Source: Candidatus Daviesbacteria bacterium RIFCSPLOWO2_01_FULL_39_12
GTDB lineage: Bacteria; Patescibacteriota; Microgenomatia; Daviesbacterales; UBA10151
Reading direction: 5' to 3'
Length of the DNA: 40,788 nucleotides
NCBI GenBank assembly: GCA_001776905.1
Contig: MFDM01000011.1
Coordinates: 28,949 to 69,736 of the forward strand
The stretch's first letter is position 1. Every line of letters starts with the position of its first letter. Shown in pieces: positions 1 through 40,788 of the stretch. Both the position numbers and the translations under genes were made by a program. A model generated the notes under the pieces. The model did no database searches. It was not told the origin of the DNA and worked only from the letters and a program-made list of their open reading frames with translations.

Positions 1-1209
1 CCACCGGTCATTTTAGAATCCACCATCGATGGGATCATCAATTCAAAGTATCCGAAAGACAGAATTTTTATAGCAGTTGGTTTTGAGGAAAGAGATGGTC
101 CGCAAAAAATAGACCAAACTAAAAAATATTTAAAAAAAATTGAAAGAAAAATTGGAGGTATTTTTACCACCATCCATCCTTTTGGGCTGGAGGGGGAGGT
201 GGCCGGACAAGGATCAAATAAAAACTGGATGGTAAAAAATGCCCTCCAGCAATTTAAAAAACGTAAAGTAAACACAAGTAATGTTTTTGTCACCACCTTG
301 GATGCTGATTTTGTCATTCATCCCCAGTTTCTTGCTGGCGCTTTGCATAAATATTTATTGACACCTGAGAAAGAAAGAGATAAAAGAACTTTCACCGGAG
401 TATTTTTATATCATAATAACTATTGGCAAACCCCCACTCCCATGAGACTGATGGCCACCGGTACCTCTTTTTGGCAGCTGGCGGAAATGGTCGGCTCTGA
501 TAAATACATGAACTACTCTTCCATGTCTATTTCTCTGAAGGCTTTACTGGATGTAGGTGGATGGATTCCAGATAAAGTCAATGATGATTCAGGATTTTAT
601 TGGAAGGCTTACTATCACTTTAACGGGGATTATAAGGTTATCCCTCATTTCCTACCAATCTCTGCTGATGCAGTTCAAGATACCACTTTAGTGAAAACTT
701 TCCAAAATCAATATTTACAAATTAAAAGATGGGCTTACGGGGTGGAACATATTCCCTTTATCATCAGGCAATATTTCACCAAAGAGGCTCCTTTTTGGGA
801 CAAGACTGACAAAGTTTTATTTAAAATATGGGGTGATATGAAATGGGGAGTATTGGCCATTTTTGTCACCTTTGGTTCTTTATTTATTCCTCTGGTTAAC
901 CCTTCTTTTAAAGAATCTGTTTTATCAGTCAACTTACCCATTGTGTCTTCCTGGGTATTAACTTTGGCCTTCTTTGCTCTTTTTGCCACCATTTTCGTTC
1001 ATGAAAAGGTCGTTCCCAAAAGACCTAAAAGTTGGTCCATTTTTCAAATTCTCATTTCTCATCTACAGTGGTTATTTGTGCCTATTATTTTAATCACCAT
1101 TTCTTCTCTACCTGCCATAGATGCCCAAACTTCTTTAATGTTTGGCAAAAAATTGGAATTTAGGGTCACCACCAAAGTCAGACTACTTAAAGAAAGTCTC
1201 AAGTCATGA
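1..1209 (+). CDS. Glycosyltransferase family 2, membrane-bound (5' end outside window)
   Basis: The frame is open from the first base, so the gene starts upstream of the window; the internal GTG at 199 is not its start. In window numbering the visible part carries a DAD metal/nucleotide-sugar motif at residues 101-103 and a QIKRW (QxxRW) motif at 240-244. Hydrophobic segments follow in the last third. DxD plus QxxRW followed by membrane helices is the layout of processive GT2 enzymes of the cellulose/hyaluronan synthase type, which move sugars from nucleotide donors at the inner face of the membrane. The stop overlaps the next start (ATGA), so it heads an operon with the next three genes. The product is unknown. 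Family is secure, substrate is not. Confidence 0.85.
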   Translation, partial: PPVILESTIDGIINSKYPKDRIFIAVGFEERDGPQKIDQTKKYLKKIERKIGGIFTTIHPFGLEGEVAGQGSNKNWMVKNALQQFKKRKVNTSNVFVTTLDADFVIHPQFLAGALHKYLLTPEKERDKRTFTGVFLYHNNYWQTPTPMRLMATGTSFWQLAEMVGSDKYMNYSSMSISLKALLDVGGWIPDKVNDDSGFYWKAYYHFNGDYKVIPHFLPISADAVQDTTLVKTFQNQYLQIKRWAYGVEHIPFIIRQYFTKEAPFWDKTDKVLFKIWGDMKWGVLAIFVTFGSLFIPLVNPSFKESVLSVNLPIVSSWVLTLAFFALFATIFVHEKVVPKRPKSWSIFQILISHLQWLFVPIILITISSLPAIDAQTSLMFGKKLEFRVTTKVRLLKESLKS

Positions 1210-1544
1210 AGGACCAATTCCAATCAATCTATTTTAAACTATCTCTGCCTGCCTTACTGATGGCATTTGTTTTGATATTAACAATACTTTTAATATTTGA
1301 GTTCCTGCCAGCTCGCCTGCCGCTTTTTTATTCCCTGCCTTGGGGTGAAGGACAACTGGTTTCTCATCAGCAGTTTTACATCATCCCCTCAAGCATCATC
1401 TTGATCGCTCTTTTAAATTTAATGATCATCTGGCAACTGCCCCTTGCATTTGGCTTCTTGAAAAAAATATTAGTCTTCTCAACCAATGTCACAGCCGTAA
1501 TTTTGACAGTCACCTTTATTAAAATAGTTTTAATATTTTTATGA
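1206..1544 (+). CDS. Small hydrophobic membrane protein, unknown function
   Basis: 112 residues with about three predicted membrane helices: one near residues 12-32, one near 57-77 and one at the C terminus. No family is recognised. The start overlaps the stop of the glycosyltransferase and its own stop overlaps the next start, both as ATGA, so it is translationally coupled between a GT2 enzyme and a WecA-like phosphosugar transferase. The position suggests a partner in envelope glycan assembly. That is inference from context only. Confidence 0.7.
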   Translation: MKDQFQSIYFKLSLPALLMAFVLILTILLIFEFLPARLPLFYSLPWGEGQLVSHQQFYIIPSSIILIALLNLMIIWQLPLAFGFLKKILVFSTNVTAVILTVTFIKIVLIFL

Positions 1545-2590
1545 TTTTTTTAACTGCTGCACTGGCAGCCTTCATTTTGACCAGTTTAATGATCCCCTTA
1601 ACCATCAAGCTGGCCCTAAAGTATCAGCTGGTGGATAACCCCCGTTTAAGGCCTCACCCTGCTCATATTCAAAAAAGGACCGTGCCAAGGGCAGGAGGTT
1701 TGGCTCTTTTTTGGGGAATTGTAATTCCCCTTTTTTTATTTTTACCCATCTCGTCAAAAACTTGGGGTATCACCGCCGGACTGTTAATTCTACTGGTGGT
1801 GGGAATTTTGGATGATAAATATCACCATCTATCCCCTTATCTTCGCTTAATCAGCCAGTTTTTGGCTGCTTTAGTGGTAGTATTATCCGGTCTAAGCATC
1901 AATTTTATCACCAATCCTTTGGGCGGAATTATCAACCTTGACAGTCTCAATCTGCCTATAGATTTTTTGGCCATCATCTGGATTGTTTGGGTCATGAATA
2001 TGATTAACTGGTCTAAGGGGGTAGATGGTCAAATGCCTGCGGTAGTGATGGTGGCTGCCATTATTTTGGGTCTACTGTCTGTCAAATTTTACCTAAGCGG
2101 CGATCTGGGGCAGATAGATGTGGCCACACTCTCCTTCATCACTGCCGGCGCCAGCTTCGCCTTTCTGCTTTTTAACTGGTATCCGGCCAAAATATTTCCC
2201 GGTTTTTCCGGCTCAACCATCTTAGGATTTATGCTCTCGGTTCTGGCTATTTTGGCAGGAGCCAAACTGGCCACAGCCACTTTAGTGCTGCTTATTCCCG
2301 CCACTGATTTTGCTTATACTTTCTTTAGAAGAATACTTCAGGGTAGATCTCCTGTCTGGGGGGACAGGGGACATCTGCATCATAAGTTGATTGAAGCCGG
2401 TTTCACTCACCGACAAATCTCCTTGTTTTACCTTTTCGGATCTGCTATGTTAGGGGCAGCAGCCTTAAGTTTATCTTCGCAAGGTAAACTTTTTGCCGGC
2501 ATTTTAGTTGCCACCATCATATTTGGAGCAATTTTATGGTTAAATTTTTTTGGGGGTTACTCAAAGAAGCCCGACCCCGACAATGGATAA
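1541..2590 (+). CDS. Undecaprenyl-phosphate sugar-1-phosphate transferase (WecA/TagO/MraY family)
   Basis: 349 residues, polytopic. The family transfers a sugar-1-phosphate from a UDP-sugar to undecaprenyl phosphate, the first membrane step of O-antigen, teichoic acid or capsule synthesis. Visible motifs are the VDNP segment near residue 32, ILDD at 89-92, NMINWSKGVDG at 153-163 and the histidine motif HLHH at 278-281. In most relatives the third motif reads NxxNxxDGxDG; here the first of those aspartates is replaced by K159, a point worth checking although the rest of the motif set is intact. It overlaps the previous gene by ATGA and the next gene by 55 bases. The final acceptor glycan and sugar cannot be told. 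Confidence 0.85.
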   Translation: MIFLTAALAAFILTSLMIPLTIKLALKYQLVDNPRLRPHPAHIQKRTVPRAGGLALFWGIVIPLFLFLPISSKTWGITAGLLILLVVGILDDKYHHLSPYLRLISQFLAALVVVLSGLSINFITNPLGGIINLDSLNLPIDFLAIIWIVWVMNMINWSKGVDGQMPAVVMVAAIILGLLSVKFYLSGDLGQIDVATLSFITAGASFAFLLFNWYPAKIFPGFSGSTILGFMLSVLAILAGAKLATATLVLLIPATDFAYTFFRRILQGRSPVWGDRGHLHHKLIEAGFTHRQISLFYLFGSAMLGAAALSLSSQGKLFAGILVATIIFGAILWLNFFGGYSKKPDPDNG

Positions 2591-3468
2591 AAAATTTTGC
2601 AGTCTTTGCAGCCTTAATTTTTTCCGGTTCTTTATTTGATAAAACAGCCCAATTACAATCTTTAGCAGCTTTTTTACTTTTTTGTGGTTTTTCCTCAGCC
2701 ACCTATCTATTAAATGATGTGTTTGATGTTGAACGGGATAAACTTCATCCTTTCAAAAGCAAACGCCCCATCGCCTCAGGTTTAATACCGCAATCTGTGG
2801 CCGTGGCAGTAGTGCTAGGCCTAATCGTCACCCTTCTGCCTTTATCATATAAACTTTCTCCCTCCTTTTTCTTTGCCGCTGTGTCTTATTTGATCTTGCA
2901 ACTTTTTTACTCAGCTTATCTGAAACAGGTCATCTTAATTGACGTGTTGGTCATTGCCGCAGGTTTTGTCTTGAGAGTTTACGGGGGAGTTTGGGCAATT
3001 GATGCTCACCTTAATGTCTGGTTTCTGCTGTCGGTGACTTCTTTTGCGCTTTTTTTGGCAATTGGCAAAAGACGCTCTGAGCGAACTTTACTGGAAGCAT
3101 CAGCTGCCCGTCATCGGGAGACACTGCTCCATTATCCGGAAAACCTATTGGATATCTTAACGAGCATGTTTGCCAACTCTACCTGGCTCGCTTATGCCTT
3201 TTTCGCTTTTTTGCAACCTCCCATCACTGCCCGCCAAACTTTCTCCTCCATTTTTGGGGGGTTTGAATTACCTCTGGCTGAAGCAAAATATCTGATGGCC
3301 ACAGTGCCGGTGGTAATTTATGCTGTGATGAGATACCTCTATATAATTTATGAGAAAAAGGAGGGAGAATCACCGGAACGAGTCATTCTGACTGATTATC
3401 CCCTGCTGACATCAGTGGTGCTTTATCTGATAATGGTGATCGGCATAATTTATTATCTTCGAACTTAA
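2536..3468 (+). CDS. UbiA-family prenyltransferase, decaprenyl-phosphate phosphoribosyltransferase-like
   Basis: 310 residues, polytopic. The N-terminal RPRQWIKN segment and the aspartate-rich motif NDVFDVERD (residues 60-68), followed by HPFKSKRPIA, match the DPPR synthase branch of the UbiA superfamily (mycobacterial Rv3806c type). That branch puts phosphoribose from PRPP on polyprenyl phosphate, the precursor of decaprenyl-phosphate-arabinose. A second acidic region is expected in the C-terminal half. The ATG at 2536 has GGAG eight bases upstream and lies 55 bases inside the previous gene, so translation is coupled. The context of glycosyltransferase and WecA-like enzyme fits an arabinose- or ribose-containing surface glycan. 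The specific substrate is inferred. Confidence 0.82.
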   Translation: MVKFFWGLLKEARPRQWIKNFAVFAALIFSGSLFDKTAQLQSLAAFLLFCGFSSATYLLNDVFDVERDKLHPFKSKRPIASGLIPQSVAVAVVLGLIVTLLPLSYKLSPSFFFAAVSYLILQLFYSAYLKQVILIDVLVIAAGFVLRVYGGVWAIDAHLNVWFLLSVTSFALFLAIGKRRSERTLLEASAARHRETLLHYPENLLDILTSMFANSTWLAYAFFAFLQPPITARQTFSSIFGGFELPLAEAKYLMATVPVVIYAVMRYLYIIYEKKEGESPERVILTDYPLLTSVVLYLIMVIGIIYYLRT

Positions 3469-3474
3469 AATAAG

Positions 3475-4311
3475 TCACTGGAGTGATTGTATTTTCTCAA
3501 CATAAATAGCTGAAACATATCCTTCCAACCCCTCCCCGGTTCTGATCCTCATCCACTCTCCCGCCTCCTCCAGTAAAATCAGGGTATCTTTTGGTTTAAC
3601 CCTGCCTATTTCTTTACCATTTAAAGAAGGCTTATCTCTCACCCTTAAAAATCCTGTTGGAGTATCTTTCGCAACTAGCTGCTGGGTTTCATAAATCACC
3701 GGAGTAGTCACAGCTGTCAAATCTGCTTCGGATAAAGCCAAATCTACCAAGACTACCAGATTGTAATCTTCCGGCAGAATAGCTCTGATGCTTCTGGATA
3801 AAAAACTTGGGTGCGATACCGCTACAGTATGAACCCCGCTGTCAATATTTACACTCAGTGGTGTCTTGCCAAAATAATTTCCATCTATCTCCACCTCAGC
3901 ATTATTGGGGTTTGAGACCACAGTGATCCCTCTGCCTTTTTCCAAAGATAAGATCTCGCCGGAGGAGGAAGCTATCTCTTCTGCTAAATCTCTATTGATG
4001 ACAGTCAGCGCCCCGCTATTTAAGCTGACCTTGCCCTGCCATAAAGCCTGATCTTTTTCTAATTTAATTATATACTGTTTAACTACCAAGTCTTTACTTT
4101 CATAAGGAGTTTTACCTACCTCTTCGCCGTCAATAAAAACAGTCGCTTCAGTCGGTTGAGATAAGATGGAAAGGCCGCTTTTGGGTTTTATCCCAAAAAC
4201 TAGCTCTAAAATATTTGGGGAAAAACGGACAAGTAAAACCAGGACGCTGATTAAGCTTAAAAGCAAAATGATAGTTTTTTTCATAAAATTTATTAAGGAA
4301 TAAAATATCAC
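3475..4311 (-). CDS. Membrane-anchored PEGA-domain and bacterial SH3-domain protein
   Basis: 278 residues from the GTG start at 4311, which has AAAGG six bases upstream. An in-frame ATG at 4284 starts just before the hydrophobic segment but has no ribosome binding site. After the N-terminal membrane segment come two PEGA-like repeats, recognisable by ATVFIDGEEVGKTPYE and AEVEIDGNYFGKTPLSV. The C-terminal 65 residues form a bacterial SH3 domain (LRVRDKPSLNGKEIG ... EGYVSAIYVE). PEGA domains are extracytoplasmic beta modules and SH3b domains usually bind peptidoglycan, so a wall-binding surface protein is likely. It is divergent from the M23 peptidase gene and shares the promoter region with it. 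The exact role is unknown. Confidence 0.8.
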   Translation of the reverse strand: MIFYSLINFMKKTIILLLSLISVLVLLVRFSPNILELVFGIKPKSGLSILSQPTEATVFIDGEEVGKTPYESKDLVVKQYIIKLEKDQALWQGKVSLNSGALTVINRDLAEEIASSSGEILSLEKGRGITVVSNPNNAEVEIDGNYFGKTPLSVNIDSGVHTVAVSHPSFLSRSIRAILPEDYNLVVLVDLALSEADLTAVTTPVIYETQQLVAKDTPTGFLRVRDKPSLNGKEIGRVKPKDTLILLEEAGEWMRIRTGEGLEGYVSAIYVEKIQSLQ

Positions 4312-4320
4312 AACGAACCT

Positions 4321-4351
4321 TTGACTTAAAGCCCCCCTTTATGCTATTATA
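4321..4351. promoter_or_regulatory. Bidirectional promoter with overlapping -10 boxes (M23 peptidase / PEGA-SH3)
   Basis: On the + strand TTGACT (4321-4326), an 18-base spacer and an extended -10 TGC-TATTAT (hexamer 4345-4350) predict a start near 4357 for the M23 gene. On the - strand a TATAAT hexamer occupies 4346-4351, offset by one base, and would serve the PEGA-SH3 gene with a leader of about 28 bases that holds its AAAGG site. No good -35 is seen for the - strand. The assignment is from sequence only. Confidence 0.6.
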
Positions 4352-4382
4352 GCTGCTTCGATCTTTTTTAGACCGACTGGTT

Positions 4383-5030
4383 TTGAAAATTAGGATCAAA
4401 AACCTGCTGTCTGGGAAAGTTTATGGACGGGTCGCCCGAAACCATAGACTTTCTAAAATTAGCCCAAAGGTTACCAAAGGGTTTTTAGGGCTTTCGCATC
4501 GTTTCTCAAGAGTCGCTATAGTTGCCTTGATAATCTTTTATTTTGGGGGGTATTACCCGATATTATCATTTCCTCCTGTCAAATCATCCAAAGCTTTGGC
4601 AGAGACAAATGTCCAAAATGATCAAATAGTGACTGCTTCTTTCCCTCAGCCGGTCATTTTACCCCATGTCGGATATCTGTCTACACGTTTTTCCAGCTGG
4701 CACCCGGGAGTTGATATTGCCACAGGCTTAGGTATGCCCATTCATCCTATCACAGCCGGTGTGGTAGAGCAGGCCAATTATAATCTTTGGGGATATGGCA
4801 ATAATGTGGTGGTTACCCATCCAAACGGCTTTAAATCCATGTATGCTCATATGGGCAAAGTCTTTGTCAGCAAAGATCAGACAGTCACTACCGAAACTGT
4901 CTTAGGAGAAGTTGGTTTAACCGGATTTACCAGCGGCCCGCATACCCACCTAGAAGTCACCTATCAAGGTAAGGCTATTGATCCTTTGACAATTTTGCCA
5001 TCAATTCCCGATATGCCGGCATCAAACTAG
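4383..5030 (+). CDS. M23-family (LytM-like) peptidoglycan endopeptidase
   Basis: 215 residues. The zinc-binding motifs of the lysostaphin/LytM fold are present: HPGVD (HxxxD), YAHM and HTHLEV (HxH). The family cleaves peptide cross-links in peptidoglycan. A basic N-terminal tail precedes one membrane segment around residues 44-60, so the catalytic domain should face outward. The only plausible start is TTG at 4383, since a stop lies in frame at 4350-4352 and no ATG or GTG occurs before the membrane segment. A good promoter lies upstream, with a leader of about 26 bases and no clear Shine-Dalgarno site. The neighbours are a PEGA-SH3 wall protein and a PH-domain membrane protein, fitting an envelope role. 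Confidence 0.85.
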   Translation: MKIRIKNLLSGKVYGRVARNHRLSKISPKVTKGFLGLSHRFSRVAIVALIIFYFGGYYPILSFPPVKSSKALAETNVQNDQIVTASFPQPVILPHVGYLSTRFSSWHPGVDIATGLGMPIHPITAGVVEQANYNLWGYGNNVVVTHPNGFKSMYAHMGKVFVSKDQTVTTETVLGEVGLTGFTSGPHTHLEVTYQGKAIDPLTILPSIPDMPASN

Positions 5031-5037
5031 ATTATCT

Positions 5038-5631
5038 CTAAGAGATGATCTCCCCTTCCACCTCAGTCAAAGTTTGAGCCCGCATCCCCATTTGTTCCCT
5101 TTCCCTGTTGATCAGCCTTTCCAGTAAATTTTTTATCTCCATCGGATAATCTACCAGTTTAAGGACAATTTCTCCCTTATTTAATCCGGCAGTATTAACA
5201 ATCACTGAACCGTGATGCAGTAGGAGTCTGTCAACAAATGACTGGTCCACTTCCAAGTGGGTAATCTTATCGTAGAGAGCCACCATCAATTTGACAGAAA
5301 ACAATCCCCGCTTGATAATAACTCTTCTGGTTGTTAGAAGGTAGCGGTTGGCATGATAGATATGTAGAGTTTTTAAAAAAGCTGTCAAAATTGCCAATCC
5401 TAAAGCTAAAAGTAGGCTATTAACTTGATCTAAACGCAGCAGCAAGCCTAAGCCAAAACCTAAACCCCCAACCAGTAATCCCGGAAATAACAGATAGAGC
5501 GTAAACATTGATCTAACATAAGCTTTGGAAAAAGAGGTGGCCAAAACCAAATCTTCATCTTCGGACAGATAGGCTGAGAAAGCCTTTTTTTGCTTTTCAG
5601 AAGGGGACTCTTTGTAATGAAACTTGGCCAT
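5038..5631 (-). CDS. Bacterial PH-domain (YdbS/bPH2-like) membrane protein
   Basis: 197 residues. A cytoplasmic N-terminal stretch is followed by a hydrophobic hairpin at about residues 42-88, then the bPH signature RYLLTTRRVIIKRGLF and ITHLEVDQSFVDRLL. Related proteins are single- or double-pass membrane proteins of unknown biochemical role, some linked to stress or secretion. The ATG is preceded by an extended -10, TGC-TAAACT, seven bases upstream and no ribosome binding site, which suggests a leaderless or nearly leaderless message. It converges on the M23 gene with seven bases between the stops. Confidence 0.75.
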   Translation of the reverse strand: MAKFHYKESPSEKQKKAFSAYLSEDEDLVLATSFSKAYVRSMFTLYLLFPGLLVGGLGFGLGLLLRLDQVNSLLLALGLAILTAFLKTLHIYHANRYLLTTRRVIIKRGLFSVKLMVALYDKITHLEVDQSFVDRLLLHHGSVIVNTAGLNKGEIVLKLVDYPMEIKNLLERLINREREQMGMRAQTLTEVEGEIIS

Positions 5632-5647
5632 TAAATAAAGTTTAGCA
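5632..5647 (-). promoter_or_regulatory. Extended -10 promoter for the PH-domain gene
   Basis: Read on the - strand, TGC-TAAACT (hexamer at 5639-5644) ends seven bases before the ATG at 5631, so the predicted transcription start falls on or next to the start codon. No convincing -35 is visible; the TGn extension may compensate. The same 14 bases TAAACTTTATTTAA recur at 18335-18348 upstream of thpR. Confidence 0.5.
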
Positions 5648-5713
5648 CAATCTGTCTTTCCCTTGGCCCATCAACTACTATTAAAACTAATGCACCTTTA
5701 ACATTTAATTTCA

Positions 5714-6148
5714 TTATCTTCTCGATCGAGAACTTTTTGAAGGATTAATTGTAGCTGAGGCCTCTATTTTTTCTCCCTCAAATGCCACTTTTTCCCATCT
5801 AAAAATCCTACTTCCTTTTTCCGGATCCAAAGCCCATGCTCTCATAGCTGGATTTTCAGTGATTAAAGTATAAGTTAAAGATTCCCCGTATAAAGCAGCC
5901 ACTTCTTCCATAATCAAGCGAGCTCTTTTGTAAAGGCTTGTTGTTAAACCAGGAGTTTTTGGTAAATCTCCCTCTATATTCATTACATATGTAGATACTT
6001 CAGGAATATCTGTTAAATGTACATAAAGAGCCTTATTCCCTCCTGTTAATACAACTTCAGCTCTACACCCAACAGCCTCATCATCAATTAAGCAATCCTT
6101 AGTTAAGGGACTGGGGGGATCTTGTATAATTTCTAAACTTGCTGTCAT
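5714..6148 (-). CDS. Hypothetical protein downstream of groEL
   Basis: 144 residues, soluble, no recognised family. The C-terminal half (helix with YKRARLIMEEVAALYG, then a strand ending in FRWEKVAF) is faintly reminiscent of the end of an acetyltransferase fold, but I cannot support that call. It starts 18 bases after the groEL stop on the same strand, with AAGGA about 11 bases upstream of its ATG, so it is probably read through from the groES-groEL transcript. If so, it would be a heat-shock co-expressed protein. Function unknown. Confidence 0.65.
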   Translation of the reverse strand: MTASLEIIQDPPSPLTKDCLIDDEAVGCRAEVVLTGGNKALYVHLTDIPEVSTYVMNIEGDLPKTPGLTTSLYKRARLIMEEVAALYGESLTYTLITENPAMRAWALDPEKGSRIFRWEKVAFEGEKIEASATINPSKSSRSRR

Positions 6149-6166
6149 GTTGAAAATTATCCTTTA

Positions 6167-7866
<1,700 letters not shown>

Positions 7867-7870
7867 ATTT

Positions 7871-8194
7871 TTATCCTTCCAATATTGCCATAAGATCGTC
7901 GAATTTCACTAATTTATACTCCACCCCATCTATTTTTATTTCATCCCCGCCCCATTTTTTATAAACCACCTTATCTCCTACTTTTACCGGGCATTTGACT
8001 ACCTTTCCATTTTCCATCACCATATCATCCCCACAAGCAACCACCACTCCCTGGGCCGGTTTTTCCTGGGCTCCTTCCGGCAAATATATACCAGAGGCTG
8101 TTTTGGTTTCTGCCTCGGAAGGTTCCACCAACACATAACCCATCAAGGGTTTAATGCTGACTTTATTGGCTGTATTCTTTTTATTTTTTGGCAT
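7871..8194 (-). CDS. groES: Co-chaperonin GroES (10 kDa, Cpn10)
   Basis: 107 residues, about ten longer than most because of a basic N-terminal extension (MPKNKKNTANKVS). The rest is typical: KPLMGYVLVEPSEAETKTASGIYLPEGAQEKPAQGVVVACG includes the mobile loop (TASGIYLPEGA) that docks on GroEL, and the end VEYKLVKFDDLMAILE is canonical. It caps the GroEL cavity. It is the first gene of the operon, with a consensus promoter at 8227-8256. There is no CIRCE inverted repeat upstream, so HrcA control of the usual type is not indicated. Confidence 0.97.
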   Translation of the reverse strand: MPKNKKNTANKVSIKPLMGYVLVEPSEAETKTASGIYLPEGAQEKPAQGVVVACGDDMVMENGKVVKCPVKVGDKVVYKKWGGDEIKIDGVEYKLVKFDDLMAILEG

Positions 8195-8226
8195 ATGAAA
8201 TAACTACGGGGCAGAATGTGGAATAA

Positions 8227-8256
8227 ATTATACCAAAAACTAGCAGTGTTTGTCAA
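8227..8256 (-). promoter_or_regulatory. Consensus promoter of the groES-groEL operon
   Basis: On the - strand TTGACA (8251-8256), an 18-base spacer and TGG-TATAAT (hexamer 8227-8232) form the closest match to the housekeeping consensus in the window. The -35 box overlaps the stop codon of the upstream nucleotidyltransferase-like gene. The predicted start leaves a leader of about 25 bases before groES with no clear ribosome binding site. No CIRCE element is present. Confidence 0.8.
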
Positions 8257-9137
8257 GGATTGATTATTCTTTTCAATTTTCGTTGATATCCAGAAAGAAC
8301 TTTAGGTCTAATATCATTTGGGTGGAAATATAATGCCCCATCTTCTATCCGTTCCATTCCTTGAGGTTTTCTCATTATCTTTAATTGAAACCATTTAGCA
8401 ATGTTTTCTACAATTGTCATTGCGAGCGAACTCTGTGAGCGTGGCAATCTAGATTGCTTCGTCGCTAACGCTCCTCGCAATGACGTATCTGGGGAAACCC
8501 AGTTTGGCAGAAACTTAAAAGTCCACTCATTATCCAAAAGATACTTGGAGTAAATCCCATCCCTCTGCCATAAAACCTTCATCTGTAATATTTCATGTGC
8601 AAGATAGATATCTTTGTTTCTTTGAGCTAATCTATCTTCTTCGAGTAAAGTATTTATACAAAGCTTTCCGGCAATTTTTCTGCCAAAATAGCCTACTTTT
8701 CTCCTTTGTCCTGTTAAAGACAGCAATCCCAATGCTAAAAGTCTTGAAATCCATAGGCGATTTTTACTGGTAACAATAAAAAGGTCAATATCATCTCTTT
8801 TAGAAGCATTCTCCATGGCTAAACCACCAGAGACACCAACCAATTTAACCCACGGAATCAGCTTTAAAAGTGAACTTAAAACCTGCGCTTTCCTCAAATA
8901 TTTTTCCGACTGTTTCTCCCTCCTCGTCCTTTTTACAACCAGCCCATCTCTTTTGGGCAAAAAATAATATCCCCCTTGACTCTTGACTCTAGACTCTTGA
9001 CTCAATCTTCCCAATGCTTTTTCCACCTGCCTTAAACTTACCTTTCTCCCAATCAACCATTTGTGTATCTCAAATATAGTCAATGGATAATCAAAAATAT
9101 CTGCATAAATTAAAGTTTTTAAGATCGCTTTTTCCAT
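8253..9137 (-). CDS. Nucleotidyltransferase-fold protein interrupted by two repeat elements
   Basis: 294 residues from ATG 9137; a TTG at 9161 is possible but lies inside murB and upstream of the -10 box. An N-terminal winged-helix-like region (ADIFDYPLTIFEIHKWLIG) precedes GVSGGLAMENASKRDDIDLFIVT, the GS...DxD pattern of the Pol-beta nucleotidyltransferase fold (kanamycin/MNT type). The reaction and substrate are unknown. Two repeats lie in frame: a 4x7-base array at 8976-9003 encoding part of SQESRVKSQGG, and the 69-base GTCATTGCGAG palindrome at 8416-8484 encoding about 23 residues. Both fall outside the recognisable domain. Start codon and murB start are 19 bases apart on opposite strands. 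Confidence 0.7.
   Translation of the reverse strand: MEKAILKTLIYADIFDYPLTIFEIHKWLIGRKVSLRQVEKALGRLSQESRVKSQGGYYFLPKRDGLVVKRTRREKQSEKYLRKAQVLSSLLKLIPWVKLVGVSGGLAMENASKRDDIDLFIVTSKNRLWISRLLALGLLSLTGQRRKVGYFGRKIAGKLCINTLLEEDRLAQRNKDIYLAHEILQMKVLWQRDGIYSKYLLDNEWTFKFLPNWVSPDTSLRGALATKQSRLPRSQSSLAMTIVENIAKWFQLKIMRKPQGMERIEDGALYFHPNDIRPKVLSGYQRKLKRIINP
8416..8484. repeat. GTCATTGCGAG palindromic element, copy 1 (69 bases, in frame)
   Basis: Perfect 11-base terminal inverted repeats GTCATTGCGAG (8416-8426) and CTCGCAATGAC (8474-8484) enclose a second perfect palindrome GCAATCTAGATTGC in the middle. Its length, 69 bases, is a multiple of three and it is read through by the nucleotidyltransferase-like gene. 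A diverged 87-base relative lies in tsaD at 21632-21718. No transposase is present, so it resembles a non-autonomous or REP-like element. Confidence 0.85.
8976..9003. repeat. Heptamer array (4 x 7 bases) in the nucleotidyltransferase-like gene
   Basis: Units in order: TTGACTC, TTGACTC, TAGACTC, TTGACTC. The same order, with one C-to-T change, occurs at 30183-30210 in the flippase gene. It encodes part of the peptide SQESRVKSQG on the - strand. Confidence 0.85.
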
Positions 9138-9143
9138 AAGCTG

Positions 9144-9150
9144 TATAATA
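9144..9150. promoter_or_regulatory. Symmetrical -10 element driving murB and the divergent gene
   Basis: The seven bases TATAATA contain TATAAT (+, 9144-9149) six bases before the murB ATG, and TATTAT (-, 9145-9150) seven bases before the ATG at 9137. Predicted starts fall on the two start codons, 19 bases apart, so both messages would be leaderless. Neither strand has a convincing -35. Confidence 0.6.
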
Positions 9151-9155
9151 ATCAA

Positions 9156-10079
9156 ATGCAAATTAAAAGCAACTATCCCTTGAAAAACATTACCACATTA
9201 CAAATTGGTGGGCTTGCCAAAAAGTTTGTTTCCATAAATTCTGTGGATGAATTAAAAGAGGCCGTCCAATATGCCAACACAAACAATCTGAATCATTTGG
9301 TGATCGGTGGTGGCAGTAATTTATTAGTTTCTGATGATGGTGTAGATATGTTAATTATCAAGAATGAAATAGGCGGGATAGCTTCGCAAGGTCTGACCTT
9401 GCAAGTTAAATCAGGTACTATTTTACAAGATCTGGTGAACTATTCCATTTCCCATGGACTATCTGGATTACAAAAACTTACAGGAATCCCAGGCACTTTA
9501 GGCGGAGCAGTTTATGGCAATGCCGGAGCTTATGGCCAAACGATTAGTGATCACATAACAGAAGTCGTATTCTATGACGGACAACATATCGCCACCCTAT
9601 CCAAAGACCAGTGTGGGTTTAACTACCGCGATAGCGGATTCAAGAGAAATCATAATATTATTTTAGAAGTCACTTTCCAGCTGGAAAAAGCTGATTCGGA
9701 CATTCTAGCTAAAGAAACAGCAGAAATCTTATCCAAAAGACTGGTTAAATACCCCAAAGGCATAAAATGCCCGGGTTCTTTTTTCAAAAATATAGTGACA
9801 GATACTCTACCTCAGGAAATCTTACAAAAAATTCCTAAAGAAGCCGTCGTCTACGGCAAACTTCCTGCAGGCTATTTACTGGAAAGCGTGGGTGCCAAAG
9901 GACAACAATTGGACGGTATAGAAATTGCACCTTATCATGCCAATTTATTTGTCAATAAAGGTAGCGGCAGCGCCACAGCCTTCTATGATCTGGCCAAAAA
10001 ATATGCTGATTTAGTCAAACAGAAATTCGGCATCTTATTAGAACCTGAGGTGCAGCTTATTAATTTACCCAAAATTTGA
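9156..10079 (+). CDS. murB: UDP-N-acetylenolpyruvoylglucosamine reductase
   Basis: 307 residues. MurB reduces UDP-GlcNAc-enolpyruvate to UDP-MurNAc with NADPH and FAD in the cytoplasm, the second committed step of peptidoglycan synthesis. The FAD-binding GGGSNLLVSDDG, the GIPGTLGGAVYGNAGAYG segment, the NYRDS arginine motif, CPGSFFKN with the catalytic serine, and the final LEPEVQLI glutamate are all present. The gene has no ribosome binding site; TATAAT ends six bases before the ATG, predicting a leaderless message. A palindrome of the CAAGGTC/GACCTTG type falls in the variable stretch at 9383-9405 (GGIASQGLTLQ). Confidence 0.96.
   Translation: MQIKSNYPLKNITTLQIGGLAKKFVSINSVDELKEAVQYANTNNLNHLVIGGGSNLLVSDDGVDMLIIKNEIGGIASQGLTLQVKSGTILQDLVNYSISHGLSGLQKLTGIPGTLGGAVYGNAGAYGQTISDHITEVVFYDGQHIATLSKDQCGFNYRDSGFKRNHNIILEVTFQLEKADSDILAKETAEILSKRLVKYPKGIKCPGSFFKNIVTDTLPQEILQKIPKEAVVYGKLPAGYLLESVGAKGQQLDGIEIAPYHANLFVNKGSGSATAFYDLAKKYADLVKQKFGILLEPEVQLINLPKI
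9383..9405. repeat. CAAGGTC-T-GACCTTG palindrome in murB
   Basis: A perfect seven-base inverted repeat (9387-9393 and 9395-9401) separated by one base, with flanks that extend the symmetry imperfectly. A similar palindrome (CGCAAGGCC, then GGCCTTG) lies in tsaD at 21915-21937; both encode the peptide ASQG followed by a hydrophobic residue or glutamine. It may be a diverged mobile palindrome or coincidence. Confidence 0.5.
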
Positions 10080-10109
10080 CTTCTTCCCACCCTTATGCTA
10101 ATTTATAAT
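10076..10109 (+). promoter_or_regulatory. Promoter of the secreted metalloprotease gene
   Basis: TATAAT (10104-10109) ends six bases before the ATG at 10116. TTGACT lies at 10076-10081, overlapping the murB stop. It is 22 bases from that hexamer but 17 bases from an alternative TGC-TAATTT at 10099-10104. Either box puts the start downstream of the ATG at 10095, which supports ATG 10116 as the true start. Confidence 0.55.
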
Positions 10110-10115
10110 CTAGAA

Positions 10116-10877
10116 ATGATTAAGCTATTCTCTTTTGTCACAACTTTTCTACTGCTTTTGGCTTTAACAACTTCCGTGTCAGCTCAATCTCAAATTCCGG
10201 AAAGAAATGGTGATTATCCAGACCCAGAACATCCAGGTGTCAGAGTCAGGGTGTTTGTGCACGAGGCTGGTAAACCCCAACCTCCCACCTCCAGCCCGGT
10301 TTTAACCTGCACCAATCCTGATTCCACAGCCGTGGTTGACCCATTAAGCTGGAAACTACCAACAGGCCCCTGGACTTATCAACTCAATTTATCATCTGTG
10401 CCCTCATCTGTAGGTTCAACTAACTTACCTACTATTGCCGGTAGTGCATTCGGTGAGTGGCAGTCTGCTCAAGGCAAGGTCGCTTTCGTAAAAGGAGCAA
10501 GCACCACTACCAACAAACAAGCTCTGGATTTTAAAAATATTGTCTCTTGGGGCAGAACTTCCGGAACAGCTTTGGCTGTAACTTATACCAGATATTATAC
10601 CGCCACCCATCTGGTAGCCGATGTTGACACCATCATGAATCAAAAATTTCCCTGGAGCTGGACAAATCCTGCGGCAAATGATTGTAGCCTTTATGACAGT
10701 AGATATGACGCGCAAGATATTTTAACTCATGAAATAGGCCACTGGATGGGTCTGGCTGATGAATATACTCAAGAATATGCAGACAATACCATGTTTGGTT
10801 ATGGCTCAAAAGGCGAGACTAAGAAAAACACCCTCACCACCGGTGATAAAACAGGCCTTACAGCCATTTATCATTAA
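10116..10877 (+). CDS. Secreted matrixin-like zinc metalloprotease
   Basis: 253 residues from ATG 10116; the upstream ATG at 10095 would precede the predicted transcription start. An N-terminal signal peptide (MIKLFSFVTTFLLLLALTTSVSAQ) ends in a signal-peptidase-like ASVSAQ-type site. The catalytic motif HEIGHWMGLADEY fits HExxHxxGxxD of the metzincin clan (M10/matrixin-like), with the zinc held by the two histidines and the third ligand. The substrate is unknown; a secreted or wall-associated protease is likely. Its 3' end overlaps the convergent SGNH hydrolase gene by 20 bases. Confidence 0.8.
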   Translation: MIKLFSFVTTFLLLLALTTSVSAQSQIPERNGDYPDPEHPGVRVRVFVHEAGKPQPPTSSPVLTCTNPDSTAVVDPLSWKLPTGPWTYQLNLSSVPSSVGSTNLPTIAGSAFGEWQSAQGKVAFVKGASTTTNKQALDFKNIVSWGRTSGTALAVTYTRYYTATHLVADVDTIMNQKFPWSWTNPAANDCSLYDSRYDAQDILTHEIGHWMGLADEYTQEYADNTMFGYGSKGETKKNTLTTGDKTGLTAIYH

Positions 10878-11499
10878 CTAACCTCTCTTTGACTATTTCA
10901 AACAATTGCCTGTGTCCTTCTGCGGTCATATGCACCCCATCAGCTAATAATTTTGAATAGTTTTCATTTATAAATCTTTGATAAATTTCTATAAAGGAGA
11001 CTTTTGTTTCATTTGCTACTTCCTTCATAATTTTATTAAATTGTTCCACATATTCATTTTTATATGACCTACCAGAAGACCATGGCATAGGATCAACTCT
11101 TTTATCCACCGGCATGGAACCAATAATGATAATTTTCTGGGAATATTGTTTTGCCAAACTAATTAATTGCTTGTAGTTTTCTTTAAATTGTTCTGAAGAA
11201 ACCTCCAAACTACTTAAACTGTCATTATAAATACAATCATTAATCCCTAAATGGCATAAGATCATGGTTTCCTCACCATGCCCACCTTTCCTGGCCTCTG
11301 TTTCTGCTTCGAACCGTCTTAAAATATCTGCGCTTTTATCTCCAGAGACTCCCAAATTATAAACCAAAACATACTCTTTATAACCTGAGGCAATTATTTT
11401 ATTATCAAAATATTTTCTCAGTCTTTGCACCCAACCACCTTCACTATCCCAGGCCCCATAGGTAGTACTAGTTCCAAAAACCAAAATATGCTTATCCAT
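10858..11499 (-). CDS. SGNH/GDSL-family hydrolase
   Basis: 213 residues, no signal peptide. The four SGNH blocks are visible: FGTSTTYG (block I, with GTS in place of GDS, nucleophile serine kept), YNLGVSGD (block II glycine), LGINDCIY (block III asparagine) and DGVHMTAEGH (block V aspartate and histidine). Family members hydrolyse esters, such as acyl groups on sugars or lipids; the substrate here is unknown. It is the last gene of the hicB-hicA-RidA-amidohydrolase run, starting three bases after the amidohydrolase stop. Confidence 0.85.
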   Translation of the reverse strand: MDKHILVFGTSTTYGAWDSEGGWVQRLRKYFDNKIIASGYKEYVLVYNLGVSGDKSADILRRFEAETEARKGGHGEETMILCHLGINDCIYNDSLSSLEVSSEQFKENYKQLISLAKQYSQKIIIIGSMPVDKRVDPMPWSSGRSYKNEYVEQFNKIMKEVANETKVSFIEIYQRFINENYSKLLADGVHMTAEGHRQLFEIVKERLVNDKWL

Positions 11500-11502
11500 T
11501 TT

Positions 11503-12300
11503 TTAAACCTTTAAATTAAATATTTCTTTTGCATTCTTCCGAAAAACCAATTCTTTTTCTTCATCTGTCATAGGTAACTTTTGCACTGCATTTAAATACT
11601 CCTTTTGAGAATATAGCGGCCAATCTGTCCCGAATAGACACTTCTTAAAATCGCCGAGGAAAAACTTAACCTCAGATAATCGTTTAACAAAAAACTCAGT
11701 ATCTGCATCTTTGATAGGTGCGTATTCAGTAAAATAAGCTGAAAAATCCATATAGACATTTCTATTTTTTAACATTACTGCAGCACAATCCATAATCCAG
11801 GGGTTACCCATATGAGCAATAATAATTTTTAAATCAGGGAAAGCATCTGCTACCTCATCAATAGTCAAAGGATGGGAACTTTTAAGAAGCCCTGGGAATC
11901 CCGTCTCCAGCATCCCGGTATGATACATTACGGGAAAATTATTTTCTTGGCAAAATTTGTAGATGGGGTGTAGTTTAGAATCATTGGCATGATATTTTTG
12001 ATAACCTAAATAAAATTTAACTCCCACAATTTTTTTCTCTTTCAGATAACCAATCAACTTATCTGTCTGTTCTTTTATAGAATCGTTATAATCTATTCTG
12101 CCAACAGGTATTAAACGGGGAAATTTCTCACAAACTTGAATAATTTCCTCAATAGTTAGCTGTTTATTCTCCTGTTGCTCTTCAAGAGTAATTAAAAGCG
12201 AGTAATCGACTCCTGCCTCATCCATCTGGGCAAGCAACTCTTGAGGTGTCCACACCCTCCCACCCATATTACCTACATGTGCATGACAATCAATAATCAT
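11503..12300 (-). CDS. Amidohydrolase 2 family protein (TIM-barrel metal hydrolase)
   Basis: 265 residues. The metal ligands of the amidohydrolase superfamily appear in order: H6-A-H8 near the N terminus, a histidine in MYHTGM, a histidine in IIAHMGNPW, and the aspartate in LFGTDWPLY. This set matches the ACMSD/amidohydrolase-2 branch, which includes decarboxylases and hydrolases of small carboxylated or lactone substrates. The substrate is unknown. GAGG lies about ten bases before the ATG. It sits between the RidA-family gene and the SGNH hydrolase in one tightly packed run. Confidence 0.85.
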   Translation of the reverse strand: MIIDCHAHVGNMGGRVWTPQELLAQMDEAGVDYSLLITLEEQQENKQLTIEEIIQVCEKFPRLIPVGRIDYNDSIKEQTDKLIGYLKEKKIVGVKFYLGYQKYHANDSKLHPIYKFCQENNFPVMYHTGMLETGFPGLLKSSHPLTIDEVADAFPDLKIIIAHMGNPWIMDCAAVMLKNRNVYMDFSAYFTEYAPIKDADTEFFVKRLSEVKFFLGDFKKCLFGTDWPLYSQKEYLNAVQKLPMTDEEKELVFRKNAKEIFNLKV

Positions 12301-12319
12301 AAGATCTAGTCCTCTCCAC

Positions 12320-12721
12320 TTATCTTTGCTTTACTGCAATAACTTCTATCTCGATTTTACATCCATCCTTTACTAATTTCCTTACTTCTACCAAAGTTGA
12401 AACGGGTTCTGAGTTTTTAAAATATTTATTTCTGATAGGTGAAATTTTGGGAAAATCATTTATATCTGTTACATAAATTGTTGCCTTCACCACATCATCC
12501 AAACTTGCCCCTGCTTCATTTAGAATATTTTGCAATGATTCAAACACAAACTCCGTTTGTTTTTCTATATCTCCAATACCTACAACATTTCCGTCTTTAT
12601 CCAAGGCAATCTGTCCTGTGGTAAAGATCATTTGGCTATCTCCTATATCTACTTTATAACCATGAGAATATGCGCCTAATTTTTGTGCAGCATTTATAGA
12701 ATTAATTTTAGTTTTAATCAT
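12320..12721 (-). CDS. RidA/YjgF-family protein lacking the canonical arginine
   Basis: 133 residues, full family length, clearly of the RidA/YER057c/UK114 family (AYSHGYKV, IFTTGQIALD, VVKATIYVTDINDF, KIEIEVIAV). RidA proteins hydrolyse reactive enamine/imine intermediates formed by PLP enzymes and depend on an arginine in a PARSxVEV segment. Here that segment reads EPVSTLVEV, so the arginine is replaced by serine or threonine. Enamine deaminase activity is therefore doubtful; arginine-less Rid subfamilies have other or unknown roles. The start overlaps the hicA stop by ATGA. Confidence 0.85.
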   Translation of the reverse strand: MIKTKINSINAAQKLGAYSHGYKVDIGDSQMIFTTGQIALDKDGNVVGIGDIEKQTEFVFESLQNILNEAGASLDDVVKATIYVTDINDFPKISPIRNKYFKNSEPVSTLVEVRKLVKDGCKIEIEVIAVKQR

Positions 12722-12942
12722 TTTAAATCCTTTAACTGGCCGTCTGTAATTTCAGCTTCTTTAATAATCTTTTTCAAGGTTCCCTCAGGCACCGGACCTG
12801 GATGAACTGCTACCTGTGTCCATCTACCATCTGGATGAGTTAGTCTAATATGACTACCCTTTCCTTTCCCTTTTTTGAAAGCAAGTTTTTCTAAGAATGT
12901 AATTAATTTTTGAGGTTTAACATTACGAGGTAGTTTAGTCAT
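12718..12942 (-). CDS. hicA: HicA-family mRNA interferase toxin
   Basis: 74 residues. The dsRBD-like HicA fold is indicated by KLITFLEKLAFKKGKGKGSHIRL, with the catalytic histidine in the GSH motif (H31), then VAVHPGPVPEGTLKKIIKEAEIT, the family's C-terminal block. HicA cleaves mRNA when free of HicB. It overlaps hicB upstream and the RidA-family gene downstream, both as ATGA, so the toxin is flanked on both sides by coupled genes. Confidence 0.9.
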   Translation of the reverse strand: MTKLPRNVKPQKLITFLEKLAFKKGKGKGSHIRLTHPDGRWTQVAVHPGPVPEGTLKKIIKEAEITDGQLKDLK

Positions 12943-13220
12943 GCCACAGCTATTTTAGAGTTATCTGGAAGCTCAACTTGAGTAGTTGTCACAACCTGTT
13001 TTTCCACATCATCTACGGGTATCTCTTGTCCCTCATCTCTCAAATATTCAATAGCCAATTCAATACCATCTTTAATGCTTTTTAAAACTTCATCTATGGA
13101 ATCCCCATAGTCGTACACTCCGAGGGTAGGACAAGCAGCATTATAGACAATCTTTTTGCCCATTTTTTCCGGTTCGATAATGATTCTGTAGTTTAAAACC
13201 TGTTTTTGCATAGTGGCCAT
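12939..13220 (-). CDS. hicB: HicB-family antitoxin
   Basis: 93 residues from ATG 13220; a second in-frame ATG at 13211 gives MQKQVLNYRI. The core IIIEPEKMGKKIVYNAACPTLGVYDYGDSIDEVLKSIKDGIELAIEYLRD is the partially degraded RNase H fold of HicB. No DNA-binding tail is obvious, as the C terminus is a short strand (VVTTTQVELPDNSKIAVA). A TAAAAT hexamer at 13221-13226 abuts ATG 13220, so if it is the -10 box the start would be near 13213 and ATG 13211 would be the better start. hicB first, hicA second is a known order. Confidence 0.88.
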   Translation of the reverse strand: MATMQKQVLNYRIIIEPEKMGKKIVYNAACPTLGVYDYGDSIDEVLKSIKDGIELAIEYLRDEGQEIPVDDVEKQVVTTTQVELPDNSKIAVA

Positions 13221-13235
13221 ATTTTAACACAAAAA

Positions 13236-13258
13236 TACCCTCAAAATCACTCTTAGGG
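13236..13258 (-). terminator. Candidate terminator after the solute-binding protein gene
   Basis: On the - strand ACCCT and AGGGT pair around an A/T-rich inner region, with the stop codon inside the hairpin, followed by ATTTTTGTGTT. The stem is short and its inner part imperfect. It would separate the solute-binding gene from hicB. Confidence 0.45.
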
Positions 13259-14572
13259 TGACGGGGAAGCTAGTTTATTAAATTTACCGAGGACTTGTTG
13301 AACTCCTTTAGCCACTTTTTGCAAAGCAGACTGGGGATCCTGACCTTGCAAGGTAGCATTGACCCCATCTTCCCAGTATTTGATCATCTCATCATTTATC
13401 CCATTATCAAAAGTCCTAGATGATAAATACCAAAATTTATAAATTGGTCCCTGGGAAACGAAAGCCCCAGCCCAAGGATCAGCCTTTAATTCATCTCTTA
13501 AGTCCACCCTGGAATAAGGCTGACCAAGAATTCTCACTTTGGCAGCTTCCTGATATGCCAGTTTTTCAGCTTCTTGAGAAGTTAAGAATTTGATAAACTG
13601 CCAAGCCTCTTGAGTATTTTTACTACTGCTGGGAACAGCAAAAGCCCAAAAGCTGGCCCAGCCTACCTGTCTACCCACCAATTGCGGTACAGAGGCAATC
13701 TTAAATTTTAAATTGGGGTTGGCCGCCCTGATTTCTATGGCTCTCCAGGAAGGAGCGAAATAAAATCCCAGTCTGCCTTCTGAAAACATCTGGGTTGAGG
13801 GGGGCAGATTAACATCCCAGGTTTTCTTTTTGGGATCGAGTATAAAATTAGTATAAAAACGTAACACATCCGCAGCTTGGGTGGTGGTCGGATCTTCCAT
13901 ATTCACTCCTGGTTGCTGCAAAAGCAACAGACCTAAAATATCAGAGAAATGATCCACATTCGAGGCAGTGCCCATGGCAGCCCCGGCAGTCTTTATTCCG
14001 GATTGGTCTTTGACAGTCATTTTAACAGCAATATTGATAAACTCCTGCCAGTTTTGAGGCACCTTACCTGAGACACCATTTAATAAGTCTTCATTATAAT
14101 AAAGCGCCAAACCGTCAATCTGCATTGGGGCAGCATAAATTTGCCCATCTTCTACAAAGCTGTCAAAGGCCACCGGATAAAATGTGTCCTGATATTCTTT
14201 TTGACTGAATATACCTGCGGGAGCGGATGCAAGGATCGATTTAAACATCGGCAGCCAGCTGTTATGAATCATCAAAATATCCGGCCCCTGCCCTTCTTTG
14301 ATTTGAGTCTGTGATCTGCTTCTGTAGTTGGCAGAAGATTTTCTTTCGTAGTTAACACTAACTTCCGGATGCTTTTTTTGATATTCCAAAATTACACCCT
14401 TCATTAAATTTTCCTCTTCCCAGAGTCCCCAAACTGTTAAAGTCACCGATCCTTTCTGGCCAAACGGCAATTTAATTGGTAAATTAGGCAGAGGTGGCCC
14501 AAATTTCCAATATAAAAATCCTCCCAAAATGGCTAGAGCTATTACCGCAAATATGATAATTATTTTTTTCAT
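13253..14572 (-). CDS. Extracellular solute-binding protein, family 1 (sugar ABC transporter type)
   Basis: 439 residues. An N-terminal membrane segment (IIIIFAVIALAILGGFLYW) anchors it; there is no lipobox cysteine. The mature part has the family pattern: VTLTVWGLWEE, DILMIHNSWLP, YAAPMQIDGLALYYNEDLL, VPQNWQEFI and AWQFIKFLTSQEAEKLAYQ. Such proteins bind sugars or oligosaccharides for an ABC importer. No permease or ATPase gene is adjacent, so the partner lies elsewhere or the protein acts alone. The start codon falls in a hairpin repeat (14572-14591). A TATAAT lies at 14607-14612. Confidence 0.9.
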   Translation of the reverse strand: MKKIIIIFAVIALAILGGFLYWKFGPPLPNLPIKLPFGQKGSVTLTVWGLWEEENLMKGVILEYQKKHPEVSVNYERKSSANYRSRSQTQIKEGQGPDILMIHNSWLPMFKSILASAPAGIFSQKEYQDTFYPVAFDSFVEDGQIYAAPMQIDGLALYYNEDLLNGVSGKVPQNWQEFINIAVKMTVKDQSGIKTAGAAMGTASNVDHFSDILGLLLLQQPGVNMEDPTTTQAADVLRFYTNFILDPKKKTWDVNLPPSTQMFSEGRLGFYFAPSWRAIEIRAANPNLKFKIASVPQLVGRQVGWASFWAFAVPSSSKNTQEAWQFIKFLTSQEAEKLAYQEAAKVRILGQPYSRVDLRDELKADPWAGAFVSQGPIYKFWYLSSRTFDNGINDEMIKYWEDGVNATLQGQDPQSALQKVAKGVQQVLGKFNKLASPSP

Positions 14573-14591
14573 GGTTCGACTTCGCTCACCA
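14572..14591. repeat. TCGACTTCGCTC hairpin repeat, copy 1
   Basis: Core TCGACTTCGCTC flanked by complementary arms TGGT and ACCA. It lies in the leader of the solute-binding protein gene and supplies part of its start codon. Related copies: 21435-21462, 31962-31981 and 36845-36866. Confidence 0.7.
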
Positions 14592-14623
14592 CAGGTGGTC
14601 TTTTCAATTATATCCTAAACTTG

Positions 14624-14629
14624 TACAAT
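14624..14629 (+). promoter_or_regulatory. -10 box of the VanW-family gene
   Basis: TACAAT ends seven bases before ATG 14637, with a weak TTTTCA at 14601-14606 in the -35 position (17-base spacer). No ribosome binding site is seen. This favours ATG 14637 over the GTG at 14631 and predicts a leaderless message. Confidence 0.5.
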
Positions 14630-14636
14630 TGTGCCG

Positions 14637-16430
14637 ATGACAAGCAAAAGCAAAAAAGCGCCCAAAAAAACTGCCCCTGTCTCTAATCTAACACAAATTT
14701 TACATTTTTTGCCTGTTTTTCTCTCTTTGGTGCTGATTTTCCTGACATTTCTTGCTTATGAGCTATTTATGTCAGATAAATTCTATCCATTCACCTCAGC
14801 TGGCGATACTTCTCTGTCATTTCTGAGCTTAGGTCAATCAGCCAGCATCTTGGCTGACAAAATTTCTCAAAGAAGTAATCAAACTTTGGAATTTAATTTT
14901 AATCAAAAAATATATTCAGTTGATCTGGCCACCGCCTCTGCCAGGCTGGATTATGCCAGTTTGGAATCTGAATTTCAAAAAACTCATCCCTCATCACTCT
15001 ACCAAAGATTGACCCAAAATATTCCCCATCTTTTTACTCCCAAGCTGATCAATCCCAAAATTAATATCACCATTGATTCCCAACTTAATGCAATATCAAC
15101 TTTAGTTTTTAGACCATCTCAAAAGGCCCGGCTGATCTTTGATGAAACAGATCTAACAGGCACCTCGTCTGCCAAAATCCAAATTAAGGAAGGTGTCAAC
15201 GGATTGGAACTTGATAAGGACAGTTTAACAGCAGAAGTTAAGAATTATCTGCTGAGTGGTCAATATGCTCCTAATCTACCCGTGAAGATCATCCATCCCC
15301 AAAGCAGTCCAGTATATCTGCAAAAACTTAAGGCCATTTTGGAGCAATCTTTAACAGAACCGGTGAAATTAGAATTTGAGCAGAAAGAATGGGTCATCGA
15401 CACCAAACAGCTTTTGACTATCCTGGATTTGGAATCAGGGCAAAATCTGATTTTAGACAAAGATAAAAGTTTAAATTTTTTGACAAAGATTGCCCAGGAA
15501 ATAGATCAAGAAGTCCAGGAAGGACATTTTGAGTTTAGTCCTCAAACCAGACGAGTCAGTGTTTTTAAACCATCAATTGAAGGCAGGAAATTAGATGTAG
15601 AGAAAACTTTTGCCTTAATTTTGGAAACTTTACAAAACTTAGCTGAAAATCCCAAAATTATCAGCTTGCCGGTGGATACTATCGAACCAAAAATTAAAAC
15701 CTCCGATGTAAACAATTTGGGTATCAAGGAACTTTTAGGTCAGGGTGTGTCTCGTTTTGCCGGATCTATCCAAAATAGGATTTATAACATTCAACTGGCT
15801 GCTTCCAGAATAAACGGCGTCTTAATAGCTCCAGGGGAAACCTTTTCTTTTAACGCCGAAGTGGGTGATATCTCAGCAGCCTCAGGTTATAAACAGGCTT
15901 ATGTGATCAAATCCGGCCGGACTGTTTTGGATGATGGAGGCGGAGTCTGCCAAGTTTCCACCACGGTTTTTCGGGCGGTCTTAAATGCCGGGTTACCGGT
16001 GGTGCAAAGGGTGGCCCATGCCTATCGGGTCGGCTATTATGAACAGGGGTTTCCGCCGGGTTTAGATGCCACGATTTTTGCTCCTTCTGTTGATTTTCAG
16101 TTTAAAAATGACACCCAAAATCATATTTTAATCCAGGCATATACATCTGGAACTACTCTTTATGTAGATTTATATGGCACGCCTGATGGCAGATTTGTCA
16201 GCTTGACCAAATCCAGCGTGACCAACCTAACACCTCCTCCACCGGAGCTCAGACAAGATGATCCCACTTTGCCTAAAGGGGAGGTAAAACAGGTGGATTG
16301 GCCGGCCTGGGGAGCAACTGTCCAATTTAGCAGAACTGTCAAAAGAGGCACTGAAACATTAATCCAGGAAACCTTTAAATCCAACTACAAAGCCTGGCAG
16401 GCTGTATATTTAGTGGGGACTAAGGAGTAA
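14637..16430 (+). CDS. VanW-family protein with peptidoglycan-binding-like repeats
   Basis: 597 residues from ATG 14637. A lysine-rich cytoplasmic tail precedes one membrane segment (FLPVFLSLVLIFLTFLAYELF). Two related extracytoplasmic regions follow (INPKINITIDSQLNAISTLV and FEFSPQTRRVSVFKPSIEGRKLD), like the YoaR/PG_binding_4 repeats usually placed before VanW. The VanW domain runs from about residue 365 to 515: FAGSIQNRIYNIQLAASRINGV, APGETFSFN, GGGVCQVSTTVFRAVLNAGL and the histidine in VAHAYRVGYYEQGFPPGLDATIF. VanW is named from vancomycin clusters, but its activity is unknown. The 3' end overlaps the convergent phosphorylase gene by 11 bases. Confidence 0.88.
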   Translation: MTSKSKKAPKKTAPVSNLTQILHFLPVFLSLVLIFLTFLAYELFMSDKFYPFTSAGDTSLSFLSLGQSASILADKISQRSNQTLEFNFNQKIYSVDLATASARLDYASLESEFQKTHPSSLYQRLTQNIPHLFTPKLINPKINITIDSQLNAISTLVFRPSQKARLIFDETDLTGTSSAKIQIKEGVNGLELDKDSLTAEVKNYLLSGQYAPNLPVKIIHPQSSPVYLQKLKAILEQSLTEPVKLEFEQKEWVIDTKQLLTILDLESGQNLILDKDKSLNFLTKIAQEIDQEVQEGHFEFSPQTRRVSVFKPSIEGRKLDVEKTFALILETLQNLAENPKIISLPVDTIEPKIKTSDVNNLGIKELLGQGVSRFAGSIQNRIYNIQLAASRINGVLIAPGETFSFNAEVGDISAASGYKQAYVIKSGRTVLDDGGGVCQVSTTVFRAVLNAGLPVVQRVAHAYRVGYYEQGFPPGLDATIFAPSVDFQFKNDTQNHILIQAYTSGTTLYVDLYGTPDGRFVSLTKSSVTNLTPPPPELRQDDPTLPKGEVKQVDWPAWGATVQFSRTVKRGTETLIQETFKSNYKAWQAVYLVGTKE

Positions 16431-18270
16431 TCCGCACCAATTCCTTTGCAAATTCTCTAGCTCGTCTTTCTGATTCCATTAATTCGTCATATTCTCTAAT
16501 CATCCTGGGACCACTTATAGTAGGAGCGTAAGTTCTGAGCTGATTTTTAACTCTTTCTTGCCATTTTGTTAAATCACCAATTTCATCTGCAGCAACCTCT
16601 AAACAACTATATAAAGAGGCTACCTCTTGTTGGTAATCATCACCTGTAACCTCAAAACAAGGCAATTGATCAAAATCAGCCACGCCTCCATCCCTGGTTG
16701 ATATAAGTATTGCCAGATTTGCCATCAACTTTTTCCAGAATGTCCCATCAGCTTCTGTGTTAATCCTATGACCATCATCATCTTTAACCCGGGGTGTATT
16801 AAAACCAATGTCTATCCCTGCCACCAAATATTTTGCCAGTTCCTCATCATAATTTTGGATAAAGTGTACTCTCTCTTTAAGAACCGGATTTGAATCGACA
16901 AGTTGCAGAATCCGCTGTAACTGCTCCTTCATAGGCTGATCAGTAGGATGTGCTTTACCGGATAAAATAATGTGAATATTTTTTGCCTCAAGTATCTCTA
17001 CCAACCTTTGAGGATCTTCATAAAGCATCTCTGGTCTTTTGTAACCAGCTATTCTTTTTGTCCAGCAGGCAATTTTAGCACCCTCAGGAATGACAACCGG
17101 TTGATTACATTGATCAATTCTGGCAGTTAAATATTCTCTCAGATCTGTTTTTGCCTGATCTTTCAACTGCCGCATCGTTATTGGATCTAAAATATCTACC
17201 TTTTTCTCATATCCATCCTCAAGGGAGAAATCTTCCTTAAAAATACCCATATCTTTAAAAAACCTTAAGAGCTCCGGTTGCACCCATCTTTCCGAGATAC
17301 CATTTGTTACTTGATGAAATTCAACAGGGGAACCATCCTCCTCCTTAAACATTTGGCTGGCAAATTGAGCGTGGACCTTACTAACACCATTCCTGACCCC
17401 AGAAAGCTCTATTGCCAAAGTGCTTAAATTTAACCGTCCTCCATGATTTCTAATCAGGTCCTGTAACCACTCTTTTACATCATCTGTTTCGAGATTTTTT
17501 ATTACATAATTTTCGAGTTGATCCCGGGTAAAAGACGCTTCTGCTGCATTTACCAATGTGTGATTAGTAAAAAGAGTTTTGGATCTGACTTGCTCTTTAG
17601 CTTCACGCAAAGACATTCCCTGTTTGCAAAGATAATCCATCTCAGCTAAAGGAACAAGCGCGGTTGGAGCTTCGTCAATCTGCACCACGGCAGGATTTAG
17701 TCCCAGAGCCTGACGAGCCTTGAATCCCCCAAATCCTAAAACAGCATCCTGGTATAGACGATGGTCAATATGGTTTTCTCCTGGATATTGATATTGCAAT
17801 CCGGACTCGTGGAGTAGATATATTGATAAGTCAGGTACTTTATATACGCCTAGTTTAATCTCATCCCCATTTGCTTTTATTGTAGTATCTAATAACCATT
17901 GATACCTCAGTAACCTTTGATAAGCTAAAGACCTAGGATTAACTGTTTCTGATGGTAAATCTTGCTGATAGAAAGCTTGATCAAGTCTCTGAGTCATTCT
18001 GAAGGGATAAAATAGAGAAAAGATTGTAAAATTACGACCCAATCGTTTTGCATCTATGGCTGTATCGCCTTTGACTATACCCAATCCACCGCCACCGGAG
18101 AGACCATAATCCATAAGATAAACTTCCATGGTATAATCAACCCATGGTCTCCCTGAAAAACTGGAGCCTAATTCCTGCTCTTTATTGACAGTTAATGCTA
18201 GTTCAGTGGGGTGGTATCCGTTACCGTCTCCAGGATAATAACCTCCATCTATCCCTTCTTGTAGTGGCAT
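16420..18270 (-). CDS. Divergent alpha-glucan (glycogen/maltodextrin) phosphorylase, GT35
   Basis: 616 residues, shorter than the roughly 800 of classical phosphorylases. GT35 enzymes release glucose-1-phosphate from alpha-glucans with PLP. Recognisable blocks: LFTNHTLVNAAEASF (usual TTHTPV...), FHQVTNGISERWVQPEL (VTNGVH...W), CWTKRIAGYKRPEMLYEDPQRLVEIL (RR...YKR), IILSGKAHPTDQPMKEQL (GKAHP) and AGIDIGFNTPR. The PLP region is altered: the usual EASGTSGMKAA reads TEADGTFWKKLMAN, although a lysine remains at the expected place. It could be a true phosphorylase or one with changed substrate. TTGACA-17-TATATA lies upstream. Confidence 0.8.
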   Translation of the reverse strand: MPLQEGIDGGYYPGDGNGYHPTELALTVNKEQELGSSFSGRPWVDYTMEVYLMDYGLSGGGGLGIVKGDTAIDAKRLGRNFTIFSLFYPFRMTQRLDQAFYQQDLPSETVNPRSLAYQRLLRYQWLLDTTIKANGDEIKLGVYKVPDLSIYLLHESGLQYQYPGENHIDHRLYQDAVLGFGGFKARQALGLNPAVVQIDEAPTALVPLAEMDYLCKQGMSLREAKEQVRSKTLFTNHTLVNAAEASFTRDQLENYVIKNLETDDVKEWLQDLIRNHGGRLNLSTLAIELSGVRNGVSKVHAQFASQMFKEEDGSPVEFHQVTNGISERWVQPELLRFFKDMGIFKEDFSLEDGYEKKVDILDPITMRQLKDQAKTDLREYLTARIDQCNQPVVIPEGAKIACWTKRIAGYKRPEMLYEDPQRLVEILEAKNIHIILSGKAHPTDQPMKEQLQRILQLVDSNPVLKERVHFIQNYDEELAKYLVAGIDIGFNTPRVKDDDGHRINTEADGTFWKKLMANLAILISTRDGGVADFDQLPCFEVTGDDYQQEVASLYSCLEVAADEIGDLTKWQERVKNQLRTYAPTISGPRMIREYDELMESERRAREFAKELVRITP

Positions 18271-18285
18271 AAACTATTCCGAGCT

Positions 18286-18314
18286 TATATATTAATCTTA
18301 CTCACACTTGTCAA
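18286..18314 (-). promoter_or_regulatory. Promoter of the phosphorylase gene
   Basis: On the - strand TTGACA (18309-18314), 17-base spacer and TATATA (18286-18291). The predicted start near 18279 leaves a leader of about nine bases before ATG 18270, too short for a normal ribosome binding site. Confidence 0.65.
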
Positions 18315-18331
18315 TATTTTGCAAATTTTTG

Positions 18332-18340
18332 TGGTAAACT
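18332..18340 (+). promoter_or_regulatory. Extended -10 candidate for thpR
   Basis: TGG-TAAACT (hexamer 18335-18340) has a TGn extension but no good -35; TTGTCA at 18308-18313 is 21 bases away. It predicts a leader of about eight bases before ATG 18355. The 14 bases starting with this hexamer are identical to those upstream of the PH-domain gene. Confidence 0.4.
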
Positions 18341-18354
18341 TTATTTAAAGCCAT

Positions 18355-18915
18355 ATGCGTTTCTTTATTGCCTTAGAAATTCCGAGTGAGAATTTGGCTC
18401 AGTTTCAAGCTATTCAAGCTAAATTGCATACATTAATTCCTCAAGCCGGACTGACTGATTTGGACAAAATTCACCTTACACTTGCTTTTTTAGGTGAACA
18501 ACCGGATCAGTTAAAAGATAAATTAGTGCAAATTATCCAAAAAGCAGTGGAAGGTATGTCCTCTTTTGAAGTTACTCCTGCCTATATTGACGGCTTTCCT
18601 AATATTCATCATCCGAATATTTTATGGGTGGGTGTTAAAGGTGATATAGATAAAGTTTTACTGATCAGGGAATATATCAAAGACGGCCTTGCTTCCCTGC
18701 ATTTACCGGTTGATGCGCGTAGGTTTGTCCCCCATATTTCCATTGCTAAATTCAGCAGTGAATTTTCAGTTGATAGAAACTTAGAAGCAAATTTGGAAAA
18801 AATTATGACCGAGAATTTAACCCCAATTCAAATTTCCTCAATTAAACTTTTTGAATCTGTCCTAAATAAAGGCTTCCATAAACACAATGCTCTAGCAGAA
18901 ATTAAGTTGCAATAA
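18355..18915 (+). CDS. thpR: RNA 2',3'-cyclic phosphodiesterase (2'-5' RNA ligase family, 2H superfamily)
   Basis: 186 residues, normal length. The two HxTx-type motifs that define the 2H phosphoesterases are present: HLTLAFLG near residue 42 and HISIAKF near residue 128. ThpR opens 2',3'-cyclic phosphates and can reversibly form 2'-5' linkages in RNA. The N-terminal MRFFIALEIPSE is typical. The gene starts after a short leader and is followed 17 bases later by a small unknown gene. Confidence 0.93.
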   Translation: MRFFIALEIPSENLAQFQAIQAKLHTLIPQAGLTDLDKIHLTLAFLGEQPDQLKDKLVQIIQKAVEGMSSFEVTPAYIDGFPNIHHPNILWVGVKGDIDKVLLIREYIKDGLASLHLPVDARRFVPHISIAKFSSEFSVDRNLEANLEKIMTENLTPIQISSIKLFESVLNKGFHKHNALAEIKLQ

Positions 18916-18932
18916 AGGAGTATAATTAAATT

Positions 18933-19208
18933 ATGGCAAGTATTGAAGATCTTTCAGGTAGAGATTATCCTCCTAGATTACCTCTAATAGATGCTGCCAA
19001 GGATTTTATTGATAAGATAGTGACAGCTCATCCTTTTCCCTGGGGTGATCGTAAAGGCCCACCTCACTACAGGGAAACTGCTGTTGGAGTATATGATTGG
19101 CCCGAAGAACCTAAAAGATGGCAGGTATTTTCAGGAAAAGTGCTTCACTGGGCCAGAGGCACTGAAAGATTTATTGATGATATTAACCATAACAGAATTA
19201 CTTTTTAA
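18933..19208 (+). CDS. Small hypothetical protein
   Basis: 91 residues, soluble, rich in aromatic residues and prolines (DYPPRLPL, HPFPWGDRKGPPHYRE, YDWPEEPKRWQVF). No family recognised. Two start signals compete: AAAGGAG at 18914-18920, twelve bases before the ATG, and TATAAT at 18921-18926, six bases before it. The gene could be translated from the thpR transcript or from its own leaderless message. Its 3' end overlaps the convergent asparaginase-like gene by 11 bases. Confidence 0.6.
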   Translation: MASIEDLSGRDYPPRLPLIDAAKDFIDKIVTAHPFPWGDRKGPPHYRETAVGVYDWPEEPKRWQVFSGKVLHWARGTERFIDDINHNRITF

Positions 19209-19710
19209 AAGTTAAGGACGTTTTCTGTATTTCCTCAAATTCACCTATCTCCTTATTTTTCCTTACATTATCCCAGTTAAAATATTTCCCATTCATAGCA
19301 ATATAAACACCAGCTGGAAGAATCTGGGCAAAAGCCAAAGCTGCCCCCAAATTAAATAATCCATCAGAACCTCGGAATACATAAGGAACAATTGCACCAG
19401 TAAGAACTACAGTCTTATTCTTTATTTTCTTAGCGAGCACTTGAGCAGTTTTTACCATCGTATCAGTTCCGTGAGTAATGATAATATTATCTTCGTTTGC
19501 TTTAAGACAACTTTGAGCAATTTTTTCTCTATCTTCTTCTGTCATGTCTAGGCTATCAATCATCATCAAAGTGTCAATGTTAACATCAACACGCGAACGA
19601 CCTAGTTCAAGTATTTCACGTAAATGGGTATCTTTAAAGAAGAGTTGCCCATCTAGATCATTATATTCTTTGTCAAATGTACCACCCGTAATGAATATTT
19701 TTATCTTCAT
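19198..19710 (-). CDS. Single-domain asparaginase-like protein
   Basis: 170 residues, about half of a type I/II L-asparaginase (near 330). The N-terminal domain is complete: the first nucleophile block FITGGTFDKEY with T11, and the second IIITHGTDTMVKTAQ with T82-D83, then VVLTGAIVPY. The C-terminal domain, which completes the dimer interface, is absent; the gene ends in frame after FEEIQKTSLTFKK. It may be a natural one-domain family or an old truncation. The conserved lysine of the second catalytic triad is not identified with confidence. TATAAT lies eight bases before the ATG. Confidence 0.82.
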   Translation of the reverse strand: MKIKIFITGGTFDKEYNDLDGQLFFKDTHLREILELGRSRVDVNIDTLMMIDSLDMTEEDREKIAQSCLKANEDNIIITHGTDTMVKTAQVLAKKIKNKTVVLTGAIVPYVFRGSDGLFNLGAALAFAQILPAGVYIAMNGKYFNWDNVRKNKEIGEFEEIQKTSLTFKK

Positions 19711-19724
19711 ATGGGGTAATTATA

Positions 19725-20558
19725 CTATCTTTCCAGATAGTAGATATCTTTTTTGTACCGATAATCCGTAAACTGGAACTCGCCTTTGCCATCAATTATT
19801 GCCTGGTAATCTTTGCAGTCTCTGCACACCTGATCTCCTTTAATACATACCCACATTCCGCCTTCTATAGCCTGCTTTAGCTCTTTGCTTTTTTCCTTTA
19901 ACCATTCCAGTTTAGGTTCCAGCGGATCCAACACTATATCTTTGGGGGCATCATCCCGATCCAGATACCAAAAGGAGGCAGCTGAAACTTCCTTTTCTAA
20001 ATTGGCTTCTGCCAAAATGGCATAAATATAAAGCTGGATTGGGTCTTTTTCATCATTTGCCCCGGTTTTAAAATCCACAATCTGTAAACTCCCATCCGTC
20101 TTTTCCCCCACAAAGTCAAAATTACCCATTAAAACCATGTTATCCAACAATGGATACTTGGGGAAAGTAATTGCAGGGGCGCCTTTACCCAATACCTGCC
20201 AGTTTTTGTAAAAGTTTTCCAGCATTTTCAAGCCTCGGCTGCCGAAATTACCCTCTTCCTCCCTGGAGGCAAATCCCCCTCTTTTACCTGTATATTTCAG
20301 CCAGAAATTTCTAAATTTTTGTATCAGTTGATCAGAAGTGGCCTGTCCCTTCATATCCAGAAACCATTTCACACTATCATGTACAGTTGAACCTAAAGAA
20401 AGATAAGGTGAGGCAATTTGCAACCTAAAACCAGTTTTCGGATCTTTATATATATTCTTAAGATAATAAGCCCTTGGACAATTTAAAAAATCCTTCAAAG
20501 ACGTATACGAAACAAAGATAGGATTTTTGATATATTCAAACTTAGGCTTTTGAATCAC
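19725..20558 (-). CDS. PD-(D/E)XK nuclease, RecB/Cas4-like, with probable iron-sulfur cysteines
   Basis: 277 residues from GTG 20558. RecB-family nuclease motifs appear in order: SYTSLKDFLNCPRAYYL, the histidine in STVHDSVKWF, the aspartate in LMGNFDFVGE, and LQIVDFKTG (the DxK core), followed by IQLYIYAILAE (QxxxY). One N-terminal cysteine (LNC) and a C-terminal CIKGDQVCRDC set could hold a 4Fe-4S cluster as in Cas4 and AddB. The likely role is DNA end processing or repair. No CRISPR or helicase genes are adjacent. TAAAAT lies exactly six bases before the GTG. The gene is divergent from the AbrB-Doc module and shares its control region. Confidence 0.85.
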   Translation of the reverse strand: MIQKPKFEYIKNPIFVSYTSLKDFLNCPRAYYLKNIYKDPKTGFRLQIASPYLSLGSTVHDSVKWFLDMKGQATSDQLIQKFRNFWLKYTGKRGGFASREEEGNFGSRGLKMLENFYKNWQVLGKGAPAITFPKYPLLDNMVLMGNFDFVGEKTDGSLQIVDFKTGANDEKDPIQLYIYAILAEANLEKEVSAASFWYLDRDDAPKDIVLDPLEPKLEWLKEKSKELKQAIEGGMWVCIKGDQVCRDCKDYQAIIDGKGEFQFTDYRYKKDIYYLER

Positions 20559-20564
20559 AAAGCT

Positions 20565-20607
20565 ATTTTAACACGTCAGTACATTGTCAGTACATTTGTA
20601 GTATAAT
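20565..20607. promoter_or_regulatory. Divergent promoters and tandem 11-base direct repeat (candidate antitoxin operator)
   Basis: GTCAGTACATT is repeated exactly, head to tail, at 20575-20585 and 20586-20596, about one helical turn apart. To the right TATAAT (20602-20607) lies six bases before the antitoxin ATG. To the left, on the - strand, TAAAAT (20565-20570) lies six bases before the nuclease GTG. A repressor on the repeats would cover the -35 zone of both promoters. Operator function is inferred; AbrB-fold antitoxins often control their own promoter. Confidence 0.6.
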
Positions 20608-20613
20608 AAATCC

Positions 20614-20850
20614 ATGGGAAAAGTATTTAAAAATGGCAATTCTTTAGCAGTAACAGTACCCAAAGCTTATGCTCACCAGCTCTCCATCAGAGATGGATCA
20701 CAAATTGAGTGGACAAAAACAACTCAAGGTTTAACCTTAACACCACAAAATAAAACTAAAGTCTCTGGCGTTGATCAAAAATTTGCCAAAATGGTGGATG
20801 AGTTCATTAAAGATCACAAAGACGTTCTGCAAGAACTCTCCCACAGGTGA
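20614..20850 (+). CDS. AbrB/MazE-fold antitoxin
   Basis: 78 residues. The N-terminal half is a SpoVT-AbrB swapped-hairpin DNA-binding domain (KVFKNGNSLAVTVPKAYAHQLSIRDGSQIEW). The C-terminal half (FAKMVDEFIKDHKDVLQELSHR) is the sort of tail that wraps a toxin. The stop overlaps the toxin start as GTGA. Doc toxins are classically paired with Phd-type antitoxins, so an AbrB-type partner is a hybrid arrangement. Leaderless transcription from TATAAT at 20602-20607 and autoregulation through the adjacent direct repeats are likely. Confidence 0.85.
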   Translation: MGKVFKNGNSLAVTVPKAYAHQLSIRDGSQIEWTKTTQGLTLTPQNKTKVSGVDQKFAKMVDEFIKDHKDVLQELSHR

Positions 20851-21245
20851 AAAATATCATTTTTCTTACAACCGAACAGGTTTTATTTATCCATGACCAA
20901 ATGGTTAAAAGATTTGGAGGCTCTTTTGGTGTACGTGATTTAGGCTTAGTAGAGTCTGCTGTTGCCAGACCTAAAGCTACTTTTGGCGGTGAGTATCTAT
21001 ATATTTCAATTTTTGATAAAGCTGCAACCCTACTCCAGTCTTTACTTAAAAATCACCCATTTGTAGATGGCAATAAAAGAACTGCATTATCTTCTACTGG
21101 TTTATTCCTTGAAAAGAATGGTTATAAATTGGTTAATCAACATAAAGAAGAAGTGGAATTTGCAATCAGGGTAGATAATGATAACTTAATTGTGGAACAA
21201 ATCTCCAAATGGTTAAAAGAGCATTCTGGTAAAATAACCAAATGA
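20847..21245 (+). CDS. doc: Doc-type Fic-family toxin
   Basis: 132 residues from the GTG that overlaps the antitoxin stop. The Fic core motif HPFVDGNKRTA (residues 70-80) has the Doc form, HxFx(D)xNKR, with H70, D74, N76, K77 and R78. P1 Doc phosphorylates elongation factor Tu instead of AMPylating targets; this protein resembles it in length and motif. No inhibitory (S/T)xxxE(G/N) helix is obvious, consistent with control by the upstream antitoxin. The stop overlaps the tsaD start as ATGA, placing a toxin in translational register with an essential tRNA-modification gene. Confidence 0.9.
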   Translation: MKNIIFLTTEQVLFIHDQMVKRFGGSFGVRDLGLVESAVARPKATFGGEYLYISIFDKAATLLQSLLKNHPFVDGNKRTALSSTGLFLEKNGYKLVNQHKEEVEFAIRVDNDNLIVEQISKWLKEHSGKITK

Positions 21246-22363
21246 TTATTTTGGGAATTGAGACCAGTTGTGATGAAACTGCTGCTGCTGTATTAACGAA
21301 TAACGATAATCGAATAACTATTTTATCCAATGTGGTGGCATCATCTGCTTCTCTCCAAGCTAAATATGGCGGGATAATTCCGGAACAAGCTGCCAGAGAA
21401 CAGATAAAAAGCATTATTCCAGTTATTGAGGAGTCCCTTCGACTCGCTTCACTCGCTCAGGGCAATTCTATTGAACTGGATGCTATAGCTGTAACCTATG
21501 GCCCGGGGCTAATTGGCTCACTACTGGTGGGAGTAGAAACAGCTAAGGTTTTGGCTACCACCTGGGAAAAGCCCTTAATTCCAGTAAACCACCTATTAGG
21601 CCATTTTTATGCTAACTGGATTATTCCTCCTGTCATTCCGGGCGAACGAAGTTCGCGTGGGAATCTTGATTTAAAAAAGATTGCCACGTCTCCGGCTTCG
21701 CCGGATCCTCGCAATGACAATTTGCGACTGCCTTCCTTCCCCTGTCTCGGTTTATTGGTTTCCGGCGGACACACAGATTTAGTTTTATTTACAGATCATG
21801 GTAAATATAAATATTTAGGTGGAACCAGAGATGATGCCGCCGGAGAGTGTTTTGATAAATGCGCCAGACTCTTAGGCCTACCCTATCCTGGTGGTCCGGA
21901 AATTGCCAAATTAGCCTCGCAAGGCCAGGCCTTGAGGTTCAAGCTACCTATTCCTATGAAAGGATCAAAGGACTTTGATTTCTCCTATTCAGGGTTGAAA
22001 ACAGCTGTAGCCAATCTTATGCACACCTCCGAGGTGGGCTTTGACTCCTCGGAGGTGAAACAGGATCTTGCAGCTTCCGTTGAAAATGCCATTGCTCAAT
22101 CTTTAGTTGACAAAGTTTTACTGGCCTTAAAAGTTTATCCTGTAAAAGATGTCATGGTGGCCGGAGGAGTGGCTGCGAATCAAAGATTAAAAGAGAATCT
22201 AGAGTCTAGAGTCAAGAGTCTAGGAAAGAACATTAAATTGCACATTCCCACGCCTCAACTTTGTACAGACAATGGAGTCATGATTGCCGCAGCTGCATTC
22301 TTTATTAAAAAGAGCATTAATCCTTTAAAGCTGCAAACAGACTCAAATCTGTCTCTATCTTGA
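21242..22363 (+). CDS. tsaD: tRNA N6-threonylcarbamoyladenosine synthase subunit TsaD, with repeat insertions
   Basis: 373 residues. TsaD moves the threonylcarbamoyl group to A37 of ANN-decoding tRNAs together with TsaB and TsaE. Motifs are intact: GIETSCDETAAAV, GPGLIGSLLVG, the metal histidines H117 and H121 (HLLGH), VSGGHTDLVL, RDDAAGECFDKCARLLGLPYPGGP, and CTDNGVMIA. Between H121 and SGGH the spacer is about 52 residues, against about 20 in the E. coli protein as I recall it. The excess matches an 87-base palindromic element read in frame (residues about 131-159). Smaller repeats fall in other variable loops. Start overlaps doc by ATGA. Confidence 0.95.
   Translation: MIILGIETSCDETAAAVLTNNDNRITILSNVVASSASLQAKYGGIIPEQAAREQIKSIIPVIEESLRLASLAQGNSIELDAIAVTYGPGLIGSLLVGVETAKVLATTWEKPLIPVNHLLGHFYANWIIPPVIPGERSSRGNLDLKKIATSPASPDPRNDNLRLPSFPCLGLLVSGGHTDLVLFTDHGKYKYLGGTRDDAAGECFDKCARLLGLPYPGGPEIAKLASQGQALRFKLPIPMKGSKDFDFSYSGLKTAVANLMHTSEVGFDSSEVKQDLAASVENAIAQSLVDKVLLALKVYPVKDVMVAGGVAANQRLKENLESRVKSLGKNIKLHIPTPQLCTDNGVMIAAAAFFIKKSINPLKLQTDSNLSLS
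21435..21462. repeat. TCGACTTCGCTC hairpin repeat, copy 2 (expanded core, in tsaD)
   Basis: Arms CCCT (21435-21438) and AGGG (21459-21462) enclose an enlarged core containing TCGACTCGCT and CACTCGCTC. It encodes the LRLASLAQG stretch of TsaD, a variable loop between helices. Confidence 0.65.
21632..21718. repeat. GTCATTGCGAG-type element, copy 2 (87 bases, in frame in tsaD)
   Basis: Begins GTCATTCCGGGCGA and ends CCTCGCAATGAC, imperfect inverted ends related to the element at 8416-8484. Inside are three further hairpins: GCGAAC-GAA-GTTCGC, a GTGGGAATCTT/AAGATTGCCAC arm, and TCCGGC-TTC-GCCGGA. The whole can be drawn as a cloverleaf. 87 bases equals 29 codons and the TsaD frame is kept. Confidence 0.8.
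21915..21937. repeat. Palindrome in tsaD (CGCAAGGCC ... GGCCTTGAGG)
   Basis: Imperfect inverted repeat encoding LASQGQALR. The protein length here equals that of ordinary TsaD, so this is substitution or coincidence rather than a clear insertion. It resembles the murB palindrome at 9383-9405. Confidence 0.4.
22024..22057. repeat. Perfect 11-base inverted repeat in tsaD
   Basis: CACCTCCGAGG (22024-22034) and CCTCGGAGGTG (22047-22057) with a 12-base loop. It encodes HTSEVGFDSSEVK, in a variable loop of TsaD. The arms are themselves partly self-complementary (CCTCCGAGG). Confidence 0.7.
22195..22222. repeat. Heptamer array (4 x 7 bases) in tsaD
   Basis: Units in order: GAATCTA, GAGTCTA, GAGTCAA, GAGTCTA, the reverse strand of the TTGACTC/TAGACTC arrays at 8976 and 30183. 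It encodes ENLESRVKSLG near the C-terminal variable loop. Confidence 0.8.
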
Positions 22364-22387
22364 CTTTTGCCTCAAAACATATAAAAT
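22360..22387 (+). promoter_or_regulatory. Promoter ahead of the small gene at 22453
   Basis: TTGACT (22360-22365) overlaps the tsaD stop. A 16-base spacer leads to TAAAAT (22382-22387). The predicted start near 22394 gives a leader of about 59 bases that opens with a stem-loop. Confidence 0.55.
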
Positions 22388-22395
22388 ATCCACTA

Positions 22396-22414
22396 TAAGT
22401 CCGAAAAGGGCTTA
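22396..22414 (+). other. Stem-loop at the 5' end of a predicted leader, or terminator of the tsaD operon
   Basis: TAAGTCC and GGGCTTA pair over seven positions (one G-U) around a GAAAA loop, followed by ATTTATT. If the promoter at 22360-22387 is used, the hairpin starts two or three bases into the message. If not, it may be a weak terminator for tsaD. Confidence 0.5.
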
Positions 22415-22452
22415 ATTTATTAAAACTGGTATTTTAGAAAGGATTGTTGATT

Positions 22453-22668
22453 ATGGCAGAAAAACTTTTAGGTAAATATGATGTTGATTGGTTGGGAAGA
22501 TTATATATAGAGGCCGAGCAAAGACGTTATTATCCTGTTGATTTTAATGAGGGCAGAATGGTAGTGATGACTAGTAGTCTTGTGTGGGATAGGGAGCAAA
22601 GAAGGAATTTTGAACCTTCAGAATTCCCTGCTAAAATTCCTCTAGGCAGACCGCATTTTGATAGATAA
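22453..22668 (+). CDS. Small hypothetical protein
   Basis: 71 residues from ATG 22453, chosen because GAAAGGA (22436-22442) lies ten bases before it and only one base before the alternative TTG at 22444. Soluble, acidic to neutral, with an aromatic-rich start (KYDVDWLGRLYIEAEQRRYYPVDF). No family recognised. One of the few genes here with a clear ribosome binding site and a long leader. Style and size resemble the unknown gene at 18933, though I see no real sequence match. Confidence 0.6.
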   Translation: MAEKLLGKYDVDWLGRLYIEAEQRRYYPVDFNEGRMVVMTSSLVWDREQRRNFEPSEFPAKIPLGRPHFDR

Positions 22669-22671
22669 ACG

Positions 22672-22700
22672 TTGACCTCACCTCCGGCTAGCTTTATACT
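22672..22700 (+). promoter_or_regulatory. Leaderless promoter of valS
   Basis: TTGACC (22672-22677), a 17-base spacer and TATACT (22695-22700), then exactly six bases to the valS ATG. The predicted start coincides with the A of the ATG. There is no ribosome binding site. This is the best single case for leaderless transcription in the window. Confidence 0.75.
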
Positions 22701-22706
22701 TACTCC

Positions 22707-24866
22707 ATGGATAAGGTTTATGACCAGACAAAAGTTGAACCCAAATGGTATAAATTATGGGAAGATGCAGGATATTTTAAGCCGGAAATTAATCTTGATG
22801 GGAAACCATACACCATAATTTTGCCTCCTCCCAATGCTAATGCCCCCCTTCATTTTGGTCATGCCATGTATGTGGTGGAGGATATTTTAATCAGATACCA
22901 CCGGATGAAAGGTGATGCTGCTTTATGGCTGCCCGGAGCAGACCATGCCGGTTTTGAAACCCAGGTGGTTTTTGAAAAATACCTGGAAAGTATCGGTAAA
23001 TCCCGTTTTGATTTTGATAGACAAACTTTGTATCAGATGATTTGGGATTTTGTGCAACAAAATAAAGGCACTATGGAAGGACAATTGCGACGTTTGGGCT
23101 TTTCCCTGGATTGGTCCAGATATAAATTTACCCTTGATCCGGATATTGTCAAGATGGTTTGTAAAACATTTAAAAAGCTTTACGCTGATGGCCTGCTATA
23201 CCGGGCTCAACGGCTGGTTAATTACTGTACCAAAAACGGCACCTCTTTTTCCGATCTGGAAGTAACTTATGAGGAAAGAAAAGATCCGCTCTACTACATC
23301 AAATACGGACCGCTTACTTTAGCAACCACCCGTCCTGAAACTAAATTCGGGGATACTGCCGTGGCTGTCAACCCCAAAGACAAGCGCTACCAAAAATATG
23401 TCGGCAAAGAGATTGAAATTGAGACTGTGTTAGGCAAAGCCAAAATTAAAGTTATTGCAGACGAGATGGTTGATATGGAGTTTGGCACAGGTGTGGTCAA
23501 GATCACTCCGGCCCACGACCATGACGATTTTGCCACCGCCCAAAGGCATAACCTGCCGCTTTTACAAGTGATTGGCTTTGACGGCAAAATGAATGAGAAG
23601 AGTGGTAAGTTTGCCGGCATGAGTGTTAAGGAGGCAAGAGTTGCTGTAGTGGAAGACATGGAACAAAAAGGGCTGATTGATCACATTGATTATGAGTATA
23701 CTCACAGAGTTGGGCTTTGTTATAAGTGCGGAACTGTTATTGAACCTCTCCCAATGGAGCAATGGTTTATTAAGATGACGGAACTGGCCAAAAAAGCGAT
23801 CGAGGTGGTAAAAAAGGGAGAAGTTAAAATTTATCCCAAAAATTGGGAAACTACTTATTTTAACTGGCTAAAAAATATTAAAGACTGGAATATCTCAAGG
23901 CAAATTGTCTGGGGCATGCAAATCCCTGCCTGGTTTTGTGATTCCTGTCAAAAATGGACGGTCACTGAAGGTGAAGAACCTGAAGTTTGTAATAATTGTG
24001 GAAATGTTAGCCTTGAGCGTGATCCGGATGTCTTTGATACCTGGTTTTCCTCCGGCCAATGGCCTTTTGCCACTTTGCAAACCACCAATCCGTCAGCTGG
24101 CGGTGATTTTGAGAAGTTTTACCCCACAACTGTTATGGAAACAATGTATGATATTTTGCTTTTCTGGGTAGCCAGGATGGTCATGCTGGGAATCTATGCC
24201 ACAGGTAAAGTTCCATTTAAAGATGTGCTTTTGCATGGAAAAATACTCGATCCACTAGGCAAGAAGATGAGTAAATCCAAAGGGAATGTGGTAAACCCGA
24301 TGGAAATTGCAAATCTTTATGGTGCAGATGCGGTCAGGATGGCTTTAGTTTATGGCACAGCTTTTGGACATGACCAATCCCTTTCTCATCCCAAGCTGCA
24401 AGCCATGAGGAATTTTACTAATAAATTATGGAATATCGGCAGATTTATAATTGATTTTGCACCCGAAGATACCAAACACCCGGATTTAGTTACCATTATG
24501 ATCAAACAGTGGGCGGAGAAGAAGGATCCCTCACAAGCAGAAATCTTTCGTTTAACTCAGGATGACAAGGATATCTTAGAAAAGCTCTTACAAACCATAC
24601 AAACAGTCAGCAAAGCTTTAAACCGATACAGATTCCATGACGGAGCGGATACTTTATATGAGTTTATCTGGCATCAGTTTGCAGATAAATATATTGAATC
24701 AACCAAAGACAGACGCGCCCAAGCCCAACCTGTTTTAGAATATGTTTTCAGGACATCTTTAGAATTACTCCATCCCTTTATGCCATTCATTTCAGAGGAA
24801 TTATGGCAACGCCTTCCTCACGAAGGTAAATCTATAATGATTTCGACTTGGCCAAGCTCAAATTAA
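22707..24866 (+). CDS. valS: Valyl-tRNA synthetase
   Basis: 719 residues, shorter than the usual 850-950. It charges tRNA-Val in the cytoplasm. The class I signatures are PPPNANAPLHFGHA (HIGH motif, residues 49-52) and KMSKS at 520-524. WLPGADHAGFETQVVFEK is the ValS form of the next block, and the editing domain is visible (TTRPETKFGDTAVAVNP and GTGVVKITPAHDHDDF). A zinc-type cysteine pair set (CDSCQKW ... CNNCG) precedes the second half of the catalytic core. The protein ends soon after the anticodon-binding helices; the C-terminal coiled-coil arm of long ValS is absent. Confidence 0.95.
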   Translation: MDKVYDQTKVEPKWYKLWEDAGYFKPEINLDGKPYTIILPPPNANAPLHFGHAMYVVEDILIRYHRMKGDAALWLPGADHAGFETQVVFEKYLESIGKSRFDFDRQTLYQMIWDFVQQNKGTMEGQLRRLGFSLDWSRYKFTLDPDIVKMVCKTFKKLYADGLLYRAQRLVNYCTKNGTSFSDLEVTYEERKDPLYYIKYGPLTLATTRPETKFGDTAVAVNPKDKRYQKYVGKEIEIETVLGKAKIKVIADEMVDMEFGTGVVKITPAHDHDDFATAQRHNLPLLQVIGFDGKMNEKSGKFAGMSVKEARVAVVEDMEQKGLIDHIDYEYTHRVGLCYKCGTVIEPLPMEQWFIKMTELAKKAIEVVKKGEVKIYPKNWETTYFNWLKNIKDWNISRQIVWGMQIPAWFCDSCQKWTVTEGEEPEVCNNCGNVSLERDPDVFDTWFSSGQWPFATLQTTNPSAGGDFEKFYPTTVMETMYDILLFWVARMVMLGIYATGKVPFKDVLLHGKILDPLGKKMSKSKGNVVNPMEIANLYGADAVRMALVYGTAFGHDQSLSHPKLQAMRNFTNKLWNIGRFIIDFAPEDTKHPDLVTIMIKQWAEKKDPSQAEIFRLTQDDKDILEKLLQTIQTVSKALNRYRFHDGADTLYEFIWHQFADKYIESTKDRRAQAQPVLEYVFRTSLELLHPFMPFISEELWQRLPHEGKSIMISTWPSSN

Positions 24867-24895
24867 CGCAAAATTAACGCACAATCACCGCTTTG

Positions 24896-24916
24896 CAAGG
24901 ATCTATTTTATCCTTG
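24896..24916 (+). terminator. Intrinsic terminator after valS
   Basis: CAAGGAT (24896-24902), loop of seven and ATCCTTG (24910-24916), then TGGTTTTTC on the + strand. The rplY stop codon of the opposite strand lies in the loop and there is no T-run on that side, so it works mainly for valS. Confidence 0.65.
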
Positions 24917-25699
24917 TGGTTTTTCTTCTGTAGGAACCTTCTCGCCTTCAGTAGAAACACCTTCCTTTGGCTCGCCGGAGCCTTCGGCGGAGGCGGCAGC
25001 TCCTTCTGCAGCAACTTCTCCTTCACCCGCTACAACCTCACCTTCAGCAGGAACAGCTCCTTCTGCAACTTGAACTTCAGCCGCCTGAGCAGCCTTCTCG
25101 GCAGCCTCCTCCTCCAAAAGCTTCTCCATTTCAGCAGACACAGCCGGAGCCAGCTTAACCACTACTTCTTCCTCATCAGCATGGATGGTCAGCTTGTCTC
25201 TGTCATAATTTAGCTGAGCCACCGTGATAGCATCATCAATTTGCTTAAGGGGATTAATGTCCACTTCAATCTTCTCCACCAGATCAGTTGGTAAGGCCTC
25301 CACTTCCACCTCATTTAAGGTTTGCAGGACTATTGTCTCACCCAGATGAACTGATTCAGGTTGCTCGCCAACTAAAACTAGTGGTACAGACACTTTGACT
25401 TTTTCCGATAAGTTAACCTGATAAAAATCAATGTGAATGGGTTTGTCTGTGAGTGGGTCATGCTGCACATCTCGCACCAAAACCGGCCTGACTTTTTCCT
25501 TACCAATCTTCAGCTCAATCAGTCCTGTCTCCCCGGCTTGGTGAAACGTTTTTAAGAAATCCTTACTGTCAACTGTCACCGCTTCCCCATCAACTCCTTT
25601 ACCAAAAACATGACCCGGCAATTTCCCATCCCTTCTTAATTTTTTCACCTTTTTCCCCAGGATGGTTCTTTCTTCAGCCAATAAACTTAGCTTGTCCAT
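24908..25699 (-). CDS. rplY: 50S ribosomal protein L25, long (Ctc) form
   Basis: 263 residues from ATG 25699 (MDKLSLLAEERTILGKK). In-frame codons further upstream give no family sequence. The 5S-rRNA-binding N-terminal domain (LRRDGKLPGHVFGKG, PVLVRDVQHDPLTDKPIHIDFYQV) is followed by the Ctc/TL5 C-terminal domain (LNEVEVEALPTDLVEKIEVDINPL). A long Ala/Glu/Gly-rich acidic tail of about 75 residues follows. Part of the tail is coded by a small GC-rich palindrome (24973-24989). A palindrome sits over the likely promoter. Convergent with valS. Confidence 0.93.
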   Translation of the reverse strand: MDKLSLLAEERTILGKKVKKLRRDGKLPGHVFGKGVDGEAVTVDSKDFLKTFHQAGETGLIELKIGKEKVRPVLVRDVQHDPLTDKPIHIDFYQVNLSEKVKVSVPLVLVGEQPESVHLGETIVLQTLNEVEVEALPTDLVEKIEVDINPLKQIDDAITVAQLNYDRDKLTIHADEEEVVVKLAPAVSAEMEKLLEEEAAEKAAQAAEVQVAEGAVPAEGEVVAGEGEVAAEGAAASAEGSGEPKEGVSTEGEKVPTEEKPQG

Positions 25700-25712
25700 A
25701 ATTTTATATTCA

Positions 25713-25725
25713 TGGTAATTTACCA
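25713..25725. promoter_or_regulatory. Palindrome overlapping the likely rplY promoter
   Basis: TGGTAATTTACCA is a perfect 6-1-6 palindrome. On the - strand it contains TGG-TAAATT, an extended -10 preceded 18 bases earlier by TTGAAT. A repressor bound here would block rplY. Operator function is inferred. Confidence 0.45.
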
Positions 25726-25806
25726 CAGATGCAGCTTGATATTCAAGTGAGGGTTTTGCAATCCTAAACCCCAATGTATCCCAAAATGCTCCACGTGCCT
25801 GAAAAT

Positions 25807-28683
25807 TTATTTGGCAAATACGACCTCAAAACTGCGATCTTTTGATAAATCAGTGGAGATATTTACCTCCTGTGACTGATCTTCCCCTGCTGAGGAAGCC
25901 AATCGATAGTTCAGAGGATACACCAACCTCCACTCAAAAGGATCTGTTAAAGTGCCGGCCTGCTTGACGATATCCAATCTGTAAGTGGCTTGACCGGAAA
26001 CAAACTTCAGCTTTTCCGAAATCTCATAATCCAAAACTAAACTCTTCTGTTCTTTTGGCTCAAGCTCCAAAAGCATGGAATAGCCTGATCTGCCGAAGTC
26101 TACAAATGGGGTCACATCTTTGGTCAGATTGGCCTCACCCCACAGCGCTCTCGAAAGCTTGGTCCCAAACGGCAAATATATTCTGAACCTGTTTTTATAT
26201 TTACCTCCTGGCCAAACATCCGAAGGGCTTTTATTAACATAAGTAATTCTAAGTCTGTGCCTGACCTCGCCCTCTTTCCCCAAAACTGTCTCCAGATTGT
26301 AGGATCTATCCAGATAATAGTTGGCTTTATTGGCCCCCAAATTAGCCTCCACCGCAATCATAACATCTGACAGCTTGTTTGAAAGTGAGTCTGTTTGATC
26401 TGCTACTCTGGGCAAAGAATTGGCCCAATTTTCAGATACCAAATAGGAGAAAAGGGTGGGATCATCCAGATAAATGCTGATGTGTTTTTCTTCCAGAGAT
26501 TGGCCTAAAGCGGAAACTATGCCCGGCCAATTCTGCTTTGGCAAAAAGAAGATTTTATTAAAAAGCTCATTTGCCAAAGATGTCAGAAAGTTTCTTTTGG
26601 CCTGAGATCCCGGAAAAAATGACACTTCAGAGTGGGTAATAGACCTCTCAAACAGATTCTCTGCACTGATAGTCTCATCGTAATCAGCCAGGCTGAGCGG
26701 ACCAACCACCTCAAGCAACTGTTCCATGGCAGATACATCCAAAGCCATCACTCCGTCTACGCTCTCTCCTGTTTCCTTAGTAAAAAACCACTCTGCCTGT
26801 TTGGCGTTGGTGGGAAAATCAGCCTCCCAATTGGAGTCTCTTAAAAAGTAGTCTTTTTGGCCCAAATCCTCCTTGATCTCTTGGGGCGGTTCAACATGAG
26901 TTTTTAGCATCCCATCAATGGCATAAATATCATTGACTAACAGTTTCTTAAGCTTTCCGCCCGCAAAATCCACCTTGGCAAAAGAACCGATAAAACCTCC
27001 TCCCGGCCGCAGTTCCATATTGTTTTGCAGCAAAAACAAATAACTTTTCTCCCCCTCGTAAGCTGTGACTTTAGGCAACAGCGCAGCAGCAGCCCGACCC
27101 TTTTGGACCATCTGCTGCATACTCGAAATTTTTATCTTTAATCCCTCCAGCTTGTTTTTTAAAAAATTTGGTGTCTCGGCTTGGAAATTTTCATCAAGCA
27201 GTAAGGCTGAGGCTTGAGAAAAACTTTGATCTGAGGCAGCCAAAAACAAATTGGCCTCCTCAAAAAACTTCCCTGGATCCTCATTTGACTCACCTATGAC
27301 AGCTTTTAAGGCCTGATATAAAGATTGAATACCTAAAATGGCATTGTTTGCCCCATCCGTAGACAAATTTGCCAGCTTCAATAAGTCATCAGCCAGTTGA
27401 AACTTCTCATCCAAAAAATCAGCCTGCCTGAAAATCTGAACTGAAGCAAGGACCAGTTTCGCCTGCTCCACCCCGAGATTGGCCTGAGCAATATTAACCA
27501 AACTTTTATCAAACTCCCCTGTTGTCAAATTTTGTTCTGCTTCCTTAAGCTGGAATTTGAATGTCAAAATCCCCCAGCCTAAAGCCACCACCGGCCAAAC
27601 CAGAGCATAAACTATCAGCATACTGGCCAAAATAAAATAAATTTTAGAGATCGGTAACTTAATTTTAAAATTAGACTTCCTTGCTTTTTGTTCTGGTTGC
27701 TGACTCACTGCCTGCTTTGTCTGCTGCCGGATCACCCCCAGCTCAATTCTTTTCACTTCACTCAGTTTAGACTCCTCTGTCTCTTTTTTGATTTGATGAG
27801 ATTCTTCCGCAAAATACTTAAGCGTCGCTTTCAGGCCTTTGACCAGACTAACCTTCGGCTTCCAGTTTAAAAACTGCTGGGTTTTTGCTAAATTCGGAGT
27901 TGGCCAGGGAGGCAAGTCTGATGGAAAAAAGTCTCTTTCTTCATACCAAACAGGATCCAGTAAAATTTGTTTAACCTCTTCTATTTTAACAGGCTGAGGT
28001 GCCACTCCATCAAAAATCCGCTGAGCGGTTGAGCCGGCCAGCATACTTTTGATGGCCAGCTCGCAAGCATCTTCCACGAATAACGCTCTGGAGGAAAACT
28101 CCAGAGGAGATTCCTTGGGCAAACTGCCGGACAGATCTTGGCGAATCAATTTTACCAGTGGATCTTTCAATCTGAAATGCATTCTGGGGCCAAACACCGC
28201 GCCCAACCGCAAAATTCTGGCATTCAGCCGATTTTCGGCGGCAAATTGAGCCAGCTTTACCTCAGATTTCTCCAGCCACTTTAGTTGCTCGTCCAACTCC
28301 CCTGTATCATAAAGATCTATAGAGGAAATCAGCAGATACCTGGGGCTCATTTGCTTATCTTTGACACTTTTGAGAAGATCTGTAATATCCCATCCTCCTG
28401 TTGTGGCGATGAAGACATAGTCAAGCCTGGGAAGATCTAAATCCAAATCCCGGATCGATTGTTCGATAAAGTGAAAGTCTCCCTTTTTAATGGCCTCCTC
28501 AAGATGTTGTTTTTTGCCGGTTGATAAGTTATCCACACCCACCACTTGAATATCTTTTTCTAACAGCTTATCCACTAAGGATGAGCCTAAAAAACCCGCA
28601 GCTCCCACAACAAAAGCCACCGGCTTGTTTCGCGAAAGTAAAATGCTATTTTTGTCTATGATAGGATAGGCGCTCTCATCCAC
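25807..28683 (-). CDS. Fusion of NAD-dependent epimerase-like domain and DUF4012 surface domain
   Basis: 958 residues from GTG 28683. Residues about 20-310 form an extended-SDR Rossmann domain (VVGAAGFLG with G27, G30 and G33; later ILRLGAVFGPRMHF). The usual YxxxK catalytic pair is not seen; the segment after SSIDLY runs into KWLEKSEVKL, so the enzyme may be inactive or work differently. One membrane helix (about 350-375) is followed by an extracytoplasmic helical region and DUF4012, marked by FLLQNNMELRPGGGFIGSFAKV and the C-terminal LVLDYEISEK. Topology would put the SDR inside and DUF4012 outside. The role is unknown, probably envelope-related. Confidence 0.85.
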   Translation of the reverse strand: MDESAYPIIDKNSILLSRNKPVAFVVGAAGFLGSSLVDKLLEKDIQVVGVDNLSTGKKQHLEEAIKKGDFHFIEQSIRDLDLDLPRLDYVFIATTGGWDITDLLKSVKDKQMSPRYLLISSIDLYDTGELDEQLKWLEKSEVKLAQFAAENRLNARILRLGAVFGPRMHFRLKDPLVKLIRQDLSGSLPKESPLEFSSRALFVEDACELAIKSMLAGSTAQRIFDGVAPQPVKIEEVKQILLDPVWYEERDFFPSDLPPWPTPNLAKTQQFLNWKPKVSLVKGLKATLKYFAEESHQIKKETEESKLSEVKRIELGVIRQQTKQAVSQQPEQKARKSNFKIKLPISKIYFILASMLIVYALVWPVVALGWGILTFKFQLKEAEQNLTTGEFDKSLVNIAQANLGVEQAKLVLASVQIFRQADFLDEKFQLADDLLKLANLSTDGANNAILGIQSLYQALKAVIGESNEDPGKFFEEANLFLAASDQSFSQASALLLDENFQAETPNFLKNKLEGLKIKISSMQQMVQKGRAAAALLPKVTAYEGEKSYLFLLQNNMELRPGGGFIGSFAKVDFAGGKLKKLLVNDIYAIDGMLKTHVEPPQEIKEDLGQKDYFLRDSNWEADFPTNAKQAEWFFTKETGESVDGVMALDVSAMEQLLEVVGPLSLADYDETISAENLFERSITHSEVSFFPGSQAKRNFLTSLANELFNKIFFLPKQNWPGIVSALGQSLEEKHISIYLDDPTLFSYLVSENWANSLPRVADQTDSLSNKLSDVMIAVEANLGANKANYYLDRSYNLETVLGKEGEVRHRLRITYVNKSPSDVWPGGKYKNRFRIYLPFGTKLSRALWGEANLTKDVTPFVDFGRSGYSMLLELEPKEQKSLVLDYEISEKLKFVSGQATYRLDIVKQAGTLTDPFEWRLVYPLNYRLASSAGEDQSQEVNISTDLSKDRSFEVVFAK

Positions 28684-28730
28684 GGGTAAATCGTAACAAA
28701 GAAAAATTATATTGCAAGGGAGATCAAAGA

Positions 28731-28745
28731 TGACATTCTATGTCA
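28731..28745. promoter_or_regulatory. Palindrome upstream of the epimerase-DUF4012 gene
   Basis: TGACATTCTATGTCA is a 6-3-6 inverted repeat in the 80-base gap before the gene, about 20 bases upstream of a TATAAT (- strand, 28707-28712). It could be an operator or a weak hairpin. Evidence is sequence only. Confidence 0.35.
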
Positions 28746-28763
28746 ATTCCAAAAGGTAATCTG

Positions 28764-29186
28764 TTAGTCCGCGGATTTTAATCTGGCATCAAGGGCTTGA
28801 TTTGCCAATCTGTCAGCTAATGTGTTCTTGGCCCTTACTACATGCTGGTAAGTGACTTGCTTAAAAGCATTTTCTAAATTTCTGATTTGTAAAAATAAAA
28901 TTTTGAGATGTTCTTTTTTAATTTTGAAACGTCCTGACAGCTGTTCCACCACCAATCGGGAATCCAGATAGAAGTTCAGGGTAGTTAAAGCCGGCTTGAA
29001 GTGATTTAAAACATAGCGGAATGCTTGTAAAACTGCGCTATATTCAGCCACATTATTGGTGGTTATCCCGATATACCTACCTTCCTTGTGTAATAATTTC
29101 CCACCCGCATCTTGCACTATAAAGCCATAGGACGAGAGACCAGGATTGCCTCTTGATGCACCATCAGTGTAAATCACCAGCTTCAT
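28764..29186 (-). CDS. rnhA: Ribonuclease HI family protein
   Basis: 140 residues. The four acidic catalytic residues of RNase HI are visible: D in YTDGASRGNPG, E in NNVAEYSAV, D in FYLDSRLVVEQL and D in NTLADRLANQAL. The family cleaves the RNA strand of RNA/DNA hybrids. The basic handle region of E. coli RNase HI is reduced, as in the compact YpdQ/RnhA-like group. The start overlaps the stop of the flippase gene as ATGA, so it is the last gene of the long run that begins at rpmH. Confidence 0.9.
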   Translation of the reverse strand: MKLVIYTDGASRGNPGLSSYGFIVQDAGGKLLHKEGRYIGITTNNVAEYSAVLQAFRYVLNHFKPALTTLNFYLDSRLVVEQLSGRFKIKKEHLKILFLQIRNLENAFKQVTYQHVVRAKNTLADRLANQALDARLKSAD

Positions 29187-30415
29187 TTTCGTGAGATTAA
29201 TAATAACACAGCTTGCATGATTAATATAAGATACTCAGAGATTACCGTAATTAACGATGCTGCCATAAATGAGTACTGCGGTATATAAATGAAGTTTAAA
29301 ATTATGTTAAATATTAATCCCAAGCTATAGATAATCAGCATTTGTTTGTACATCTTTTTGGCCACCATTATCCACATAAAAAGAGCGGATAAAAAATAGG
29401 CTGGAAAGCCAAAAGAAAGAATTTGCAAAGATATAGATGAACCACCAAATCCTGATCCTGTAATTAATTTAATAAGTTGAGGCGAGAGGGTAAATATGAC
29501 AAACGACAAAATAGCTGAAACCACAATCAACCCCAACGCAACCATTCTAATCTGGTTTTTAAATCTGTCTATTTGAAATTTTAAAGTCTCCAGCATCATC
29601 GGGTAAAATGCATTCATGATAAATGTGGGTAACACTAAAACGGTTTGGAATACGGAATAAGCCACATTGTAAATTCCGACCTGAGCTGTCCCTTTAATGG
29701 TAGAGAGAATGAATGCATCTGCCCTAAAGTAAACCACATTTAAAAGTAGTGTTGCAGCAATCGGCCAGGAAGTCTTAAATAAGTTTGTGGTATATCGTTG
29801 ATCGTAAATCGGGAAAACAACTCGCCAAAACTTTCTCACCAACAACAATGCAACAACAGCAATCATCATCCATCCCAAAAAATACGCCAGCATCAGATGC
29901 GGGATGGAATATTTCAAAAGGATTAGATAAACAAATACCGCCAATCCTAAAACAGTACCTATGCTGGATGCTATAACCGATAAATCGTAGCGCAGTTTGC
30001 TCTGAAATATCAGGTTACAGGTCACAAATACTGCCGAGGCCACGATTGCCAAACTACCAAATAAAACAGCCTGGGAAAACTCAGGTGTGGCAAACGGCCA
30101 AAAAGGAAGCAGCCCCACTGCCAGAACCACTAAAACAGCAGACCACATTATTCTTGCGCCTAACAACCTCTGCCATTCTTCCTTGACTCTTGACTCTAGA
30201 TTCTTGACTCTTCTCAAAACATGAGCATTGAATCCAAAATCCGACAACAGGAAGAATATGGCAAGATATGTTACTGCCAGTGTATATATGCCTGTTCCCT
30301 CCTCGCCAAAGTTCCTTGCAATAAGACCCAAAACTATAAACGTGGTGAGTGAACTTACTACTTTACCAATCAGTTGCCAAAAGGTTTGTTGAGAAATCTT
30401 AAGAAGATTTTGCAT
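29183..30415 (-). CDS. Polysaccharide flippase (Wzx/MATE-like MOP superfamily)
   Basis: 410 residues with about 12 membrane helices. The N-terminal ISQQTFWQLIGKVVSSLTTFIVLGLIARNFGEEGTGIYTLAVTY is typical of O-antigen and polysaccharide flippases, which move undecaprenyl-linked glycans to the outer face. It overlaps the ligase-like gene upstream by 17 bases and RNase H downstream by ATGA. A 4x7-base heptamer array at 30183-30210 encodes RVKNLESRVKE in a loop between early helices. It fits with the WecA-like and GT2 genes elsewhere in the window. Confidence 0.88.
   Translation of the reverse strand: MQNLLKISQQTFWQLIGKVVSSLTTFIVLGLIARNFGEEGTGIYTLAVTYLAIFFLLSDFGFNAHVLRRVKNLESRVKEEWQRLLGARIMWSAVLVVLAVGLLPFWPFATPEFSQAVLFGSLAIVASAVFVTCNLIFQSKLRYDLSVIASSIGTVLGLAVFVYLILLKYSIPHLMLAYFLGWMMIAVVALLLVRKFWRVVFPIYDQRYTTNLFKTSWPIAATLLLNVVYFRADAFILSTIKGTAQVGIYNVAYSVFQTVLVLPTFIMNAFYPMMLETLKFQIDRFKNQIRMVALGLIVVSAILSFVIFTLSPQLIKLITGSGFGGSSISLQILSFGFPAYFLSALFMWIMVAKKMYKQMLIIYSLGLIFNIILNFIYIPQYSFMAASLITVISEYLILIMQAVLLLISRK
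30183..30210. repeat. Heptamer array (4 x 7 bases) in the flippase gene
   Basis: Units in order: TTGACTC, TTGACTC, TAGATTC, TTGACTC, the same order as at 8976-9003 with one changed base. It encodes NLESRVKE on the - strand. Confidence 0.85.
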
Positions 30416-31640
30416 TAGTTGTTATTTTAGAAGAAATTGTAGATAATGATAACCCCCAAATTAAAAACAGCATTCTATATCCTTGTGGTAGGGTCAAAAA
30501 ATAATGGTCAAACATACCTAAAAAAATTATTACCACCCACATCAGCGCAAAGTGTTTAGTCTTTAATATTGAGCCCTGATTAATAAGCCTAAATATGGAA
30601 TAACCAATTAACCCTAACAGCCCCAACAACCCCAAAACTCCAGTTTCAGCCAAGCTTAAAAGAAAAATATTGTGAACAGGTTGCAGAAAACGGCCCGGCC
30701 CCACCACCAAACTCTCTGCTGAGGATAAGATAAAATTATTTAATCCCACCCCAAATAAAGGTGATTGAGCCCAAATCTGTAAAGCCAGTTTCGATAATTC
30801 TTCTCTTCTTAATAGCGTCAGGTTGTCAAAGTTTAAAACAGCAGCAAACCTGGGGTATAAAAAAGGGGATGCTAAAATTACTACTAATAAAATCCATATG
30901 AACCATCTTTTTGGCAAAAGTACGAAAGCACTTACCACCCCAACTGCTATCGCCACCCTTGAAACAGTCAGCACTAAAGCGACTATGCCCAAAAAAGCAG
31001 TGGTTGAAAAAAGGAATAGTTCTTTTTTTGCTCTTAACGCAAAACACAAAGCCACACTTAAAACCAAAAAGGCTGCCAGTACGTTAGGATGAGGAAATGT
31101 AGCATATGGCCGCAAAAATTGGGTACCATAAAAGTCAAACTTGGCTATAGCGGGCGTAGAGATGGAAAATGTTCGCTCCCCCAAAATCCAAAAACCTAAA
31201 GTCTCGCCTTTGACGAACTGAGCCAGTGCCAGAAATGATTGCCCCAAAATAGCCAGCGTCAGTGCCCAAAAAATGACTGATTTAATCTTGGCAAAATTGA
31301 GTGATGCCAGATAAACACCAAAAAGCCCGGCAACTAGATATTGCTCAAACCTCACCAGACCAACCCCAATGTTGGTTGGGGAGGTAGCTGGTATCAAAGC
31401 AATAAGTTGGCTTAATAAAAAAGCCAAGAGTAAATTTAAAGCCGTAAGATTTATCCGCGACCATCCCTTGATCAATAAAATCCCCACCAACAAATCCCAA
31501 AAATAGATGGTGGGGGAAAGATAATCGATTTTTAAAGAATAAATAAAGGAAAAATCCGGCCAAAAATGCCGGCCCAGTTGGGTAGGAAGAAAAAGAATGG
31601 TCAGGAAAAGTAATATTTTCTCAAGCCTATTCAAAAGCAT
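30399..31640 (-). CDS. O-antigen ligase/polymerase-like membrane protein
   Basis: 413 residues with about ten or more membrane helices. The Wzy_C/WaaL pattern is visible: TFPHPNVLAAFLVLS, then the conserved ILASPFLYPRF region, the extracytoplasmic loop with SPLFGVGLNNF, and QPVHNIFLLSLAETGVLGLLGLLGL. Such proteins ligate or polymerise undecaprenyl-linked glycans at the outer face. Its partner flippase overlaps it downstream by 17 bases. The glycan acceptor in a cell without a usual outer membrane is not known. Confidence 0.87.
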   Translation of the reverse strand: MLLNRLEKILLFLTILFLPTQLGRHFWPDFSFIYSLKIDYLSPTIYFWDLLVGILLIKGWSRINLTALNLLLAFLLSQLIALIPATSPTNIGVGLVRFEQYLVAGLFGVYLASLNFAKIKSVIFWALTLAILGQSFLALAQFVKGETLGFWILGERTFSISTPAIAKFDFYGTQFLRPYATFPHPNVLAAFLVLSVALCFALRAKKELFLFSTTAFLGIVALVLTVSRVAIAVGVVSAFVLLPKRWFIWILLVVILASPFLYPRFAAVLNFDNLTLLRREELSKLALQIWAQSPLFGVGLNNFILSSAESLVVGPGRFLQPVHNIFLLSLAETGVLGLLGLLGLIGYSIFRLINQGSILKTKHFALMWVVIIFLGMFDHYFLTLPQGYRMLFLIWGLSLSTISSKITTNAKSS

Positions 31641-31682
31641 TGCTTCTGAGCAGAAATTAAAAATAGAATCAAGAATCCAAAT

Positions 31683-32189
31683 TTATGAGGCTGGAGCCTT
31701 TTTACCCTTAATTTTTGATTCTTGATTCTTGATTCTAATCACTATATGCCTGTCTCTTCCTTCCCCCATACTCTCAGACTCCACCCCTTCACTTTCGGAA
31801 ACCACCATATGGACAATTCTTCTCTGCCAGGCAGGCATTGGTTCAAGCTCCAATAGCTGACCTGTTTGCAAAACTTCTTTGGCCCACTCTGTGGCTTTGT
31901 GGGTTAAATCTTCCTCCTTTTGCTTACGCCATCCAGATACATCAATATGGACTCTCTTGTACCCCTCGGCTTCGCTCGGGGCAAGTTGCCTTAACTTTTT
32001 GGAGATCATCTGGTTAACAATCAGCTGTAAACTCTCCAAGGATTCACCCCTGGCACCAATCAACCTCCCAGCATCCTCAGTTTCAATTAACACATTTAAA
32101 GCCTCATCAGTCTCCTCAATCTCATAGCTCCCCTCTAAAAGAAGCAAGCCTAATAAGTTATCCAAGATATCTGACAATTGTTCTTCCAT
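31683..32189 (-). CDS. jag: Jag/KhpB-like RNA-binding protein (KH and R3H domains)
   Basis: 168 residues. A KH domain (VLIETEDAGRLIGARGESLESLQLIVNQMI) is followed by an R3H-like region (ATEWAKEVLQTGQLLELEPMPAWQRRIVHMVVSE ... VESESMGEGRDRHIVIRIK). Jag/KhpB binds RNA and is often encoded right after yidC, as here (three-base gap). The N-terminal Jag domain is missing. Two repeats are read in frame: APSEAEG comes from a TCGGCTTCGCTC hairpin (31962-31981), and the C-terminal RIKNQESKIK comes from a 3x7-base array (31715-31735). Confidence 0.88.
   Translation of the reverse strand: MEEQLSDILDNLLGLLLLEGSYEIEETDEALNVLIETEDAGRLIGARGESLESLQLIVNQMISKKLRQLAPSEAEGYKRVHIDVSGWRKQKEEDLTHKATEWAKEVLQTGQLLELEPMPAWQRRIVHMVVSESEGVESESMGEGRDRHIVIRIKNQESKIKGKKAPAS
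31715..31735. repeat. Heptamer array (3 x 7 bases) in jag, with inverted partner
   Basis: Three TTGATTC units in a row. GAATCAAGAATC at 31666-31677, just past the jag stop, is the exact inverse of 12 bases of the array, so the jag 3' end is enclosed by an inverted repeat. Confidence 0.75.
31962..31981. repeat. TCGACTTCGCTC-type hairpin repeat, copy 3 (in jag)
   Basis: CCCC arm, core TCGGCTTCGCTC, GGGG arm. It encodes LAPSEAEG between two conserved elements of the KH/R3H protein. Confidence 0.65.
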
Positions 32190-32192
32190 TTT

Positions 32193-33032
32193 TTACTGTT
32201 CCCTTCTTAATCTAGCTATCCAATCGGCCATTCCTCCCCAGCCTGCATGCTGATATTGCTGGATAATTCCTAGTATTGTATACACATTCCAATAAAGCGC
32301 AAGCCCGATCGGAAAAGAAAAGGCAAAATAACCAATCATTAAGGGCATCATATACACCATCTGGGACTGCACAGCACCCATGCTTTCTTCCAAACCTTCT
32401 TTCTCCTTACCCTCTTTTGGTGAATCCGAAGGATAATGTTTAATCGGTTTAGGAAGAGCCATTTTGGATTGGACAAAAGTCAGCAAAGCAGTTATGAGCG
32501 GAATTAACAAAAGATAAACTCCAAAAGATCCAAATTCAGAAGGCTTCAACCCTAAATTAAGACCCAAAAAGCTGGAATCTATATTTGACGGCAGCTTAAG
32601 TTGCGGAAAGTAGAGTAGGCGGTTTATATTTTCAATATTTCCTCCGGCGCCAGGTAAAATATTTATAATTGACTGATAAAGGGCAATAAAAACCGGGATC
32701 TGAATTAAAGCCGGCAAGCACCCTCCTGCCGGATTAACTCCATGTTCTTTGTATAAAGCCATTTGGGCTGAAGCCAAGCCCTGCTTATCATCTTTATGTT
32801 TTTTCTTTAATTCATCCAAATGAGGCTTTAAATCAGCCATTTTTTTGGTGGCCTTGATTTGACTGGCCATAAATGGCCACACCAGAATCCTTATTAAAAC
32901 TGTCAGGGTAATTATGGAAAATCCCAAAGCACCTGGAATACGTAAAGCGGAAAATCCCTGGTAAATCAGCACTAAAACATTGATGACCGGTCCAAAGAAG
33001 ACCAAATTAAAAATATCTACTATAGCATTCAT
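32193..33032 (-). CDS. yidC: Membrane protein insertase YidC
   Basis: 279 residues, short form without the large periplasmic domain of proteobacterial YidC. ATG 33032 is chosen because GGAG lies six bases upstream and it overlaps the yidD stop as ATGA; a TTG at 33044 is less likely. Core features: ALGFSIITLTVLIRILVWPFMASQIKATKKM, the hydrophilic groove arginine in LIRI, the cytoplasmic KPHLDELKKKHKDD hairpin, and GGCLPALIQIPVFIALYQSI. It inserts and folds membrane proteins with or without SecYEG. Its place after rpmH-rnpA-yidD and before jag is the classic bacterial order. Confidence 0.95.
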   Translation of the reverse strand: MNAIVDIFNLVFFGPVINVLVLIYQGFSALRIPGALGFSIITLTVLIRILVWPFMASQIKATKKMADLKPHLDELKKKHKDDKQGLASAQMALYKEHGVNPAGGCLPALIQIPVFIALYQSIINILPGAGGNIENINRLLYFPQLKLPSNIDSSFLGLNLGLKPSEFGSFGVYLLLIPLITALLTFVQSKMALPKPIKHYPSDSPKEGKEKEGLEESMGAVQSQMVYMMPLMIGYFAFSFPIGLALYWNVYTILGIIQQYQHAGWGGMADWIARLRREQ

Positions 33033-33229
33033 CTGCAGCTCCAAATTCTTTTTACTCCCATCCAGCTTCCTGTAAATACCCCGAATTCCCCAATCTTTTC
33101 TTTTGTATATTCTGAACAGCTTACTTCATATCTACATGCTCCGCCAGGAGCAAACAAGTTTAACAAACCATGGTCAAATGACAAATAGGTCTGATAAATT
33201 TCAATTAATTTAATCAATAATCTTTTCAT
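33029..33229 (-). CDS. yidD: Membrane protein insertion efficiency factor YidD
   Basis: 66 residues from ATG 33229, giving the family start MKRLLIKLIEIYQTYLS; an upstream GTG at 33265 is unlikely. The conserved CRYEVSCSEYTKEKIGEFG and the ending GVKRIWSCR match CRFxPSCSxY...RIxRC. YidD is a small membrane-associated helper of YidC. It overlaps rnpA by 20 bases and yidC by ATGA. Confidence 0.93.
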   Translation of the reverse strand: MKRLLIKLIEIYQTYLSFDHGLLNLFAPGGACRYEVSCSEYTKEKIGEFGVFTGSWMGVKRIWSCR

Positions 33230-33548
33230 TCTTAAGTTTTGATTCCAAATCCAATAATACGTCACCTGATTTTACCTTAAGTACCCCTACTTTGGGAAGA
33301 GCCACAATGTTGATGGTAGATGGTAGATGGTAGACGGTAGATTCGAAAGCCGAGGATATCAAACGTCTGGCCCTGTTTCGCTCTGTTGCTTTTTTAAAAA
33401 TACCGGATGAAACAGCAATACCAACCCGGGGATTTGTATTATCTCCCATTTTAATAAAAAGTTTGGCAAATTTAGTCTCTATTTTTTCCCCGGATGCCAC
33501 CCATTTGAAATCTTTTTTTAAATTTAAGCGTTGATGTTTTGGAAGCAT
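33210..33548 (-). CDS. rnpA: Ribonuclease P protein component
   Basis: 112 residues. The start [17 protein letters not shown] and the RNR-type motif KATERNRARRLISSAF mark RnpA, which binds the RNase P RNA to mature tRNA 5' ends. The segment after ISSAF is ESTVYHLPSTINIV, whose middle is encoded by a 4x7-base array (33312-33339) inside a variable loop. The start overlaps the rpmH stop by one base (TAATG). Confidence 0.94.
   Translation of the reverse strand: MLPKHQRLNLKKDFKWVASGEKIETKFAKLFIKMGDNTNPRVGIAVSSGIFKKATERNRARRLISSAFESTVYHLPSTINIVALPKVGVLKVKSGDVLLDLESKLKNEKIID
33312..33339. repeat. Heptamer array (4 x 7 bases) in rnpA
   Basis: Units in order: GATGGTA, GATGGTA, GATGGTA, GACGGTA, then GATT. 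The unit differs from the TTGACTC arrays, but the period and copy number are the same. Confidence 0.85.
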
Positions 33549-33685
33549 TAGACTGTCAGGCGTTTTCTACCCCTCGCCCTTCTTCTTTTTAAAACCTTGG
33601 CTCCATCATGAGTAGCCATCCTGGAGCGGAATCCGTGTTTTCTTGCTCTTTTCAACTTTTTCGGCTGGTATGTTCTCTTTGGCAT
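33548..33685 (-). CDS. rpmH: 50S ribosomal protein L34
   Basis: 45 residues, read directly from the sequence: [20 protein letters not shown], then [20 protein letters not shown] and KRLTV. This is the canonical L34, a small basic protein of the large subunit. ATG 33685, stop at 33548-33550 overlapping the rnpA ATG by one base. It heads the rpmH-rnpA-yidD-yidC-jag operon, divergent from dnaA as in many bacteria. TATACT lies exactly six bases before the ATG. Confidence 0.96.
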
Positions 33686-33691
33686 AAGCGG

Positions 33692-33700
33692 AGTATATCA
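33692..33700 (-). promoter_or_regulatory. Leaderless extended -10 promoter of rpmH
   Basis: On the - strand TGA-TATACT (hexamer 33692-33697) ends six bases before the rpmH ATG. No strong -35 and no ribosome binding site. It predicts a leaderless operon transcript. Confidence 0.6.
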
Positions 33701-33761
33701 TAACTTGATCTACTTTTTAATAGTTTCTCTATCTTGCTAAAGCCATCCTGCTGGATTAGAT

Positions 33762-33801
33762 TGTGGATAAGTTTTACACAGTTCATCCTCTGTGTGGATT
33801 T
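33762..33801. other. DnaA box and inverted repeat upstream of dnaA
   Basis: TGTGGATAA (33762-33770) is an exact DnaA box on the - strand (TTATCCACA). ACACAG (33776-33781) and CTGTGT (33790-33795) form an inverted repeat, and TGTGGATTT (33793-33801) is a degenerate second box nine bases before the dnaA ATG. This fits dnaA autoregulation and/or one half of a bipartite origin. Confidence 0.65.
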
Positions 33802-33809
33802 ACCCTAGT

Positions 33810-35132
33810 ATGGACAACACTAAACTGACAGCTAAATTTTTAGAAGCAATCAAACCCGGCGTATCTGCTGCCAATTTCAAAACTTTTTTTGCCAAATCAG
33901 AATTGGAGTTGGTTGACGATCAGCAGGTGGTGGTCTTTGTACCGACTGCCTTTGCCAAAGCCACCCTATTGCAAAGGCATCTACCTCTACTGGAAAAAAC
34001 TGCGCAAACCCTCATAGATAAAAAGGTGGCTGTGGAAATTACTGTCAGGCCGAATTTAAATCAGCTACCAGCAGATGAAGATCTTTTTGCGCCTCAGGTA
34101 AGCAAAAGTGCTTTTAGTTTAAATCCCAAATATACTCTGGAAAATTTTGTGGTCGGACCTTCCAATAATGTCGCTTACGCTGCAGCCCAGGCTGTAGCGC
34201 AAAATCCAGGCACTTCCTACAACCCCTTGTTTATTTACGGCGGCACCGGTGTCGGCAAGACCCATCTGATGTTGGGTATTGGTAATGCTATTTCCAAAAA
34301 AAGAGTCTCAAATGGCGTCATCTATTGTTCCTCGGAAAAGTTTATGAATGATTATGTCTCAGCCATCCAAAACCGCAAAATGATTGATTTAAGAGCCAGA
34401 TACCGCTCTGCCTACATTCTGTTGATTGATGACATCCAGTTTTTCTCAGGCAGGGATGGTACGCAAGAGGAATTTTTCCACACCTTTAATGATCTGCAGG
34501 CCAAAAATTCCCAAATGATCATCACCTCAGATAGGCCTCCGGGGCAAATCGAAAAATTGGAAGATCGCTTAAGGAGCCGTTTTGCCGGAGGGCTAATGGT
34601 TGACATCCAACCGCCTGATTTTGACACCAGGGTGGCAATACTGAAGGCCAAATGTAGCCAGTGGGGCAACGCTTTGCCGGAGGATACCTTAAAGCTGATT
34701 GCCTCATCATCCCAGTTAAGCATTAGAGAGCTGGAGGGAAAACTTTTGCAAATACTACAAACCTTAAAGGCCAGGAATCTGACTCCTGCCGCGGAAAATA
34801 TTGCCTCCTTTTTAAACACCAGCGTGCAAAAGAGACCGAGCTTAACTTATAAAGAAGTTTTCTTGTCTGTCTGTCAATATTTCAATATTAAAAACAGTGA
34901 TTTAACCGGACCAAGAAGACAAAAAGAGCTAGTTTTACCCAGACACTTAACCATGTATATTATGTCTGAGGAGTTAGGAATGACCGTAGAAAAGATTGGC
35001 CAGCTGTTGGGCGGGAGGGATCACACCACTGTCATGCATGCCAGAGACAAGATCAGACAACTCATCAACAAAGACCGGGAGGTTCAAAGAATGTTTATTG
35101 AGGTCAAACAAGCTTTATCCACCTTAAGCTGA
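33810..35132 (+). CDS. dnaA: Chromosomal replication initiator DnaA
   Basis: 440 residues from ATG 33810; a GTG at 33792 would add six residues of no family match. Domain I is short, domain III has Walker A GGTGVGKTH (about 144-152), Walker B LLIDDIQF (D207-D208) and the sensor segment ITSDRPPGQIEKLEDRLRSRF. Domain IV ends with the DnaA-box-binding signature GGRDHTTVMHARDKI. DnaA-ATP melts the origin and loads the helicase. It is followed by origin-like DNA and then a resolvase-like gene and dnaN. Confidence 0.97.
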   Translation: MDNTKLTAKFLEAIKPGVSAANFKTFFAKSELELVDDQQVVVFVPTAFAKATLLQRHLPLLEKTAQTLIDKKVAVEITVRPNLNQLPADEDLFAPQVSKSAFSLNPKYTLENFVVGPSNNVAYAAAQAVAQNPGTSYNPLFIYGGTGVGKTHLMLGIGNAISKKRVSNGVIYCSSEKFMNDYVSAIQNRKMIDLRARYRSAYILLIDDIQFFSGRDGTQEEFFHTFNDLQAKNSQMIITSDRPPGQIEKLEDRLRSRFAGGLMVDIQPPDFDTRVAILKAKCSQWGNALPEDTLKLIASSSQLSIRELEGKLLQILQTLKARNLTPAAENIASFLNTSVQKRPSLTYKEVFLSVCQYFNIKNSDLTGPRRQKELVLPRHLTMYIMSEELGMTVEKIGQLLGGRDHTTVMHARDKIRQLINKDREVQRMFIEVKQALSTLS

Positions 35133-35280
35133 GGGTTTTCCACAAGTTATCCACCAACTATAAACATCCTTTTAACACGAAAATAAGCTGAAAATTAAAT
35201 TCAAAAAACCTCCTTTTCAACATATCCACCAAGCATATTAATACTACTACTATATTTAATATTTAGTGTATAATCGACAA
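35115..35280. other. Putative replication origin (DnaA boxes, AT-rich element, trio-like repeat)
   Basis: Boxes on the + strand: TTATCCACC at 35115-35123 and 35147-35155, TTTTCCACA at 35136-35144 and ATATCCACC at 35222-35230. Twelve bases after the last box comes ACTACTACT (35243-35251), then TATATTTAATATTTAG, a very AT-rich stretch suitable for unwinding. Box, spacer and repeated ACT triplets resemble the DnaA-trio module described at the Bacillus subtilis origin. With the boxes upstream of dnaA the layout would be bipartite. A TATAAT at 35270-35275 probably serves the next gene. Confidence 0.7.
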
Positions 35281-35295
35281 AATTGTTGAAAACTC

Positions 35296-35748
35296 ATGAC
35301 TATTAACTGGTGGATAGCTGGAATCTTAATTCTTCTTCTGGTGATTACCTATTTAATCGGTAGATTGCATGGTAGAAAACCAACAGATATACCAACAGAT
35401 ATAATCGATCTTTATAAAGGTTTACAAGAATTACCCCTAAAAGTATTACAAGTTATACAAGGCTCGATCAACCCCCAAAAGGGCAAAATGGCTGAACTGT
35501 TAACTTATGCGGAGCTTCGCTACGACTATGATAGAATTATTCCTTTGGGTCACCCCGTTGATTTTATCGGCATTAAAAACGGGGAGCGGATTGATTTTAT
35601 TGAGGTGAAGTCCGGCCAATCCTTCCTCTTGACAGATGAGGAAAAACACATTAAAAACCTAATTACAAATGGAAGAGTTAACTTCAGGCTAATCAAGGTG
35701 GCTGAGGAAGAAATCCAAAAGTATGTAACTGCCAGAAAGGAAGGTTAA
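35296..35748 (+). CDS. Membrane-anchored Holliday-junction-resolvase-related endonuclease
   Basis: 150 residues. An N-terminal helix (WWIAGILILLLVITYLIG) is followed by a PD-(D/E)XK nuclease core: glutamate in KGKMAELLTYAELR, aspartate in GHPVDFIGIKNG, and IDFIEVKSGQ (ExK). This matches the predicted endonucleases distantly related to archaeal Hjc/Hjr, which also often carry a membrane helix. The substrate is unknown; branched or damaged DNA is plausible. It lies between dnaA and dnaN; the dnaN ATG begins on the last base of its stop region, with AAGGAAGG upstream, so the two are co-translated. Confidence 0.8.
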   Translation: MTINWWIAGILILLLVITYLIGRLHGRKPTDIPTDIIDLYKGLQELPLKVLQVIQGSINPQKGKMAELLTYAELRYDYDRIIPLGHPVDFIGIKNGERIDFIEVKSGQSFLLTDEEKHIKNLITNGRVNFRLIKVAEEEIQKYVTARKEG

Positions 35749-36842
35749 TGAAATTTTCAATTTTGCAACAGGATTTGCTGCCAAGCCTACAGACACTCTC
35801 TCGTTCTGTGGGCATCCGCTCCACCCTGCCGGTTTTGGATAACATCCTGCTGTCCGCAGAAAAAGATAGGCTGAAGTTGTCTGCCACCAACTTAGAAATA
35901 GGGGTTATCAAAAATATAGCGTGCAAGGTTTTAGAGGAAGGAGAGATTACCGTGCCTTCAAAAACACTGCTGGAGATAATTTCCGGCCTGGGCCAAACCA
36001 AAGTTGAAATTGAATCTACTCAAGATCTGCTATCTGTTCAGGCTGATAAGTTTAAAGCCAGCTTAAATACCATCCCGGCAGCAGAATTTCCCACCATTCC
36101 TGTGTCTGAGGGAATCGAAGTTAAATTCCCTCCTGAGGTCATCCAAAACACGCAACAAATCCTTTTTGCAGCCGCTGTTGATGAAGGCAGACCGGTTTTA
36201 ACAGGGGTGTTAACCGAGGTTAAAGGTGGCAAACTGGATTTGGTGGCAACAGACGGTTTCAGATTGGCACATCGAGTTTCTCCGGTTTCTAAAGATGCCA
36301 AACCCTTAAGATTGCTGATTCCTAAAAAGACATATGAGGAGCTGGTCAGGATCTTGCCTGAAGAGCAGGTAGAGGAGGTGGGCATTGCCACCTTGCAAAA
36401 CCAGATTGTTTTTAACTTGGGTCAAACCGTGGTTTCGTCAAGGCTGATCGAGGGGGTATTCCCCGCCTGGGAAAAGATTATCCCTACTCAAAGGACGACC
36501 AGGTGCCTAATAGATAAGGACGTGCTGTTAAAGGGTATCAAACTGTCGTCGGTTTTCGCCAAAAGCGAGGCTGGCGTGACAGTTTTCAGCCTGTCGGACA
36601 GCGGATTACTGCTTAAGTCTTCAGCCAAAGAATTAGGCTCTTTGGAAAATCAGCTTGATGCTCAAATCGAGGGAGAAAAATTAGAGGTGGCTTTCAATTC
36701 CAAATTCCTCCAGGATGCAGTTTCTGCGGCTCCTTCTTCCCAGCTGATGTTGGAGTTCTCCGGCCCCCTCTCTGCCACCCTCCTCAAACCAGTAGGGGTA
36801 GAGGGATTAGAATACATAGTCATGCCGCTGAGATTAAGCTGA
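35748..36842 (+). CDS. dnaN: DNA polymerase III beta subunit (sliding clamp)
   Basis: 364 residues, standard length, three clamp domains. Recognisable parts include MKFSILQQDLLPSLQTLSRSVGIRSTLPVLDNILL, VDEGRPVLTGVLTEVKGGKLDLVATDGFRLA and the C-terminal YIVMPLRLS. The ring-shaped dimer tethers the polymerase to DNA. AAGGAAGG precedes the ATG inside the end of the nuclease gene. A hairpin repeat lies just after its stop, between it and the convergent gene. Confidence 0.96.
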   Translation: MKFSILQQDLLPSLQTLSRSVGIRSTLPVLDNILLSAEKDRLKLSATNLEIGVIKNIACKVLEEGEITVPSKTLLEIISGLGQTKVEIESTQDLLSVQADKFKASLNTIPAAEFPTIPVSEGIEVKFPPEVIQNTQQILFAAAVDEGRPVLTGVLTEVKGGKLDLVATDGFRLAHRVSPVSKDAKPLRLLIPKKTYEELVRILPEEQVEEVGIATLQNQIVFNLGQTVVSSRLIEGVFPAWEKIIPTQRTTRCLIDKDVLLKGIKLSSVFAKSEAGVTVFSLSDSGLLLKSSAKELGSLENQLDAQIEGEKLEVAFNSKFLQDAVSAAPSSQLMLEFSGPLSATLLKPVGVEGLEYIVMPLRLS

Positions 36843-36844
36843 AA

Positions 36845-36866
36845 GCCCTGAGCGAAGTCGAAGGGC
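36845..36866. repeat. TCGACTTCGCTC hairpin repeat, copy 4 (between convergent genes)
   Basis: Arms GCCCT and AGGGC enclose the exact 12-base core (read on the - strand). It fills the 23-base gap between the dnaN stop and the stop of the convergent gene. No T-run follows on either side, so it is not a standard intrinsic terminator. Confidence 0.75.
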
Positions 36867-37339
36867 TAGACCCCACGGTATTTAATGGTGCTAAAGTGGA
36901 ATGTTTTTTCTCCGTCCAATCTGCCTCCGCCCACAAACTTAGTCTCAGGTAGAATAAACAGAGTATAACCCACTCCCAACTCGAATGGTTTTTCCGGGAT
37001 AAATTTAACCACTTTTCTATCAGAAGACATCTCCAATTTGTATTTAATTTCCGGATCAAACCTCCTTCTAAATTCCGGCTCATTTTCCAAAGGATGAGAA
37101 AAGGCGACCTCAATTATTTGGTCAGCAGGTACCACAGCCCCTTCCAAAGGGTCAGGTTTGGTGGAAACTATGGTAGGTGAAGTACTCTCGGAAGTTTGTG
37201 ATTGAGTAGAAGCTGGGGGGTTAATTTGATCTTGAGAGAAGTTAGTCTTGTCTTGCTGGTTACTTTTATTCCAAATCAAGACTAAAACCAGAAAAGTTGC
37301 GGTTAAGATTACTAAAATGATTTTAACTTTGAAAGTCAT
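36866..37339 (-). CDS. Membrane-anchored protein with SbsA Ig-like (Big_5) domain
   Basis: 157 residues. An N-terminal membrane helix (VKIILVILTATFLVLVLIW) and a Ser/Thr/Gln-rich linker precede an Ig-like domain: VVPADQIIEVAFSHPLE, VKFIPEKPFELGVGYTLFI and KTFHFST. The pattern of sign-changed Ig-like modules with a PxxxLxxGxxYT element is typical of Big_5. It is probably displayed on the cell surface. It follows a second anchored protein with an eight-base gap, likely one operon with the 917-aa protein. Confidence 0.75.
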   Translation of the reverse strand: MTFKVKIILVILTATFLVLVLIWNKSNQQDKTNFSQDQINPPASTQSQTSESTSPTIVSTKPDPLEGAVVPADQIIEVAFSHPLENEPEFRRRFDPEIKYKLEMSSDRKVVKFIPEKPFELGVGYTLFILPETKFVGGGRLDGEKTFHFSTIKYRGV

Positions 37340-37347
37340 TCTGCTGC

Positions 37348-37920
37348 CTAAAACTGTTCTTTTATTTCCACGAATGAGGTTATATCGTCACCCCATTTTT
37401 TCAAATATTCTTCGGTTGTGGTGGGAGCAAACTTTTGGACCTCATCAACCTCCTGGGTAAAAGGGTTGACTTTTAAAGCAAAGCCTAAAGAGGCATAAGT
37501 ATAAGTTTTTTCAAATTTCCCGTAAGTCTTAGAACCAGCAAACGCAGTCTCAGGCTTGCCGTACTTGCTGACATAATCAGAATACAACAGAAGTTTTGAC
37601 TGTTGCTCAAGTATGGTCCCTTTCTCAAAAACAGCCTTTCCTCCTTCGGTGATAACCTGATTGCCTACTAAATTAGAGGTTGGTTTAAAAGTATAAACAG
37701 TCTGACCATCTGCCGCGGTTTTTTTCAGCAAATCCGGCTGAGAAGAGAGATTATTGTCGGTGGTTTGCCCGATTTTTGTTTTAAATAGAGGAGAAATAGT
37801 GTCCCCCGGAACCCCCGGTTCTTTTTTGGGAAGAGTTTCCACAAGCAGTATGCCAACCAGGATTAAAATTAATACTCCGATCAGAATTAAAGTCTTTTTA
37901 TTTGATGTCCAGTCATTCAT
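37348..37920 (-). CDS. Membrane-anchored hypothetical protein
   Basis: 190 residues: short cytoplasmic tail, one membrane helix (LILIGVLILILVGILLVETL), then an extracytoplasmic domain of unknown family (QTVYTFKPTSNLVGNQVITEGG ... LGFALKVNPFTQEVDEVQKFAP). TATATT (- strand, 37927-37932) lies exactly six bases before the ATG, so it may have its own leaderless transcript although it is only 18 bases from the preceding gene. Its place beside the 917-aa wall enzyme suggests a surface complex. Confidence 0.7.
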   Translation of the reverse strand: MNDWTSNKKTLILIGVLILILVGILLVETLPKKEPGVPGDTISPLFKTKIGQTTDNNLSSQPDLLKKTAADGQTVYTFKPTSNLVGNQVITEGGKAVFEKGTILEQQSKLLLYSDYVSKYGKPETAFAGSKTYGKFEKTYTYASLGFALKVNPFTQEVDEVQKFAPTTTEEYLKKWGDDITSFVEIKEQF

Positions 37921-37938
37921 AGTTTAAATATACTATTA

Positions 37939-40692
37939 TTACTTATATTTTTCATTAGCCGGATCTCCGCTGCCACAGATATTAAAATCTTTATCAGCCG
38001 GCATCCAGCCGGGTTCATCCTGGCTTGTAGGATTGGTAACATTCTTTCCGATAGAAATATGGGTATGGACAGTTTTAGCTTTACCCACAGGTGTTCCGGA
38101 AGGATATATAGAATTTAAAGCTAATCCGGCACCACCAGCTAGGTGTAATAAATGAAGTGCATAAGTATCACTGCCATAAGTTGTTTTAAATACGTACATG
38201 TCGCCACAACTAGTAGCAGTAAACTCACCCACATCATTTTGAAGCATCTCATAATCAAAACAATTCCCTGTTGTTCCATTTAAGGTGAAAAAGTTAATAT
38301 ATTCCCAGTCTACGCGATTACCCTCAATCGTGGGCAATTGAATATCCTTACCATATACACCACATTTGTAAACATTTTGAAATTCATCGGGTGTCATAAC
38401 AGGGCATGTGTCAATTTTACATGGAGGTCTGGGGTTAATGCATGTTTCAATATCTACTGATTTAGCCCTCCTGGAATTTCTGCCGTCCGAACATTCGATG
38501 CCCCCCTCTTTGGCGACATATAAATCTCCACAATGACCGTATCTGGTGCCAGGTAGTTCCAACTGGTAAGAGGGCAGAATATTTTTACCTCCTCCCGAAA
38601 CCGGGCAGCTAAATTGCGGCAAACCAGAAGCAGGAGCAGGGGTAGAGGAAGGAGGAGCAGAACCGAGTATAGTTTTGGCTAACAGGTAATGCTCAGGATG
38701 AGCACCATCCTTATAGGGATTTGGCGGAATTGTATCTATAAGGCAAGGACCAATCTCAGAAGCGTCAAGATTCAAATAATAGGCCAGCATCTCTGCATAG
38801 TCCTCGGATTCTTGCCCGGGACCGATGCAGCCCGGATAAGGAGCCTCTCTGGCATATGTTGTCAGCCCCCCTTCAGGACCAGGATAGACAATATTATAAA
38901 GTTCAGCAGAATGACTTAATTCATTTACAATACAGTTATCAATCACATGGCTCATTTCGTGGGTTAGAGCTACCTTAAAAACTATATCATCACCGGCCCG
39001 ATCACCGTAATTTGCCAAATTAATAGTTTTGCAGCCGGTTTGCTCGGAGGTACGTCCATCCACCCTCGTCACAACCGTTCCCTTGACCAAGTTAATGAAA
39101 TTTGTACTTGAAGCACATGACAACTTTTCCCAGGCCCATGCAAGTTGTTTTTGGTCGAAACCGTTCATCACAATTGAAAATGTATTTAATATAGCCTGTT
39201 TAAGATCGCCTGCAGGTGGGGTAGTACAGGCTGAGACGGCGGTAGCTTTACATTCCGAATAACTTCTCCAAAGATCTGCTCCATAATTTTGAGTACTGCC
39301 ATCCCAGCCGCTGTATTCCAAAGCTCCATAGTAGCGCCGGGCAATCTCATAAACAGTGGTTTGGTCCCAGGGACCGTCCCCGTTAATGGTTTGTTTATCC
39401 TCCCTGACTTTGTAAGCTGCGGCGGTTATCGAATCCTCGATGCTGTAAATCCGGAAGACATTATCAGGTGCCATGGCATCTTGGGGATCAATGTTGGTGG
39501 TGGCATCTGTTTTACCGAATAAAGTCTGTAGCTCGCTTTGGTTTCTTTGAAAAACAGCCGAAAACGTATTTGGAGTAAACTGCATAACCCCGCAAGCCAC
39601 AACTTGCCCTGTGTTTGGATCTATTGAGCAGTGGGCATCATAGTCATTGGCCACATAGTCTGAGGTGGGAGAATCTAAAATGGCCGAAGGCGTTTCCACC
39701 CGCATAATTCCGGCTACCATGGCAGGCGGCACGCCGACTTTATTCGAGATATTGGTGATCAGGGTTGGTAATGCCGGATTATTGAACCTTATTCCCTGAA
39801 TCATATCACCGCCTCGATAAAATATGCATTGGCTGATATCGCCGGCAATCGGCCCAGGAGCAGGGGAGGGGGGAGGTTGGATGCTACCGGGGATGATCAA
39901 GACTACAGCTACCAGAAACAGCAGTAGCAACAAGACAATTAACCATTTTTTAGACGGATTACCTAAAGATAACCTGGAAATCCGATTGGAAAAGCCCGAG
40001 CCAAAATTTATGCCAAAATTAATACCCCTGCCGCCAAACTTTAAAATGGAATTACCGGCTCCTCCCACTGCCCTACCCACCCCTCTTTGTAAAGTAGAGC
40101 CAAGATTAGCTCCCTGCCCCCTAGCATAGCTGGAGACTCCACTCGGGACTCTGGGCAGACTAATTCTTCTCCCTCTGCCTGGTTGAGCAGTTTCTGCTGG
40201 TGGCTCCTCCTCTGTTTTCTCAGGTTGGGTTTGATCTTGTTCGGCCAGATTTGGCAATGGCGGCATCTGTGGTATGGCAGGCCCCCCGGGAGTCGGTGGA
40301 GCCATCTGCCCTGAAGGAGCTTGAGGCAGCTGGCTGCTTTGAGGAGCGGTTTGCTGTTGACTGATTTGTTCCTGAGCAACTTGTTGGTGAAACTCCTCAG
40401 GCAACTCCAGCTCTTTTTCCGCCAAAGCCTGAGGATTATTTAGAAAATTTAAACGGCTGTCTTTACCTAAATTCTCCACCAGTTTTTCCAAAACAGGCCG
40501 CTCGTTAATGTTAAGATAATCGGAATAATCAATACCGTATTTTTGATGGATAGTCCCAAAAGTATCTCTGACCCACTTAAAAATGGTTGGCTGAAAGCTG
40601 TATGGCCCATAAAATTCCAAATTAGGCAGGCGATATTTTTCTCTTAAGGCCCTGGCCAAATATTGGAACCATTTAATATCCCGATCTCTCAT
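37939..40692 (-). CDS. Multidomain surface protein: transglycosylase, metalloprotease and M23-like regions
   Basis: 917 residues. Residues 1-100 are of unknown fold; 105-170 are Pro/Gln-rich, then a Gly/Arg-rich stretch and one membrane helix (249-267). Outside follow: an SLT lytic-transglycosylase-like domain (E333 in IMRVET, GVMQFTP at 368-374), a zinc-protease-like region with HEMSH (578-582) and an acidic candidate ligand in EDYAEMLAYY (630-639), and a Cys-rich C-terminal part with LHLLHL and HTHISIG (877-882), like the end of M23 peptidases. Transglycosylase fused to conjugation- or secretion-type proteins is known (VirB1-like). The start overlaps the upstream gene by ATGA. Confidence 0.72.
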   Translation of the reverse strand: MRDRDIKWFQYLARALREKYRLPNLEFYGPYSFQPTIFKWVRDTFGTIHQKYGIDYSDYLNINERPVLEKLVENLGKDSRLNFLNNPQALAEKELELPEEFHQQVAQEQISQQQTAPQSSQLPQAPSGQMAPPTPGGPAIPQMPPLPNLAEQDQTQPEKTEEEPPAETAQPGRGRRISLPRVPSGVSSYARGQGANLGSTLQRGVGRAVGGAGNSILKFGGRGINFGINFGSGFSNRISRLSLGNPSKKWLIVLLLLLFLVAVVLIIPGSIQPPPSPAPGPIAGDISQCIFYRGGDMIQGIRFNNPALPTLITNISNKVGVPPAMVAGIMRVETPSAILDSPTSDYVANDYDAHCSIDPNTGQVVACGVMQFTPNTFSAVFQRNQSELQTLFGKTDATTNIDPQDAMAPDNVFRIYSIEDSITAAAYKVREDKQTINGDGPWDQTTVYEIARRYYGALEYSGWDGSTQNYGADLWRSYSECKATAVSACTTPPAGDLKQAILNTFSIVMNGFDQKQLAWAWEKLSCASSTNFINLVKGTVVTRVDGRTSEQTGCKTINLANYGDRAGDDIVFKVALTHEMSHVIDNCIVNELSHSAELYNIVYPGPEGGLTTYAREAPYPGCIGPGQESEDYAEMLAYYLNLDASEIGPCLIDTIPPNPYKDGAHPEHYLLAKTILGSAPPSSTPAPASGLPQFSCPVSGGGKNILPSYQLELPGTRYGHCGDLYVAKEGGIECSDGRNSRRAKSVDIETCINPRPPCKIDTCPVMTPDEFQNVYKCGVYGKDIQLPTIEGNRVDWEYINFFTLNGTTGNCFDYEMLQNDVGEFTATSCGDMYVFKTTYGSDTYALHLLHLAGGAGLALNSIYPSGTPVGKAKTVHTHISIGKNVTNPTSQDEPGWMPADKDFNICGSGDPANEKYK

Positions 40693-40788
40693 AGTTTGGT
40701 GGAGAATGGCTGTTTTGCCAAAAGCTCCTCAGGTCTGGTGGTGATTAACTGGTGTTCCTGGGGCGATGCCACCACCCGCATGGCCACA
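40689..40788 (-). CDS. C-terminal fragment of an upstream gene (runs off the window)
   Basis: The frame is open to the window edge and ends in TGA at 40689-40691, overlapping the ATG of the 917-aa gene as ATGA. The last 32 residues include MRVVASPQEHQLITTRPEELL. They are too short to name a family. Coupling shows it belongs to the same operon as the multidomain wall protein. Confidence 0.6.
   Translation of the reverse strand, partial: VAMRVVASPQEHQLITTRPEELLAKQPFSTKL

Follow-up and report, generated by a model that had tools for sequence, protein, structure and literature searches.

The tsaD gene of the bacterial family examined here, which encodes the tRNA N6-adenosine threonylcarbamoyltransferase TsaD, is best read as a tolerant landing site for repeats of the REP and RPE kind and for 7-bp tandem arrays, with copies replacing one another; we give this reading a probability of roughly 0.7. 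Mobile-looking DNA appears to rewrite this core protein repeatedly while leaving it unbroken, because repeat families fill its loops in frame. The gene is essential in other bacteria. We analysed a window of 40,788 nucleotides (G000:C11:28949-69736) from a genome of 1.0 Mb in 34 contigs that is 95% complete (G000), together with 95 searched genomes of relatives. The size of the genome and its relatives suggest a Patescibacteria (CPR) origin.

Repeat features in the window's tsaD

The identity of TsaD is established by sequence (PDB TsaD match, E=4e-73) and by fold (Foldseek match to 3zet, E=2e-35). The gene, its five repeat features and further copies of these families or related arrays in the window are as follows.

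21242-22363, forward strand: tsaD, 373 aa, stop-free throughout
21435-21462, unstranded: F2, CCCTTCGACT-variable-CTCAGGG; residues 65-74, at the end of helix 47-73
21632-21718, unstranded: F1, 87-bp dimer whose two hairpins stand head to head (halves 21632-21666 and 21678-21718); codes for residues 131-159
21910-21937, unstranded: F4, palindrome AGCCTCGCAAGGCCAGGCCTTGAGG with core CAAGGCCAGGCCTTG at 21920-21934
22024-22057, unstranded: F3, REPIN-like double palindrome CACCTCCGAGG-TGGGCTTTGACT-CCTCGGAGGTG; residues 261-272
22194-22223, unstranded: F5, four 7-bp units (AGAGTCT), TRF period 7; residues 318-327, in a helix
8416-8484, unstranded: second F1 copy, in frame within ORF 8253-9161 (reverse strand)
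8975-9003, unstranded: F5 heptamer array in ORF 8253-9161 (reverse strand)
9387-9401, unstranded: F4 copy CAAGGTCTGACCTTG, in frame in murB (9156-10079)
30182-30212, unstranded: F5 heptamer array within the gene of a polysaccharide flippase (29183-30415, reverse strand)
31707-31736, unstranded: heptamer array CTTGATT in a khpB-like gene (31683-32189, reverse strand)
33312-33342, unstranded: heptamer array GATGGTA in rnpA (33210-33548, reverse strand)
36847-36863, unstranded: F2 copy, intergenic, just downstream of dnaN

As the earlier note had claimed, five repeat features lie inside the open tsaD gene, at the coordinates it gave, and they represent several unrelated element families, each of which is multi-copy in the genome. 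The TsaD motifs are unbroken, as it also held, with the catalytic and metal residues H117, H121 and S174-H177 forming invariant columns of the alignment. The repeats occupy loops, where it had placed them, and helix ends, and in the AlphaFold model the residues of F2 prolong helix 47-73 and those of F5 helix 314-326. The insert of about 29 residues that it described is the piece encoded by F1, and the gain relative to insert-free relatives is about 32 residues. The model (mean pLDDT 85.6) renders this piece as a disordered loop: 132-157 is the sole internal segment with pLDDT below 50, and the F3 block (261-270) has a pLDDT of about 70. Compared with relatives, F1 alone adds its full length. 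The other features, F2-F5, appear to overwrite loop sequence more than they insert into it, because they alter length by only 0 to 3 residues, with no net change at F4. The first 4 bases of tsaD lie within a small Fic/DOC-family gene (20847-21245), and the two genes are possibly translationally coupled.

Copies in other genes and beside transposases

The F1 copy in tsaD is an exact 87-bp GTCATT...AATGAC element with two inverted hairpins. The general layout is GTCATT(G/C)CGAG, a variable hairpin, GTGGCAATCTT, a short loop, AAGATTGCCACG, a variable hairpin and CTCGCAATGAC, and half copies occur as well as dimers. The genome contains 13-15 copies in all (12 matches and the further copy at 8416-8484); a pattern search recovers 15 half-elements, and its reversed-pattern control none. 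The inner sequence differs in all 72 distinct half-elements listed by the pattern search, yet it tends to self-complementarity, with a mean perfect stem of 4.5 as compared with 2.6 in shuffles and 31 distinct arms at least 5 long. F1 is not always coding, because some copies are intergenic or lie 5' of a start codon (L002-L005, L007). The copies at L004 and L006 lie immediately 5' of an ORF or at its 5' end and could represent leader hairpins or N-terminal extensions; one of these ORFs encodes ribosomal protein L1. By inspection, F1 copies at L015 and in matches in G022 and G023 carry an F2-like inner hairpin, which suggests that one palindrome family is nested in the loop of another.

The smaller families are likewise dispersed. 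The tsaD copy of F2, CCCTTCGACTCGCTTCACTCGCTCAGGG, had been described as an expanded hairpin; its location holds and the family has 10 genome copies (pattern TCGACT..GCTCAG, reversed-pattern control 0), but the hairpin is weak on its own. Relatives G006 and G038 carry F2 at the same place in tsaD (L055, L022). F3 consists of two odd palindromes flanking a GGCTTTGACTC spacer and is the window's sole perfect inverted repeat with arms of at least 11 and a loop of at most 30. Its half-palindrome CACCTCCGAGGTG gives 7 hits at 6 places in the genome (reversed-pattern control 2), and the element is identical at 34/34 positions in the tsaD genes of G000 and G020, which are 70% DNA-identical elsewhere. 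F3-like spacers with other arms were found in the murB genes of relatives, where a recurrent site (nt about 227-260) holds F3-like double palindromes with differing arms (L241, L245, L250, L251, L257). The weaker palindrome reported at 21915-21937 was borne out as the F4 core inside its longer palindrome, and the pattern CAAGG-N5-CCTTG has 7 genome copies (reversed-pattern control 0). F5 arrays occur at 5 places in the genome (reversed-pattern control 0). The window contains five period-7 arrays by TRF and four by a stricter script count, which found none at periods 4-6 or 8-10 in the window and none in 10 simulated sequences. At 31664-31737, a hairpin composed of inverted heptamer arrays (AGAATCAAGAATCC / GATTCTTGATTCT type), with arms of 14 bases, spans the end of the khpB-like gene.

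In the genome-wide count that the earlier note proposed, every family recurs outside tsaD, mostly in genes. When copies and their surroundings were read, most F1-F5 copies lay in frame inside core genes. Hosts identified by domain or PDB search include AtpG, Alr, PGK, Tmk, trigger factor, MurT, TopA, ArgS, UvrC, MurC, an ATP-dependent DNA ligase, a succinyl-CoA-ligase-like protein, a DUF359/cytidylyltransferase protein, MurB and a flippase; PurL, ribosomal L22 and a P-type ATPase were identified by eye from translation only. AtpG has a 9-residue insert exactly at the repeat element, and Tmk an insert of 5 residues.

Two of the families are associated with transposase genes. Three Y1_Tnp genes are present in the window genome, and Y1_Tnp occurs in 41/45 family genomes; the flanks of these genes bear hairpins. 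An F4-type core, CAAGGTCGGACCTTG, adjoins the genome's own Y1 transposase (L065), the exact F4 core of tsaD adjoins a transposase in G001 (L075), and the F3 half-palindrome adjoins a Y1 (PF01797) transposase in the relative G014 (L082). Among ~25 loci with an identified transposase gene, F1, F2 and F5 were beside none, and no GTAG tag was seen next to the F3/F4 palindromes inspected. The adjacency suggests that RAYTs may mobilise F3 and F4. On a short contig that may be a contaminant (G000:C18, L063), two phosphomutase-like fragments enclose a Y1 transposase with GGGACAGATACC repeats on its flanks.

tsaD in relatives and in comparison genes

A TsaD match was obtained in 90/95 searched genomes. 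The tsaD alignment comprises 49 genes, the window's included, of which 42 are from the same family; the split tsaD of G026 (L034) was left out. All 42 family ORFs are open and in frame. The loop after the HLLGH helix measures 30-51 nt in 12 of the 42 and 66-171 nt in the others, and at least one recognised repeat is present at sites A-C in 36/42 genes, giving 84 occupied site-instances, with several family genomes lacking any repeat at the classified sites. The content of these sites varies by species and includes F1-like, F3-like, heptamer-inverted and other element types; in the nearest relative (L014, 79% DNA identity), the position of the window's F1 is taken by a heptamer-type element. 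Units are present or absent in the same loops, as had been predicted, or are swapped for other families, but the small ones appear mostly to replace native sequence: at F2, F4 and the site A heptamers, length shifts by 0-3 residues in most genes for repeats 20-30 bases long. Neither residues shared among relatives with normal divergence nor a lack of repeats elsewhere in the genome, the outcomes that would count against the earlier note, was found.

Repeat type changes on the loop-masked tsaD tree number 20, 22 and 21 per site as compared with 22.6-25.0 for shuffled labels, with insert classes judged by eye on a tree of weak support; to the extent that such a tree and such classes allow, repeat type per loop appears to shift almost independently of the gene tree. 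The inverted heptamer arrays at site B of two distant relatives, L014 and L017, are identical at 75/81 positions, against 70.5% gene-wide. In the site B elements of L014, L017, L022, L025, L026 and L028, an A-rich spacer separates a heptamer (or octamer) array from an inverted one, and the tandem repeats double as palindromes. The site C F3 arms of L047 and L048 show species differing by paired changes. The tsaD of G028 (L039) has two copies of one long element (GKRGAPKTARSE...FGA..RQDPEKP); they lie in separate loops and share a reading frame. Site C of L038 and L057 shares an element of more than 100 bases (NEG..SP.AANSR..QDACVS.QVSG.ADRN) that is absent from the rest of the set and is probably another family.

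Because the tsaD copy served to define F2-F5, their co-occurrence in tsaD is not an independent statistic. A naive Poisson test of five families in one gene was dropped, its patterns having been drawn from that gene, and was replaced by comparison with dnaN, murB, the flanks and other phyla. Period-7 arrays are present in 22/42 family tsaD genes, 0/30 dnaN and 2/30 murB genes, and in 0/80 control tsaD genes from distant phyla, taken from a TsaD scan of named genomes. Their density is 31 in 47 kb for tsaD, as compared with 2 in 80 kb of flanks, 0 in 33 kb of dnaN and 2 in 28 kb of murB. Codon-shuffled genes have no period-7 arrays, and periods other than 7 (4-6, 8-12) are nearly absent in the tsaD set and the window. 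Protein length has a standard deviation of 28.8 aa for TsaD, 3.1 for DnaN and 7.5 for MurB. We consider tsaD a hot spot but not a unique one, because murB too has surplus hairpins (18/30 genes, against 5.8 in codon shuffles).

Explanations and likeness to known systems

On the landing-site reading, a small number of surface loops and helix ends in TsaD would receive short 7-bp tandem arrays and REP/RPE-like repeats that are dispersed, form hairpins and are non-autonomous, either by the arrival of copies or by templating. RAYTs would mobilise F3 and F4, and F1, F2 and F5 would travel by some other route. The loop DNA would be overwritten, for example by single-stranded hairpin or microhomology-templated repair; short-patch illegitimate recombination is a candidate route, on which the literature searched contained nothing. 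Selection would retain in-frame, stop-free copies alone, since folding of the enzyme core has to be preserved, and later copies of other families would displace earlier ones with a near-neutral outcome for TsaD. An account that we regard as unlikely invokes a characteristic or dedicated DNA process that writes hairpin or 7-bp-periodic DNA into core-gene loops in place of native sequence, at nearly constant length and with period 7 as its signature; tsaD loops would then be recurrent targets because a palindromic site attracts the next palindrome.

The heptamer arrays could alternatively be products of local replication slippage, unrelated to the palindromic elements, which would be the sole mobile ones. 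Unit sequences vary among species at one site, the arrays have no transposase link, and heptameric repeats are reported to be over-represented among bacterial SSRs (PMC4692102), all as slippage would have it; the restriction to period 7, the recurrence of an identical unit at several genome loci and the site B palindromes common to L014 and L017 tell against it, and we hold it possible but doubtful. Retention for function, as mRNA or DNA hairpins or as new protein surface under positive or structural selection, seems improbable. It would account for the complementarity kept inside F1 with at least 31 different stem sequences and for the paired changes at site C, although paired variation is also explicable by how new copies form, and both type and presence vary freely among relatives, several of which have no repeat, with F1 in only 35/95. 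Ordinary divergence of variable loops, with palindromes and heptamers as by-products of peptide or base composition, fits the facts that every site is a natural TsaD loop or helix end and that some copies shift length little. It is nevertheless refuted by multi-copy families throughout the genome with reversed-pattern controls of 0-2 and by the lack of period-7 arrays in codon shuffles, other phyla and dnaN, and we give it almost no weight. Equally remote is excision or splicing of the elements from RNA or protein in the manner of a mini-intron or mini-intein: hairpin ends could juxtapose splice borders, but splicing would not demand that 42/42 genes be in frame and stop-free over their occupied sites, and Rfam at gathering thresholds gave no match anywhere in the window.

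The landing-site reading has consequences beyond this gene. In-frame 'selfish' palindromes have hitherto been seen mainly as a peculiarity of Rickettsia and Wolbachia, scattered REP cases aside; in this small-genome lineage palindromes would be a normal part of protein-loop building, with two families tied to candidate transposases. Since many species, recurrent sites and differing families are available, REP-like spread, the targeting of palindromes by palindromes and the preference for heptamers are testable. Such loops would be DNA-driven rather than protein-driven, a warning for structural interpretation and annotation.

The likeness to Rickettsia palindromic elements proposed in the earlier note is right in kind. 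RPE-1 to RPE-7 were described by Ogata et al. 2000 and reviewed in PMC2229807, with RPE-4/6/7 treated in PMC3767692. In-frame palindromes inside conserved protein genes are common to RPEs and the families here (PMC2229807), and differing types at neighbouring sites of orthologous genes are found in both. The ends of RPE-4/6/7 are ATGAC-rich as in F1, a likeness by description rather than by alignment to RPE sequences (PMC3767692). RPEs are about 100-150 bp long with terminal inverted repeats; F1 is 69-87 bp with inverted-repeat ends, and the others are 28-34 bp. In contrast to RPEs, the present families are non-Rickettsia, the stems are strongly variable, several unrelated families and heptamer arrays share one gene, small elements appear to overwrite with little length change, and F3/F4 are tied to Y1 transposases, which is no known RPE feature.

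The CGTC-tagged REPs (Di Nocera et al. 2013, PMC3733652) include Neisseria dRS3 and Rickettsia RPE-4/RPE-6, and intragenic copies are known. As in that class, the F1 copies inspected have an unpaired TGTC or CGTC tag before the stem, the stem opens with AT (ATT..AAT), and the elements are mostly head-to-head dimers with no transposase partner. F1 has a stem of 5-6 bp with a nested variable hairpin and a CT(T) tail, whereas the REPs have a stem of 8-9 bp, a loop of 4-5 bases and a CCA tail. Judged by these sequence features, F1 appears to resemble the CGTC-tagged REP class (RPE-4/RPE-6) more closely than RPEs generally, with differences in tail and stem. F3 and F4 flank Y1 transposase genes as do RAYT/TIRYT-associated repeats and REPINs (PMC2817692, PMC3116915, PMC3733652), and F3, like a REPIN, pairs two oppositely oriented palindromes across a spacer; REPs are, however, mainly extragenic, whereas copies here are mostly in coding genes and the GTAG tag is absent where inspected.

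Heptamer repeats are known as cyanobacterial arrays, as TAACTGA in Beggiatoaceae (PMC4679880) and as GGGAATC in Xanthomonas (PMC4692102). Like F5, these are dispersed 7-bp units in tandem (head-to-tail), often in ~4 copies, but they are mostly intergenic or at gene ends, whereas F5 is mid-gene and in frame in core enzymes, and many different unit sequences occur here. In the open literature searched we found no description of the combined pattern of families; the element sequences appear as text only in unrelated contexts, and papers on the Candidate Phyla Radiation/Patescibacteria that mention palindromes or heptamers give no such description in their titles or abstracts. New with respect to existing RPE and REP knowledge are the co-occurrence of several families in one gene, the rapid turnover at hot-spot loops, the period-7 arrays and the apparent overwriting of loops with little length change.
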